This document shows positions 1 to 45,713 of a stretch of 45,713 nt of DNA, in pieces. Each line of letters begins with the position of its first letter. The first letter of the stretch is position 1. The notes under the pieces are model-generated. The model saw only the letters and a list, made by a program, of their open reading frames with translations, ran no database searches and was not told where the DNA came from. The position numbers and the translations under genes were made by a program. Where the stretch lies: positions 1-45,713 of the IMG/VR virus record IMGVR_UViG_3300006917_000045; one strand, written 5' to 3'. Origin of the DNA: a virus.

Positions 1-171
1 GGCATGAGCGGGGAGCGGGAGGCGAAGCTGCTCGCCCGCGTGGAGGAGCTGACGGATGCGTTGATCGACGCCCGTCATAACGGTCTCATCTACTGGAACC
101 CAATGACAGCGCGCGGAGCCGTGGGGCGAGCGGCAATGATGGCTCGTATCGACAAAGTTCTGAACAAGTAG
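1..171 (+). CDS. C-terminal part of a split coiled-coil protein (continues from 45471)
   Basis: An open frame runs from base 1 to a TAG at 169-171. The first ATG is at base 4 (55 residues from there), but no ribosome-binding site fits before it. The frame is exactly in phase with the open frame leaving the right end of the window, so this is best read as the C-terminal 56 codons of a 137-residue protein. The segment is alpha-helical and charged (E/R/K/A-rich). No enzyme motif is seen and the function is unknown. Confidence 0.75.
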   Translation, partial: GMSGEREAKLLARVEELTDALIDARHNGLIYWNPMTARGAVGRAAMMARIDKVLNK

Positions 172-179
172 GCCAAGCC

Positions 180-371
180 ATGAAACTTGGGCAATTGCGA
201 TCCTTGATTACCTCCCTGATAAAGGATCACGGCGCCGACTCAACCGTCAGCGTGGTCTATCCGCACGGCAATCGCGCGAAGACCGGCCCCATCACCGGCT
301 ATGCGGTGCTAAATCGCGAGAAACGCCCGACGATCAAGCTGCTAGTGACCCGAGAGGAGGCCAAGCCATGA
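180..371 (+). CDS. Small hypothetical protein (63 aa)
   Basis: Unrecognised small protein of the early arm with mixed alpha/beta composition and no signal peptide or membrane segment. The first residues (MKLGQLRSLI) look helical. It starts 8 bases after the previous stop and overlaps the next gene by ATGA. The bases around its start (AGGCCAAGCCATGA) recur exactly at the next start, so the two genes share an initiation region. Confidence 0.7.
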   Translation: MKLGQLRSLITSLIKDHGADSTVSVVYPHGNRAKTGPITGYAVLNREKRPTIKLLVTREEAKP

Positions 372-556
372 GCGAACTTCACCGAGGGTCTCTCATGGCA
401 GAGAAGGCCGTAGAGCGTTTGTGCGACATGCTCAACGAGCGTGGCCGAGAGATCGCTCGCTACCGCGCCGGTCTCCAGCGCATTGTGGAGGGCGACGGCT
501 TCTGGGATGCGCCCTCCATCGCCCGTGACCTCTTGGAAGGAAAGGATGTGACATGA
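368..556 (+). CDS. Small hypothetical protein (62 aa)
   Basis: Helical, charged protein (MSELHRGSLMAEKAVERLCD at the start) with no recognised domain. The start overlaps the previous stop (ATGA), and a GAGGAGG purine run lies about 8 bases upstream. Its end overlaps the next start by ATGA, consistent with translational coupling through this early operon. Confidence 0.7.
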   Translation: MSELHRGSLMAEKAVERLCDMLNERGREIARYRAGLQRIVEGDGFWDAPSIARDLLEGKDVT

Positions 557-924
557 GCAAAATCAACAAGGACGAAGAAGCAGTTCGCATCGCCGGGGCG
601 CTTTGCGGATATATGCCTCCACCCGAAGATTTGGTGATGGCTGTGCGCCGTGGCCTTGGGAGCAAGCCAACTTCAGGGTTCAAGTACGCAGTAGAGGCTT
701 CCGAAGTCATAACCATCTTGCGCGCAAAGCATGCGAGGGATGAGAGAAGGAGGCTGGTGAGGGAGGTTGGCGAGAGGCTTTGCCGCGCCGGTGGATTCGC
801 GGCAATGCAGGATGTGGCGATGGAAATCCGGCGGCAGTTTCCTTCCGGTGAAGGAGGCGAGAATGGCTGGCACCCAGGAATCCTTGAGTGGGACTGGGAC
901 GGAATCTGCGAGTGGCGAGCATGA
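553..924 (+). CDS. Hypothetical protein (123 aa)
   Basis: No family recognised. The protein is basic and helical in the middle, with a Trp/Gly-rich acidic C-terminus (GWHPGILEWDWDGICEWRA). The start is coupled to the previous gene by ATGA. A second short frame with a strong ribosome-binding site begins inside its 3' end at 863. Confidence 0.7.
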   Translation: MSKINKDEEAVRIAGALCGYMPPPEDLVMAVRRGLGSKPTSGFKYAVEASEVITILRAKHARDERRRLVREVGERLCRAGGFAAMQDVAMEIRRQFPSGEGGENGWHPGILEWDWDGICEWRA

Positions 925-952
925 GCTGCTTCAAAGGAGGAAGGTGACATGA
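863..952 (+). CDS. Candidate nested micro-ORF (29 aa)
   Basis: A short frame inside the end of the preceding gene, in another phase. It has a good ribosome-binding site (AAGGAGGCGAG before ATG) and ends in an ATGA overlap with the next gene. It could be a coupling peptide for the 949 gene or simply chance. The product is Ser/Thr/Glu-rich and matches nothing I recognise. Confidence 0.25.
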   Translation: MAGTQESLSGTGTESASGEHELLQRRKVT

Positions 953-1596
953 AGGATCTCACCGGACAGACCGTCGAGCCTGACTTCGACGCCTTCTGGG
1001 CCGTCTACCCTGTTCGCAAGAGCAAGGAGAGCGCCAAGAAGGCATGGGCCAAGGCAGTCGAGAAGCTCAAGATGCGCCCCACCGACATCGTGGAGGGCGC
1101 GAGGCGCTACGCTGCGGCCAAGCGTGGCATGGACAAGCAATACATCGCCCACGCCTCGACATGGATCAACGCACAGCGGTGGCTGGACGACGACGAGACG
1201 AACGCACAATCGGAGGAGGTCCCGCACACGGTGGACTCCAAGGCTGTGCAGGATGTGGAGAACAACAAGGAGATCCAGATCGAGAAGCGGAGGCTTCTGG
1301 ACCGCACCCGAGAGTTCCACGCGGCGAGCTTGCAGGAAGCCGCGCGACGCCTGGGAGCGACAGAGCCAGAGCTATGGGACTGCATGCACTCTGGCCTTGA
1401 TGGCTTCGAGCGCAGGGCATGGCTGACGACGGCGAGGTGCATCGTGTTGCAGCTTCCGATCCCGGAGGCCCTTCCCATCGACCGAGAGCATTGGATCAGC
1501 GGCAAGGAACGCTACGAGACCCGCGCGAGGATGCTGGCGTCTCGCCCCTACCAACTCAGCGCCGAAACCATCGCGCGAATGCAGAAAGACGCTTGA
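949..1596 (+). CDS. Replisome-organizer-like protein (helicase-loader C-terminal type)
   Basis: The N-terminus (FDAFWAVYPVRKSKESAKKAW, abridged) followed by HASTWINAQRWLDDD matches the FxxFWxxYPxKxxKxxAxxxW...TWLNxxRW pattern. That pattern is found at the C-terminus of phage replication-initiation and primosome proteins (lambda O/DnaT-like organisers). Here it sits at the N-terminus of a 215-residue protein. The second half is helical with an LxxTARCIVLQLPIPE segment of unknown role. A strong site (AAAGGAGGAAGGTGAC) precedes the ATG. It lies directly before the recombination genes, so a role recruiting host replication proteins is inferred. No ATPase motif is present. Confidence 0.6.
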   Translation: MKDLTGQTVEPDFDAFWAVYPVRKSKESAKKAWAKAVEKLKMRPTDIVEGARRYAAAKRGMDKQYIAHASTWINAQRWLDDDETNAQSEEVPHTVDSKAVQDVENNKEIQIEKRRLLDRTREFHAASLQEAARRLGATEPELWDCMHSGLDGFERRAWLTTARCIVLQLPIPEALPIDREHWISGKERYETRARMLASRPYQLSAETIARMQKDA

Positions 1597-1621
1597 CTTC
1601 GCGCAAACGCACATACATTCT
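1593..1621 (+). promoter_or_regulatory. Possible sigma70-type promoter before the exonuclease gene
   Basis: TTGACT at 1593-1598 is followed 17 bases later by CATTCT, or 15 bases later by TACATT. It lies in the 50-base gap before the exonuclease start. The -35 is good and the -10 is weak, so this is only a candidate for separate expression of the recombination genes. Confidence 0.3.
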
Positions 1622-1646
1622 GCCAACGCAACAACAGGAGGGAACC

Positions 1647-2429
1647 ATGTTGCCAGCACCGAAGAGCAAGGAATGGGTGGACGCCCGCCGGTCAAGCATC
1701 GGCGGTTCGGATGCGAACATCATCATGTCCGGGGATCGCGAGAAGATCCTAGACCTGTGGAGGTTCAAGACCGGCGGCGAGCCAGAAGATCTCTCGGATG
1801 TCTTCGCGGTGCAACTCGGCACCGTCACCGAGGACTTCAACCTCTCATGGTTTGAGAAGAAGACAGGCATCACGCTTGAGCGTGGCGTGTCACGCGCCAA
1901 CAACGCTTACTCCGTGCCAATGACCGCAACGCTTGACGGCGAGGGCATCGGATGCATCGTGGAGGCGAAGCACGTTTCCCACCGCTTCGGCCTCGCTGCG
2001 ACGCTGGCAAAGTACCAGCCGCAGCTTCACCACAACATGATCTGCGCGCGCGTGACGAAGGCATACCTCTCGGTCATTAGCGGCAACGAGTACGACTACG
2101 TCGAGGTGGACTACGACCTGGAATACGCTGGCAAGCTCATTGAGGCAGAGCGCGAATTCTGGGAGTGCGTCACGCTCAAGATACCGCCCAGCGAGATCGC
2201 CATCGTTGCGCCGCCCGAGGCCACCCGCACGGTGGACATGACCGGCAATAACGAGTGGGCCTCGCTGGCTGGCGAGTGGATGGCGACGAAGAACTACTCC
2301 ACGCAGTTCGACAAGGCCGACAAGGCAATCAAGAAGCTGATCCCCGCCGATGTGCGCGCGGCGGCGGGACATGGCATCAAGGTCGTGCGCGACAAGCGGG
2401 GCTATCTCCGCATCTCTGAGGAGGGATGA
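1647..2429 (+). CDS. YqaJ-type (lambda-exonuclease-like) recombination exonuclease
   Basis: Predicted 5'-3' double-strand DNA exonuclease producing single-stranded tails for the ERF annealing protein encoded next. The N-terminus (WVDARRSSIGGSDANII) carries the RRxxIGGSDA signature of the YqaJ viral recombinase family. The PD-(D/E)XK core is visible as PMTATLDG (catalytic Asp in LDG) followed by CIVEAKH (E-x-K). The start at 1647 was chosen over the longer open frame because CAGGAGGGAACC precedes this ATG and the family begins here. At 260 residues it is a usual length. It is coupled to ERF by overlapping stop and start. Confidence 0.88.
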   Translation: MLPAPKSKEWVDARRSSIGGSDANIIMSGDREKILDLWRFKTGGEPEDLSDVFAVQLGTVTEDFNLSWFEKKTGITLERGVSRANNAYSVPMTATLDGEGIGCIVEAKHVSHRFGLAATLAKYQPQLHHNMICARVTKAYLSVISGNEYDYVEVDYDLEYAGKLIEAEREFWECVTLKIPPSEIAIVAPPEATRTVDMTGNNEWASLAGEWMATKNYSTQFDKADKAIKKLIPADVRAAAGHGIKVVRDKRGYLRISEEG

Positions 2430-2431
2430 AC

Positions 2432-3085
2432 ATGACGGACGAGAACATCGACAAGCAGGGCTTGCTCTACGCTGCGCTGGCAAAGGCCCAGGGTGGCATG
2501 GCGAACCCGGTGAAGAACCGCGAGGTTGCGGTCAAGAGCGACCGTGGCTCCTACAAGTTCGCCTACGCGACGCTGGACGCGATCCTCGACATCGTGCGCC
2601 CGGCCCTGTCGGCCAATGGGCTGGCCTTCACCCAGACGCTGGAGAAGCGCGAGGACGGCATGGTCATGTGCCTGCGCCTCTTCCACGGCGGGGGTGGGCT
2701 GGTCAGCACCTGCATGCCGTTGGATCAAAGCCGCATCGTCAAGATGCAGGAGATGGGGTCGCTGATGACCTTCGCCCGGCGCTACCAGATCGCGTCCTTC
2801 TTCGGCCTCGCTGCGGAAGAGGATGACGACGCGAACGGCGCTGACGGCAACACCGTCCAGAGCATGAAGGACCGCCCGCCCGCCAAGCCGGACGCGAGGT
2901 CGGAGTTCAAGCGTGTCCGCGACGCCATGAACGCTGCCAAGGACGCGACGGAACTGGCCGAGGTCATGCTCTCCAACAAGTGGCCCATCCTGGCCGTCAA
3001 GGAGGCCAGCGAGGCTGGCTACACCGAGTTGATGGCCGTGAAGGATCGGCTCATCGCCTCGTTCAACAGCAAGGAAGAGGAGTGA
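2432..3085 (+). CDS. erf: ERF-family single-strand annealing protein
   Basis: Single-strand DNA annealing protein that pairs with the upstream exonuclease as a two-component recombination system, probably for end repair or circularisation of phage DNA. Diagnostic ERF features are YKFAYATLDAILDIVRPAL near residue 40 and GSLMTFARRYQIASFFGLAA followed by EEDDD in the middle. The C-terminal third is variable and helical. The ATG at 2432 is preferred because GAGGAGGG lies 6 bases upstream. The ATG at 2426 would abut that site. Confidence 0.9.
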   Translation: MTDENIDKQGLLYAALAKAQGGMANPVKNREVAVKSDRGSYKFAYATLDAILDIVRPALSANGLAFTQTLEKREDGMVMCLRLFHGGGGLVSTCMPLDQSRIVKMQEMGSLMTFARRYQIASFFGLAAEEDDDANGADGNTVQSMKDRPPAKPDARSEFKRVRDAMNAAKDATELAEVMLSNKWPILAVKEASEAGYTELMAVKDRLIASFNSKEEE

Positions 3086-3092
3086 GGGAGCC

Positions 3093-3338
3093 ATGGCCCA
3101 ATGCCCGTTTGAACGCAACCCGTTTGACGACGATGGAATCGTCGTTCATGTCGTGATCGACGGAATTGGGTATGCCTGGGACGAGAGCGACAACGTCTAC
3201 AAGGAGGGGAAACCGGAAAGCGACTACGACGACGGATACAGAAAGATCGGAGTCCTCAAGTACGAGGACGAGGAACCACACGAACTTGAAGAGAAGCTCA
3301 CACGCTTCGTTCGTTCAACCCAAAGGAGTGACACATGA
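3093..3338 (+). CDS. Acidic hypothetical protein (81 aa)
   Basis: Strongly acidic small protein (FDDDGIVVHVVIDGIGYAWD; DYDDGYRKIG) of unknown function, probably one beta-rich domain. It lies between the ERF and SSB-like genes and overlaps the latter by ATGA, which suggests a role in the same DNA-transaction set. A DNA-mimic function is possible on charge alone but not shown. Confidence 0.7.
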   Translation: MAQCPFERNPFDDDGIVVHVVIDGIGYAWDESDNVYKEGKPESDYDDGYRKIGVLKYEDEEPHELEEKLTRFVRSTQRSDT

Positions 3339-3598
3339 GGCTCGACGCAATCGCCGGGGTGCCCGGCAAGGACAGGCAGAAGACCTACTGGACCAAGATC
3401 GGGAGCGCCTTCCCGTCCAAGTCCGGGAGCGGCTACACGCTGTTCCTCGACTACCTCCCGCTTCACCGCTCAGAGGATGGCAAGGTGGTGATCGTCCTCT
3501 CAGAGCCCAAGGAGCGGGATGCTAGCGGCGGCGGTCGTCCCCAACCCCAGCGCCAGCAGAGGGGAAGGAATGACATGGACGACGAGATGCCGTTCTGA
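3335..3598 (+). CDS. Small SSB-like protein with an acidic SSB-type tail
   Basis: This 87-residue protein has a beta-rich core (KTYWTKIGSAFPSKSGSGY, then LFLDYLPLH and KVVIVLSEPKE). A Gly/Gln/Arg-rich linker follows, and it ends in DMDDEMPF. The last residues match the DDxxPF tip that bacterial and phage single-strand-binding proteins use to dock partner proteins. The core is shorter than a normal OB-fold SSB. Position beside ERF and the exonuclease supports an ssDNA-binding role, which is inferred from tail and context. Confidence 0.55.
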   Translation: MRLDAIAGVPGKDRQKTYWTKIGSAFPSKSGSGYTLFLDYLPLHRSEDGKVVIVLSEPKERDASGGGRPQPQRQQRGRNDMDDEMPF

Positions 3599-3918
3599 TG
3601 TTCCGTGACGACCAGATCCAGGCCCACCTCGACAAGCTGGAGGACATCGGGGTGGCCTCTGCCGAGGCGAGGGCGGACTACGAGTTCCTGCAAGACATGG
3701 CGAAGACCGTCTATGCCGCAGAGTACCTCAAGTCCGAACTCCCTCGCGCGGCGGACAAGGAGGCGGAGGCGCTAGCCTCCGTTGCCTACCTTGAGATCCT
3801 GAAGAAGAAGCGAGATGCGTTCGTCCTGGCCGAGAAGCTCAGGCATGAGCGCGCATGGCGAGAGAGAGTGATAGATGTCTGGCAAACCCAAAGCGCGAAC
3901 AACCGTGGACGTATCTGA
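3598..3918 (+). CDS. Helical hypothetical protein (106 aa)
   Basis: Almost entirely helical and charged (EFLQDMAKTVYAAEYLKSEL; LEILKKKRDAFVLAEKLRHE). It is reminiscent of small proteins near ERF genes in other phages but has no named function. It starts inside the previous stop (TGATG) and its 3' end overlaps the next gene by 44 bases. Confidence 0.7.
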   Translation: MFRDDQIQAHLDKLEDIGVASAEARADYEFLQDMAKTVYAAEYLKSELPRAADKEAEALASVAYLEILKKKRDAFVLAEKLRHERAWRERVIDVWQTQSANNRGRI

Positions 3919-4147
3919 GATCGTCTTTGACGAGGTGCCCGTTCCCCCGCCGGATCGCGAGGGGCGGGCGGCGATCTATCCTTTCCACAGGATGGAGATC
4001 GGTCAGTCGTTCCTCGTCAAGACGACGGAACTGGCGCGGCAGCAGTCGGTCAGGAATGCGGCCTTCAACTACGCCAAGAGGCACCGGAAGAGGTTTGTTG
4101 CCTCCAAGGTCAATGGGCTTGGGATCAGGGTGTGGAGGGTTCAATGA
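3875..4147 (+). CDS. Basic hypothetical protein (90 aa)
   Basis: The C-terminal half (SVRNAAFNYAKRHRKRF...GLGIRVWRVQ) follows a pattern seen in many small phage proteins of unknown function: a basic helix and a closing beta strand. It could bind nucleic acid. The initiation site is weak (GAGAGAG) and embedded in the previous gene. Confidence 0.7.
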   Translation: MSGKPKARTTVDVSEIVFDEVPVPPPDREGRAAIYPFHRMEIGQSFLVKTTELARQQSVRNAAFNYAKRHRKRFVASKVNGLGIRVWRVQ

Positions 4148-4437
4148 CGAAGAAGTCAGAAATCGAAAACCTGTGGGCGCAGATCGTTAGGCTGGAGGAG
4201 GCAAAGCGTCACATTGAACTCCAGTTGGAGAACGAGAGGGAACGCACCCAGGCCCTCGCCCACCTCCTATCCACCTTGATGCCCAAGGTGCAGGCGGCCC
4301 TAGGGCGATCTCGCCTCCTAGATTGCGTCAAGGAACTTCCCGAAATCCAGAAGGAACTCTCCCAAATCTTGGGAATGTTCCCAACCATAAGGAGCCATAA
4401 GTATGTCAAAAGTGGAACTTCGGCTAATCCTCAGTAG
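4144..4437 (+). CDS. Coiled-coil hypothetical protein (97 aa)
   Basis: Residues about 5-40 form a heptad-like coiled coil (ENLWAQIVRLEEAKRHIELQ). The rest is helical with no recognised motif. The ATG at 4144 is chosen because GGAGGG lies 4 bases upstream and it overlaps the preceding stop (ATGA). An upstream GTG at 4132 is possible. It is the last gene of the rightward arm, and its stop overlaps the stop of the convergent endolysin gene. Confidence 0.7.
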   Translation: MTKKSEIENLWAQIVRLEEAKRHIELQLENERERTQALAHLLSTLMPKVQAALGRSRLLDCVKELPEIQKELSQILGMFPTIRSHKYVKSGTSANPQ

Positions 4438-4942
4438 CCATCTTGGTGGCGACTGAGCGCAAATCCTCCACCCTCGCCTTCCAGCCCCTGCCAAAAATCG
4501 CCCAACCGTCCAGCGACCGCAGGAACGCCAGACGAGAGTCGCAGTAGTCCGAGATCAAGCCGCTGGGGTGAACAACCTTGGCGGCTTGAATCGTCTGGGG
4601 GCCGATCTTCCCGTCCACCTGTACCCCCAGCGCAGCCTGTAGAGTCCTCGCGGCACGGGAGAGGCCAGAGTTCACGGCCATGTCAAACACCGCAAGATCC
4701 ACCCCCTTGGGTAGCTCGTCCCCCCGCACCTTGTCCCAGTACTCCTCGCGGTAAATCGCATCGCGGTGCGCCGAGGGCATGTTGAAAAGCTCTTCCTTGG
4801 TGACCAGGCGGCCAATCCACTTGGAGTAGGTGCGGAGCGTGATGCCCTGCATGGTGGCACCCCCGGGGTCGCGGGGATGGTCGGCCCACTTGCCTTCGTG
4901 GCGCAGCACCTCAGCGAGGCACCTATCGAAGGTGTCCTTCAC
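4424..4942 (-). CDS. GH108 endolysin (N-acetylmuramidase) with peptidoglycan-binding domain
   Basis: Cell-wall hydrolase for lysis. The N-terminus has the GH108 signature: catalytic Glu16 in RHEGKWADHPRDPGGAT, then GITLRTY, YREEYWDKVRGDELPKGVD and AVFDMAVNSG. The C-terminal part (LQAALGVQVDGKIGPQTIQA) is the family's peptidoglycan-binding domain. At 172 residues it is a normal length. There is no signal peptide or membrane anchor, so it should depend on the holin encoded just upstream. The start is GTG, overlapping the holin stop (GTGA) with GGAAGGG upstream. It is the last gene of the late arm. Confidence 0.92.
   Translation of the reverse strand: MKDTFDRCLAEVLRHEGKWADHPRDPGGATMQGITLRTYSKWIGRLVTKEELFNMPSAHRDAIYREEYWDKVRGDELPKGVDLAVFDMAVNSGLSRAARTLQAALGVQVDGKIGPQTIQAAKVVHPSGLISDYCDSRLAFLRSLDGWAIFGRGWKARVEDLRSVATKMATED
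4430..4457. terminator. Symmetric hairpin at the convergence of the two arms
   Basis: CTCAGT-a-GCC pairs with GGC-g-ACTGAG around an 8-base loop: 9 pairs with one mismatch. It lies within the convergent gene ends and would form in either transcript. No U-run follows on either strand, so it is a candidate bidirectional stop or RNA-end barrier, not a classical intrinsic terminator. Confidence 0.4.
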
Positions 4943-5352
4943 TTGCTACCCTTCCACTTGTCGAAGCTACGGGTCGCCGTGTAGCCCAGGAAGCCCGCAC
5001 CGAACAACCACCAAAGGGATTCGGGGATGGCGTTGAGGAGCTTGCCCAGATTCGTGGCAGCCGTATCCACCTGGGCGGGGTACCAGATGCCGATGATGGC
5101 CCCCACGAAGCAGAGGATGATAGCCGCGTACATCACGTAGAGGAAAGTGGGGCGCGCCCTACTCGTGTAGGGATCGGCGGACTGCGCCTCCGCGAGGATC
5201 GCGGACATGGAGATCTTGAGTTCCTCAAGGGCCCCCGTCTTCTCCAGCGCAAGGAGTTTCAGCTTGGCCTCGTCCCTCTCCTTGTCGGAAGTGAAGAGGT
5301 TATCGATGAGGCTGAAGAGGGCGGGGGCCATTGCCGCAACGGCAGGGAGCAT
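4939..5352 (-). CDS. Holin, 3TM gene-transfer-agent/phage family
   Basis: Inner-membrane pore former that releases the endolysin. It has an N-terminal hydrophobic/amphipathic segment, a charged helix (DKERDEAKLKLLALEKTGAL), then the family's SRARPTFLYVMYA entry into a membrane helix (about residues 68-91). A second hydrophobic hairpin (IPESLWWLFGAGFLGY) and a basic tail follow. At 137 residues it is full length for the 3TM holin family. Immediately upstream of the endolysin with overlapping codons. Confidence 0.82.
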   Translation of the reverse strand: MLPAVAAMAPALFSLIDNLFTSDKERDEAKLKLLALEKTGALEELKISMSAILAEAQSADPYTSRARPTFLYVMYAAIILCFVGAIIGIWYPAQVDTAATNLGKLLNAIPESLWWLFGAGFLGYTATRSFDKWKGSK

Positions 5353-5353
5353 C

Positions 5354-5446
5354 TCACTTCTTCCTTCCAGAGGGACTCACCGGCCAACTCTTCCGCGCAG
5401 GCCCGGTCTTCTTGGCGGCCATCGTGGCCTTTTGGGCGGGGGTCAT
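5354..5446 (-). CDS. Basic micro-protein (30 aa), possible C-terminal remnant
   Basis: From an ATG overlapping the stop of the truncated holin (ATGA), this frame encodes MTPAQKATMAAKKTGPARKS and a basic end (SGRKK). Read further upstream (to an ATG at 5542) the same frame gives KGKRGYPACRPAAAAARMTP. That resembles the tails of Lys-rich small proteins in other phage late operons. It may therefore be the remains of a longer gene whose front was lost in the event that truncated the neighbouring holin. Confidence 0.45.
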   Translation of the reverse strand: MTPAQKATMAAKKTGPARKSWPVSPSGRKK

Positions 5447-5724
5447 GCGGGCGGCAGCAGCGGCGGGCCGGCAGGCAGGGTAGCCGCGCTTGCCCTTCTC
5501 GGCACCGCTGCGGCCAGCACCCACCCGATGGCAGGACGCCACCCGCCGATGAACAGGCTGCCGGTCTGCGCTTCCGCCTTGTTTACCTCCATCTGCGCCC
5601 TGTCGCTCGCGAGGAGATCAGCCCTGAGTTCCGCCTCTGCCTTGGCCTTGGCGGCGGGGTCGGGCACGAACTTGTCGATGACCTTCAGCCCGGCTGCGAT
5701 GGCGTCATCAATCCCGAATGCCAT
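5443..5724 (-). pseudogene. Truncated second holin-family gene (3TM type)
   Basis: Residues 1-74 follow the 3TM holin family closely: FVPDPAAKAKAEAELRADLL, then EVNKAEAQTGSLFIGGWRPA and IGWVLAAA. After the first membrane helix begins, the frame changes to a Pro/Ala/Arg-rich tail (AVPRRASAATLPAGPPLLPP) and stops, so the second and third membrane segments are missing. A full-length member of the same family lies just downstream. A deletion fusing this gene to the following basic ORF is the simplest explanation. A functional one-helix antiholin is an alternative. Confidence 0.6.
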
Positions 5725-5974
5725 TACGGTTCATCCTTTCGATCTCGGTTGCGACGAGGTGAGCGAGAGTTGCCGCCAGACCGGCTGCGTGTTGCAGGGT
5801 GATCTGCGCCACGACCAGCATCCCGTCGCGCTGTACGGCCACGGCAATGGGGGTCTTCGCGTTGTGGGACGGGTAGATCATCGCCAGCGTCGGCCCTCTG
5901 TACGAGCCTGCTATGGCGTCCGTGGTGTCGGTTGTCGGCGGCGAGATCGTGCCATCCATCAGGGGTTGGGTCAT
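5708..5974 (-). CDS. Hypothetical protein (88 aa)
   Basis: Soluble small protein of unknown function. It has a Thr/Asp-rich N-terminus, a beta-rich middle (TPIAVAVQRDGMLVVAQITL) and a C-terminal helix. It overlaps the truncated holin by 17 bases and the upstream gene by ATGA. Position suggests a lysis or tail accessory role, but nothing in the sequence shows it. Confidence 0.65.
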   Translation of the reverse strand: MTQPLMDGTISPPTTDTTDAIAGSYRGPTLAMIYPSHNAKTPIAVAVQRDGMLVVAQITLQHAAGLAATLAHLVATEIERMNRNGIRD

Positions 5975-6180
5975 CCTTTGGAATCCACCTTACGACGACG
6001 CTTCTTCCGATAGGCGGCGGGGTCCACGCAAAACCCGAGGGGGCCTCGCTGGGGTTCAAACGGCCTCCCCGGAGGGTCCGACGAGCGGAGTTCCGCGATG
6101 TTGCCCGCGAACGCTTCGCCAAGATGCGACCCTACCTCATGCCAGTCGGGGTCATCGTACTTTCCGCGACGCCTTGGCAT
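5971..6180 (-). CDS. Basic hypothetical protein (69 aa)
   Basis: The start at 6180 follows GGGAGGGCCA, a better initiation site than the longer frame to 6240. The product begins MPRRRGKYDDPDWHEVGSHL and ends in a strongly basic run (YRKKRRRKVDSKG). No family recognised. The 3' end of the metallophosphoesterase gene overlaps it by 29 bases. Confidence 0.65.
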   Translation of the reverse strand: MPRRRGKYDDPDWHEVGSHLGEAFAGNIAELRSSDPPGRPFEPQRGPLGFCVDPAAYRKKRRRKVDSKG

Positions 6181-7312
6181 TGGCCCTCCCGCGCTTGGCC
6201 TCCAGGATCTCGGACGCCTCTGCCAAGTCCGTGTAGGCATTCACGCTGCCCCGAGCCGGGTCCACGACGATGCCCACGGTGGAGCCGTAGTTGCTCGCCT
6301 GCGAGGCGTACTGGTGCATGGCGGCGAAGCTGTCGATGTGCTTGTAGCCCCGCGCACGGACCAACCAGAAGGGCTTGTGCCCCTTGTCAGCGTCCTGCCC
6401 CTGATAGATCTCCGCGTGGTGCTGGTGACCGGCGCAGAGGATGTCTGCCTCGCCCGAGGAGAACTTGTGCGCCCGCATCAGCCCATGGACGGGGTTGTAG
6501 ATGGACGACCCCTTGAAGTCGTGCCGGGCGTCCACCTTGATGGCATGGCCCGAGGGCGTGGCGACCTCAAACTGCGCCATCCAGTCCTCCTTCACCGCAT
6601 GGCCGCGCGCCATCCAGTCAAGCGGGTCTCCGTTGCCGTGCGACGAGGACCAGAGGTCGTGGTTGCCAGCGATGATGACCATCCACGGCACGGCCCGGAA
6701 GAACCATTCAGCCAGTTGCCATGCCTGCGATCTGGTGGTCGGCTGCTCTGCGTAGAGCTTCACCAGCCGCCCGGACCAGTTGTTGGTCACATCGCCCAAG
6801 CAGATTGCGTGGACATGGGGTCGGCGCATCAACTCCACATCGCGCTTCAGCAGGGGCCAGTTGCAGCCAGGATCATCCAGATGAGGGTCCCCGACCACGG
6901 CCAGCATGTAGGGTCCATCGTCGCGGAGGTTGAAGCGCATCCACTTCTTGGCAGCCTCATGCCGGGCCTTGCGCTCGTAGCCCTCTGCCAGCTTGTCGAT
7001 CAGCCTCTCGACCGGGATGTCCGAGGCGGGGATGAAGGGCGGGTCGTAGCGCGGTTCCAGCGGAGGGGCTGGCTGCGAGACCTCCGTGCAGAGCGACCAG
7101 TCGATCTTGCGGCCCGCTGCTCGCTCAATGGCACGGATATTGTCCTGACGCCCATGGATGAAGAGATTGAGGCGCGACATGGCCTCCGCGAACGCTGCCC
7201 TCTGGCCCACCTTGGGGTAGTGGCCGGGAGGAACGAATCCCTCCCGCAGGCATTGTTCGATCATCTCTACGCGGCGAAGGCCCTCTGCCTTGCCGATACC
7301 GGGGTTTGGCAT
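6152..7312 (-). CDS. Calcineurin-like metallophosphoesterase
   Basis: Predicted two-metal phosphoesterase (nuclease or phosphatase). All core motifs are present: GDPHLDD (Asp142, His144), GDVTNNW (Asp174), GNHD (Asn217, His218), a His in DARHDFKG, and GHQHH (His296, His298). Residues 1-130 precede the domain and contain a possible helix-turn-helix-like part (NIRAIERAAGRKIDW). The start at 7312 overlaps the previous stop (TGATG). It sits in the late arm between the receptor-binding candidate and the lysis genes. A role in DNA processing or in digesting host nucleic acid is possible, but the substrate cannot be read from sequence. Confidence 0.85.
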   Translation of the reverse strand: MPNPGIGKAEGLRRVEMIEQCLREGFVPPGHYPKVGQRAAFAEAMSRLNLFIHGRQDNIRAIERAAGRKIDWSLCTEVSQPAPPLEPRYDPPFIPASDIPVERLIDKLAEGYERKARHEAAKKWMRFNLRDDGPYMLAVVGDPHLDDPGCNWPLLKRDVELMRRPHVHAICLGDVTNNWSGRLVKLYAEQPTTRSQAWQLAEWFFRAVPWMVIIAGNHDLWSSSHGNGDPLDWMARGHAVKEDWMAQFEVATPSGHAIKVDARHDFKGSSIYNPVHGLMRAHKFSSGEADILCAGHQHHAEIYQGQDADKGHKPFWLVRARGYKHIDSFAAMHQYASQASNYGSTVGIVVDPARGSVNAYTDLAEASEILEAKRGRANAKASRKVR

Positions 7313-7560
7313 CAGGCACCCTTGCCCATGAGGCGGAACTCCCCGCCCATCGGCCCCACGCAAGCGATGCCGCTAGGGGCGACGATGACCAGCGTCCAGG
7401 ATCCGCTGCGGGATGTGTAGATCACCAGCACGTTCCCGTTTGCCATGCGCCCGGCGACGAAGGCGCTCTCATGGTAGTCCTTGAGGACAGTTTCGATCTT
7501 GTCCAGCGGCAGGCACAGAGGCTTGTCGTCCTGCTGCACAAGGAAAAGAAGACCCTCCAT
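7312..7560 (-). CDS. Hypothetical protein (82 aa)
   Basis: The start at 7560 follows AGGAGGGACT. The product has a beta-rich N-terminus (MEGLLFLVQQDDKPLCLPLD), a helix (KIETVLKDYHESAFVAG) and a beta C-terminus. No known domain. It is coupled to the downstream phosphoesterase by TGATG. Confidence 0.65.
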   Translation of the reverse strand: MEGLLFLVQQDDKPLCLPLDKIETVLKDYHESAFVAGRMANGNVLVIYTSRSGSWTLVIVAPSGIACVGPMGGEFRLMGKGA

Positions 7561-7568
7561 AGTCCCTC

Positions 7569-7784
7569 CTAACGAAGCGGGAAGAATGGCATCCACTTCA
7601 CCACAACAGCCGTGACAGCCCCGCTCAACCCGCCAACGGCAACCAATACTCTCCACCCTCCACCAGCGGCGTCAAGTGCGCTCCTGACTGCCTTGAGGTC
7701 GGCGGACATTTCCTCGACGCACTTGGTCAGGGCCTTTACTTCGGCCTCCAAGCGACCGAACTCGCGGGGATCAATCTCGGACAC
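7569..7784 (-). CDS. Small coiled-coil membrane protein (71 aa, GTG start)
   Basis: Coiled coil (FGRLEAEVKALTKCVEEMSA) followed by one C-terminal membrane helix (WRVLVAVGGLSGAVTAVVVK). This is the layout of XhlA-like or holin-accessory proteins. A GTG at 7784 with GGAGGT six bases upstream is preferred. The same frame reaches an ATG at 7868 (99 residues) without a good initiation site. A lysis-timing or tail-chaperone role is possible. Confidence 0.6.
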   Translation of the reverse strand: MSEIDPREFGRLEAEVKALTKCVEEMSADLKAVRSALDAAGGGWRVLVAVGGLSGAVTAVVVKWMPFFPLR

Positions 7785-7871
7785 CTTCGACCTCCATCCA
7801 CGAACGAGGGGCTTGGCGTCGCTCCATCTTGGAGATCCGATGGTCCACTTTTCGTCCTCCAGATCCATTGG

Positions 7872-9479
7872 TCACGGGTTGACCTGTGCATTGTTGGGCT
7901 TCCGAGACTGCACTAACCGCTTGCCAGCAGTCGCCGTCCAGGTGTTGGAGCCGCTCGCGTTGTAGCTTGCGGAAGCGGTGCGAAGCTTGAACCCACCAGC
8001 AGTCTTGTCGGCATCGGTCCCGAAGGTCACCCCATTGCCGTTGATCAACAACGTCGCGGGGTTGCCGTTCGTCCACACGAAAGGACCATCCGCCGCCGCA
8101 TTGCCGGTGAAGGTTCCGCTGGTGGAGACTGCGGTGCTGGTGATGTTGGCGGTCGAGAGCGCCTTGAAGCCGCTGGGCGGGGTGTAGGCAAATGGACGCT
8201 GGCCGAAGTTCACGGCAAAGTCTGCACCAGAGATGCCGCTGACAAATGCGTACACATCACCAGATGTGACATTTGTATATGCAGACCCCTGAGAAACGTT
8301 GTTTTTGTAGAACGTCAGGGTCGTGGTGGACGGATCGTATGTCACACCTATAACGTCACCTGTCGTGTACGTTGATCCGTAAGCTGTGCCTGAACCCGGA
8401 GCGTTGTTGTTGTTCTTCTTCCCGGTGTTGTCGTAGCTCCAGCATCCCGCGCTTGATAGGGTATTGTTGGTTCCTTCGGTGCCTTTAATTTGCTGGGAAG
8501 CAAGTATGATCCCGATATACGCGGCACCGCCAACGGAAGTTACCGTGACCTCCCAGTATGACTTGGAGTTGATGGCTGCGCTCCCAACAATGATTGCGTA
8601 GTACGCTCCAGCCCCATACGACCATTGCATGTTTGCCGCCGCGAATGTCCCAACAGAGGTGTGGGATGCAATCGGGTTCATGGTCGAGTAGTTGTTCGTC
8701 GGCGTGTCGGTCATCTGGTCGAACGTCGTGCCAGCCGTCACCGAGATGCCGCTCGTCGTGAAGTTGTTGCTGTTGCCAGAGGTGTCGTAGCCGATGGTCG
8801 TGGTGGAGGCAGCGTCCTTGAACTCCAGGAAGAAGCCGTTGGTGCCATAGGTGCCGCTGTACGCCTTCGGCACCCACACGCCCGTTGTGGCGTCTGTCTG
8901 GCCGAAAGAGGAGGGCGTCAGGGCTTGGCCGTCGATGAAGTAGACATGGGCCATGTAGCCGTCTGTATTGAGCGTTGCGCCAAACCCCATCATCTGTTGG
9001 TAGTCTCCAGAACCAGCATTGAAGGCTTGGTTTAGAGCAGGGTAGGTGACGGAAGAGAACGACGTTATTTGCGTTCCGTTGACGTACAGCTTCGCGCGAT
9101 TGCTGTCGGTCGCCTGAGTGCTGTCATAAGCAAGGACAACGTGATACCAAGCCGAGGGGTCTCGGAAGACCGCATTGGTCGTGAACCCCGTGGTTCCCGC
9201 CCCGTTGAAGTAAGCAAGGATGGCGGACCCCGAGGTAAACTCAAGCTGTATCGTGTTTCCCGTTCCAGCCGTGTTTCCGTTGTAGACAATGACTTGTCTG
9301 GCTGCGGCAAACGCACCGCGCTTGATCCAGAAGCTCCACGTTGCGACAGTTGTGCTTGTGGAGGAAGCACCAATGGTGCGGCGAATATACGCGCTATTGC
9401 TCGCGCGGAAGCGCAGCGAGTTGGTGATCTGGTAGCCCTGACCACCACCGATGCGGAACATCGGATGAGCGCCGAACAT
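7872..9479 (-). CDS. Virion protein with LamG-like and SPRY domains, likely receptor binding
   Basis: Residues about 16-200 form a LamG/concanavalin-like beta sandwich (WSFWIKRG..., AWYHVVLAYDSTQ, AKLYVNGTQI, GYMAHVYFIDGQALTPSSFG). Residues about 305-440 form a B30.2/SPRY domain (KSYWEVTVTSVGGAAYIGI, GDVIGVTYDPSTTTLTFYKN, VNFGQRPFAYTPPSGFKAL). The last 95 residues are a Ser/Thr/Asn-rich beta tail. The architecture is typical of phage surface proteins that bind glycans or proteins. It is adjacent to a fibre-like protein, which supports a host-recognition role. Confidence 0.78.
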   Translation of the reverse strand: MFGAHPMFRIGGGQGYQITNSLRFRASNSAYIRRTIGASSTSTTVATWSFWIKRGAFAAARQVIVYNGNTAGTGNTIQLEFTSGSAILAYFNGAGTTGFTTNAVFRDPSAWYHVVLAYDSTQATDSNRAKLYVNGTQITSFSSVTYPALNQAFNAGSGDYQQMMGFGATLNTDGYMAHVYFIDGQALTPSSFGQTDATTGVWVPKAYSGTYGTNGFFLEFKDAASTTTIGYDTSGNSNNFTTSGISVTAGTTFDQMTDTPTNNYSTMNPIASHTSVGTFAAANMQWSYGAGAYYAIIVGSAAINSKSYWEVTVTSVGGAAYIGIILASQQIKGTEGTNNTLSSAGCWSYDNTGKKNNNNAPGSGTAYGSTYTTGDVIGVTYDPSTTTLTFYKNNVSQGSAYTNVTSGDVYAFVSGISGADFAVNFGQRPFAYTPPSGFKALSTANITSTAVSTSGTFTGNAAADGPFVWTNGNPATLLINGNGVTFGTDADKTAGGFKLRTASASYNASGSNTWTATAGKRLVQSRKPNNAQVNP

Positions 9480-10183
9480 CAGGCAAATCCGGTGCTGATG
9501 CGGGCGTAAATCACGCTGGTCTCCGCGACGAAGTACGCAACCATGTCACGCGCCGATGCGGTCGTGGACAATCCGGGGAACGACCCGCCCTCCCAGATCC
9601 ACGAATTGGTGAACGTCGCCGCTTGGTTGCCAGAGGCGTTCTGGATGCACTCGATCACCCCGGTCGCACCCGGCACCGCACCCGTAGGAGCGTTGAACGT
9701 CACGGCACCCGAGAGGACCATGCGGTGGTTGAGCGCGGTGTTCAGGTTCAGCGTGATCGTGCCAGCCGTGGTGCCCATGGAGTTGATGGCACCGAAGACC
9801 GCTGCACCGCTGTTGGCCTGCGCGGCCTGGAACACATTGCTGCCGAGCGTCCCGGCCCCAAGCCCCGTGAGAGCCGCCGCCGTGGTCGCAGCAGAGAAGA
9901 CCCTCGCCCCAACCGTACCGGCCCCAATGGCCGTCTGGGCTGCGGTCGTCGTGGCTGCCGAGAGGAGGGCAATGCCCGTGGCCCCGACCGGGAGGATGCT
10001 TGCCGAGGTGGAACTGATGAAACGCGGGACGCCCGTCTGCCCTGCCGAGACGAGGTTGGTCGCCACCGCGAGGGCCTCTTGGTAGTCAGCCCAGGAGTCG
10101 ATGAGGTTGGAGAAGTCCGCACTTGTCGGCTGGAAGTAAGCCTTCCAGAGGGCCTTGAGCGCGGACTTCGACAGGGCAGTCAT
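9479..10183 (-). CDS. Tail-fibre-like protein
   Basis: A short N-terminal segment (SALKALWKAYFQPTSADFSN) is followed by Ala/Thr/Gly-rich quasi-repeats (AIGAGTVGARVFSAATTAAA; GLGAGTLGSNVF) typical of trimeric phage fibres. The beta C-terminal region ends in VIYARISTGFA. The N-terminal segment resembles that of the virion protein at 19532-20221. GAGGGTGCC precedes the ATG. It overlaps the LamG/SPRY gene (TGATG), so the two may assemble together. Confidence 0.7.
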   Translation of the reverse strand: MTALSKSALKALWKAYFQPTSADFSNLIDSWADYQEALAVATNLVSAGQTGVPRFISSTSASILPVGATGIALLSAATTTAAQTAIGAGTVGARVFSAATTAAALTGLGAGTLGSNVFQAAQANSGAAVFGAINSMGTTAGTITLNLNTALNHRMVLSGAVTFNAPTGAVPGATGVIECIQNASGNQAATFTNSWIWEGGSFPGLSTTASARDMVAYFVAETSVIYARISTGFA

Positions 10184-10190
10184 GGCACCC

Positions 10191-10379
10191 TCAGTAGCTG
10201 CGGTTCCGGCGGGCGGGGTTCGTCTTCTGCGCCCCCATGGATACCTTGGCCGAGGGGATCGTGCCAGTTGGGTACTGGCAGTTCACCTTGCAGGAGGCCA
10301 TGGACTTCTTGCCGCCGCCATACTCGCGGGCCTTCTCGGCCTTGGACTCGGTCTTCTCATGGTTGTAGTGGCTGGGCAT
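10191..10379 (-). CDS. Basic small protein (62 aa)
   Basis: The ATG at 10379 follows GGAGGAAGTG and overlaps the stop of the upstream DUF6496-like gene. The product is Lys/Arg-rich with two Cys (MASCKVNCQYPTGTIPSAKV) and an Arg-rich end. It resembles small uncharacterised late proteins of other podoviruses. Function unknown. Confidence 0.65.
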   Translation of the reverse strand: MPSHYNHEKTESKAEKAREYGGGKKSMASCKVNCQYPTGTIPSAKVSMGAQKTNPARRNRSY

Positions 10380-10546
10380 CACTTCCTCCGCTTCTTGGAC
10401 ATGCCTGCTTCCGAGAGGGCAATGGCGATGGCCTGCCCCCGCTTCTTGACGACGGGACCGCGCGGGGAGCCGCTGTGGAGCGTCCCTCGCTTGTATTCGC
10501 CCATCACCTTCTCGACCTTCTTCTGGCCCTTGCTCATCTTCTTCAT
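10379..10546 (-). CDS. DUF6496-like small basic protein (55 aa)
   Basis: Encodes MKKMSKGQKKVEKVMGEYKR, then GTLHSGS and VVKKRGQAIAIALSEAGMSK, ending KRRK. The pattern K-VMGE-KRG-LHSGS...VKKR-QAIAIALSEAG-SKK fits the DUF6496 family of small phage proteins. AGAGGAAACCG precedes the ATG. It is coupled at both ends: ATGA with the large virion gene and TGATG with the next. No function is known. The charge suggests nucleic-acid contact. Confidence 0.8.
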   Translation of the reverse strand: MKKMSKGQKKVEKVMGEYKRGTLHSGSPRGPVVKKRGQAIAIALSEAGMSKKRRK

Positions 10547-13500
10547 CGGTTTCCTCTCTCAGAGTTACGGCTTCCCATCACGTTCTGGACGCCAGATGCG
10601 GCACCAGAGATTGCGCCTCCGATAAGCTCCTTGACCGTGGCAAGCGCACCGACCGTGGAGTTGGGAAGCATCCATTCAACCGCCGGTCTGGCAACAACAC
10701 CGGCAGTTATCTCGCCAGCCTCCGTCCTTTGGAGCAGTTGCTGTAGGCGAAGGAACTCATCGGGCGACACCAACGCTCGCGCCGCCCTATCCCTCAACTG
10801 GTCGCTGCCCCATTCCAGCATACGGGTCATCAGTCGGCTATTGGGGTTCAAAGGCCCAAACGCGACGTTCCTCAGACGCCTCAACTGCTCAATGGAGACA
10901 AGCGCAGGATCGGTGGCTTGCGTCAGGATAGTGCGAGACTGACCAGGAGACAGGAGCGAAACCGTCGTGGCGAGCTTGTCAAGCTGGGCGTATGCAGCAT
11001 CGGGAGACCCAAACAAGGCAACCAGCCAGTCTTTCCGGGCTGGGTCCCTGACAAGATTGACGAGGGCCTCCTCGTTGATTGCGAACTCTGGGCCAGCCGT
11101 TGCGCTTCCCTTCATGCCCTTGGAGAGCGTCGTGATCTCACGGTAGATGCGGTTCAGGGCAAGGTTCTGGATGTTCTTGACCGTTTCCGAATCCTTGCCG
11201 AGGAAGTTGACGATCCTCTCAATGCGACCGGCGTCAGCCTCACCCCATCGCTCGTCAAACCATTTGGTCGCGTTGAAGTTGTCCTTGGATACTCCGAGGA
11301 AGTCCTTCACCCTATCGTCTTGCGCGTTGAGGTAGTCGTTAAGGGCATTGGATGCGCGACCACGCGCCGCTTCAGTCGTGTACCTAGCCCTTGCAGCGTC
11401 TGCTTGAGACTTGATCGCAATGCCGTACTTGGAGAGGCCCTCCGCGATGGCATTGGCTCGCGCAGCGTATTCTGGTCCAAAAACCTGGGAAAAGAACTGG
11501 TTGCGCTTTCCTTCGCTGTCGAGCATGTCCTTGAAGAAGCTGTCGGGATCAAACACGCGACGCCCGTTCTCATCAAGCTTGGTGTAGGTCGAGTAGACCC
11601 TCTGCCTCGTAAGGGCTTGCAAGGTCTCAATGGTCTGCCTGCTTCCTCCTGGGCCATCGGCAGGAAGGGCTGTCCGAAGTCTCTGCAAGGTAACGCCGAC
11701 ATCGCCGGGGTTGCCGTTCCAGAACGACTTGTCAAACCAATCCTCAAAGCTGGTGTTGCGCCCGACACCCATTGAGTCCCTGACGCGAAGGATCTCGTCG
11801 GCATTTGTTCGCAAGGCGTTGATCTCATCGGGACCAAGCCATTGGTTCAACTGCGACTGCTTGTCCCGGATGACGTTCTCAAGGGCTTCGCGATTGACAT
11901 TGCGACCAGTCCCCGGAGCGGCGCGGCGGATGAGTTCCCACCGTAGGGTTGCGGCAATGGTAGCCCGAACCGCTGCGTTTTCCGGTCCCTGCAATGACTC
12001 AAATACGCTGTTGGAGAACTCTGCATCGTTGGCTACACGCGAGGCGATCTGCTCGTCCTGCATCAACTCAGCGCCGCCAGTTCGGAGCCTCCTGACCTTT
12101 CCAGCGCCAGAACGCTCAAACAGGTCCATGGCTTCGCGCCAAGCGCCATTGTTCGCCTCAAGGCGCGCGGCAAGTTGCTCGCCATTCGGAGCGCCGCGAA
12201 CAAGCCGATAGATGTCGTTGTCTATGGCATCCGCGAGATCACGGAGCATCTGGATGTTGCCAGACCAGTTGCCCTTGTTGGAGTCTCTGATTGCCTTCTT
12301 GAGATTGGAAGAATCCTGGCGCAGTTCCTCGTAGGAGCGGTTACGCAGCCCAATGATTGCCCCTTCGGCATCACGCTCAAAGGCACGATCAATGAAGTCG
12401 CGAACAACCCTGTCGTCTTCCGGTGACAGGGAGGGGAATGTGCGACGCTGGAGGATGTCTTCGTATCGGACAACGGCTTGCTGGAGAGAGGTCGGGGCGA
12501 CGGTCTGCCCCGCAAGAGCCTGCTCAATGCGTCGGAAATCAAGCCCGAGATCAGCCGTCACACGCTCGTAGGCATCGTTGATCGCAGTCCTGATCTGCGC
12601 GCCAACCCACGGACTGCGCGGATTGATGGTCTGCTGCCCCGTAACCGAAGTGCCAGCAGGCGCAGCCCCCTCGACCGTCTGCATGATGCTTTGCGTGTTC
12701 CCCGCGACGGGAGCGGCGCGACCGGCAGACATCGACTCAACAGCCTGCATTCCAAGCTGGTTTCGACGCTCCTCTCCAAGGGATTGGATTGCCCCAGCCC
12801 TCTGCTCTATCTCGGAGGCCGAGAGAACATTCGAGGAGGGGCGGGAGCCTTGAGGGGCATTGGCGGCAACCCCACGCCCAACTTCGGTCGGGCTGACCTC
12901 GCTTCCATCCATGCCAAGGAGCCTGCGCCCAAGGCTCTCCAGGTATTGCTGCTTCTTCAGCTCTGCAATGCGGAACGCTTCGCTTCCAGCCCCAGCCGAC
13001 GCACGAATGCGGTTGATCTGCGCGTCCAGGATGCCGCCCTGTGCAAGAGACGCGGCAACGTCTGAGGCAGAGAGACGGGCCATCGCATTGCGCGCCTCTT
13101 CCGGCCCAAGAATCCTCACAAGCTCCTGCTCAATGGCGCGGAATGCTTTCTCATACGAAGCGACGTTCAACGTCGGCAGGGCGGCACCGGCACCAAAGAT
13201 ACGGGTGTAGGCATTGACTACGGCATTGCCAACAATGGGTGAGAGCGTGCCTACAAGAGCCTCACGGCCAACAGAGGTCATCTGCTCCCGAGTCATTGAA
13301 CCCGGTGCTTGGCGATACTCAGGCGCATTCGTATCCACGCCAGGAGGGGTCGGGGATAGGCCGAAGATGTTCTCGCCAATCTTCTGGCGGATTATTTCCC
13401 CACCAGCACTTCCACCTCCAGAACCCAATGGCATAAGCCTTCCCCTTGTCAGAAGGGACAGACCAATGCCGCCAAGCGTTGGAGCAGCAGAGCCACCAAG

Positions 13501-13968
13501 GGCAACGCCAACGTCCGTCCCGGTAACAAGGTACGGGTTATCAACCGTTGACCACGGATCAGACGAGTTCTTGCGACGGTACAGTTGCTTGCCCTTGAGT
13601 GGACCTTCGCTTTCGATGGTCCTGAAATCATAGTCTGGCATCAACTGCTCAAGTGGCTTGGAACTCTCCATGCCAAACGCTGCCTTGGCGCGAGCAGCAA
13701 AGGGAGCCTCTCCAATCTGGATGCTGGAGCCAAGAGCCTGACTCTCCAACTCAAGCTGCCTCTTAGCAGCATCCCCACCTCCGGTCCTCAAGAACTCGTA
13801 TGCCCCCATGGCGGTTGGGAGGGGGAATTGCGGCCTTGGCGGACCCTCAACAGCAAATGACTGAGCTGGCTGCGATGGCTGAGCCATTGGAGCGTCATCA
13901 AACGTGACGACGGTATTCGGCTCCAGATCGTCAAAGGTGACGATGGTTCCCTGCGGATCACTAGGCAT
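10543..13968 (-). CDS. Large internal virion (ejection) protein, 1141 aa
   Basis: Very long, mostly helical protein, Ala/Arg/Glu-rich, with a Pro-rich, acidic N-terminus (TIVTFDDLEPNTVVTFDDAP). A Gly-rich hydrophobic stretch (GTDVGVALGGSAAPTLGGIG) near residue 155 might insert in a membrane. Size, helix content and position after two other candidates match the largest ejection protein of podoviruses (T7 gp16, P22 gp16 type). I see no lytic transglycosylase motif. Assignment rests on context and composition. Confidence 0.65.
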   Translation of the reverse strand: MPSDPQGTIVTFDDLEPNTVVTFDDAPMAQPSQPAQSFAVEGPPRPQFPLPTAMGAYEFLRTGGGDAAKRQLELESQALGSSIQIGEAPFAARAKAAFGMESSKPLEQLMPDYDFRTIESEGPLKGKQLYRRKNSSDPWSTVDNPYLVTGTDVGVALGGSAAPTLGGIGLSLLTRGRLMPLGSGGGSAGGEIIRQKIGENIFGLSPTPPGVDTNAPEYRQAPGSMTREQMTSVGREALVGTLSPIVGNAVVNAYTRIFGAGAALPTLNVASYEKAFRAIEQELVRILGPEEARNAMARLSASDVAASLAQGGILDAQINRIRASAGAGSEAFRIAELKKQQYLESLGRRLLGMDGSEVSPTEVGRGVAANAPQGSRPSSNVLSASEIEQRAGAIQSLGEERRNQLGMQAVESMSAGRAAPVAGNTQSIMQTVEGAAPAGTSVTGQQTINPRSPWVGAQIRTAINDAYERVTADLGLDFRRIEQALAGQTVAPTSLQQAVVRYEDILQRRTFPSLSPEDDRVVRDFIDRAFERDAEGAIIGLRNRSYEELRQDSSNLKKAIRDSNKGNWSGNIQMLRDLADAIDNDIYRLVRGAPNGEQLAARLEANNGAWREAMDLFERSGAGKVRRLRTGGAELMQDEQIASRVANDAEFSNSVFESLQGPENAAVRATIAATLRWELIRRAAPGTGRNVNREALENVIRDKQSQLNQWLGPDEINALRTNADEILRVRDSMGVGRNTSFEDWFDKSFWNGNPGDVGVTLQRLRTALPADGPGGSRQTIETLQALTRQRVYSTYTKLDENGRRVFDPDSFFKDMLDSEGKRNQFFSQVFGPEYAARANAIAEGLSKYGIAIKSQADAARARYTTEAARGRASNALNDYLNAQDDRVKDFLGVSKDNFNATKWFDERWGEADAGRIERIVNFLGKDSETVKNIQNLALNRIYREITTLSKGMKGSATAGPEFAINEEALVNLVRDPARKDWLVALFGSPDAAYAQLDKLATTVSLLSPGQSRTILTQATDPALVSIEQLRRLRNVAFGPLNPNSRLMTRMLEWGSDQLRDRAARALVSPDEFLRLQQLLQRTEAGEITAGVVARPAVEWMLPNSTVGALATVKELIGGAISGAASGVQNVMGSRNSERGNR

Positions 13969-16070
13969 CAGAGATCACCCGGTGCGATGTCATACCCTGC
14001 CGCCTTCAGCCGTGCCGCAGCTTGCTCTCTTGTGAACCTTCCAGATGCGACTGCTGCCTTGGCATTGGCGATGGACTGCTCTCTTGCGCTTGGCTGAGAT
14101 GCAGCAGCGGGTGGCGCCCCAGCGGCGGGGGCGGCTTGCTGGGCTGGTGTGGCGGGAGCGGCAGGGGCGGTGCGACGACCAGCCCCCCTGCGAATGATAT
14201 CGAAGTCTGGATATCGCTCGCGGAACGCCGGTCGATAGGAACCAACACCATGCTTAGACTCCAACGCATCAAGCATGTACGCATCAATCTCATCAAGCGC
14301 ACGGGCCATCTGTTCTGGGCTGTTAAGGAGCCCAGCGCCCCGCTGTCCAAGGGCACTCAAGACGCCCTGGACATCCTTGTCCGAGATCCTTCCGCCCGGA
14401 TCAATAGCCCGCGCCACAGAGAATGCAAGGAGGAGGTAGTTCGTCTTGATTGCCTGCGCGTCGCTGGCAGTCCGTCCATTCAGCCAACGGAAGCTATCCG
14501 TGAGACTGGAGTTTCCACCAGTAATCCTGTTCCATGCACGATCAACACCGATCTGGTTTCGCAAGTCGGCTTGACTAATTGCATAGGATGGAGCGCCAGA
14601 TTCCGGCCTTACCGTTACGGCAGTTCCGAAGACGTTGTTGATCTGCGCGCCAAGTCCATCGACAACTTGCGAGAGATATCCAGTCGCGCCAGTCGCTGCG
14701 GGGCTGTTAACGACAAGATCCTTAGTGCGGCGAATGAGGTTGCGAGCCGTGTTCGTTGACACAAGCGACTTCTCAAAGTCATCGATGAACTTCTCGTCGC
14801 TCTTCGACGCCGAACCCGCACCCCCCATGGCCTTGGTTCGGATGCTCCTCGCAATGGAAATTGCGGTTTCGATGTCTCCGCTGCGGTAGGCCCGATTGGC
14901 CTCTCTCATCGCTTGGGTCGGCTTGCTATCGGTGTATGGACGGAAAGCCTCCTGTCCGTCCTCGTCAATGTAGAGACCGTCTGCCTTAGCACCGCCGCCA
15001 CCGGCACCGGCACCGCCGCCGCCAGCGCCACCGCGCCCGCGAGCAAGAGCAAGACCCTTGGACTGCACATAGTCTGCCGTGCCGCGCATGACCTCAGAGA
15101 AGCGACCGGGGTCGGCTCCAGGATTCCGGGAGTTCCAGTCGTTGATGTATTCCCACGCCGCCTCCTGCGCCGCCGCCTTGTTGGCGTAGCCAGAGGTGAT
15201 CTTGTCCACGGCAGAGACGAGGTTGCGGGCCTCAGAGTTGCCCATGCGGGCGGCGGCTTCAGCCCTGCGCTGGGCAAGCATCGCCTGATCCTTGGCCGAA
15301 AGCTGCCCTGCGTTCTGCGCCCTCGCCAGACCACTCAGGGCATTGGCGATGTTGTAGGCGCGGCTGGACTCCTTGCCTTCGATCTGGGCCATGGCTTCGG
15401 GGAAGGAAACCTTGCCGCCGCCAGAGAGGGTCTCAATCGCCGCCTGACCAATGCGCTCAAGCCCTCCGGCCCCGTCCATTCCACGAAGGGAGCGGGCGAG
15501 GATGGTGGCGACCCGGTTCTGCGCGTCCGCAATGTCGCTGGCGTAGGACGGGCGGGGCTGCCCCTGAGAGCCGGTGTTGAGAAGCTGGCCGACAATCTGA
15601 ACAGCCCTCTGCGTGTCCTGCTGCGGTGCGGTCTCCCCCTGCTGGGCGTCTGTGGGGGTGGCAGCGGAGGAAGGAGCAGCGGCGGGCGCGCTCCTTGCGG
15701 GACGAGTCGGGGCAGCGGCGGGTTCTGCGCTCTCAAGGAACTGGTTGATGTCAATTGTGCGAGGAGGTTCTGGGGGCGGCTCAAAAACTAGAGACGGCGT
15801 ACCACCAAGGCCAGCCGAACTGAGAAGAAGCGCCTCGTTGAAGCGACCTGGAATGTCACCAAGGACATCTTCAATCGCCCTGCCACGGGCAATCTGTGCC
15901 GCATTTCCAGCGGCAATTGGCGCACCCGGAGCATCTAGGGCGTTGAGATTGACGTTCCTGTCGTATGCCTCCTGCTCCGCAAGAATCCTCTGCACATCGG
16001 CTTCAAAGCGAAGACGACGCTGAACTTCTTCAGGGAGTCCGAATCGACCGCCAATGCCGTTCTCTGCCAT
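13968..16070 (-). CDS. Internal virion protein, 700 aa
   Basis: Helical, Ala/Gly/Pro-rich protein with low-complexity linkers: an Ala/Pro-rich run near residues 110-140, a Gly-rich run near 345-360, and an Ala/Pro-rich run near 640-665. It ends in a compact segment (FTREQAAARLKAAGYDIAPG). The order 219, 700, 1141 residues parallels the three ejected core proteins of T7- and P22-like phages. Its stop overlaps the next start (TGATG). No enzymatic motif recognised. Confidence 0.62.
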   Translation of the reverse strand: MAENGIGGRFGLPEEVQRRLRFEADVQRILAEQEAYDRNVNLNALDAPGAPIAAGNAAQIARGRAIEDVLGDIPGRFNEALLLSSAGLGGTPSLVFEPPPEPPRTIDINQFLESAEPAAAPTRPARSAPAAAPSSAATPTDAQQGETAPQQDTQRAVQIVGQLLNTGSQGQPRPSYASDIADAQNRVATILARSLRGMDGAGGLERIGQAAIETLSGGGKVSFPEAMAQIEGKESSRAYNIANALSGLARAQNAGQLSAKDQAMLAQRRAEAAARMGNSEARNLVSAVDKITSGYANKAAAQEAAWEYINDWNSRNPGADPGRFSEVMRGTADYVQSKGLALARGRGGAGGGGAGAGGGGAKADGLYIDEDGQEAFRPYTDSKPTQAMREANRAYRSGDIETAISIARSIRTKAMGGAGSASKSDEKFIDDFEKSLVSTNTARNLIRRTKDLVVNSPAATGATGYLSQVVDGLGAQINNVFGTAVTVRPESGAPSYAISQADLRNQIGVDRAWNRITGGNSSLTDSFRWLNGRTASDAQAIKTNYLLLAFSVARAIDPGGRISDKDVQGVLSALGQRGAGLLNSPEQMARALDEIDAYMLDALESKHGVGSYRPAFRERYPDFDIIRRGAGRRTAPAAPATPAQQAAPAAGAPPAAASQPSAREQSIANAKAAVASGRFTREQAAARLKAAGYDIAPGDL

Positions 16071-16079
16071 CTCAGCCTC

Positions 16080-16739
16080 TTAGGTCGGAGCCTGCCCGCC
16101 GCCAGAATACACTTGCAGCGGGTCGTAGGACGGGGAGAACACGAACGGGTTGGCTGGCTGCCCCTGCGTTCCGGGGGCGAGCGTCTTCGCCGCCTCCCCG
16201 AGGAAGCGGCTGGCCCCGAACAGGCCGGACGGAACGCCGACCTGACGCATCAGACGGTTCTGGGCCTGCATCTGCCCGGCCTGCCCGAGGGCCTGCGTGG
16301 AGGTGCCAAGGGCACTCAGGCCACCGGAGATGACCTGACGGGCCTGCTGGTTGGCCTGCGCCTGCTCGTTCTGCCCAGCCATCATCATGGCGCGGGCGAT
16401 GGCCTCGTCCCGGCGCGGATTGCGCGCAAACAGGCTCACGTTGCCCGAGGAAGAGGGGAAGCGCCTCGCCTGCCTCTCCTGCTCCCGGACGAAGTCAGAG
16501 ATGCCCTGGAGCCTCGCCGTGCGTTGCTGCTGGAGGGCGTCAGCCGACATCTGCTGGAACAGGGGGCTGTTGGGGTTGGTAAGGGCTTCCGAAAGCTGGA
16601 CTGCCCGCTCTGCCTGCGCCCGGACAGCCTTCTCGGTGGCCCGGCTCCGGCCCATGCCAAACAGGTTGGCGACCGAAGCACCGGCACCGGCAAGGTTCAG
16701 GGCCGTCTGGGCCGGGGCGAGGAAGTCAAAGAGTGCCAT
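16080..16739 (-). CDS. Small internal virion protein, 219 aa
   Basis: Begins MALFDFLAPAQTALNLAGAG, an amphipathic or hydrophobic helix, then long Gln/Ala/Arg-rich helices (ERAVQLSEALTNPNSPLFQQ; MMMAGQNEQAQANQQARQVI). This fits the smallest ejection proteins (T7 gp14, P22 gp7 type), which insert in the outer membrane. GGAGACGATGA precedes the start. Its place directly after the tail hub gene supports the role. Confidence 0.6.
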   Translation of the reverse strand: MALFDFLAPAQTALNLAGAGASVANLFGMGRSRATEKAVRAQAERAVQLSEALTNPNSPLFQQMSADALQQQRTARLQGISDFVREQERQARRFPSSSGNVSLFARNPRRDEAIARAMMMAGQNEQAQANQQARQVISGGLSALGTSTQALGQAGQMQAQNRLMRQVGVPSGLFGASRFLGEAAKTLAPGTQGQPANPFVFSPSYDPLQVYSGGGQAPT

Positions 16740-18815
16740 TCATCGTCTCCCGTGGATGTCCCCATATATCGTGAATCCGGCCAGCACGTCAGGCCCGTAC
16801 TGGTCAAGAGTGCGGAACGACACCCGGAAGTGGGCGCCCCGCCAGCGAAGGGGGATCTTGCCCTCCGTGGTCCGGGCCATGCCCACGAAGTCCGTGCCGA
16901 TCCTGAAGGTGCCAATCCCCCGGCCCCCGATCTCCTCCTGCGCTGTGACCGACACAAGGTCGTAGGACTGGAGGTTGAAGTCGCCCGTGGACTCGATGTC
17001 GTAGACCACCCGCCCGCCGACCTGGAAGTTGGGCACGATGTACGACCCGGTCTTGATCCGGTTGCTCTGGCGCGGCTCCTCAAGGTTTAGCCAGCCGGGC
17101 ATGTATTCGGTCGGGTACAACGCCCCGTCGTCCGTATAGGTGTTCTGGTCGAAGACGTAGACCTTGCCATCCGCCCCGCCCAGAAGGAGGTCGGAGTTGG
17201 CCCGGACGTAGAGGACGCTCTGGAGGCCGATCTGCCCGTCGAAGTCAGACCAACTCGCCCCGGCCACGATCTTCCCGTCATCCAGCACGAAGTTGGCGTA
17301 GTTGTAGATGTAGAGCTTGCTCGCGATCTTCATCACGATCCAACTGCGCCGCTGGTAGTTGACGATCTGGATCTGCGGGTTGGGGCTTTCGATCACATCG
17401 CGGATGATTGCGCGCAACGTGTTCTTGATCGGCTCCGAGATGTTGGACCGTTGTAGGTTGTTCGTATTGATGAGCAGGCTGATCGACAGCAGCCCATCGT
17501 ACCCGATGAAGGACAGGTCGTTGCCGGTGTTGACGAACCCATCCGCCGCGACCACGCCCTGCGGGAACAGGCCAGCGGGCTCAAGGTCCGCCGGGGCCGT
17601 GCCGCGATAGGCGTAGACCGCTCGCTCCGTGCCGATGATGAGGTAGGTCTGGAACGAGGCAATCGTGCGCGCCGGATCGGCACCGGGCTGCTGGCTGCCA
17701 ATCGCCACCGTGCGCGTCTCAAGCGACTGGCTGTCCACCGTGAAGTCCTGGATGTCGTTCGCCCCCGAGGCCACGACGTTGCGCGGGTCGCGGGAGTCGA
17801 TCATCCACGCGCGCCCGTAGTGGACATGGATCCAACTCGCGACCGGCATGGCGGACTGGTACAGGACGATGGAGTCGCCCGCCGAGGTCGTGGCAATCGC
17901 GGGAGCGACGTAGAAGCCAGAGGACAGGATCTCGGAGACGAAGGAGCCAGCCGTCTTGGTCGTGTTGTGGACGACATCGCCCACTCTCATCGTGGTGCTG
18001 AGCCAGTTCGCCACCTTGTCGGCAGAGACGGAGATGTAGGTCTGCGTGGGGCTGGTGCTGGTCGAGACGATGGTCGCGACGTTGTCGAGGACGCCATCGT
18101 AGGAAACGACGTTCAACTCGATGCTGTCGTAGATCTTGTAGCCGTCACCGGCAGTCGGATCGCCACCAACCGGAGCGCCAGAGATCGGGGCAAGGGTGGA
18201 GCCAAACCCACGCGCCGCACCCGAGATCGCCGTGTGGCTCACCCGCGACGAGGTCACGGCAGTCACGATGCCGTATGCCCCACGCTTGGCGTTGAACACG
18301 ATATCGCCGGGAGCCACGAAGGTCTGCGCCGTCCAGTCCGTGACTGCGGAGTCCGTCAGCGCGTTGGCCGAAGTGGACGCACCGCAAGTGCCGTTCTCCA
18401 TGACCGGCTGCAACCGCTGGAACTGTGCCGTTGCGCTGTCGATGTAGACCTGACGGTCCACGCCATTGAAGAAGACGAGCTTGTCATCGAACTGGACCGA
18501 CCGCAGCCGCGCTGCCGTGGTCGCCTGCCACACTTGCGTCCAAGCAGAAGAACCGTTGTAGCGGAACACGATGCCATCGGAGGATGCGAACAGCGTGGCC
18601 GTACCGTCCCGGTCGATGTATTCGTGCAGGCCCGTGACGATGCCCTTGGTGGGCAAGGCACCCGAGAGCGCGACGTAGCCGGGGCGCTTCTCTGCACCAC
18701 CCGCTGCGTTGATGAAGCGGTTGCGGAACCTCTGCGCGTAGTCGAGCGGGATCTCGGTCTCGGTGAAGTTCGTGGCTAGACCGCGCCGCGCTATCTGGTA
18801 GTACCTCTCGGGCAC
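16740..18815 (-). CDS. Tail hub/nozzle protein (P22 gp10 / T7 gp12-like)
   Basis: Beta-propeller-type tail protein that plugs or extends the portal channel. The N-terminus (ETEIPLDYAQRFRNRFINAA then GGAEKRPGY) matches the opening found in stabilisation/nozzle proteins, where each subunit starts with an LxKRPG-like motif. Blade-like repeats follow (LHEYIDRDGTATLFASSDG; RSVQFDDKLVFFNGVDRQVY; DLLLGGADGKVYVFDQNTY). At 691 residues it is near T7 gp12. The start is GTG, just after the adaptor stop. Confidence 0.78.
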   Translation of the reverse strand: MPERYYQIARRGLATNFTETEIPLDYAQRFRNRFINAAGGAEKRPGYVALSGALPTKGIVTGLHEYIDRDGTATLFASSDGIVFRYNGSSAWTQVWQATTAARLRSVQFDDKLVFFNGVDRQVYIDSATAQFQRLQPVMENGTCGASTSANALTDSAVTDWTAQTFVAPGDIVFNAKRGAYGIVTAVTSSRVSHTAISGAARGFGSTLAPISGAPVGGDPTAGDGYKIYDSIELNVVSYDGVLDNVATIVSTSTSPTQTYISVSADKVANWLSTTMRVGDVVHNTTKTAGSFVSEILSSGFYVAPAIATTSAGDSIVLYQSAMPVASWIHVHYGRAWMIDSRDPRNVVASGANDIQDFTVDSQSLETRTVAIGSQQPGADPARTIASFQTYLIIGTERAVYAYRGTAPADLEPAGLFPQGVVAADGFVNTGNDLSFIGYDGLLSISLLINTNNLQRSNISEPIKNTLRAIIRDVIESPNPQIQIVNYQRRSWIVMKIASKLYIYNYANFVLDDGKIVAGASWSDFDGQIGLQSVLYVRANSDLLLGGADGKVYVFDQNTYTDDGALYPTEYMPGWLNLEEPRQSNRIKTGSYIVPNFQVGGRVVYDIESTGDFNLQSYDLVSVTAQEEIGGRGIGTFRIGTDFVGMARTTEGKIPLRWRGAHFRVSFRTLDQYGPDVLAGFTIYGDIHGRR

Positions 18816-18816
18816 T

Positions 18817-19530
18817 TCACGACCTCGTCGTCACGCCCGGCTGGACTCGCACATACTCGCCCGTCTTGGCGGTCTGGCGTCCAAGGGCATTGTTGCGCGC
18901 GGCAAGGTACTTCAACTGCGCTGCCTGATACTGGCGCGTCTCCGCACCCGCGCTCTCGTCAAGGATCGCCGCAGCGACGAGGCCGAGGATGACCACGCGA
19001 CCGGGGAACGGCACCACGACCGAGTCATCGGACCCAGCCACATACTTCGGCGGCAGCACCTGGAACTTCACGAAAGCCTCGTTGCCAGCGTAGTTCGCAC
19101 CGGGGCGCGGGAAGATGCCGAGGCGGGGATTGCCGAGCGTGTCCACGCCTTCGATGATGTAGCGCGACGGCTGGCCGATGGAGTTCACGCGGTTGAGCAT
19201 GCGGAACTCGTTCTTGTCCGAGATCGGCTCAAGCGGCGGGACGCGACCAGACACCGCGACCTCCTGGATGGAGTGGATGAACTGCTTGGCCGTGGCGAGC
19301 GTCGCGGTGTCGATGGTGTAGATCGACTGCCCGCAGACCATCGTCACCGAGGCCGATGCCTGCAACTCGTTCCAAGTCCCGAAGTCCGTCATCTCCTCCA
19401 TGATGTCGTTGAGGAGGTTGATGCAGTTCTTCGTGAAAGCGTTCTGGTTCGTGGTAGTCACGCGGCGGATGTTCATCCGGTCGCAGACCTCGTTCACGAT
19501 CTCCAGAATCGTGAGGTAGGGCGAGGCCAT
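18817..19530 (-). CDS. Head-to-tail adaptor (P22 gp4 / T7 gp11-like)
   Basis: Predicted connector ring below the portal. Helical N-terminus (PYLTILEIVNEVCDRMNIRR; NCINLLNDIMEEMTDFGTWN) and a beta middle (MVCGQSIYTIDTATLATAKQ; SRYIIEGVDTLGNPRLGIFP). This is the pattern of podovirus adaptor/tail-tube A proteins, including the typical GQxxYxLP-like strand. GGGAGGTCTGAC precedes the ATG. It is adjacent to the hub gene, as in P22- and T7-like phages. Confidence 0.72.
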   Translation of the reverse strand: MASPYLTILEIVNEVCDRMNIRRVTTTNQNAFTKNCINLLNDIMEEMTDFGTWNELQASASVTMVCGQSIYTIDTATLATAKQFIHSIQEVAVSGRVPPLEPISDKNEFRMLNRVNSIGQPSRYIIEGVDTLGNPRLGIFPRPGANYAGNEAFVKFQVLPPKYVAGSDDSVVVPFPGRVVILGLVAAAILDESAGAETRQYQAAQLKYLAARNNALGRQTAKTGEYVRVQPGVTTRS

Positions 19531-19531
19531 G

Positions 19532-20221
19532 TCAGACCTCCCTTGCGCGTAGGTTCAACTTCTCGAAAAGGATGTTGCTCACGTTGAGCGTGGCAGTCGA
19601 GTAGACCTCGACATAGGAGTTGGCCGTCAGCGTCACGATGCCGCCAACATGGCCCGCATAGGGGGCGGAGGAGGCTGCCATCCGAAGTTCCATCGTGGTC
19701 TTGGCAAGCGAGGAACCGTCCTTGCCGAGGCGAACCGCGACGTTCTGCGTTGCCGTCACTCCGCTGACCGTGAAGTCAACGTCGAACATGAAGGTCTTCG
19801 TCTGCGAGCCGGTGTAGGTAAGGCGACCGGAGCCGTTGTGCGTGAACTGGTTGGTGAACTCAGCAGACGTTCCGACGTTGGTAACGACGTAGGAGTTGAT
19901 CGCAGTCGTGGAGATCAACCCCGTGCCCGTGGCGTAGCACTCGGCCTTGGCAAGCCCGAAGATCCCGTTGGCCGAGACCTGGGTGAACGAACCCGCCGAA
20001 GCGGTGATGGTCCCGAAGGTGCCCGTGCTGCCGCCGACCGTTGCCGCAGAGACCGCCGCGAACGTCACGCCACCCGCGAAGTTGACCGGGCCGTTGATCG
20101 TCTGCGCCGTGGTCTCGGCAAGGTTCAACTGGCTGTCGATGAGGTTCTCAAAGTCGCTACCCGTGGGCGCGTCTCCGGTCTCGAAAGCCTGCTTGAGGGT
20201 TGCCTTGTCCTGCTGTGCCAT
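19532..20221 (-). CDS. Fibre-like virion protein with jelly-roll-type C-terminus
   Basis: The N-terminal segment (DKATLKQAFETGDAPTGSDF then ENLIDSQLN) resembles that of the fibre-like gene at 9479. A Gly/Thr/Ala-rich shaft (GGVTFAAVSAATVGGSTGTF) follows. The C-terminal domain of about 110 residues (FTHNGSGRLTYTGSQTKTF, FDVDFTVSGVTATQNVAVRL, TLTANSYVEVYSTATLNVSN) has the strand pattern of C1q/TNF-like trimeric jelly rolls seen in phage fibres. Likely a head or neck appendage. Confidence 0.62.
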   Translation of the reverse strand: MAQQDKATLKQAFETGDAPTGSDFENLIDSQLNLAETTAQTINGPVNFAGGVTFAAVSAATVGGSTGTFGTITASAGSFTQVSANGIFGLAKAECYATGTGLISTTAINSYVVTNVGTSAEFTNQFTHNGSGRLTYTGSQTKTFMFDVDFTVSGVTATQNVAVRLGKDGSSLAKTTMELRMAASSAPYAGHVGGIVTLTANSYVEVYSTATLNVSNILFEKLNLRAREV

Positions 20222-20224
20222 GGG

Positions 20225-20599
20225 TCACCGTGGAGGGTAGGGGCCGGTGTCGGGGAACACGATGAAGCTGCACTCGATCTCCATGCTCCCGATGCTGCTG
20301 CCCACATAGAGGTTGTAGCCGGGGAAGCTCTTGATCGGTTGGTTCGCCGCATCGTAGGCAGGCCCGGTCTTGCAGGCGGGGCCAGCCGGTTGGTCGGGGC
20401 GGACGAAGGGGACGTTGGTCGGGTCGGACTCAGCCGTGATGAACCATTGCGGGTCAATCGGCTCATCCTGGTCCTTGCGGACGTACATCCCATCCCAGCG
20501 CCGAACGACCTGATCGGCGTAGTGGACAAAGCCGCTCTCGTCGTCGCGGACGAGCCATTGGCCCCGCCGCCAGCGATTGCGCTCCGTCCACCGGCCCAT
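20225..20599 (-). CDS. Structural accessory protein (124 aa)
   Basis: N-terminus RWRRGQWLVRDDESGFVHYA then DQVVRRWDGMYVRK. The WLVRDDESGFVxYxDxxVxRWDGxYVRK pattern occurs in small virion-associated proteins of other podoviruses. The second half is aromatic and Pro-rich, ending FIVFPDTGPYPPR. Function unknown. It is sandwiched between fibre-like and repeat-containing virion genes. Confidence 0.6.
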   Translation of the reverse strand: MGRWTERNRWRRGQWLVRDDESGFVHYADQVVRRWDGMYVRKDQDEPIDPQWFITAESDPTNVPFVRPDQPAGPACKTGPAYDAANQPIKSFPGYNLYVGSSIGSMEIECSFIVFPDTGPYPPR

Positions 20600-20943
20600 T
20601 AGCTCACCCGCTCAGGACCGCTCTGCATCGCCATGATGTCCACGGTCGCCGCGCCGCTGGTGCGGATCGTGAGCCGGAAGCAGGAGGCGGGGTCTTCGTG
20701 GGTGAACGAACACCCGGCAGAGAAGGCAGAGACCTGAATGAACTGCGCGGAGGCAACGCCATTCGCCAGAACACGGTCAATGCTCCACGCAGCCGAGCAG
20801 CCGGTCATGTAGGTACCGGTGCCAGACAACTGGCGGAACACGAAGGCGTACTCCTGCGTGGAGACCCAAGTGTCCACCGGCCAGTAGATCGTCGTGGTTT
20901 CCCCGGAGACCGGGGAGAAGGTCCATTGCTTAGGGCGGGCCAT
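20599..20943 (-). CDS. Hypothetical virion protein (114 aa)
   Basis: The start at 20943 (MARPKQWTFSPVSGETTTIY) follows GGAGTCTGAC. Beta-rich with three Cys (TGCSAAWSIDRV; AGCSFTHEDPASCFRL) and an end in DIMAMQSGPERVS. A single beta-sandwich domain is likely. No family recognised. It directly follows the three-repeat protein and may assemble with it. Confidence 0.6.
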   Translation of the reverse strand: MARPKQWTFSPVSGETTTIYWPVDTWVSTQEYAFVFRQLSGTGTYMTGCSAAWSIDRVLANGVASAQFIQVSAFSAGCSFTHEDPASCFRLTIRTSGAATVDIMAMQSGPERVS

Positions 20944-20944
20944 G

Positions 20945-22381
20945 TCAGACTCCGTAGATGGAGGGGTCGAGGCGGGTGTAGACGATCTCAACCGCCGCGT
21001 TTGCACTCAGCGTGGCGATGCTACCCGAGGCAGCCGCGACGTTGAGGTAGATGGCCTGCGCGGTGGCACCGCTCTTGGCGCGGTTGACGCCCGAGTCATC
21101 GAAGGCCCGGACTGCCGTCGAGGAGATCACGCTGTAGATGCCAGCCGCAGAGACCGACACCGCACCCAGCGTGTCCGAGGTGAAGACCGTGGGGGACGTA
21201 CCAGCCCGAACCGTCGCCTCACCCCCGGCAGCCGTGCCAGCGATGTAGTTGATCTCCACCAGCGCCGCCCCGATGGGGAGGTAGCCGACGAGGAGGCCAG
21301 ACACCACACCGTTGGTCGAGGGGATCGTGGTCGTCAGCTTGGAGAACCGACCCCACCCGATCTCGGGCTTGGCGTTGCCCCAGGAGCCAAGGTTGACGCC
21401 CGTGGCGATGGGGCCTTGGAAGGTCGTCTCCTTCTGGCCGGGGCCGGGGTAGCCGTCCGACTGGCCCCTGCGGACCATGACAAGCTCACCCATGCCCTGA
21501 AGCCCGGTGACCACGCCCGAGGCCGCGAGGACCGACATCCTGACCGGCTGGCCCGAGCCGCTGTTGATGCCCAGCGGGACCGTGGCGCGGACGGCAGAGG
21601 TGATGGCAACCGAGTAGACGCCAGCGGCAGAGACCGAGACGCTACCGAGGTTGTCCGACTCCCCGTTGATGGCAAAGCGAACCGTCGCCTCACCAGCCGG
21701 GGCCGTGCGGCAGTAGAAGTTGATCTCCTTGAGGTACGCCCCGTAGGGAATCATCCCCACCACCTGACCGCTGACCGGCGAGGACGCTGCCGTGGCCTGC
21801 TGGATGGTGACGAGGTTGCCGCAGACCGCGCGGGACGGGATTCCGACATCCTGGCCGCCAGACCGAACCGGCCCCTGATAGGTCGTATCATTCCCCTTGT
21901 GCGCCGCAACAAGATCCGGGCGATCCGTCAGGGAGATGCGGGTGTAGATGACCTCCACGAAGGCAGCCGAGGCGAGTGCGCTCGTCGTGCCCGAGATCGC
22001 GCCCGTGGAGAAGTAGATCGGGGTCGGGTTGGCCGAAACGCCCGCGTGGGCGAACGGCAGGGTGGTCTGGGCCGTGGCCGAGTTGACGAACGCCCGGTAG
22101 ACCGAGTTGCCCGAGATGGAGATGCTTCCGAGGTTGTCCGAGCCGCCCGTGGCGGTGCCGAACTTGAAGGCCGCCTCGCCCGTGAAGGCCCCGGTCTTCC
22201 AGATGTTGATCTCATGCAGGACCGCGTCGAACGGCAGGACCGCGACGGGCTGGGCCGTGATCGGAAGGGTCGTCAGCGGGGTCCACACGGTGAACCGACC
22301 GAAACCCTTGTTGGTCGTGGGGATGTTGCCCGTGTCGATGCCAGAGGCAACGGGGCCGGAGAACTGCGTCTTGAGGGTCAT
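20945..22381 (-). CDS. Three-repeat beta virion protein (478 aa)
   Basis: The protein is three tandem, diverged copies of one module of about 150 residues, at roughly 4-149, 165-305 and 317-471. Each opens with TxFxGPxxSG, has a central GEAxxxF...SDxLGxxSxSxxGxYS, and closes with VEVIYTRI, ELVMVRR or VEIVYTR. No enzyme motif is seen. Position right after the major capsid gene suggests a decoration or appendage protein, possibly a pseudo-trimer made by one chain. AAAGGATCTCTCC precedes the start. Confidence 0.65.
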   Translation of the reverse strand: MTLKTQFSGPVASGIDTGNIPTTNKGFGRFTVWTPLTTLPITAQPVAVLPFDAVLHEINIWKTGAFTGEAAFKFGTATGGSDNLGSISISGNSVYRAFVNSATAQTTLPFAHAGVSANPTPIYFSTGAISGTTSALASAAFVEVIYTRISLTDRPDLVAAHKGNDTTYQGPVRSGGQDVGIPSRAVCGNLVTIQQATAASSPVSGQVVGMIPYGAYLKEINFYCRTAPAGEATVRFAINGESDNLGSVSVSAAGVYSVAITSAVRATVPLGINSGSGQPVRMSVLAASGVVTGLQGMGELVMVRRGQSDGYPGPGQKETTFQGPIATGVNLGSWGNAKPEIGWGRFSKLTTTIPSTNGVVSGLLVGYLPIGAALVEINYIAGTAAGGEATVRAGTSPTVFTSDTLGAVSVSAAGIYSVISSTAVRAFDDSGVNRAKSGATAQAIYLNVAAASGSIATLSANAAVEIVYTRLDPSIYGV

Positions 22382-22450
22382 GGAGAGATCCTTTGCTGAT
22401 CCGTCCCCAATCTACCCACCGGGCAAGGACGGGGAAGGCCCCTATGAGAA

Positions 22451-22474
22451 AGGGGCACCCTCTCGGATGCCCCT
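22451..22474 (-). terminator. Hairpin behind the major capsid gene
   Basis: On the minus strand AGGGGCA pairs with TGCCCCT around a 10-base loop, followed by TTCTC. It lies in the 132-base gap between the capsid gene and the three-repeat gene. A partial terminator or processing hairpin here would raise capsid mRNA relative to downstream genes. The U-run is short. Confidence 0.5.
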
Positions 22475-22513
22475 CCCCCTGCTGGGTACTACGAAGCAGC
22501 GGTATGCTTATTT

Positions 22514-23404
22514 CTAAGCTCCGGCGCTCGCGTACGCATAGCGCCAGTCGGTGGCACCCACCGAGAAGCGCGCCGTCGTCTTCGTCTTGAGGATCTCCGT
22601 GTCGAACTCGTTGTCACGGGTGATCTCGGCGTTGCGGCGACGGTAGAACGTCGCGCCCGCCTTGGCGTTCGTGATGATGAACCACGCATCCGGGTCCGTG
22701 AGGAACGGGTTCACGATGAGGTCAAGCTGGCCCGCCATCGGATTGATGTCGTTGTCAGCCGAACCCACCGCGAACTTCGTCCCGAGGATCTTCTCAGCCA
22801 CGAAGCGGTTGGTCGGGGCGACCAGCAGCTTCTCGGGCATGAGGTTGATCTTCAGGTCGGAGTCGTCGCGCCAGTCGTGGATGTCGATGTACGCCTGCTC
22901 CAGCGACGCCTGCGTCAGGTCCGAGGCGACAGCGGGGATGTTCCGCTGGGTGCCACCACGGACATTCGGGTGCGTCGAGGAGAAGAAGGCGCTGCCATCC
23001 GCCGTCAGCATCGTGCTGAAGCCGAGGTTGAAGACCGAAGCGGCGACGGTCTCTTCCGTCTGACGCATCGACTCAGCCAGCATCTTCGGCACGTTGTTGA
23101 TGACGTTGTACTGCTCGTCTTCCATCAGTTCGCGGGTGATCGTCGTGCCCAGCCCGTAGGTCAGGTTGACGTACTCGCGCTGATAGCCCTGGAGCATGTC
23201 CACATACGGGACGCTGTCACCATCGTCCTTCTGCCCGACGAGGCCGAAGCCCGTCACGCCCTGCTCCTTCTCGAACGCCTTGTTCGAGCGACGCAGGATC
23301 ATGAAGCGGTTCCACAGCGGCGGGTAGCGGCGGTAGGTGTCGGCCCAGATCGTGGAGATGCCGGGCCACAGGAGTTCAGGGAGATTGCCAGTTCCGGTCG
23401 TCAT
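22514..23404 (-). CDS. Major capsid protein (Mu gpT-like HK97 fold)
   Basis: Capsid shell protein of 296 residues. The N-terminus (LPELLWPGISTIWADTYRRY) and middle (YGLGTTITRELMEDEQYNVI; FFSSTHPNVRGGTQRNIPAV; LKINLMPEKLLVAPTNRFVA; AWFIITNAKAGATFYRR) follow the Mu gpT-like major head subunit family. GGGAGGACCGC precedes the ATG. Position after scaffold and decoration genes, and the terminator-like hairpin behind it, support the call. Confidence 0.85.
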   Translation of the reverse strand: MTTGTGNLPELLWPGISTIWADTYRRYPPLWNRFMILRRSNKAFEKEQGVTGFGLVGQKDDGDSVPYVDMLQGYQREYVNLTYGLGTTITRELMEDEQYNVINNVPKMLAESMRQTEETVAASVFNLGFSTMLTADGSAFFSSTHPNVRGGTQRNIPAVASDLTQASLEQAYIDIHDWRDDSDLKINLMPEKLLVAPTNRFVAEKILGTKFAVGSADNDINPMAGQLDLIVNPFLTDPDAWFIITNAKAGATFYRRRNAEITRDNEFDTEILKTKTTARFSVGATDWRYAYASAGA

Positions 23405-23419
23405 GTGCGGTCCTCCCTA

Positions 23420-24013
23420 TCAGGTCGAGGTGTAGGAGTGGAGGGCGATGCGGACCTCAAGGTCGATGTACGCATTGCCCCAAGCCGAGTTGTTGGCGAC
23501 CGAGCCGAGGCCGCGAGCCTCAGTCGGAGCCAGACCCAGCACCTGGAAGGTCTTCACGGACGTATCCGCCGAACCCGCACGGATCTGCATCACCGAGGTG
23601 CCCGCAGCCGTGTTGCCGTTCGTCGCAGCCGTCAGCGAGACGTACTGCCCGACCATCGTCTCCGCAGCGGAGGCGTCGGCCTGACAGATGAACGTGATCT
23701 GCTGGCTGTCGTAGACCGCCGCCCACCCAGCCGTCGAGGCGGGGAGGAAGGGGCCACGGCCCGGCTGGCTGAACGTGAGCGGGCGACCGTTCTCGTCAAA
23801 CAGCTCCGAAACCACGCCGAGGCAGCGGGTGTTCGCGGCAGCGTTGGACGAGAGGCGGATCACGCCGAGGCCCGCCGAGTTGAATCGGACGGGGTCGTTG
23901 ATGAACAGGCCCTGGGTGTTGCCCGACGCAGTCACTCGATAGAGCTTCGTGCGGAGGGTGTTGCCAGCAGCCTTGTTCCGAATGGCCTGGAGGCCATAGG
24001 GAGCGTCGGTCAT
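23420..24013 (-). CDS. Head decoration or capsid-accessory protein (197 aa)
   Basis: Beta-rich, Ala/Thr/Gly-rich protein with strands such as TKLYRVTASGNTQGLFINDP and QITFICQADASAAETMVGQY. Genes of this kind commonly sit directly before the major capsid gene and encode surface stabilisers. The C-terminus (NAYIDLEVRIALHSYTST) is a conserved-looking closing strand. GGAGTCCAAC precedes the ATG. Identity is mostly from context. Confidence 0.6.
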   Translation of the reverse strand: MTDAPYGLQAIRNKAAGNTLRTKLYRVTASGNTQGLFINDPVRFNSAGLGVIRLSSNAAANTRCLGVVSELFDENGRPLTFSQPGRGPFLPASTAGWAAVYDSQQITFICQADASAAETMVGQYVSLTAATNGNTAAGTSVMQIRAGSADTSVKTFQVLGLAPTEARGLGSVANNSAWGNAYIDLEVRIALHSYTST

Positions 24014-24034
24014 GTTGGACTCCTTCTGGAGGGG

Positions 24035-24478
24035 TTAGTCGATTGTGATGTCGCCCTCGACGGTAACGCCCGTCTTTGAGCGGATGTCTCTCTTCGTCCT
24101 CGTCTTGAGGCCCGTAAGCTGCTCCTGGGATGCGTTGCGGTAGTACGCCTCGCGCTCCCGAGCCATCTCTTCGGGCATCTTCATGAGGACCATGTCCCGA
24201 TACTCCAGCACACCGGCTGAACTTCCCGCCCCCGACTCCACCCCATTGGGGCGGTCGTGGACAGCGTCTCCAGCATCCGCCTGCTCCCAGCCTTCAGCAC
24301 GCTTCTTCAGCATGTTGGCGGGCTCGGCGTGGACCCAGCGAAGCCTGCTGGACGGGTCCCTGCTCTTGATGCCGAGAGGAGCGGCGGGCGCCCAACTACG
24401 GTTGCCCTTCTTCGCCGACTTCTTCCGGCCCTTCTCCGCGAGCGCACCGGCTGCGGAATCGTTGTCAATGTCTGCCAT
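24035..24478 (-). CDS. Head-operon hypothetical protein (147 aa)
   Basis: The ATG at 24478 follows GGAGGATTGACC. Basic N-terminus (GRKKSAKKGNRSWAPAAPLG), then SSRLRWVHAEPANMLKKRAEGWEQ and a helical C-terminus with KTRTKRDIRSKTGVTVEGDI. It is disordered in the middle. Genes in this slot (between scaffold and decoration) are frequent in similar phages but have no assigned function. Confidence 0.62.
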   Translation of the reverse strand: MADIDNDSAAGALAEKGRKKSAKKGNRSWAPAAPLGIKSRDPSSRLRWVHAEPANMLKKRAEGWEQADAGDAVHDRPNGVESGAGSSAGVLEYRDMVLMKMPEEMAREREAYYRNASQEQLTGLKTRTKRDIRSKTGVTVEGDITID

Positions 24479-24480
24479 GG

Positions 24481-25431
24481 TCAATCCTCCACCGCAACGA
24501 CCCTACCCATAGCCTTCTTCTGCTTGAGGTAGAGTTCGTGTGCTTCCTTGCTGGTCTTGGCGAGCGAACCGCGCCCACCCATGAACATCGCCTCTGCGAT
24601 GACTCGCTCCTGAGTGCTGAGCGAAGTGCGCTCGCGCTCCTGTGGAGCCGGTCGGCCACGGGGCGAGGCAAACGCCCGGCGAACCGGGTTGGGCTGGTCC
24701 TCGTCCTCGTCATCGTCCTGCGGACTTAGCTTCTGCCTGATTCTGACATCAGCCTCGCTCAGGATTTCCCGGAGTGGAGCATCTGGGTACTCGTTGGCAA
24801 CCTCAATGATGATTGCCTTTGACTCGTTGAACTTTGGGTGCTCAGGATTGACCCAGGGCCGAAGTGGCCTTCCATCCTCACCAGTCTGCTTCTGCCATGC
24901 CGAGAGGATTTGCTGCTCAATTGAGGAAATTGGAGGTGGGGCTTGAGAGGCGACTTCCTCGCTCTTCTTAAGCTCCATTTCCTTTTCCCTTGCCTCCTGC
25001 TTCATCTCCAGAAGCCGCTCGTTGGCCTCCGCAAAGGCCTCAACGTCGCCGACCGCCATTGACTCCTTCATGTTCTTCTTGATGGTCGCCAATTCGGCCT
25101 GCATCTCCTTGTCCCGCATGCCCCCGGCGATGGTCTCAAGGGCCTTCTGGAGCTTGGTGTTCTGCTCGGCAAGCAGGGAGATCTGGCGCTCGGTCTTCTC
25201 CGCTCGCTCGTTCGCCTCCTTGGTGTGGCGGTACAGGCGATTGAAGCGGGCCTTCAGCTTGGGGTCTTCGATCTCGACCCAATCCGTTCCCTTCTCTTCG
25301 GGTTCCTGATCGACAGCTTTCGGCGCGGCCTTGGGGGCTGCGGCTTCGGGCTTCGCGACAGGAGCTTTCGCAGGCGCGACAGGAACATCGTCATCCGACA
25401 CCTCCACGCGGCTTCCGATCCTCTCGGTCAT
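24481..25431 (-). CDS. Scaffolding protein
   Basis: Acidic N-terminus with Ala/Pro/Lys-rich disorder, then a long coiled coil (TKEANERAEKTERQISLLAE; MELKKSEEVASQ), an acidic stretch (SPQDDDEDEDQPNPV) and a basic C-terminal helix (KEAHELYLKQKKAMGRVV). This is the layout of phage scaffolds, with a basic C-terminal capsid-binding helix. At 316 residues it resembles the P22 scaffold in length. Its start overlaps the stop of the GroES-like gene (ATGA). Confidence 0.75.
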   Translation of the reverse strand: MTERIGSRVEVSDDDVPVAPAKAPVAKPEAAAPKAAPKAVDQEPEEKGTDWVEIEDPKLKARFNRLYRHTKEANERAEKTERQISLLAEQNTKLQKALETIAGGMRDKEMQAELATIKKNMKESMAVGDVEAFAEANERLLEMKQEAREKEMELKKSEEVASQAPPPISSIEQQILSAWQKQTGEDGRPLRPWVNPEHPKFNESKAIIIEVANEYPDAPLREILSEADVRIRQKLSPQDDDEDEDQPNPVRRAFASPRGRPAPQERERTSLSTQERVIAEAMFMGGRGSLAKTSKEAHELYLKQKKAMGRVVAVED

Positions 25432-25745
25432 GCGGCGACAGCCTTGGCGTCATCCTCGATGACACCGATGATGTCTTCCTCCTGCATGACGTACAGGCCC
25501 GGCTCAAAGGCGATGGGCTTGGCCGCCCACTTGCCAAAGAGAACCCTGTCACCGGCCTTCATCACCTCGCAGGCTTCGCCCACGGAGACGACTACGCCCT
25601 CGTCGGGGATCATCTTGTCTTCGACGGTCTTGGGGATCTCGAAACCCATCTTGTTCAGGGCCGAGTACTTGGTGCCGATGGACGCCTGTAGCGTCTCTGC
25701 ACGGACGACAACCCTCGCGAAGAGGGGTCGTAGTTTCTTGCTCAT
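25428..25745 (-). CDS. Phage GroES-like co-chaperonin
   Basis: Cpn10-type protein predicted to cap the host GroEL, probably to fold the capsid protein (T4 gp31 is the known precedent). The family pattern is visible along 105 residues: LRPLFARVVVRAE at the start, a mobile-loop region near residues 20-45 (YSALNKMGFEIPK), DEGVVVSVGEACEVMKAGDR, then VLFGKWAAKPIAF and a C-terminal QEEDIIGVIED. It lies directly before the scaffold and capsid genes. Its ribosome-binding site is inside a stable hairpin. Confidence 0.85.
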   Translation of the reverse strand: MSKKLRPLFARVVVRAETLQASIGTKYSALNKMGFEIPKTVEDKMIPDEGVVVSVGEACEVMKAGDRVLFGKWAAKPIAFEPGLYVMQEEDIIGVIEDDAKAVAA

Positions 25746-25747
25746 GC

Positions 25748-25779
25748 TTTCCTCTTTGGGCGGAATGCCCGAGAGGAAA
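25748..25779 (-). promoter_or_regulatory. Hairpin that sequesters the GroES-like gene's ribosome-binding site
   Basis: In the minus-strand transcript TTTCCTCT-c-GGGC pairs with GCCC-aa-AGAGGAAA around ATTCC: 12 pairs. The 3' arm is the Shine-Dalgarno sequence (AGAGG), five bases before the ATG at 25745. The stem would block initiation unless opened by heat, ribosomes or a factor. Confidence 0.55.
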
Positions 25780-25800
25780 CTAGCGGATCGGCAGGGAGGC

Positions 25801-25840
25801 GGAAGGGGGGATCAGAGGAGGGGGACGGATCCCCCCTTCC
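25801..25840 (-). other. Perfect 13-bp inverted repeat between head and neck genes
   Basis: GGAAGGGGGGATC and its exact complement GATCCCCCCTTCC are separated by 14 bases. It lies in the only gap of this size between the neck genes and the head operon. No U-run follows in the late-transcript direction, so it may be a processing site, attenuator or protein-binding site. Confidence 0.5.
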
Positions 25841-25865
25841 AGGGTGCTCACGACTGGCAGGCTGA

Positions 25866-25904
25866 TCAGCAGCCGCGACCACCCTTTTTCGGCTTCTTCT
25901 TCAT
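25866..25904 (-). CDS. Candidate lysine-rich micro-ORF (12 aa)
   Basis: Encodes MKKKPKKGGRGC, with GGGGGTGATCCAG before the ATG. Too short to judge, but it is in the right phase and place for a small late protein, and the genome has several Lys-rich mini-proteins. Confidence 0.25.
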   Translation of the reverse strand: MKKKPKKGGRGC

Positions 25905-25917
25905 CTGGATCACCCCC

Positions 25918-26940
25918 TTACAGGAACCCTCTGATGGACTCGTAGGTTGCCGCTGCATCAGCCGGATTGGCGAATGGGCGACCGAGAACGGAAGAAGCAT
26001 ACTGCTGTTCGATGGGAAGAACATAGGGATTCTGCACGGGAGCGCCAGCGTCCGAGATCAGTCCCCGCGAGAGGAGGTTGGCGTAGTACCGGCGTACCGG
26101 ATCGGTACGGAAAGCGGAGTTCACGCCCTGCGTCCCGTAGGTGGAGATGAGCGCACGCTGCTGGATGTCGCTCATGCCGGGGCCGATGAAGGAACTGATC
26201 TCCTGCGGCGGGGCCATCTCGCCGCCACGGAGGTAGCGGGGCGTGGGGTTGGCGACCGGGACGAACGCCTCGTTCCGCATCTCGCCAAGGCCGGTGCCGA
26301 GGTTGCCGGGCATCCCGGACGGACCACCCTCAAAGGCAGCCATGTTGCTGATTGGGCTTCCAGTTGGCCCCTCTGGCACGCCAAGTGCCGTCAGGCCACG
26401 ACCAATCCCATATGCAAGGCCACGCATGGCGGTGCTTGTCGGGCTGAATGCGTCCATCAGGGTGAAGTCGTATGGGTTGTTGGGGTCGGTGAACGCCCCG
26501 CCCATGGGCCTGCTGTCTGGCCCAAGTCCGAATACGCTATCAAGCGCGCGGCCAATCGGACCACGGTCCTCGACTGGAGAAGCAACAGTAGGTGGTGCGG
26601 GACCAAGATTTAGAGCCTGATTCTCCATGTCGCTGCCAGACATTACCGAATCGTCGCCAAGCCCAAGATCGTTGGTTCCCTCTCCAGCACTCTCGCCCGA
26701 CATCCCCGTGGACGATGGGGCACCAGCGCCCTCCGACGACATACCACCGCCCTCGTCGTAATACTCGCGCAGGCCCGTGCGGGGGTTGCGGCTACCAGCG
26801 CCGCCAAGGGCCTTCAGGAGAGCCTTCTCGCGCGGGTTCACATGGGCAAGCTCGGTGTCCCCATTGCGACCCTGCTTGCGGAGGATCTCCATGGCGGCGG
26901 CCCCGGGCGAGGTCTTCATGCGGTTCTGGCGGCGGATCAT
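25918..26940 (-). CDS. Gly/Pro-rich virion-associated protein (340 aa)
   Basis: Basic N-terminus (MIRRQNRMKTSPGAAAMEIL) with KALLKALGGAGSRNPRTGLR, a motif seen in other phages' structural-region proteins. A long disordered Gly/Ser/Pro-rich middle follows, then a helical C-terminus (FANPADAAATYESIRGFL). GGAGAGCCGC precedes the start. Probably a virion or assembly protein. No enzymatic feature. Confidence 0.6.
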   Translation of the reverse strand: MIRRQNRMKTSPGAAAMEILRKQGRNGDTELAHVNPREKALLKALGGAGSRNPRTGLREYYDEGGGMSSEGAGAPSSTGMSGESAGEGTNDLGLGDDSVMSGSDMENQALNLGPAPPTVASPVEDRGPIGRALDSVFGLGPDSRPMGGAFTDPNNPYDFTLMDAFSPTSTAMRGLAYGIGRGLTALGVPEGPTGSPISNMAAFEGGPSGMPGNLGTGLGEMRNEAFVPVANPTPRYLRGGEMAPPQEISSFIGPGMSDIQQRALISTYGTQGVNSAFRTDPVRRYYANLLSRGLISDAGAPVQNPYVLPIEQQYASSVLGRPFANPADAAATYESIRGFL

Positions 26941-26959
26941 GCGGCTCTCCGTTTTGCGG

Positions 26960-27166
26960 TCACTCTATGATTCCGGGGGAATCAAGCAACCTCCCTACGA
27001 GTTGAAGGGCCTCGTCAAAGCCCTGCGCGCGGCCCATCGCCAGCAAGTCCTGCGCCATGCGGTAGCGGTGGTGGACGTTCTGCTTGCGGATCTCCTGGAC
27101 GAGGTACTGCGTCACCGGGTGGCGACGCCAGTTCTCCACCTCATCCGGGTCGAGGCGATGGATCAT
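26960..27166 (-). CDS. Helical hypothetical protein (68 aa)
   Basis: Begins MIHRLDPDEVENWRRHPVTQ and continues as amphipathic helices (YRMAQDLLAMGRAQGFDEAL). The E-x-W-xxHPVTQ pattern occurs in small phage proteins of unknown role. The start overlaps the upstream stop (ATGA). Confidence 0.65.
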   Translation of the reverse strand: MIHRLDPDEVENWRRHPVTQYLVQEIRKQNVHHRYRMAQDLLAMGRAQGFDEALQLVGRLLDSPGIIE

Positions 27167-27324
27167 CGCTTCTTCCTCGCCGCCCTCATGTTGTCAACGA
27201 GGTTGGGGTAGGGTCGCCCAGCCTTCTTGGCTGCCGCCTTGGCGGATGCCTTCTGCGCCGGGGACAGGGCCTTGGGCTTGCCAAGGGACTTCGGGCGGGC
27301 GCGGTCCCAGATGGGCTTCTTCAT
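27163..27324 (-). CDS. Basic small protein (53 aa)
   Basis: Encodes MKKPIWDRARPKSLGKPKAL, then SPAQKASAKAAAKKAGRPYP and NLVDNMRAARKKR. The KAAGRPYPNLVDNM end is a recurring pattern among small podovirus late proteins. A weak site (GGAAG) precedes the ATG, and the gene is coupled to its downstream neighbour by ATGA. Function unknown. High charge suggests DNA or RNA contact. Confidence 0.75.
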   Translation of the reverse strand: MKKPIWDRARPKSLGKPKALSPAQKASAKAAAKKAGRPYPNLVDNMRAARKKR

Positions 27325-27325
27325 G

Positions 27326-27574
27326 TCAGCACTTCCATGCACGGAGGGACTTGTTGATGCGGGAGTTGGGGTCGTTGGCCGTCTTGGCCGAGGTGAGCTT
27401 CTTCTTCATGCCCGTCATTCGGGCACAGAATGACCTCTTGCGTGGGCCGCCTTCCGGCTGCGGGGGCTTGAGCGTCCCCCCCGTTGCGGCCTTGTAGCTG
27501 GCCCGGCCCCTAGCGTTGAGGCCGCCCTTTGGGTTCTGCCCGGCCTTTCGCTGCCATGCGGGGGTCTTCGGCAT
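27326..27574 (-). CDS. DUF6321-like small protein (82 aa)
   Basis: The opening PAWQRKAGQNPKGGLNARGR then ASYKAATGGTLKPP matches the W-R-EGKNPxGGLNxKGRxSY pattern of the DUF6321 family of phage proteins. It is basic with two Cys. AGGAGTGACTG precedes the ATG. No biochemical role is known for the family. Confidence 0.78.
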   Translation of the reverse strand: MPKTPAWQRKAGQNPKGGLNARGRASYKAATGGTLKPPQPEGGPRKRSFCARMTGMKKKLTSAKTANDPNSRINKSLRAWKC

Positions 27575-27583
27575 CAGTCACTC

Positions 27584-28042
27584 CTATGAGTTGAGAAGGA
27601 GGAAGACGACATCCTCGTCATCCTCGCGAAGGGCAATCTCCCTGTCCAGCGTCGCGCGCAGCTTGGCGTTGACGGCTCGGGACAGGCGCTCCTGCTCGGC
27701 AAGGCGGGTTTCCAGTTCGTTGACCCGCCTCAGTTCCTTGCGGATCTTCCTGACGGCACGGTCGCCAAGGATCTGCCTGGCGAGGATGTTGGTGCTGATC
27801 GTGGCGGCGGGAGCGATGACCTCTTCGTTGACCACCACTTGTGGGTCAAGGTTCTCTGGCGTGACGCGGAGGTAGACGCCGGGCGAGACCTGACGGATGA
27901 ACGATCCCGGAATCTTCTGGTAGGACGCCCACCGCTGGAACTTCTGAGGTACGGACGGGCCGGTCTGGACAGGCGGGACAGCACCGTAGCCCCACGAATC
28001 CGACCATGAAATGCCCCATGAGTCGCCCCAAGAGACGAACAT
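27584..28042 (-). CDS. Virion-associated protein with WGDSWG repeats (152 aa)
   Basis: The ATG at 28042 overlaps the upstream stop (TGATG). The N-terminus has short Trp/Gly/Ser repeats (WGDSWGISWSDSWGYGAV), a motif common in minor phage structural proteins. A beta segment and a long coiled coil follow (RKIRKELRRVNELETRLAEQ). The C-terminus is acidic (LREDDEDVVFLLLNS). Likely minor virion component. Confidence 0.6.
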   Translation of the reverse strand: MFVSWGDSWGISWSDSWGYGAVPPVQTGPSVPQKFQRWASYQKIPGSFIRQVSPGVYLRVTPENLDPQVVVNEEVIAPAATISTNILARQILGDRAVRKIRKELRRVNELETRLAEQERLSRAVNAKLRATLDREIALREDDEDVVFLLLNS

Positions 28043-28584
28043 CACACGGGGTTCCAAGGATCAGCGGTGGTGCCGGTGCCCTTGACCTGAATGTCGTTGA
28101 CGTACTGGATGTTGGCGTCCACCTGACCCGCTACCGTGAAGGCAAGCGAGTCGGTCTTGGCCTTGATTGCCGTGACCTTGGTGTCGGTCGTGGTGAGATC
28201 GGAGGCCGTGGCGAGGCCGCTCTGGATCTCTGTCACCGCATCGGCAGCGATGGACGCAGCCGTTATGACATCGGATGCCAGCGACGAGACCGTGACGCTG
28301 TCGCCGGGGAGGGCCGCGAAGACCTCCTCGCGCACATCGGTCGGGTCCGCGCCCGAGGCCGTGACATGGAGGACGAAGTCGCCCAGCGTGTCCGTGTGCG
28401 ACGTGGTCAGGGCCAGCGAGTACCAGCCGTCGCCACGCTCGGTCACGGTCGGGGTGATTGACGCGAAGGCCGCGCCGTTCTTGCTTGCCGAGATCGTGAG
28501 CGTCAGGCCGGTCTTGCCGGTGATGTGATCGGTGCTGTCGGTCATCAGCACCATGAGGTTGCGCGCCGTGGACTGCTTCAGCAT
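28042..28584 (-). CDS. Neck or appendage beta protein (180 aa)
   Basis: N-terminal beta sandwich (TARNLMVLMTDSTDHITGKT; LTLTISASKNGAAFASITPT; GWYSLALTTSHTDTLGDFVL) of a type common in small phage structural proteins. A helical stalk (TEIQSGLATASDLTTTDTKV) and beta end follow. AGGTGATGCC precedes the ATG. A shaft-forming appendage is inferred. Confidence 0.6.
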   Translation of the reverse strand: MLKQSTARNLMVLMTDSTDHITGKTGLTLTISASKNGAAFASITPTVTERGDGWYSLALTTSHTDTLGDFVLHVTASGADPTDVREEVFAALPGDSVTVSSLASDVITAASIAADAVTEIQSGLATASDLTTTDTKVTAIKAKTDSLAFTVAGQVDANIQYVNDIQVKGTGTTADPWNPV

Positions 28585-28588
28585 GGCA

Positions 28589-29830
28589 TCACCTGTTCAC
28601 AACGCGAGAGCGGGAGTAGGTGTTTCCGCCAGCCGGGGCAGAGGGCGGCGGGTAGTGGAGGATCGTGGCTTCGATGTTGTAGTTGATGAAGGTGCTGCTG
28701 GACAGAAGCCCAGCGGTCCCGGCAAGCAAGCCCACGCCCTCTCCTGGCCGCACGATGATCCCGCTGCCCGGCTCGGCGGCGAAGATGTCGATGTCAGCGA
28801 GCCCGTCAAGCTGGATGCCGTTGAGCGACTGCCCGATGGCACCGAACACCTTCATCGCCGGGTTGCGCCGGAACACGCCAGCGTTCTGCTGCTGAAGTAC
28901 GCTAATCGTTGCGCCATGCGTATACGGCCAATCCCATTGCCACGATCCCTCAAGGCGCGAACGGAACGGGCCGACGACGGCGCGCATGGACGATGGCGTC
29001 GCCACGCTGCTGTCGGGCTTGATGATCGTCGCCGCGTCAGCCGAGGTGTCGAGGCCAAAGATGCGCGCGATGCGAAGGTTGATGGCTGGCACGGTGAGGG
29101 AGAGCGAGGTGGTGGCGTTGGTCTCTCCGTCCAGCGGGATGAACGCTACGCGCACAGCCAGCACGACGCCGCTGCCAGAAGCGTTGAACAGGCTGACAAG
29201 GGGGCCGTCTATGACAGCATCGGTGGCAACGTCCACGCTGCGGTAGGTGTAGGTCGCGCCCGTCGCGGTGTTGGTAACGAACATCGCCACGATCATGCTG
29301 TGCGGAACGCCGTACTCGGTCTGCGTAACCGCCACGCCCTGCCCCTCGCGGAGGACGATTGGCTCCACATCAACACTCGCGCCGAAGTCGCCAAGCGTCG
29401 CGAATGCGTCGTGCTTCCACGTTGCCAATCCGCTGCTGAACTGACGCGACGAAAGGCTAGTGCCGCCGATGGCCGCGAAGTACGTCGGTGCGTCAGCCAT
29501 GCGCTTGAGGGCGATGCCCGAGGTCGTGACGCTGTCGGGGTTGGTCGTGAACGTCACCTGGGAGGGCAGGCTGGCGGATGCGGTGTCGTGCTTGATGGGC
29601 GAGACTGCATCGCCGCCGCTGCTCGCCGTGGTGCGAAAGAGGGCAAGAGCGCCCGCGCGACCCGAGCCGAACTGCACGTTGCTTGTTGGGGCGACGGGCG
29701 AAAGCCTGAGATTGACCAACTCGTAGTACCGGCGCGAGTCAGATGCCTCGTCATTGAAGAGGGCGAATATCCCATCCTCAAGCGGTCGCACATCGACTGC
29801 ACGTTGGTAAACGAGGAAGGTCTCAGGCAT
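28589..29830 (-). CDS. Beta-rich virion protein (413 aa), paralog of 30006-30527
   Basis: Beta-rich throughout with little helix. It contains DAVSPIKHDTASASLPSQVT and DVEPIVLREGQGVAVTQTEY, both with close counterparts in the shorter protein encoded just upstream (VTPVKHDTSSSALD; NVEPIVCRATQGFELF). The C-terminal half is extra (FGAIGQSLNGIQLDGLADID; GSGIIVRPGEGVGLL). Probably a neck, decoration or appendage protein. Confidence 0.62.
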   Translation of the reverse strand: MPETFLVYQRAVDVRPLEDGIFALFNDEASDSRRYYELVNLRLSPVAPTSNVQFGSGRAGALALFRTTASSGGDAVSPIKHDTASASLPSQVTFTTNPDSVTTSGIALKRMADAPTYFAAIGGTSLSSRQFSSGLATWKHDAFATLGDFGASVDVEPIVLREGQGVAVTQTEYGVPHSMIVAMFVTNTATGATYTYRSVDVATDAVIDGPLVSLFNASGSGVVLAVRVAFIPLDGETNATTSLSLTVPAINLRIARIFGLDTSADAATIIKPDSSVATPSSMRAVVGPFRSRLEGSWQWDWPYTHGATISVLQQQNAGVFRRNPAMKVFGAIGQSLNGIQLDGLADIDIFAAEPGSGIIVRPGEGVGLLAGTAGLLSSSTFINYNIEATILHYPPPSAPAGGNTYSRSRVVNR

Positions 29831-30002
29831 CGGGCGTCACGACGACGAATTCGCTGTAGCGCGACGGCACCTTGCACCCAGGGCAGACGATGGGAGGCGA
29901 CGCCGGGCCAAGCCCCCCGTTGATGTCGTTCTCCACGCGGGAGGCGAAGGACTCCTCCACCTCCCACTCATGCAAGCAAGCCTTGTGGCGCAGCGTCTTC
30001 AT
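29823..30002 (-). CDS. Zinc-ribbon-like small protein (59 aa)
   Basis: Encodes MKTLRHKACLHEWEVEESFA, then a Gly/Pro linker and VCPGCKVPSRYSEFVVV. Cys9 and His11 followed by Cys40-x-x-Cys43 suggest one zinc-binding ribbon. HEWEVEE is typical of FmdB-like ribbons in phages. It overlaps the start of the next gene. No clear ribosome-binding site, so coupling to the upstream gene is likely. Confidence 0.7.
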   Translation of the reverse strand: MKTLRHKACLHEWEVEESFASRVENDINGGLGPASPPIVCPGCKVPSRYSEFVVVTPDA

Positions 30003-30005
30003 GGC

Positions 30006-30527
30006 TTACGTCGCAGAATCGGTGAACTCGATTTCGAGATCGGCGGTGCCAACTGCGGACGATCCCGAGTGGAACAACTCAAACCCCTGCGTCGCGCGGC
30101 AGACGATTGGCTCGACGTTCGTGTCGCTGTAGCCAGCGTTCCAGACTTCCGCGAACGGAATCAGCGTCAGCCAGTTCGCCTGCGTCGTGCCAGCCACCAC
30201 CGGCTCCTCGTTCACAAAGAGGAAGCGGCGGAAGATGTCGCTGCCGGTGACCGTCTGGTTGGTGCCACAGGTCGTGGCGGCGTCAAGCGCCGACGAGCTG
30301 GTGTCGTGCTTCACGGGCGTCACAGCGGTGCCAGCGGACGCTGCCGTGATGCGGCGGCATTGGGCGGTCGTGATCACGCCGGTCACCGCTGCGGTGCCGT
30401 TGTTGAACCAATACGCCCTGTAGGCACGGATGATGCGCGCCGATGCTGTGCCGTTGAAGACGTTGAGCATGTCCTTCGCGTTGGCATACGCCACCGCACC
30501 AGAGGTCGCTCGCCAAGTAGCTGCCAT
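30006..30527 (-). CDS. Beta-rich virion protein (173 aa), paralog of 28589-29830
   Basis: The start at 30527 (MAATWRATSGAVAYANAKDM) follows GGGAGCCTGAC. Residues near 75-165 align by eye with the larger neighbour: VTPVKHDTSSSALDAATTC, SDIFRRFLFVNEEP, NVEPIVCRATQGFELF, TADLEIEFTD. Likely the same fold used in a related position on the particle. Confidence 0.62.
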   Translation of the reverse strand: MAATWRATSGAVAYANAKDMLNVFNGTASARIIRAYRAYWFNNGTAAVTGVITTAQCRRITAASAGTAVTPVKHDTSSSALDAATTCGTNQTVTGSDIFRRFLFVNEEPVVAGTTQANWLTLIPFAEVWNAGYSDTNVEPIVCRATQGFELFHSGSSAVGTADLEIEFTDSAT

Positions 30528-30528
30528 G

Positions 30529-30831
30529 TCAGGCTCCCATGTCGATGATTGTCTTGCCGGTGCCCTGCGTCGCGCCGAACACCGTGATCTCCCCGCGCCC
30601 GTCCATGCTCGGGCCAGCAGCCCATTGCTGGATGCGGTTCTCGTTGAGTGCGCGGACGCTTGCATCCAGATCGTCGCGGATGTCGCCCGGCATCAGCCCG
30701 ATGCGCCGTCCCGCCTGGATCTTCAACATGAAGTCCTTGCAAGCGCGCACATGACGCTCAGCAAGGGGCTGCTCCGTCCTGAGCAACCAGCAATCCATTG
30801 CCGGTCGCCACTCCATCGCTGGCTGCTTCAT
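30529..30831 (-). CDS. Hypothetical protein next to portal (100 aa)
   Basis: Helical first half (ERHVRACKDFMLKIQAGRRI) and a Gly-rich end (GRGEITVFGATQGTGKTIID). The start overlaps the portal stop (ATGA). Such small proteins next to portal are often head-completion factors. The sequence alone gives no function. Confidence 0.6.
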   Translation of the reverse strand: MKQPAMEWRPAMDCWLLRTEQPLAERHVRACKDFMLKIQAGRRIGLMPGDIRDDLDASVRALNENRIQQWAAGPSMDGRGEITVFGATQGTGKTIIDMGA

Positions 30832-33161
30832 TGCATCATCCCTCCGGGTACGACCTCGACGCCCTCTGCCCTGCCATCGGCACCACGAATGATCCTTCGC
30901 GGCGCGCCCATGGACTGCATGAGGGACTGGATCATCTGCATCATGCGCTGGTCGCGGGCAGCGTTCTGGGCGTCCATCTGCTGGATCATGTAGCGCACAT
31001 CCTCGCCCATTTGCTGTGCAACAGGCTTGACCGCTTCGATCTCGGGAACATCAGCACCGGCAGCACCAATGCGCGCCACCATGATCTTCGTGTCAGCCTC
31101 CATCTTGGCCTTCTGGGCCTCCATGGACTGCTTGGCGGCAAGCTCCTGCTGGACGCGCACGTTCTCGTACTCTTGCTTCATGCGCGCGATCTCGGCCTCG
31201 TTCTGGATCCGCATCTCCTGCAACATCCGCTCGTTTTCGATGCGAAGCTGCTGAAGCTGCTGGTCCCCGACCATCTGCGCCTGCTTCATCTGCTGATCGA
31301 CTTGCATCTTCTGCGCTTCGATCTGCAACTGCTGCTGCGCCGACTGCGCCTCTAGCTGGAGCTTCTGCTGCTCGACCTGGACCTTCGCCTGCTCAGCCAT
31401 GGCCTTCGGATCCGGCGCAGGCTCCGGTAGTTGATCCACAGATCGCGGAAGAATGCTGTCAATCCCGTCAATTTCCATCTCCTCTAGCAGCCTCCTCGAC
31501 ACCGCGAGCAGGACTTCAGGGTTGTTGGCGACAAGGGGGTTCTTCGTGGCGAAGTCGAACAGGAACTGGGCCTTCTGGAGGCGACTCTGCTGGTTCATCA
31601 TGCGGGGATCAGCCACGGGCATGATGAGCATGTCGTCCATGAAGTCCTGATCGCTGACCACCATCTCCTCCGGCCCCTCCGGGCTGACCGAGATGAAGCT
31701 CTCGATTCCACGGAAGTAGATCCCGTGGAGGCGATAGATCTTGTTCAGTTCCTTCGACCAAGAGTGCAGCAGGAACTCCTGCACCGAGGTGAACATCACC
31801 AGCGACTGCTCGACCATCGTCTGCATGGTCGTGGGCTGGAAGACCTTGTTGATGTCGCCCGCAGCGGCGTCCGTGGTCGCGCCGATGCGCTGGGCGCGCG
31901 TCTCAAGCTGGGCAATGGCCTGCATGAGGGTGGGCGGCGGGGCGGGGAAGGACAACGTCTTGATGCCCTTCTGGATGTCGTCCGTGCTGGCCGAGACCGT
32001 CTTCAGGCTGCCGAGTTCGATCTTCACCGGCCCCTTGCTGATGTTCAGGGCCTCCGAGATGAACCCGCTCATGTTGCCGTGGATCGACAGCGTGGTCGCG
32101 TCGATGAACTGGCGCAGGAGCTTGTTGACCGCAATGTTCGTCTTGCCCAGCAGGAAGCCAAGCCCGTAGCCGTAGAAGCCGTCCGGGTTCACAAGGAAGC
32201 GGTAGTGCGTGTATTCCTCGATGGGCAGGCGACCGTTGAGCGGACGCCCGGTCTGGTCAACCTCGTACCGCACTTCGATGCGGAGCAGCTTCTCGGAGGT
32301 AACGTCGATCCAGATCTTGTACGGCTCCGCGATCCCGTCCCCGTCAAGGTCGAGATGGCAATGCTGTTCGATGATCTGGGCCATGTCCTCGCTCTGCGTG
32401 GCAGAGGCGTGGATGCCGTTGTCCCTGTCGTTCTGCTCCTGGATGGGCGACGACAACTGCCCGATCATCATCGGCTCGGGCGGGGATAGGAAGTAGCCCT
32501 CCGAGGCGCGGATGCGGCCCTCGTTGAGGTTGATGTGAATCAACTCGGTCTTTCGATGTACATCCTCGATGTTGATCGGCCCGATGTGGTACGGGACGTA
32601 GAGGTCTTCGGCGCGGACGGCGCGGGTGACGATCTTGTTCATCACCGGGTCGAAGTACGTCTTCGTGAAGTCCGACCCATGCACCGCGACCCGCAGCAGC
32701 ATGGCCGACTTGTCCTCCTTGTAGGTCTGGTCCTTGAAGAACAGGGACCATTGGAGGAACTGGCTGACCCGCTTGGCACGCTCGGAAGAACCCGGCACGG
32801 AGGGGTTGGTCGAGATCGCGGCGACCGGCATCCGGCTCGCGAAGAATGCCTTGTAGGCGCGGCTCTGGAAGCTGTTGCAAGCCTCCGTCAGCAGGCCAAG
32901 GCTCTCGTCCGAGGAGTTGGGCCACGGGCGGTTGATCGGCGCGTCCTGCTGGTTGTAGACCGCAACCCAGTCGGCATGCATGGCATCCCATTCCGACCGG
33001 CTCTCCATGTCCGACCTGAAGTCCTCAAGGCAGACCTGGGCGATGGACTCGCGTTCCTGCTCGGAGAGACTGTCCGCAATGTTGACGAGGAGCGCATTGA
33101 GGGCCTGCCGCTTCTTGCGCCGGATCTTCTCGTTGTCCCCTCGCCACTTGCGGTCGTTCAT
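30828..33161 (-). CDS. Portal protein (P22-like)
   Basis: Twelve-subunit DNA channel of the head. At 777 residues it has the P22-type portal length. It opens KIRRKKRQALNALLVNIADS, has a conserved core (NQQDAPINRPWPNSSDESLG; DLYVPYHIGPINIEDVHRKT; YGYGLGFLLGKTNIAVNKLL) and a long Gln/Glu/Lys-rich coiled coil at about 590-720 (VEQQKLQLEAQSAQQQLQIE). That coil could form a barrel like P22's C-terminal one. Codons overlap both neighbours. Unusually, a sugar/methyl-transfer cluster, not terminase, lies directly upstream. Confidence 0.9.
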   Translation of the reverse strand: MNDRKWRGDNEKIRRKKRQALNALLVNIADSLSEQERESIAQVCLEDFRSDMESRSEWDAMHADWVAVYNQQDAPINRPWPNSSDESLGLLTEACNSFQSRAYKAFFASRMPVAAISTNPSVPGSSERAKRVSQFLQWSLFFKDQTYKEDKSAMLLRVAVHGSDFTKTYFDPVMNKIVTRAVRAEDLYVPYHIGPINIEDVHRKTELIHINLNEGRIRASEGYFLSPPEPMMIGQLSSPIQEQNDRDNGIHASATQSEDMAQIIEQHCHLDLDGDGIAEPYKIWIDVTSEKLLRIEVRYEVDQTGRPLNGRLPIEEYTHYRFLVNPDGFYGYGLGFLLGKTNIAVNKLLRQFIDATTLSIHGNMSGFISEALNISKGPVKIELGSLKTVSASTDDIQKGIKTLSFPAPPPTLMQAIAQLETRAQRIGATTDAAAGDINKVFQPTTMQTMVEQSLVMFTSVQEFLLHSWSKELNKIYRLHGIYFRGIESFISVSPEGPEEMVVSDQDFMDDMLIMPVADPRMMNQQSRLQKAQFLFDFATKNPLVANNPEVLLAVSRRLLEEMEIDGIDSILPRSVDQLPEPAPDPKAMAEQAKVQVEQQKLQLEAQSAQQQLQIEAQKMQVDQQMKQAQMVGDQQLQQLRIENERMLQEMRIQNEAEIARMKQEYENVRVQQELAAKQSMEAQKAKMEADTKIMVARIGAAGADVPEIEAVKPVAQQMGEDVRYMIQQMDAQNAARDQRMMQMIQSLMQSMGAPRRIIRGADGRAEGVEVVPGGMMQ

Positions 33162-35131
33162 CCGTAGGTCTCCTCAAGTCTCGGCAAGTTGCCGCGCGTG
33201 TTCTCCCACAACCACGCAACCATGCCGGGACCGTGGGCGTCCCATTGAATCCACGGGCTTTCCTGCAAGAACCTTGTGAAGTCCTGCGCCTGACAAAGGA
33301 TGTCCCTGTCGGTCCAGAACCTCTTGTTCCTGCCTCCAGCAGCCATGTCCATCAGGATGTATTTGGGTGTGCCATCCTGGTGGCGCGCGTCCTTGTCCAG
33401 CTTGCTCTCGTCAAGGTGACAGGAGTCGAAGCCGTAGAGGCCGATGGACTGGAAGCCCATGAATTGCCATGCAAGTATCATAGCGCGACCGGCAGAAGAA
33501 GACCCACCCCCCATCAGGAACTTCTGATGCTCGGGTGGGAGGACGGACTTCTCGTCCGCGCCCACCGCTGCATGCCAGCCATAGACCTTGCCGCCCGTGT
33601 CCATGAGGCGCTTCACCGTAGAAGGGTCCACCATGGAGGCGCAGAAGTAGCGCACCCCAGGATAGGCTGCCGGGAGAAGCTCGGCGCGGGGCTTGCCATG
33701 GGTGCTGATGCCCTCATGGGGGCGTGGGTCGAGGAGGACGCACCCCCACGGCACCAGCCCGGCTGCGATCAGCTTGTTGTGGCTGTGCTTGACGCAGAAG
33801 AGGATTGATCCGTTCTCCACTTCCTTGCGTATGGCATCCATGGTCTCGGGGAGGTCAAGGGACGGCCCGGCAGAGACGATGACAGCCCGCCTCATGTGGT
33901 GGCGGCTGTAGCGCACCCACTCCGGGATCTGGGCAAGGTTCGCCACGATGTTGGCGCGGATGGTCTCCTCCGGGACGCAGTTCTGCGTCTGTACCAGCAT
34001 GTTGGTCTGGTAGGAGTTGTTGGTGATGGCCTTGATCTGCTCCTTCTTGGCTTGAGCCATCTGCCGCACATGGAACACCGGAAGGTCGTCCGGGATGTCC
34101 TTCCAGTCCTTCGTCACGGCGACATGGACGAACCCCAGCCCATCCACCGCCCGCTCGACCGACTCAAAGGCAATCGTGTCCGTCCGCACGGCATTGATGC
34201 CATAGAGCGAGGTGTCAACGTGCTTGCCGTCCTCGTCGGAGGAGTAAAAGCCGATGAATATCAACGGCTTGTCCTCTACCGCCAGCAGCGCCCGGCGGAT
34301 GTCCTCGACCGACACGTTGTCGCAGTTGATGACCGGCACAGCGTCCTCCGGCACCTCGCCGTCGAAATCGCGGGGATTGATTCGGACATGGGGGCGACCG
34401 GCGAGCAGCCGCTCCACGATCTCCGCATTGGTCATCCCTAACTTGCGGTTGCCCTTCTTGTGGACGAAGACCCCATCCAGGTACGACGCCTCGAAAGCGT
34501 CCAGACCATACGGACCAAGCCCGGTACTGCAAAGATCGTGCCAGTTGCTCTTCTCCTGCTCCATGTGGGCGATGACGCAGACCATGAAGACGTAGCTGTC
34601 GTGCAGTTCGGACAGCTTCAGGACATCGTCCTTGAGGTACATCCCAACGAACTTCCGCAGGAAGTCCCCGCCCTTGAGCTTGAGGTTGAAGGCCATGAAC
34701 CCGCACTCGGGATGCGGGGCGCTCTGGGCGCGGGAGAGGAGGACGCCGTCGTGGTCGTCAAGGAGGATTACGTCGAGGAAGGATTCCGTGATCGGGGCCT
34801 TGGTCTCCACATCGCCGTCCAGCCAGACAAGCCAGTCGAACCCATCCTCCTCTGCCTCCTGAAGGGCGATCTTCAGCGCGAAGACCTTGTGGGCAAACCG
34901 CAGCAGATCCTGGCGGTAGTCATAGCCCGGCTGGGAGGGGTCAAGGCGGCGCGCGGCGTGGCGCTCCATGAACCCCCGGAAGCCGAAGTCCATGGCGAGC
35001 TTGTCGTCCGTGATGACGTTCGGCTCCAGCAGATCTCCCCAATATTGCTTGGCCGTCTCCAGCCAGCGCCTGCCGTAGAGTTCCTCGCCAGCGGGGGACC
35101 AACTGCTGGCGACCATGACCTTGCGCTTCAT
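33158..35131 (-). CDS. Two-domain glycosyltransferase: GT-A domain plus MptE/Maf-like domain
   Basis: Residues 1-235 look like a GT-A nucleotide-sugar transferase with a metal-binding D-x-D (FDWLVWLDGDVETKAPIT; Asp105, Asp107) and a partner region (YVFMVCVIAHMEQEKSNWHD). Residues about 410-620 match the MptE-like/DUF115 domain of Maf-type proteins: RRAVIVSAGPSLDLPETMDA, FCVKHSHNKLIAAGLVPWGC, VLLDPRPHE, FLMGGGSSSAGRAM. A middle segment (about 255-360) is unassigned. At 657 residues it is a large fusion. Likely it transfers a sugar to virion proteins or host-surface glycan. It is coupled to portal and to the FkbM gene by ATGA overlaps. Confidence 0.75.
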   Translation of the reverse strand: MKRKVMVASSWSPAGEELYGRRWLETAKQYWGDLLEPNVITDDKLAMDFGFRGFMERHAARRLDPSQPGYDYRQDLLRFAHKVFALKIALQEAEEDGFDWLVWLDGDVETKAPITESFLDVILLDDHDGVLLSRAQSAPHPECGFMAFNLKLKGGDFLRKFVGMYLKDDVLKLSELHDSYVFMVCVIAHMEQEKSNWHDLCSTGLGPYGLDAFEASYLDGVFVHKKGNRKLGMTNAEIVERLLAGRPHVRINPRDFDGEVPEDAVPVINCDNVSVEDIRRALLAVEDKPLIFIGFYSSDEDGKHVDTSLYGINAVRTDTIAFESVERAVDGLGFVHVAVTKDWKDIPDDLPVFHVRQMAQAKKEQIKAITNNSYQTNMLVQTQNCVPEETIRANIVANLAQIPEWVRYSRHHMRRAVIVSAGPSLDLPETMDAIRKEVENGSILFCVKHSHNKLIAAGLVPWGCVLLDPRPHEGISTHGKPRAELLPAAYPGVRYFCASMVDPSTVKRLMDTGGKVYGWHAAVGADEKSVLPPEHQKFLMGGGSSSAGRAMILAWQFMGFQSIGLYGFDSCHLDESKLDKDARHQDGTPKYILMDMAAGGRNKRFWTDRDILCQAQDFTRFLQESPWIQWDAHGPGMVAWLWENTRGNLPRLEETYG

Positions 35132-35754
35132 TGGGACTTCTCCACGAAGATGCTGTCCTTGTTCACGACATCGACCAGCTTGTAGTTGAGCAGCCGAAGG
35201 ACGTTAATCGAGTCCTCCTTGGGGCGTTCGATGATGAGGACCGGCTTGTGCTGCTTGAGGGTCTCCATGGCCCCGACAAGCACACGATGCTCGAAACCCT
35301 CCGTGTCGATCTTCACCAGACCAAGGAGTGTGTATTTGAACTCATCTATGGCGTACATCGGCACTCGACCGGCGTTGTCCACTTCAAAGCCTCTCGCTCC
35401 CGTATTGGCAAGAGCGTCCACGCGCACGGAGCCAACCCCCCGCTGCGCTCCAGCGGCACCGTAGATCGGGATCACGGATTGCAACTTGCGTTCGCCCTGC
35501 TGTACGCCAAGACCCTGCGTATTGCGGACAAGGCACGGGTAGTTGGCCGAGTCGGGCTCAAAGGCGAACACCGTGTCGAACTGCGCGGCCATGCGAGCGG
35601 AGTAGATGCCCACATGCGCGCCGACATCAATGGCCGTGCCGACCTTCTTCACATGCTTCATGGCGGACTGATACGCAGCCATCTGGTACTGGCTGAGATC
35701 ACCGACAAAGTGGTGGTCCGTTTCCGGCAGCCACCAGTCTCCAACCTTCTTCAC
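35128..35754 (-). CDS. FkbM-family methyltransferase
   Basis: S-adenosylmethionine-dependent O-methyltransferase, commonly acting on sugars. Motif I is AIDVGAHVGIYS (residues 41-52), then FAFEPD (63-68) and the FkbM signature LVKIDTEGFEHRVLVGA (146-162), followed by KPVLIIERP. The GTG at 35754 is chosen because GGGGAGGTTC precedes it and it overlaps the upstream stop. The longer frame would lie inside the neighbouring gene. It sits between two glycosyltransferase-like genes, so methylation of a transferred sugar is inferred. Confidence 0.85.
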   Translation of the reverse strand: MKKVGDWWLPETDHHFVGDLSQYQMAAYQSAMKHVKKVGTAIDVGAHVGIYSARMAAQFDTVFAFEPDSANYPCLVRNTQGLGVQQGERKLQSVIPIYGAAGAQRGVGSVRVDALANTGARGFEVDNAGRVPMYAIDEFKYTLLGLVKIDTEGFEHRVLVGAMETLKQHKPVLIIERPKEDSINVLRLLNYKLVDVVNKDSIFVEKSQ

Positions 35755-36494
35755 TCGAACCTCCCCTTGGTCTTCATCATGTGGTCGTACTCGTTCGTCC
35801 ACCATCCGCCGAATGGAACGTCGCGCAGATGCTCGAACCATGGCCCGCCATCGGTGAAGTGCATGGCGCGCGGCTTCACCGTGTGCTTGGTGTGTCCGAC
35901 GAGGAAGTTCCATCCTGGCGACAGGTCACCGATCTCATGGTCACGCAGCCACGCAAAGGTGTGCAGTTCCTTGCCGGGGATCGTGTTGACGTAGCTCGGC
36001 GTGAGGTACTTGTTGGCCGGGTGGGAGCAGTTGAACAGGATCACGGAGGACCAGTTCTTGCGCGGGTACTGCTGCTGGACCTGACCGTCCATCTTGATGT
36101 CGTTCTGCGGGATGTGGTTCTGCTTCACCACTTGCACCGCAAACTTGTCGTCCCGCTCGGCATACAGGCCAGCGATGTCGTCCAGCCAGAGGATGTCGCA
36201 GTCGGTGAACAGCGCCCAGCCTTGGTAGTTCTGGAGCGCGGGGACGAGGAAGCGAGTGAATGCGAACTCCGTCGAGAAGGGACGCCCGTCAAGGACATCG
36301 AACATCTGCCCGGTCTTCGGGTTCACGCCCCATTCGCGAGAGAATATGCCACGCGCGCGCAGTTGCTTGTGATTGAGCGCACGGACATGAAGCGGAATGC
36401 TGCTCTTGCGCTGGGCAGAGAACGAGCAGACATCGAACGCATCCACCTCGCGAGCGTCGAAACCTATCCAATACGGAAGCGGGTCAACGTCCAT
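35751..36494 (-). CDS. Glycosyltransferase-like protein (GT-A, DxD type)
   Basis: Begins WIGFDAREVDAFDVCSFSAQ with STEFAFTRFLVPALQNYQGW and ALFTDCDILWLDD, a metal-binding D-x-D at residues 98-100. Then NWSSVILFNCSHPANKYLTP, GDLSPGWNFLVGHT and HFTDGGPWFEHL. These are features of a GT-A family found in phages and alphaproteobacteria. At 247 residues it is a single domain. The ATG at 36494 follows GGAGGCGAGG. Codon overlaps on both sides tie it to the two methyltransferases. Confidence 0.75.
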   Translation of the reverse strand: MDVDPLPYWIGFDAREVDAFDVCSFSAQRKSSIPLHVRALNHKQLRARGIFSREWGVNPKTGQMFDVLDGRPFSTEFAFTRFLVPALQNYQGWALFTDCDILWLDDIAGLYAERDDKFAVQVVKQNHIPQNDIKMDGQVQQQYPRKNWSSVILFNCSHPANKYLTPSYVNTIPGKELHTFAWLRDHEIGDLSPGWNFLVGHTKHTVKPRAMHFTDGGPWFEHLRDVPFGGWWTNEYDHMMKTKGRFE

Positions 36495-37002
36495 CCTCGC
36501 CTCCGTCGAACTCGACCCGGACGAGCGCATCCCCCTGGAATCGCACATCCGTGATGAAGCGCATCCACACATCCCGCGACCAGAGCGTCAGGTGTGCGTT
36601 GCGACCATCTGGCAGCGTCTTCTTGGCGGGGAAGGTCGCGATGCCGAAGAAGCAATGCTTGCGCGCGCGGATCGTGGCGTTGAACACCGCCTGGCGAAGT
36701 TCCTCTCCCTCAAGATGCTCCAGCACATCGCAGCAGATGACCATGTCGAACGGCAACATGATGTTGGGGATCTTGTCCAAGCCCGGCACGGCAGGATCGT
36801 AGAGCGTAGGCATCTCCACGCCCCATTTCTCATGCAGCTTGAGTTCCGTGTATTGCATCCCCTTGCCGCTGCCGAAGTCGAGGATGGTCTTGATGTTGAA
36901 CTCCGTGATGATCTTCGCGATCTGGTCGCTCCACTTCTCGGTGGAGTGGCCGGGGAACTTCCCCTCGGCGTGCATCTGCTTGTAGAACGCGAGGTTGCTC
37001 AT
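36484..37002 (-). CDS. Class I SAM-dependent methyltransferase
   Basis: Small methyltransferase of 172 residues with motif I IKTILDFGSGKGMQY (about 37-51) and motif IV/post-I MVICCDVLEHLEGEELRQAV. No target-recognition domain for DNA and no DPPY-type motif, so a small molecule or sugar is more likely than DNA. AAGGAGGAAGCA precedes the ATG. It overlaps the next gene by 11 bases. Confidence 0.82.
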   Translation of the reverse strand: MSNLAFYKQMHAEGKFPGHSTEKWSDQIAKIITEFNIKTILDFGSGKGMQYTELKLHEKWGVEMPTLYDPAVPGLDKIPNIMLPFDMVICCDVLEHLEGEELRQAVFNATIRARKHCFFGIATFPAKKTLPDGRNAHLTLWSRDVWMRFITDVRFQGDALVRVEFDGGEDGR

Positions 37003-37286
37003 TGCTTCCTCCTTCGGATGCAGAGTTCATATCCCGCTGCGTTGAGTGCCGCCTCGAAAGACACAAGCTGCGGCGAGTGCTGGTATCGCCATTGGCTGAT
37101 CGTGTCGATCTCAAGGCCCGACTTGTCCCGGAGCGACTTCATCGTCAGGAACTCGTCCCTGTTCACCAGTTCAAAGAATTCCCTGACCAAGGGATGCATG
37201 TTTCCTTCGATGCGGAGCTTGCCGCAGCGGCGACCACGCCTCTTGTCGGCCATGCGCCGGTAGCCCATCAGCCGGGCCGGGGTCAT
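36999..37286 (-). CDS. Helix-turn-helix (XRE-like) protein (95 aa)
   Basis: Very basic N-terminus (MADKRRGRRCGKLRIEG) then an XRE-type helix-turn-helix: MKSLRDKSGLEIDTISQWRY followed by FEAALNAAGYELCIRRRK. Candidate DNA-binding regulator inside the late arm. The initiation site is weak (CAGGTG before ATG at 37286), and downstream ATGs at 37268 and 37250 are possible. It overlaps the methyltransferase start by ATGA. Confidence 0.65.
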   Translation of the reverse strand: MTPARLMGYRRMADKRRGRRCGKLRIEGNMHPLVREFFELVNRDEFLTMKSLRDKSGLEIDTISQWRYQHSPQLVSFEAALNAAGYELCIRRRKQ

Positions 37287-37294
37287 CACCTGGG

Positions 37295-37624
37295 TCACTT
37301 GACCAGCCTCTCGAAAGTGGACCACTTCATGTAGACGCGCGGCTCGTTCTCGGGCTTGAACGGCTCCGGGTCGATCCGCACGACGAGGATGTCGGCACTT
37401 CCGATCCATCGCTCCCCGGTAGCCCACGCATCCTTCTTGCGCTGCTTGGCTTCAACTAGGACGCGCTTGCCGTCCTTGAGGACTGCCTCGACATCGTGGG
37501 GGAATGCGTCAAACGCGCCCGATCCCGGCTGCCGACGAGCGGTCAAGCCGAGTGACTCGAACTGCTTGACGATCCATTGCTCCAGCTTCCGGCCCTTGGC
37601 CTTCGCGGACTTCGCCTTGATCAC
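37295..37624 (-). CDS. Hjc-like PD-(D/E)XK nuclease (109 aa)
   Basis: Opens KAKGRKLEQWIVKQFESLGL with RRQPGSGAFDAFPHDVEAVL and VLVEAKQRKKDAW, i.e. an acidic residue, a G-SG motif, Asp and an E-x-K. This fits small resolvase/VRR-like nucleases. SADILVVRID follows. At 109 residues it is minimal. The start is GTG with GGAGAG upstream, overlapping the previous stop (GTGA). It may trim branched DNA before packaging. Flanked by a regulator and a glycosyltransferase-like gene. Confidence 0.68.
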   Translation of the reverse strand: MIKAKSAKAKGRKLEQWIVKQFESLGLTARRQPGSGAFDAFPHDVEAVLKDGKRVLVEAKQRKKDAWATGERWIGSADILVVRIDPEPFKPENEPRVYMKWSTFERLVK

Positions 37625-38430
37625 GGGATCTCTCCATTGCGCTGCATATGCTCAAGCGCCTTGCCGTTCCGCATCTCCTGGAAGTTCCACATGCGCCCGG
37701 CGATGGTGCAGAACGCCTCAAAGCGACGTTCCGCCCATTTCAGGTCGGTCAGGTCACCCGGCATGTAGGGCCAGAGGGTGCTTGGCACACCATGCCGCTG
37801 TATTGCGTGCGGAGCGGTCATGATCGCCTCTTTTCCCCTTCTGAGCGCCTCAAAACCGAGACCGGAGTTGAACGAGGCCACGATTGCCGTGTTCTCCCAG
37901 AAGGTTTCGTCCTTCGGGCTCTTGTGGAGCGTAACGACCATCATTCCGGGGAAGCGGGTGCGGATTTCCGCGCGCCATCCGGCGTCAAAATCAGCCGGGA
38001 GCTTGAAATACTCCACCATGAAGTGGCTTGGCGGCTGGTAGACGATCAACTGGCGCTTCTGGAGGTTCTGGCGCGGCTCCAGCTTCAGCAATCCACGCGA
38101 CTGAAGGGCTGCCAAGCGAGGTCGATCCACCTCCAACGTATGTCTCTGACCGTTGGACTGGTGATCCAGCGAGAAACGGAAGTACCCCTGCTCCTTCCAG
38201 AGGTCTTCGTTGCGCCCGAAGAAGGCGTGATCAACATGGACGAAGTGCTTGCCCTCCTGGCGCGCCTTTTCATGCATCTCCGCACCCCCGTATAGGATGC
38301 CGTAGTGCAGATTCACGCGAGCGAGCGGCTCTCCGTGGGCTGCAAGGTATTCGCCCTTGCAGAAATTGCGCGCAAGGTTCTCGCCCAGCGGGTGGGGAGC
38401 CTTTGTCGGCGCGAAAAACTTGATGTCCAT
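37621..38430 (-). CDS. Putative GT-B glycosyltransferase, capsule-synthesis-like (269 aa)
   Basis: Features include LHYGILYGGAEMHEKARQEG then FVHVDHAFFGRNEDLWKEQG (a D-H-x-F motif), and near the end IVASFNSGLGFEALRRGKEA. The last resembles the STxGxEALxxGKP motif of capsule/Kdo-type GT-B enzymes. A nucleotide-sugar transferase role in the same pathway as the downstream cluster is inferred. Similar phage proteins are usually annotated hypothetical. AGGTGAC precedes the ATG. Confidence 0.5.
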   Translation of the reverse strand: MDIKFFAPTKAPHPLGENLARNFCKGEYLAAHGEPLARVNLHYGILYGGAEMHEKARQEGKHFVHVDHAFFGRNEDLWKEQGYFRFSLDHQSNGQRHTLEVDRPRLAALQSRGLLKLEPRQNLQKRQLIVYQPPSHFMVEYFKLPADFDAGWRAEIRTRFPGMMVVTLHKSPKDETFWENTAIVASFNSGLGFEALRRGKEAIMTAPHAIQRHGVPSTLWPYMPGDLTDLKWAERRFEAFCTIAGRMWNFQEMRNGKALEHMQRNGEIP

Positions 38431-38431
38431 G

Positions 38432-38776
38432 TCACCTATACGCCCCGAGAAGGCTGAACTTCCCCGTCATGGAGATGGAAACGTCCTCGTAGCGCCGGTT
38501 GCCCATGCGCCGCGCGAAGATGCGGTCCATTTCCTCGTTCGTCATGCTGGGAGTTGGCTCATCAGGCTCTGCCGTGACGTAGATCGCCACGAAGGTCTTG
38601 TTCTCGGTCCTGCCTCCGACACGACGGATGAGATCGCGCGACTTCATGAAGTTCAGGACGTAGGAAACCCGCGCCACGGTCGCGCCGGGGATCATCTTGG
38701 CTATGTCGTGGACCGTCCATTCACCATCCATGGACCGCACGACTTGCCGGATTGCTTCGGTTGTCTCGCCCGCCAT
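38432..38776 (-). CDS. Winged-helix-like hypothetical protein (114 aa)
   Basis: N-terminal winged-helix pattern (TTEAIRQVVRSMDGEWTVHD then IAKMIPGATVARVSYVLNFM and KSRDLIRRVGG). The C-terminus carries NEEMDRIFARRMGNRR. Possibly a DNA-binding factor. The start at 38776 overlaps the terminase stop (TGATG), with AGGAGGGCG upstream. Confidence 0.62.
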   Translation of the reverse strand: MAGETTEAIRQVVRSMDGEWTVHDIAKMIPGATVARVSYVLNFMKSRDLIRRVGGRTENKTFVAIYVTAEPDEPTPSMTNEEMDRIFARRMGNRRYEDVSISMTGKFSLLGAYR

Positions 38777-41106
38777 CACGCCCTCCTGCGTCTGACTGCG
38801 TAGGGATCGGATACCACGCCCCCAAGTTCGCGGGCAAGTTCCATCAACTCGTCGTTGACCCGGTCCTTCTCGGTGGTCACCCGAGAGTGGGCGCTCAGGG
38901 CGAAGCCAACTTCGTCATAGCAGTTATGCACGATCAGACCCCTTGTCCCTATCGTGAACACCGGGACCCGTGCCACCGACAGGTTGAACACGGCTGACCG
39001 ACCTTCGATGGGAGAAATACCCAGGATTGCGGCGTCGCCAATTGCGCTGTTGGCAGAGGCGCGTGCACATGCGCGCGTTGCGATGCTTTGAAAGGAACTC
39101 CTTGCCGCACTCTTCGCACTTGCAACCAAACCGGGCTTGGAGCTGTCCGTTGGCCTTGCCGCGCTCCGAATGCCACTTGCGGCCCTCTTCGCTAGCGTGC
39201 CAATCGCGCGCAGCCAACTGAGCGGCTGCAATGGCTTTCTGGAGATGTGCCGCCCTTGAGGGGTGTCGCATGTGTCGGGAGAGGTGCTCGCCTCCGGGCA
39301 CGCACTCAAGGTTGGAGATGTCGTTGTTGGACCTGTCTCCGTCGATGTGGTGCACATGGTGCCCCTTCGGAATGGGGCCGTGATGATGCTCCCACACCAC
39401 GCGATGAAGTCGCTTGCCGCGACGCTGCCAATAGTGGCCGCAAAGCCAATACGCCTTGCCAAGGAAATGCTGCGGTTCAGACATTCAGGATCATCCTCCG
39501 AGTTGGTGGACATGATCCTATCACCAATACGCAGTTCGTCAATGGTACGCCACCCACGACGAGTGAGAATTTTGTGCGACGAAGTGGCCCGGAACGAACC
39601 TCCGTCGTGGATGACTTCAACTACCTCTTCCAGACCCGTGCAGCCGGAACGAAGAACTTGTTGCCAGCCAAGTGGCGTCCACACTCGGTCCCCCGGCACG
39701 ATGTCTTCGATTGGCACAAGTCCGTTAGATTTGGTCTGGACCAGCGTCCCGGCTACAAAGCAATGGTCCTCCTGCCTCCGAGTGGCCGGTCCCTTGTCGG
39801 GTTCAAGCTCGTCCAGCGTCAGGCCGGGGCAAGTGCGCCAGAAATGCTGGCAGTTCTTGGTCACGAAGAACATCGGGTGGTACGCCCCGTCATTGGCCTG
39901 CTCGCCAACGAGATGCTCCACGATGGTCGTGTAGTTGGCCTTCCGATCTCGCCGCCCCTGACGGAGGATGAAGCGCCCTCCGGTGGCGGTCCGCATGTTG
40001 TCTTGTGGGGAGGGACCATCCTGGCTTGCCCACATCTGCGGGTCGGCCACGCGGATGTCCACGGGCGGTAGCTCCATCTCATGCTCAAGGCGCAGGATCT
40101 CCCGCGCCACGGCCCCAGCAGACATCCTAGCCCCCATGTCCGCCTCGCCGTTCCAGCCATACCACTCGGCAAAGCGGATCTTCGCGCCCGGAGGAAGGTA
40201 GACATCCGGGAACCCGTCCTTGGCCTTCAGAGTTGCTCCCTCTGATATGCAGTACCATCCAACGGAGAAGGGTTTGGCTGTGCCCCAGTCCATAGCCATG
40301 AGATGGGTCCAATGTCGTGGGGGCTTGAAGCTCCGTACCATGTGCCGGGATCTGTCGAGCATGGATAGGGCTGCTCCCGAAACCACATCCCAGTCGCCGT
40401 CCCGTAGTGCCTTGGCCCGCTCGGGGGAGAGGGCGGTGAATGATCCTTCATAGCTGTCCACATCCAGGTGCGGGTTGTCGTCCATCTTCGCGGGGATGTA
40501 GATGCTCCTCCAGCCCGGCGAGTTCTTGGTCTTGGTCGTCTTGTCGTGGAAGAAGTGCATCGGCGGGGCTTGTTCGATGAAGATGTCCCGCAGGAGGTTG
40601 TGCGCCGGGCCTCCGGGATTGCTGCCGATGACAATGCGCGGAAATACCTCCTCCTGAGCCGCCTTGTAGCGCCCAAGGCGCACTCGGGTGCGTAGGAACT
40701 TCAACTGATCGGGGAGGAAGAGCGCCCCCTCGTCAATGCCCAGCCAATGCATCTCCGCGCCCTGGTACTTGAAGATGTCGGCCAAGTCCTCGGCAAAGCA
40801 GAACTGGAGGAAGGCGTCGTTGTAGAACGTCAGCTTCCGGTCAGTTTCCTTCCAAATCGCCACCTCGGGGGGGATCGCCATCTGCTGGATGGGGATGAGG
40901 TGGTTGTCCTTGAGTTCCGGGTAGGTCCGCCGAAAGAGATACGCCTGCAAGCCGGGGTTCTGCAGGCAGGAGATGATCCCATCCATGCGGATCGCATGGC
41001 TCTTCCCGCCCCCCGCCGCGCCTCCGTAGAGAACTTGCCTAGCCTTGACCGCGTGGAAGATCCTCTGCTTCTCGCTCGGCTGGTAGCCCAATGACCATTG
41101 CGCCAT
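38776..41106 (-). CDS. terL: Terminase large subunit interrupted by an intein
   Basis: DNA-packaging motor. ATPase: Walker A LYGGAAGGGKS (residues 26-36), Walker B HWLGIDEG (120-127) and coupling motif IGSNPGGP. Nuclease: DWG (Asp273), ADPQMW (Asp355) and the last acid in EDH/YDEVGF. The open frame is 776 residues. Residues 449-728 are an intein inserted between EDH and CYDEVGF, leaving a 496-residue mature enzyme, a normal TerL length. The start ATG lies inside the end of the small-subunit gene (68-base overlap). Splicing should be needed to rebuild the nuclease site. Confidence 0.93.
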   Translation of the reverse strand: MAQWSLGYQPSEKQRIFHAVKARQVLYGGAAGGGKSHAIRMDGIISCLQNPGLQAYLFRRTYPELKDNHLIPIQQMAIPPEVAIWKETDRKLTFYNDAFLQFCFAEDLADIFKYQGAEMHWLGIDEGALFLPDQLKFLRTRVRLGRYKAAQEEVFPRIVIGSNPGGPAHNLLRDIFIEQAPPMHFFHDKTTKTKNSPGWRSIYIPAKMDDNPHLDVDSYEGSFTALSPERAKALRDGDWDVVSGAALSMLDRSRHMVRSFKPPRHWTHLMAMDWGTAKPFSVGWYCISEGATLKAKDGFPDVYLPPGAKIRFAEWYGWNGEADMGARMSAGAVAREILRLEHEMELPPVDIRVADPQMWASQDGPSPQDNMRTATGGRFILRQGRRDRKANYTTIVEHLVGEQANDGAYHPMFFVTKNCQHFWRTCPGLTLDELEPDKGPATRRQEDHCFVAGTLVQTKSNGLVPIEDIVPGDRVWTPLGWQQVLRSGCTGLEEVVEVIHDGGSFRATSSHKILTRRGWRTIDELRIGDRIMSTNSEDDPECLNRSISLARRIGFAATIGSVAASDFIAWCGSIITAPFRRGTMCTTSTETGPTTTSPTLSACPEASTSPDTCDTPQGRHISRKPLQPLSWLRAIGTLAKRAASGIRSAARPTDSSKPGLVASAKSAARSSFQSIATRACARASANSAIGDAAILGISPIEGRSAVFNLSVARVPVFTIGTRGLIVHNCYDEVGFALSAHSRVTTEKDRVNDELMELARELGGVVSDPYAVRRRRA
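38923..39762 (-). other. Intein (280 residues) in the terminase nuclease motif
   Basis: Block A: CFVAGTLVQT with Cys1. Next come VPIEDIVPGDRVWTP and VEVIHDGGSFRATSSHKILT, with the T-x-x-H of block B, then WRTIDELRIGDRIMST. The C-terminal blocks are AVFNLSVARVPVFTIG (F) and GLIVHN followed by Cys+1 (G). All splicing residues are present: Cys1, block-B His, penultimate His, terminal Asn, extein Cys. Between block B and F about 170 residues are Ser/Thr/Ala/Arg-rich and domain-free. They are the out-of-frame reading of the HNH gene. Confidence 0.92.
38924..39484 (-). CDS. HNH homing endonuclease encoded out of frame inside the intein
   Basis: A 186-residue frame nested in the intein in another phase. 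HNH core: RLHRVVWEHHHGPIPKGHHV then HHIDGDRSNNDISNLECVPG, with GEHLSRH. A Cys4-type finger follows (CKCEECGKEFLSKHRNARMC). A TGA in this phase touches its ATG, so it cannot be entered from far upstream by simple readthrough. GGAGG lies 10 bases before the ATG. Its stop TAA overlaps the intein's terminal His-Asn codons. The last 25 or so residues are the shadow of block F. Likely cleaves intein-free terminase genes. Confidence 0.8.
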   Translation of the reverse strand: MSEPQHFLGKAYWLCGHYWQRRGKRLHRVVWEHHHGPIPKGHHVHHIDGDRSNNDISNLECVPGGEHLSRHMRHPSRAAHLQKAIAAAQLAARDWHASEEGRKWHSERGKANGQLQARFGCKCEECGKEFLSKHRNARMCTRLCQQRNWRRRNPGYFSHRRSVSRVQPVGGTGPGVHDRDKGSDRA

Positions 41107-41788
41107 TCGCGCTCTCCGTCACATCGATGACCCCGCGCAAGGCGTCCTTGTCCTCGCGGTTCACCATGATCTCAATCGTCAGCTTGTCTTCCTTGCCGAC
41201 AGCCTCGGCCTTGAACTCGGCCTTCGCGATCCCCCGCTCCAGCAGCCAAGCCGCCGCGCGCCAATCGCGGTCCCCCATGATGCGCTCGACCAGCGGCTTC
41301 GCACTCAGCGCCCTCGCCCGCCGGAAGTAGCCTTCAAGCCTCGGCTCCTGGTTGCGGTACTTCTGCACCACCCGATCCGTCAGCCCCGCCGCCTCGCACG
41401 CCAAGGCAACCGGCATCCCACGGGTGATGTTGTGCAAAGCCTCCGCAACCTCCAGCAGCGGAAAAGAAGCCTCATCCCACCTGGGCTTCACAATCTTCCC
41501 TATAGCCGCCAGCCAAGTCTCCACCGTGCTGGTGTCAGCCGTCCTCGCCTCAGGCACCGTCCCAACCGGCGCAGAGTTCGTGTGCCCCCTTGCTACCAAG
41601 GAAACCGCCCTCTTCTCCCCGTCCCAGTCCTCGCTCAATTCCCTCAACCTCCTCCTCGTCACAGGATGCCGCTTGGAGATGTACGTCCAAGACGCCCCAG
41701 CCTCCCACAGCATCCGAACCACCCCCTCATCCAGGGCAGGCATCCGCTCAGAGGGGAGAGGTTCGGAGTCCTCTACAGTCAGGGGCAT
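41039..41788 (-). CDS. terS: Terminase small subunit (putative)
   Basis: Predicted DNA-recognition subunit of packaging. The N-terminal helix-turn-helix is LDEGVVRMLWEAGASWTYIS then RHPVTRRRLREL. A second helical motif is RGMPVALACEAAGLTDRVVQ then KYRNQEPRLEGYFRRARA, typical of small terminases that test a substrate and oligomerise. C-terminal beta segment and acidic end. It lies directly upstream of the large subunit, overlapping it by 68 bases. The start at 41788 sits on a 14-bp palindrome with only a weak AGGG site, and an ATG at 41743 is an alternative. Confidence 0.72.
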   Translation of the reverse strand: MPLTVEDSEPLPSERMPALDEGVVRMLWEAGASWTYISKRHPVTRRRLRELSEDWDGEKRAVSLVARGHTNSAPVGTVPEARTADTSTVETWLAAIGKIVKPRWDEASFPLLEVAEALHNITRGMPVALACEAAGLTDRVVQKYRNQEPRLEGYFRRARALSAKPLVERIMGDRDWRAAAWLLERGIAKAEFKAEAVGKEDKLTIEIMVNREDKDALRGVIDVTESANGAMVIGLPAEREAEDLPRGQG

Positions 41789-41800
41789 ACCCTAGGGTAT
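41787..41800. promoter_or_regulatory. 14-bp perfect palindrome at the terminase start codon
   Basis: ATACCCTAGGGTAT is its own complement and includes two bases of the terS start codon. A seven-base T run follows on the plus strand. It could be an operator for a dimeric regulator. On the plus strand it also resembles a small terminator (ATACC, CTAG loop, GGTAT, T-run). Confidence 0.4.
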
Positions 41801-41993
41801 TTTTTTCTGGTGGAGCCAGCAAGCACCCAGTTAGGCGCGTGGGGGCATGGCCTTCGCGCCCGCGTGTGAGATCGCGAAAACCCCAAGCCGGGGGGGGTCT
41901 CGTTCGCCATCCGCTTGAAGCCCCCCTCCCCCCGCCATGCCCGCGCCGCCAGCCAGCCGGCCTCGCGCCAGGATGCCGGTCGCCATGGCCCGC

Positions 41994-42088
41994 GATCCGC
42001 CGAGATGGGCCGGTCGAGATGGATCCGCCGAGATGGGCCGGTCGAGATGGCTCGGTCGAGATGGATTCGCCGAGAGGGATCCGCCGAG
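41994..42088. repeat. 14-bp tandem repeats (almost seven units)
   Basis: Units in order: GATCCGCCGAGATG, GGCCGGTCGAGATG, GATCCGCCGAGATG, GGCCGGTCGAGATG, GCTCGGTCGAGATG, GATTCGCCGAGAGG, then GATCCGCCGAG. The common core is CGnCGAGATG or GGTCGAGATG. The first four form two exact 28-bp copies. A degenerate unit (GCCGGTCGCCATG) precedes the array. The 14-bp period is not a multiple of three, arguing against coding, and places sites about 1.3 helical turns apart. Confidence 0.85.
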
Positions 42089-42310
42089 GCCGGGCCGTGC
42101 TGCGCTGCGGCAGGATGCTGCGATGCGGTAGATGCAGTGCGGAAGGTTAGGTGGCCGAGTTATAGTGTAACGTGGTGGGATGGGCGGGGGAGATTGGGAG
42201 TGGAGTGCTTTTCGACCCTCTACTGATCCTGCGTTGTCATCTACTGGCTGGCGGCTAGAGCCGCTACCGGGACCAGCATCCCCTGGCGTAGCTCCCTGCC
42301 TTCCCTGTAT

Positions 42311-42328
42311 CTCCCCATAGTGTGGGAG
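42311..42328 (+). other. Small hairpin in the control region
   Basis: CTCCC-CA pairs with TG-t-GGGAG with a one-base bulge around TAG. No T-run follows. Possible leader structure of the rightward transcript. Confidence 0.3.
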
Positions 42329-42479
42329 TTGAAGTAGCGGGCTTTCGGGCTTCTTTCCTTACAGCGTCCCCCGCCATCCTCTAACGCCATCCGCCCCTTG
42401 CAATGCCCATGCCAAGATGCGGCCCGAAGCTATGCGCCAGGCGCAATGCAGGAAACCGGCGCCCCTCAACACTAAACAC

Positions 42480-42506
42480 TTGCACCACGCCTATACACTC
42501 TATATC
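42480..42506 (+). promoter_or_regulatory. Weak promoter candidate for the rightward arm
   Basis: TTGCAC and TATATC are separated by 15 bases, about 35 bases before the first rightward gene. Spacing is short and the match partial, so this is only the best-looking site in the interval. Confidence 0.25.
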
Positions 42507-42542
42507 ACGCGCGTAGCCGCATGGTGCGGCTTGGAGGGAAAG

Positions 42543-42824
42543 ATGAAGATCGAAACCGTGTCAGACTTCCGGCGAGCGTATCGCCAGGGGCCTTATGCAT
42601 GGCCCGGCGGCTACCCGCTCTACTTCATCGCGTCCGACGGCGAGGCGATTTCGTTCAAGAGCGCGCGCGAGAACCGCCGCTTGATCTTGAAGGCTATCGC
42701 CTACGCCGATCACAACAGCGGTTTCCGCGTCATGTGGATGGATGTCAATTGGGAGAACCCGAGCCTCTTTTGCGCTGATACGGGGGAACGCATCCCTAGC
42801 GCCTACGCCGAGGATCGCGCATGA
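42543..42824 (+). CDS. Hypothetical protein (93 aa), conserved-looking
   Basis: GGAGGGAAAG precedes the ATG at 42543. The longer frame upstream lacks a site. Segments YPLYFIASDGEAISFKSARE, ENRRLILKAIAYAD and VNWENPSLFCADTGERIPSA then YAED match a small family in phages and plasmids of proteobacteria. Relatives often have a C-x-x-C-G-x-x-I-x-S-A-Y-A-E-D end, while here only one Cys remains (CADTGERI). Function unknown. Confidence 0.75.
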   Translation: MKIETVSDFRRAYRQGPYAWPGGYPLYFIASDGEAISFKSARENRRLILKAIAYADHNSGFRVMWMDVNWENPSLFCADTGERIPSAYAEDRA

Positions 42825-42988
42825 CCTCCATATCCCTCGCCATGGCCCTCGCCGCCCCCGCCCTAATCGCCAGCCTCACGCTGGCATGGGCAATAGAGGC
42901 CTGGCGTCTCGGCGCGCCGCTCATCGCCATCGGCTTCGCGGCGACCGGCGCTGGCATCGCCTACGCGACCGTCAACGCAATTCTGTAA
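42821..42988 (+). CDS. Two-helix small membrane protein (55 aa)
   Basis: Encodes MTSISLAMALAAPALIASLT, a loop with Glu/Arg (AIEAWRLGAPL), then a second hydrophobic stretch (IAIGFAATGAGIAYATVNAI). Two transmembrane helices are predicted. Its ATG overlaps the previous stop (ATGA). Possible superinfection-exclusion or membrane-inhibitor peptide, but no family is recognised. Confidence 0.65.
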   Translation: MTSISLAMALAAPALIASLTLAWAIEAWRLGAPLIAIGFAATGAGIAYATVNAIL

Positions 42989-42999
42989 GGGGACAAACC

Positions 43000-43317
43000 A
43001 TGCTCACGATAGGGATTTCCTTTCTCGGGCAATACCGCCCGGCCTATTTCCAAGCCGAAACGCTTGGCGACGCTATCGCCGCCGCTGTTCGTGCCGTCTA
43101 TCACATGGACAATGCCGATTTCGATTGGATCATGGAACGCTTGCGTATTGGCGGGGATGAAATGGCCATCAAGCCGAATTGTTCCGCATGGAGCGCCGAG
43201 CATGGATGCCGGGCCGTGTCCTTCCGGCGCGGCGCGCATGATCCGTTCCTCGATAGCGTGACGCGGGACATGACGCCCGCGCCGGGCCTGGATTACTCGG
43301 AAGCGGCAAACCGATAG
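43000..43317 (+). CDS. Hypothetical protein (105 aa)
   Basis: The ATG at 43000 follows AAGGGGACAAACC. Beta-start (MLTIGISFLGQYRPAYFQAE), helix with LGDAIAAAVRAVYHMDNADF, then a charged C-terminus with two Cys. No family recognised. Two compact hairpins follow its stop. Confidence 0.65.
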   Translation: MLTIGISFLGQYRPAYFQAETLGDAIAAAVRAVYHMDNADFDWIMERLRIGGDEMAIKPNCSAWSAEHGCRAVSFRRGAHDPFLDSVTRDMTPAPGLDYSEAANR

Positions 43318-43323
43318 GCCGAA

Positions 43324-43359
43324 ACCGGGCGCTTGCCCGGTCGCACGGTTAGGCCGTGC
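43324..43359 (+). other. Two adjacent perfect hairpins between genes
   Basis: ACCGGGC-GCTT-GCCCGGT (43324-43341) is followed one base later by GCACGG-TTAGG-CCGTGC (43343-43359). They fill most of a 70-base gap, with no T-run. Possible RNA-stability or processing element, or partial terminator. Confidence 0.45.
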
Positions 43360-43387
43360 CTGACGAGGCCAAAAGAGGAAGGGAACC

Positions 43388-43801
43388 ATGGAACAGTTAG
43401 AAGCTTTGCGCGCCTTTGTGTCGCGCCGATCCGGGATTGACTGGCGCGACTATGGCGACCGGGCATCATTCATGTCCGACTATCGCCGCATCCTGCGGGA
43501 TGGCCGGGACGCGCGCGCCATGCTGCGCTACCTTGAAATGGCGGCGCGCAATGCCGCGGAACGGGGCGCGCCTATGCCCCTGCCCCAAGGCGTCAATCGG
43601 ATGGCCTGGGATGGCAAGGCTTGGGACTTCACGCCATGCCAGTATCATGCCATGGAATACCGAGCTGGAGCCTGCCGATGGCTAGCGGAGGCAATCGAGG
43701 CTTTCTGGGATGTCCCGTATCATCCTGGCCGCCGCGACGCCATCCTGCGAGCCGCCCGCAATGTGTTCGGGCGCGCCATCGCCAAGCGGTGGTTCCAATG
43801 A
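43388..43801 (+). CDS. Hypothetical protein (137 aa)
   Basis: GAAGGGAACC precedes the ATG. Helical, Arg/Trp-rich protein with RSGIDWRDYGDRASFMSDYR, LEMAARNAAERG and CQYHAMEYRAGACRWLAEAI. No known domain. Four codons before its stop it overlaps the next micro-ORF (ATGA). Confidence 0.65.
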   Translation: MEQLEALRAFVSRRSGIDWRDYGDRASFMSDYRRILRDGRDARAMLRYLEMAARNAAERGAPMPLPQGVNRMAWDGKAWDFTPCQYHAMEYRAGACRWLAEAIEAFWDVPYHPGRRDAILRAARNVFGRAIAKRWFQ

Positions 43802-43872
43802 TCCGCGCCGCCGGAAGCCTCGCGCTCTACGTCGTGATCGCGCTGCTGATCCTGGCGCGCTGCGCCAGCTAG
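43798..43872 (+). CDS. Single-helix membrane micro-protein (24 aa)
   Basis: Encodes MIRAAGSLALYVVIALLILA then RCAS: one transmembrane helix with a basic front. Its ATG overlaps the preceding stop (ATGA), so translation is probably coupled. Real expression is uncertain at this length. Confidence 0.45.
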   Translation: MIRAAGSLALYVVIALLILARCAS

Positions 43873-43883
43873 TGGAGGGAACC

Positions 43884-44075
43884 ATGCAAGATTTCACGCT
43901 CGAAACGCTCGAAAGCCTGCGCGAGGCCCGCGAAGGCATGGCCGAGTTCCATGCATACTCGGAACAGATGCGAAAGCTAGGCAACGGTTCTAGCTGGGGG
44001 CCGTATCCTGGAGGATCGCCCCTTTCCACGCTGGCGAGGCTTGATGCAATCATCGCCAAGCTTGAAAGCCGCTAA
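43884..44075 (+). CDS. Hypothetical protein (63 aa)
   Basis: TGGAGGGAACC precedes the ATG. Helical ends (ETLESLREAREGMAEFHAYS; LARLDAIIAKLESR) joined by a Gly/Ser/Pro loop (GNGSSWGPYPGGSPL). No family recognised. A very stable hairpin begins six bases after its stop. Confidence 0.65.
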   Translation: MQDFTLETLESLREAREGMAEFHAYSEQMRKLGNGSSWGPYPGGSPLSTLARLDAIIAKLESR

Positions 44076-44080
44076 CGGGC

Positions 44081-44102
44081 AGGGGCGCGGCAACGCGCCC
44101 CT
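44081..44102 (+). terminator. GNRA-capped hairpin after the 43884 gene
   Basis: AGGGGCGCG, loop GCAA, CGCGCCCCT: nine perfect pairs with a GNRA tetraloop, six bases after the stop codon. No T-run, so factor-assisted stop or mRNA-end protection is more likely than intrinsic termination. Confidence 0.5.
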
Positions 44103-44117
44103 ATCCCCCAACGCTTA

Positions 44118-44148
44118 GACGCTAGGCGTTTCTCTTCCGCCTAGCGTC
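44118..44148. other. Perfect 11-bp inverted repeat followed by a G10 run
   Basis: GACGCTAGGCG and CGCCTAGCGTC are separated by nine bases. A run of ten G (44149-44158) follows directly. Second strong hairpin of this gene-free 195-base gap. On the minus strand the C-run precedes it. Confidence 0.5.
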
Positions 44149-44269
44149 GGGGGGGGGGCGGGGTGCGACCCGCTCCCCCCACCCCACCCGCCATAAAGGC
44201 GTTTCCCGCGCGCGAGCAGCCGTCCGCTACATGGGACTGCCGCGAAGGGGGATCGCATCCGAGGGACCA

Positions 44270-44572
44270 ATGACCGAAGAACAGAAGCTCCACGCCATCG
44301 TCGCAGCCGTCGCCGCCGACCAAGGCGTCCCGGCAGAGGCAATCCGGGGAAGGCGGCGGACCCGTGAAGTGCTGCAAGCTCGCCATCTCGCGACGGCCCT
44401 GGCCTACGAATTCCTGCCCGCCCTTACCGTGCCCGAGATCGCCGCGCTCATGGGCAAAACCCAGCACTCCACGGTCGCCAACTCCCTGCGGGTCTGCCGC
44501 AAGCCCAAGGAGGCCGAGATGTATGCGCGCCTGCGCGAGGTGCTGGCGGGCTACATCGGACTGCCGCAGTAG
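44270..44572 (+). CDS. Stand-alone DnaA-domain-IV-like DNA-binding protein (100 aa)
   Basis: Only the origin-binding domain of DnaA is recognisable: VPAEAIRGRRRTREVLQARH, LATALAYEFLPALTVPEIAA and LMGKTQHSTVANSLRVCR. The last matches the DnaA signature around (G)RDHSTV, with Gln replacing Asp. No AAA+ domain is present. GAGGGACC precedes the ATG. It could bind DnaA boxes or phage-specific repeats to direct or block host initiation. Resemblance is to the family pattern by eye. Confidence 0.75.
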   Translation: MTEEQKLHAIVAAVAADQGVPAEAIRGRRRTREVLQARHLATALAYEFLPALTVPEIAALMGKTQHSTVANSLRVCRKPKEAEMYARLREVLAGYIGLPQ

Positions 44573-44610
44573 GGGGTTGACCGAGGCCGGGGCTTGTGTA
44601 GGGTGTGGGG

Positions 44611-44633
44611 GCCGGGGGTTCAGCGCCCCCGGC
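44611..44633 (+). terminator. GC-rich hairpin after the DnaA-like gene
   Basis: GCCGGGGG pairs with CCCCCGGC around TTCAGCG, extendable by three more pairs after one mismatch. It lies 39 bases after the stop and lacks a T-run. Confidence 0.45.
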
Positions 44634-44699
44634 TCCCTGGATCTGCGCGGCTTCGCAACCCGCCAGTCCTTGGACCCACCCTTTCGACGGAGGCGGGTC

Positions 44700-44759
44700 A
44701 TGTCCAGCAAGATGGACTACCCCACCGAAAGTCGCAAGGACCTTCTGGGACGAACCTGA
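44700..44759 (+). CDS. Candidate micro-ORF (19 aa)
   Basis: MSSKMDYPTESRKDLLGRT, with GGAGG six bases before the ATG. The initiation site is among the better ones in the window, but the product is tiny. The adjacent frame continues with WDEPERPMPDAGEPG, so an old frameshift joining the two is possible. Confidence 0.3.
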   Translation: MSSKMDYPTESRKDLLGRT

Positions 44760-44968
44760 ACGGCCAATGCCGGACGCAGGAGAACCGGGAGCGGGGCAGT
44801 CATACAACGTCCTTCGCTTCGATCCGGGGCATTTTACCGGGAACGGGTTTTCGACCAAGCACAAGCCACCCCTTTGAACCGTACACTTACCCTCCCGGTC
44901 GGGGACATAGACCAGGGCACGGCGGCTGGCCCCCGATACAGGGCAGGGTGGGTATAGAGGTCGGAGCG

Positions 44969-45064
44969 ATGAAGAACACCGCGTCTATGTCTCCACGGGG
45001 ATATAGCGAAAAGCGAACTATGGGTGATGCCGGTATGCACCCCCTGCATGACGCCCTGCAATAA
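44969..45064 (+). CDS. Candidate small ORF (31 aa)
   Basis: Encodes MKNTASMSPRGYSEKRTMGD and a His/Leu end. GGAG lies three bases before the ATG. No family recognised. Support is limited to frame and start signal. Confidence 0.3.
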   Translation: MKNTASMSPRGYSEKRTMGDAGMHPLHDALQ

Positions 45065-45121
45065 ACGCAAGACACACATAGCCACAACGTGATACACGGG
45101 CGCTGCTTCAGAGGAGGGACC

Positions 45122-45292
45122 ATGAAGAACGGCTACAAGACCGAGATCCACCAAACCCCTGGAACGCTCCGCACGCGCATTGCCTTGCGTGTGGAACTCG
45201 CACGGGATCTGGACCCGCAGTCGCTGGATCATCTGCTGGCGCACCAGCGCATTGCTGACCTTGAACGCCAGCTTCAGAAGATGGAGGGGTGA
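45122..45292 (+). CDS. Hypothetical protein (56 aa)
   Basis: GAGGAGGGACC precedes the ATG at 45122. Beta-like start (GYKTEIHQTPGTLRTRIALR) and a helical C-terminus (HLLAHQRIADLERQLQKMEG). Function unknown. It precedes a chain of tightly linked early genes. Confidence 0.65.
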   Translation: MKNGYKTEIHQTPGTLRTRIALRVELARDLDPQSLDHLLAHQRIADLERQLQKMEG

Positions 45293-45294
45293 CC

Positions 45295-45474
45295 ATGCAC
45301 ATCATGGTGAGCGTCTACAAAGAAGAGATCAGCAGCCGAGTGCATCCTGCTGCCGAGGACCGCCGCGCGTTCGTGAGCGTCAATGTGGGGCAACTCTCGC
45401 TGATGATGGACCCAGAGCAGGCCAAGCTCCTGGCCGAGGTTGCGCTCCAGGCCGCGAAGGAGGCGGGGGCATGA
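45295..45474 (+). CDS. Hypothetical protein (59 aa)
   Basis: The ATG at 45295 has GGAGGGG upstream. Beta start (MHIMVSVYKEEISSRV), a strand (RAFVSVNVGQLSLMM) and a helix (PEQAKLLAEVALQAAKEAGA). No family recognised. The stop overlaps the next start (ATGA). Confidence 0.68.
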   Translation: MHIMVSVYKEEISSRVHPAAEDRRAFVSVNVGQLSLMMDPEQAKLLAEVALQAAKEAGA

Positions 45475-45713
45475 GCGACCACAAGTATCCCGCCTACCAG
45501 CCGACCGGAGCAGAGACGCTGGAGAAGCTGGTGATGGACCCGAACATACCGAAGAGCGAGACCGAGGGATGGTCGTGCCGCGAGATTGAGCGCCTCCGCG
45601 CCCGCGTTGAGGTGCTGGAGCGGGCATTGCATGCCGCAAAGGATGCAATGGCTGCCGTGTCGGTTCCTCGCGACAACGAACGTGCAATCCTGTTTCAGGC
45701 ATATGATGCCGCA
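45471..45713 (+). CDS. N-terminal part of a split coiled-coil protein (continues at base 1)
   Basis: Starts in an ATGA overlap and stays open to the last base, ending on a codon boundary. It encodes 81 residues (MSDHKYPAYQPTGAETLEKL at the start; REIERLRARVEVLERALHAA is a coiled coil). Joined to the frame at base 1 it gives a 137-residue protein with a second helical part. Function unknown. Confidence 0.75.
   Translation, partial: MSDHKYPAYQPTGAETLEKLVMDPNIPKSETEGWSCREIERLRARVEVLERALHAAKDAMAAVSVPRDNERAILFQAYDAA

What the first reader, a model, noticed from the sequence alone, without database searches (positions are those of the whole stretch)
38924..39484. HNH homing endonuclease encoded out of frame inside an intein
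Inteins usually carry their endonuclease in frame between the splicing halves. Here the intein frame stays open through the whole insert while a different phase encodes an HNH protein. That ORF has its own ATG directly preceded by a stop in its phase and a GGAGG 10 bases upstream. Its TAA overlaps the intein's last Asn codon. The in-frame intein segment across it is domain-free, Ser/Thr/Ala/Arg-rich linker. Either this is a nested selfish gene with its own expression, or an in-frame intein that suffered paired frameshifts and survived.
Basis: partly seen in the sequence, partly recalled or inferred. Interest (0 to 1): 0.92.

Follow-up and report, generated by a model that had tools for sequence, protein, structure and literature searches.

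The report
Homing gene hidden inside an intein
A phage DNA-packaging gene carries a self-splicing protein insert (an intein) whose DNA also encodes, in a second reading frame, a complete HNH DNA-cutting enzyme with its own start signal, and this two-in-one layout recurs in dozens of unrelated viruses, including one archaeal one, rather than being a sequencing accident.

Summary
The terminase large subunit (terL, 38776-41106 minus) holds a 280-residue class-1-type intein. A 186-residue HNH_3 protein lies inside it in another phase (38924-39484), with its own GGAGG and ATG. Relatives exclude error, recent paired frameshift and decay. A divergent terL intein (L002) keeps the same overlap, phase and ribosome-binding site. 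Between the two, substitutions fall on HNH third codon positions (38/28/80), and the HNH (70% identical) is better conserved than the intein linker it overlaps (44%). Surveys found 37 non-redundant terL inteins, plus one in a Hymenobacter MAG and one on a haloarchaeal plasmid, all with the HNH in the identical phase. Near-identical phages lack the insert, and the insert carries a short co-converted tract with the +1 Cys. AlphaFold gives a confident Hint fold around a disordered overlap. Two cultured-phage lineages show a split derivative: terL in two pieces with an HNH or its remnant between the intein halves, same phase. Free-standing cousins sit beside terL. Best reading: a mobile composite in which the intein hides the insertion and an internally initiated HNH drives homing. 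Splicing, cutting and expression are inferred. Closest published precedent: the ShiLan out-of-frame HNH, which has no splicing domain.

The parts
38776..41106 (-). terL, terminase large subunit with intein, 776 aa precursor
   Evidence: PHROG terminase large subunit E=1e-32
39763..41106 (-). N-extein (terL residues 1-448), ends ...RRQEDH
   Evidence: aligns without gap to intein-less terL
38923..39762 (-). Intein, 280 aa: C1 ... T60SSH63 ... H279-N280, then +1 Cys
   Evidence: (C1, T60, H63, N280 invariant in 28-31 relatives)
39508..39762 (-). N-terminal splicing half (intein residues 1-85), Hint fold
   Evidence: AlphaFold block pLDDT 93-98 over residues 1-80, 77 over 81-90; Foldseek DnaB and RecA inteins
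39495..39499 (-). Shine-Dalgarno GGAGG for the HNH, 10 nt before its ATG
   Evidence: SD of 5 nt or more at 19/37 relatives vs 2.6% of internal terL ATGs
38924..39484 (-). HNH endonuclease ORF, 186 aa, own ATG and TAA, out of frame with the intein
   Evidence: conserved in phase in L002 and others
39293..39412 (-). HNH_3 catalytic domain (HNH residues 25-64)
   Evidence: Pfam PF13392 E=7e-20; H27, H46, N54, H67 invariant in A3
39053..39118 (-). Zinc-finger-like Cys cluster of the HNH (C123, C126, C140, C144)
   Evidence: C123 invariant, C126/C140/C144 nearly so
38923..39042 (-). C-terminal splicing half (intein residues 241-280)
   Evidence: AlphaFold pLDDT 89-97; conserved ..GLIVHN^C
38779..38922 (-). 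C-extein, begins C-YDEVGFAL
38911..38922 (-). Probable co-converted tract TGCTATGACGAA (adds the +1 Cys; empty alleles read GTTTACGACGAG, Val)
   Evidence: Identical to intein-bearing L002, different from 96%-identical empty alleles L003/L020/L026

Best explanation
It is a composite mobile element: a self-splicing terL intein in whose endonuclease-insertion loop sits a complete HNH homing-endonuclease gene in another reading frame. Ribosomes reading terL pass through the overlap in the intein frame and make a precursor with a disordered loop; the Hint halves fold and splice out, restoring the terminase nuclease region (inferred from motifs, fold and invariant residues). Separately, ribosomes start at the internal Shine-Dalgarno and ATG and make the HNH protein (inferred from sequence and selection). 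The HNH is presumed to cut intein-less terL of a co-infecting relative at the insertion site, so that repair copies in the whole element with a short flank that supplies the +1 Cys (inferred from empty alleles and the co-converted tract). Selection acts on the HNH frame, on the two intein ends and on the mere openness of the loop. The layout probably arose when a terL-adjacent free-standing HNH gene entered a mini-intein, and its breakdown by a stop in the loop yields split terL inteins.
For: Exact anatomy. Same phase, ATG and AGGAGG in divergent L002. Substitutions at HNH positions 1/2/3 = 38/28/80; HNH 70%, linker 44%, Hint halves about 50%; all 20 tested pairs agree, e.g. L123-L124 HNH 0.87, Hint 0.90, linker 0.62. 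53 of 59 loci with a strong match to the HNH family, 37 non-redundant, have it inside a 550-1100 aa open frame in one phase, never the other; nearly all hosts match terminase families; 30/31 inteins match Pfam Intein_splicing and all 39 aligned HNHs match HNH_3. In a sample fetched by terL similarity, every intein for which both splicing halves were found carried the nested HNH. Start signals: SD of 5 nt or more at 19/37 vs 2.6% of 741 internal ATGs. The HNH starts a median 88 residues into the intein. Intein AlphaFold model: Hint halves pLDDT about 90-98, overlap mostly under 50, matching DnaB/RecA mini-inteins. Empty alleles at 96% nt identity plus the co-converted +1 Cys. Archaeal plasmid case. 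Split derivatives in the same phase.
Against: No experiment shows splicing, HNH translation, DNA cleavage or homing. About half of the relatives lack a strong SD (some may have Bacteroidetes-type leaders), and three lack a nearby ATG. The HNH model matched no solved structure at E<=0.001; I-HmuI was best at 0.16. The 'embedded' set was defined by an open neighbour frame, so its zero stops are partly by definition. The invasion direction is inferred; the HNH tree mixes embedded and free forms.
Confidence: 0.87

Rival explanations
1. The HNH frame is out of phase because of sequencing error or a recent paired frameshift in a canonical in-frame HNH intein.
For: Canonical inteins carry the endonuclease in frame, and in-frame HNH_3 inteins exist (cyanophage CL131 dCTP deaminase, PMC6293099).
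Against: An independent contig has the same sequence with one difference in the intein; a divergent relative and dozens of others show the same phase. No in-frame HNH of this family was found in the loci examined.
Confidence: 0.01
2. The HNH reaches the ribosome by programmed -1 frameshifting from the intein frame, giving an N-intein-HNH fusion, not by internal initiation.
For: The phase is the -1 frame in every case; three relatives lack a nearby ATG; the HNH frame of L080 has no stop back to the intein start.
Against: In the window a TGA abuts the ATG in the HNH frame, so a shift would have to happen at the start codon itself; 19/31 have a stop within 10 codons upstream; SD plus ATG are strongly enriched.
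Confidence: 0.05
3. The HNH is a packaging accessory like HK97 gp74 that happens to overlap terL, not a homing endonuclease.
For: HNH proteins beside terminase genes can act in packaging (Kala et al. 2014, cited in PMC12613952); free-standing cousins sit next to terL.
Against: Phages about 96% identical over the aligned region lack the insert altogether, so this copy is dispensable in that group; a co-converted flank is a homing mark; nesting in an intein is expected for a homing nuclease.
Confidence: 0.06
4. The HNH is a fossil kept open only because GC-rich DNA has few stops and the intein frame must stay open.
For: The intein frame over the HNH would be open by chance in 15-35% of recodings in this phase for the window and L002.
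Against: It is the HNH frame that shows third-position bias and higher identity; catalytic and Cys residues are invariant or nearly so; AT-rich relatives keep it too.
Confidence: 0.01

Closest known systems
[quoted passage not shown]
   Same: Hidden HNH with zinc fingers in an alternative frame of an insertion that stays open in the host frame; the host-frame insert mostly ends in Asn with the HNH TAA overlapping it; GTG at base 18 implies the same relative phase; patchy distribution.
   Different: The authors found no intein splicing domain and no RBS, and predict the insert stays in the methylase. Here the insert is a full Hint intein in terL, many relatives have an SD, and the layout spans many virus groups.
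Canonical large inteins with in-frame endonuclease, e.g. mycobacteriophage TerL inteins (PMC5050341) and CL131 dCTP deaminase HNH_3 intein (PMC6293099)
   Same: Hint splicing fold, endonuclease placed between the two splicing halves, terL as host, presence/absence among relatives.
   Different: Their endonuclease is part of the intein polypeptide; mycobacteriophage TerL inteins lie in the ATPase domain. Here the endonuclease is a separate overlapping gene and the sites mostly lie in the C-terminal nuclease region.
Fractured genes: split inteins with a free-standing homing endonuclease between the halves (Dassa et al. 2009, not held, known by citation and memory)
   Same: Vibrio phages 1.238/1.245 and Brochothrix BL3 terL have this form with an HNH or its remnant between the halves.
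   Different: In the window terL is contiguous and the HNH overlaps an open intein frame; it looks like the step before splitting.
Collaborative homing of free-standing endonucleases with introns (psbA cyanophage case, cited in PMC3229294 and PMC10448857)
   Same: A separate endonuclease gene mobilises a splicing element that lacks its own.
   Different: Here the endonuclease gene lies inside the splicing element, in another frame, and the element is an intein.
I-HmuI (PDB 1u3e), HNH homing endonuclease of a group I intron
   Same: Best solved-structure relative by profile (E=0.006) and by fold.
   Different: Weak match; intron-borne and different DNA-binding modules.

Membership tests
Class 1 intein | Catalytic Cys1, block B TxxH, C-terminal His-Asn, Cys/Ser/Thr +1 | tested here: met
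   C1, T60SSH63, H279-N280, C+1; C1, T60, H63, N280 invariant in the alignments
Class 1 intein | Hint fold | tested here: met
   AlphaFold pLDDT about 90-98 in both halves, Foldseek E=8e-8 to DnaB mini-intein; Hint_2 above Pfam cut-off
Class 1 intein | Self-splicing activity | not testable with these tools
   No experiment; inferred from invariant residues
Canonical homing-endonuclease intein | Endonuclease encoded in frame with the splicing domain | tested here: not met
   HNH is in a different phase in the window and in all relatives examined
HNH homing endonuclease (HNH_3) | HNH_3 domain with conserved catalytic residues | tested here: met
   PF13392 E=7e-20; H27, H46, N54, H67 invariant
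HNH homing endonuclease (HNH_3) | Cuts the empty site and promotes its own insertion | not testable with these tools
   Indirect only: empty alleles at about 96% identity and a co-converted +1 Cys tract
ShiLan-type element | Out-of-frame HNH in an open insertion | tested here: met
   compare
ShiLan-type element | No splicing domain in the host frame | tested here: not met
   Hint domain present
Fractured gene / split intein | Intein halves on separate polypeptides | tested here: not met
   Window terL is one open frame; met in relatives L157, L158, L164
Group I intron with HNH ORF | Recognisable intron RNA | tested here: not met
   No Rfam match at gathering threshold in the whole window; insertion is open in the host frame

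The most novel reading that the evidence does not exclude
Out-of-frame nested endonucleases are a widespread, long-lived way for viral terL inteins to be mobile, in viruses of bacteria and archaea, fixed in one phase because only that phase of the HNH gene is poor in stops. They are the missing intermediate between contiguous inteins and split inteins with a separate endonuclease gene: a stop in the loop of a nested intein directly yields the split form seen in Vibrio and Brochothrix phages.
Probability: 0.6. Interest if true: 0.88.

Novelty: new variant of a known kind. Interest (0 to 1): 0.82.

Why it matters
Intein endonucleases are normally described as domains of the intein polypeptide. 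Here the endonuclease is an overlapping gene, so the splicing protein and the mobility enzyme are separate products of one DNA stretch, each with its own dosage. It exposes a class of homing genes that annotation hides: in Tetrasphaera phage TJE1, Acinetobacter phage Highwayman and Rhodobacteraceae phage LS06-2018-MD07 only terL is annotated there. It offers a natural two-frame overlap to study, and a testable route from contiguous to split inteins, whose origin is an open question. It also adds naturally loop-tolerant and split inteins of possible use as tools. Novelty is limited by the ShiLan precedent and by an intein survey preprint that I could not read.

Tried and rejected
Sequencing error or recent paired frameshift (rejected). 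Chance open frame or decayed HNH (rejected by codon positions). Group I/II or other known RNA intron: no Rfam match in the window. Programmed frameshift: unlikely in the window because TGA abuts the HNH ATG. Plus-strand ORFs over the intein (39247-40071, 39263-39934) treated as GC-rich spurious frames. A single seven-member HNH alignment was too diverse for the pattern search, so single proteins were used. One of these was a hand-made consensus-like query; its hits were confirmed by tblastn and re-scored with an HMM. A genome-contig scan gave only two loci, one nested in a terL intein and one not. Dassa et al. 2009 is not held. Tree of HNHs: embedded and free forms interleave, so one versus several captures cannot be decided.

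Full report
WHAT IS THERE. The window is a virus record. On its minus strand, 38776-41106, lies one 776-codon frame for a terminase large subunit, terL. Residues 449-728 form a 280-residue intein. It begins with Cys, has TSSH at 60-63, ends His-Asn, and is followed by Cys. Inside it, in the phase where HNH codon position 3 is intein codon position 2, is a 186-codon ORF (38924-39484). Pfam reads it as HNH_3 (E=7e-20); the terL frame matches Hint_2 (E=4e-8). The ATG follows TGA directly, GGAGG lies 10 nt upstream, and TAA overlaps the intein's last Asn codon.

IS IT MORE THAN CHANCE? Open frames alone are not evidence in 62% GC DNA: the window has 121 ORFs of at least 120 aa. With the HNH protein held fixed and codons redrawn by phage usage, the intein frame stays open in 35% of cases in this phase, and in 0.3% in the other phase. 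The evidence is the two domain matches and, above all, conservation.

CLOSE RELATIVES. A scan of IMG/VR with terL gave the same phage from another contig (L001, two terL differences, one of them in the intein) and a divergent terL (L002) with an 825-nt intein. L002 has the same overlap, the same phase, its own ATG and an AGGAGG. Over 153 HNH core codons the substitutions by HNH position 1, 2, 3 are 38, 28, 80. The HNH is 70% identical there, the intein linker it overlaps 44%, and the intein ends 50-53%. So the HNH frame is under protein-level selection, the intein ends are conserved, and the loop between them is only kept open.

EMPTY SITES. L003, L020 and L026 are about 96% identical in nucleotides on both sides and lack the insert. 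It sits exactly after CAT. Just downstream the window reads TGCTATGACGAA, as does L002, while the empty alleles read GTTTACGACGAG. This 12-nt tract changes Val to the Cys that splicing needs at +1. A short flank carried along with the insert is what homing by break repair leaves.

DISTANT RELATIVES. Inteins at the corresponding terL site in far more distant contigs (L034, L037, L040, L047, L055) all show an HNH in the same phase. In the terL-based sample, every intein for which profiles found both splicing halves had the nested HNH (10 loci). An HMM of the HNH family over 154 loci gave 59 strong matches. In 53 the neighbouring frame is open for 550-1100 aa; in 6 it is not; the other phase was never open. 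These are 37 non-redundant cases with GC from 0.34 to 0.69. Caution: 'embedded' was defined by an open neighbour frame, so zero stops is partly by definition. What is independent is that nearly all these frames carry a Cys start and an Asn-Cys/Ser/Thr end (remaining cases read by eye), that 30 of 31 inteins match Pfam Intein_splicing, and that the hosts match terminase families. Free-standing relatives show as many stops as synonymous redrawing predicts, whereas embedded ones would be expected to hold about 0.7-4 each. These counts are not phylogenetically independent.

The layout is also in annotated phages: Tetrasphaera phage TJE1 (L080), Acinetobacter phage Highwayman (L081), Rhodobacteraceae phage LS06-2018-MD07 (L082), where only terL is annotated, and an unannotated gut phage (L084). 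It occurs in a terL of a Hymenobacter MAG (L155) and on a Halobacterium plasmid with phage-like genes (L167), the last two again in the same phase.

EXPRESSION. The HNH starts a median 88 residues into the intein, after block B, where other inteins hold their endonuclease. An SD match of 5 nt or more precedes the HNH start in 19 of 37 against 2.6% of 741 internal terL ATGs (26/37 against 16% at 4 nt or more). Three cases have no nearby ATG. Frameshifting from the intein frame is unlikely in the window because TGA abuts the ATG, but is not excluded in L040 or L080.

STRUCTURE. AlphaFold of the intein with 28 sequences: residues 1-80 and 241-280 at about 89-98 pLDDT, residues 100-240 mostly below 50. 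Foldseek matches DnaB and RecA mini-inteins (E from 8e-8); the profile hits DnaB, DnaX and gp41-1 inteins. The HNH model has mean pLDDT 88.5 with a disordered tail over the intein's C half; its best solved relative is I-HmuI, weakly. The tail is probably passive read-through, as the position of the HNH stop varies from 1 to 94 nt before the intein end.

EVOLUTION. In 20 pairs at 51-87% HNH identity, HNH position 3 always changes most, and the loop is less conserved than the HNH and than the Hint parts. HNH, intein and terL distances correlate (Mantel r 0.57-0.68, p=2e-4), so the parts have largely travelled together. Free-standing cousins sit between terL and the portal gene or beside terL in phages PAE1, SN1, CL2, vB_EauM-23, FBPa53, Shemara and Poludnitsa, on a Fructilactobacillus plasmid, and upstream of terS in BP10. 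In Vibrio phages 1.238.A and 1.245.O, terL plus the N-intein ends at a stop, an HNH ORF follows, and the C-intein with the C-extein is a separate ORF; the halves share a frame and the HNH is in the usual phase. Brochothrix phage BL3 has the same split with only the HNH's zinc-finger end left, again in phase. The simplest series is: free HNH beside terL, nested in a terL intein, split intein with HNH between, HNH lost. The HNH tree mixes free and embedded forms (at least two changes), so direction and number of captures are not settled.

COMPARISON WITH WHAT IS KNOWN. The nearest published case is the ShiLan domain, an out-of-frame HNH in a phage methylase insertion. Its GTG at base 18 and TAAC end imply the same relative phase, but the authors found no splicing domain and propose leaderless initiation. 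Mycobacteriophage TerL inteins lie in the ATPase domain. An in-frame HNH_3 intein that splices is known in cyanophage CL131. Split inteins with a separate endonuclease are the 'fractured genes' of Dassa et al. 2009, which I could not read. The ShiLan authors cite a preprint on actinobacteriophage inteins with 'non-canonical architecture' (10.1101/2025.01.02.630785); it is not held, and it may describe related overlaps. I found no paper in the library describing a separate endonuclease gene out of frame inside a splicing-competent-looking intein.

VERDICT. The finding is real and general. Shown: the overlap, its fixed phase, selection on the HNH frame, conservation of splicing residues, empty alleles, split derivatives. 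Inferred: splicing, HNH translation from the internal start, cleavage, homing, and the order of events.

Noticed in passing
L157 2201-2878 and 2832-3149; L158 same coordinates (Vibrio phages 1.238.A, 1.245.O): terL is split into two ORFs with N- and C-intein halves and an HNH ORF between, in the same phase as the nested form; annotated as 'terminase large subunit' and 'hedgehog/hint domain protein'. Likely natural split intein.
   Followed up: partly
L164 666-2240, 2250-2546 (Brochothrix phage BL3 gp2/gp3): Split terL intein with only the zinc-finger end of the HNH left between the halves.
   Followed up: partly
[quoted passage not shown]
   Followed up: partly
L167 846-3158 (Halobacterium sp. 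GSL-19 plasmid pGSL19_54.9): Archaeal terL-like 'Hint domain-containing protein' with the nested HNH in the same phase; another HNH gene lies upstream (1-240).
   Followed up: partly
L085 4584-5501 (Escherichia phage Ec1-ASingh): The head-protein-like ORF downstream of the portal gene appears to hold another Hint/intein start (CFTAETELAP...) running off the fetched stretch.
   Followed up: no
Window 37295-37624 (-): 109-aa ORF (RKLEQWIVKQFESLGLTARRQPGSGAFDAFPHDVEAVLKDGKRVLVEAKQRKK) that by eye resembles a small resolvase/VRR-NUC-type nuclease near terL.
   Followed up: no
Window 33158-37002 (-): Cluster of methyltransferase- and glycosyltransferase-like ORFs between the portal-like gene and terL, unusual for the packaging module; by eye only.
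   Followed up: no
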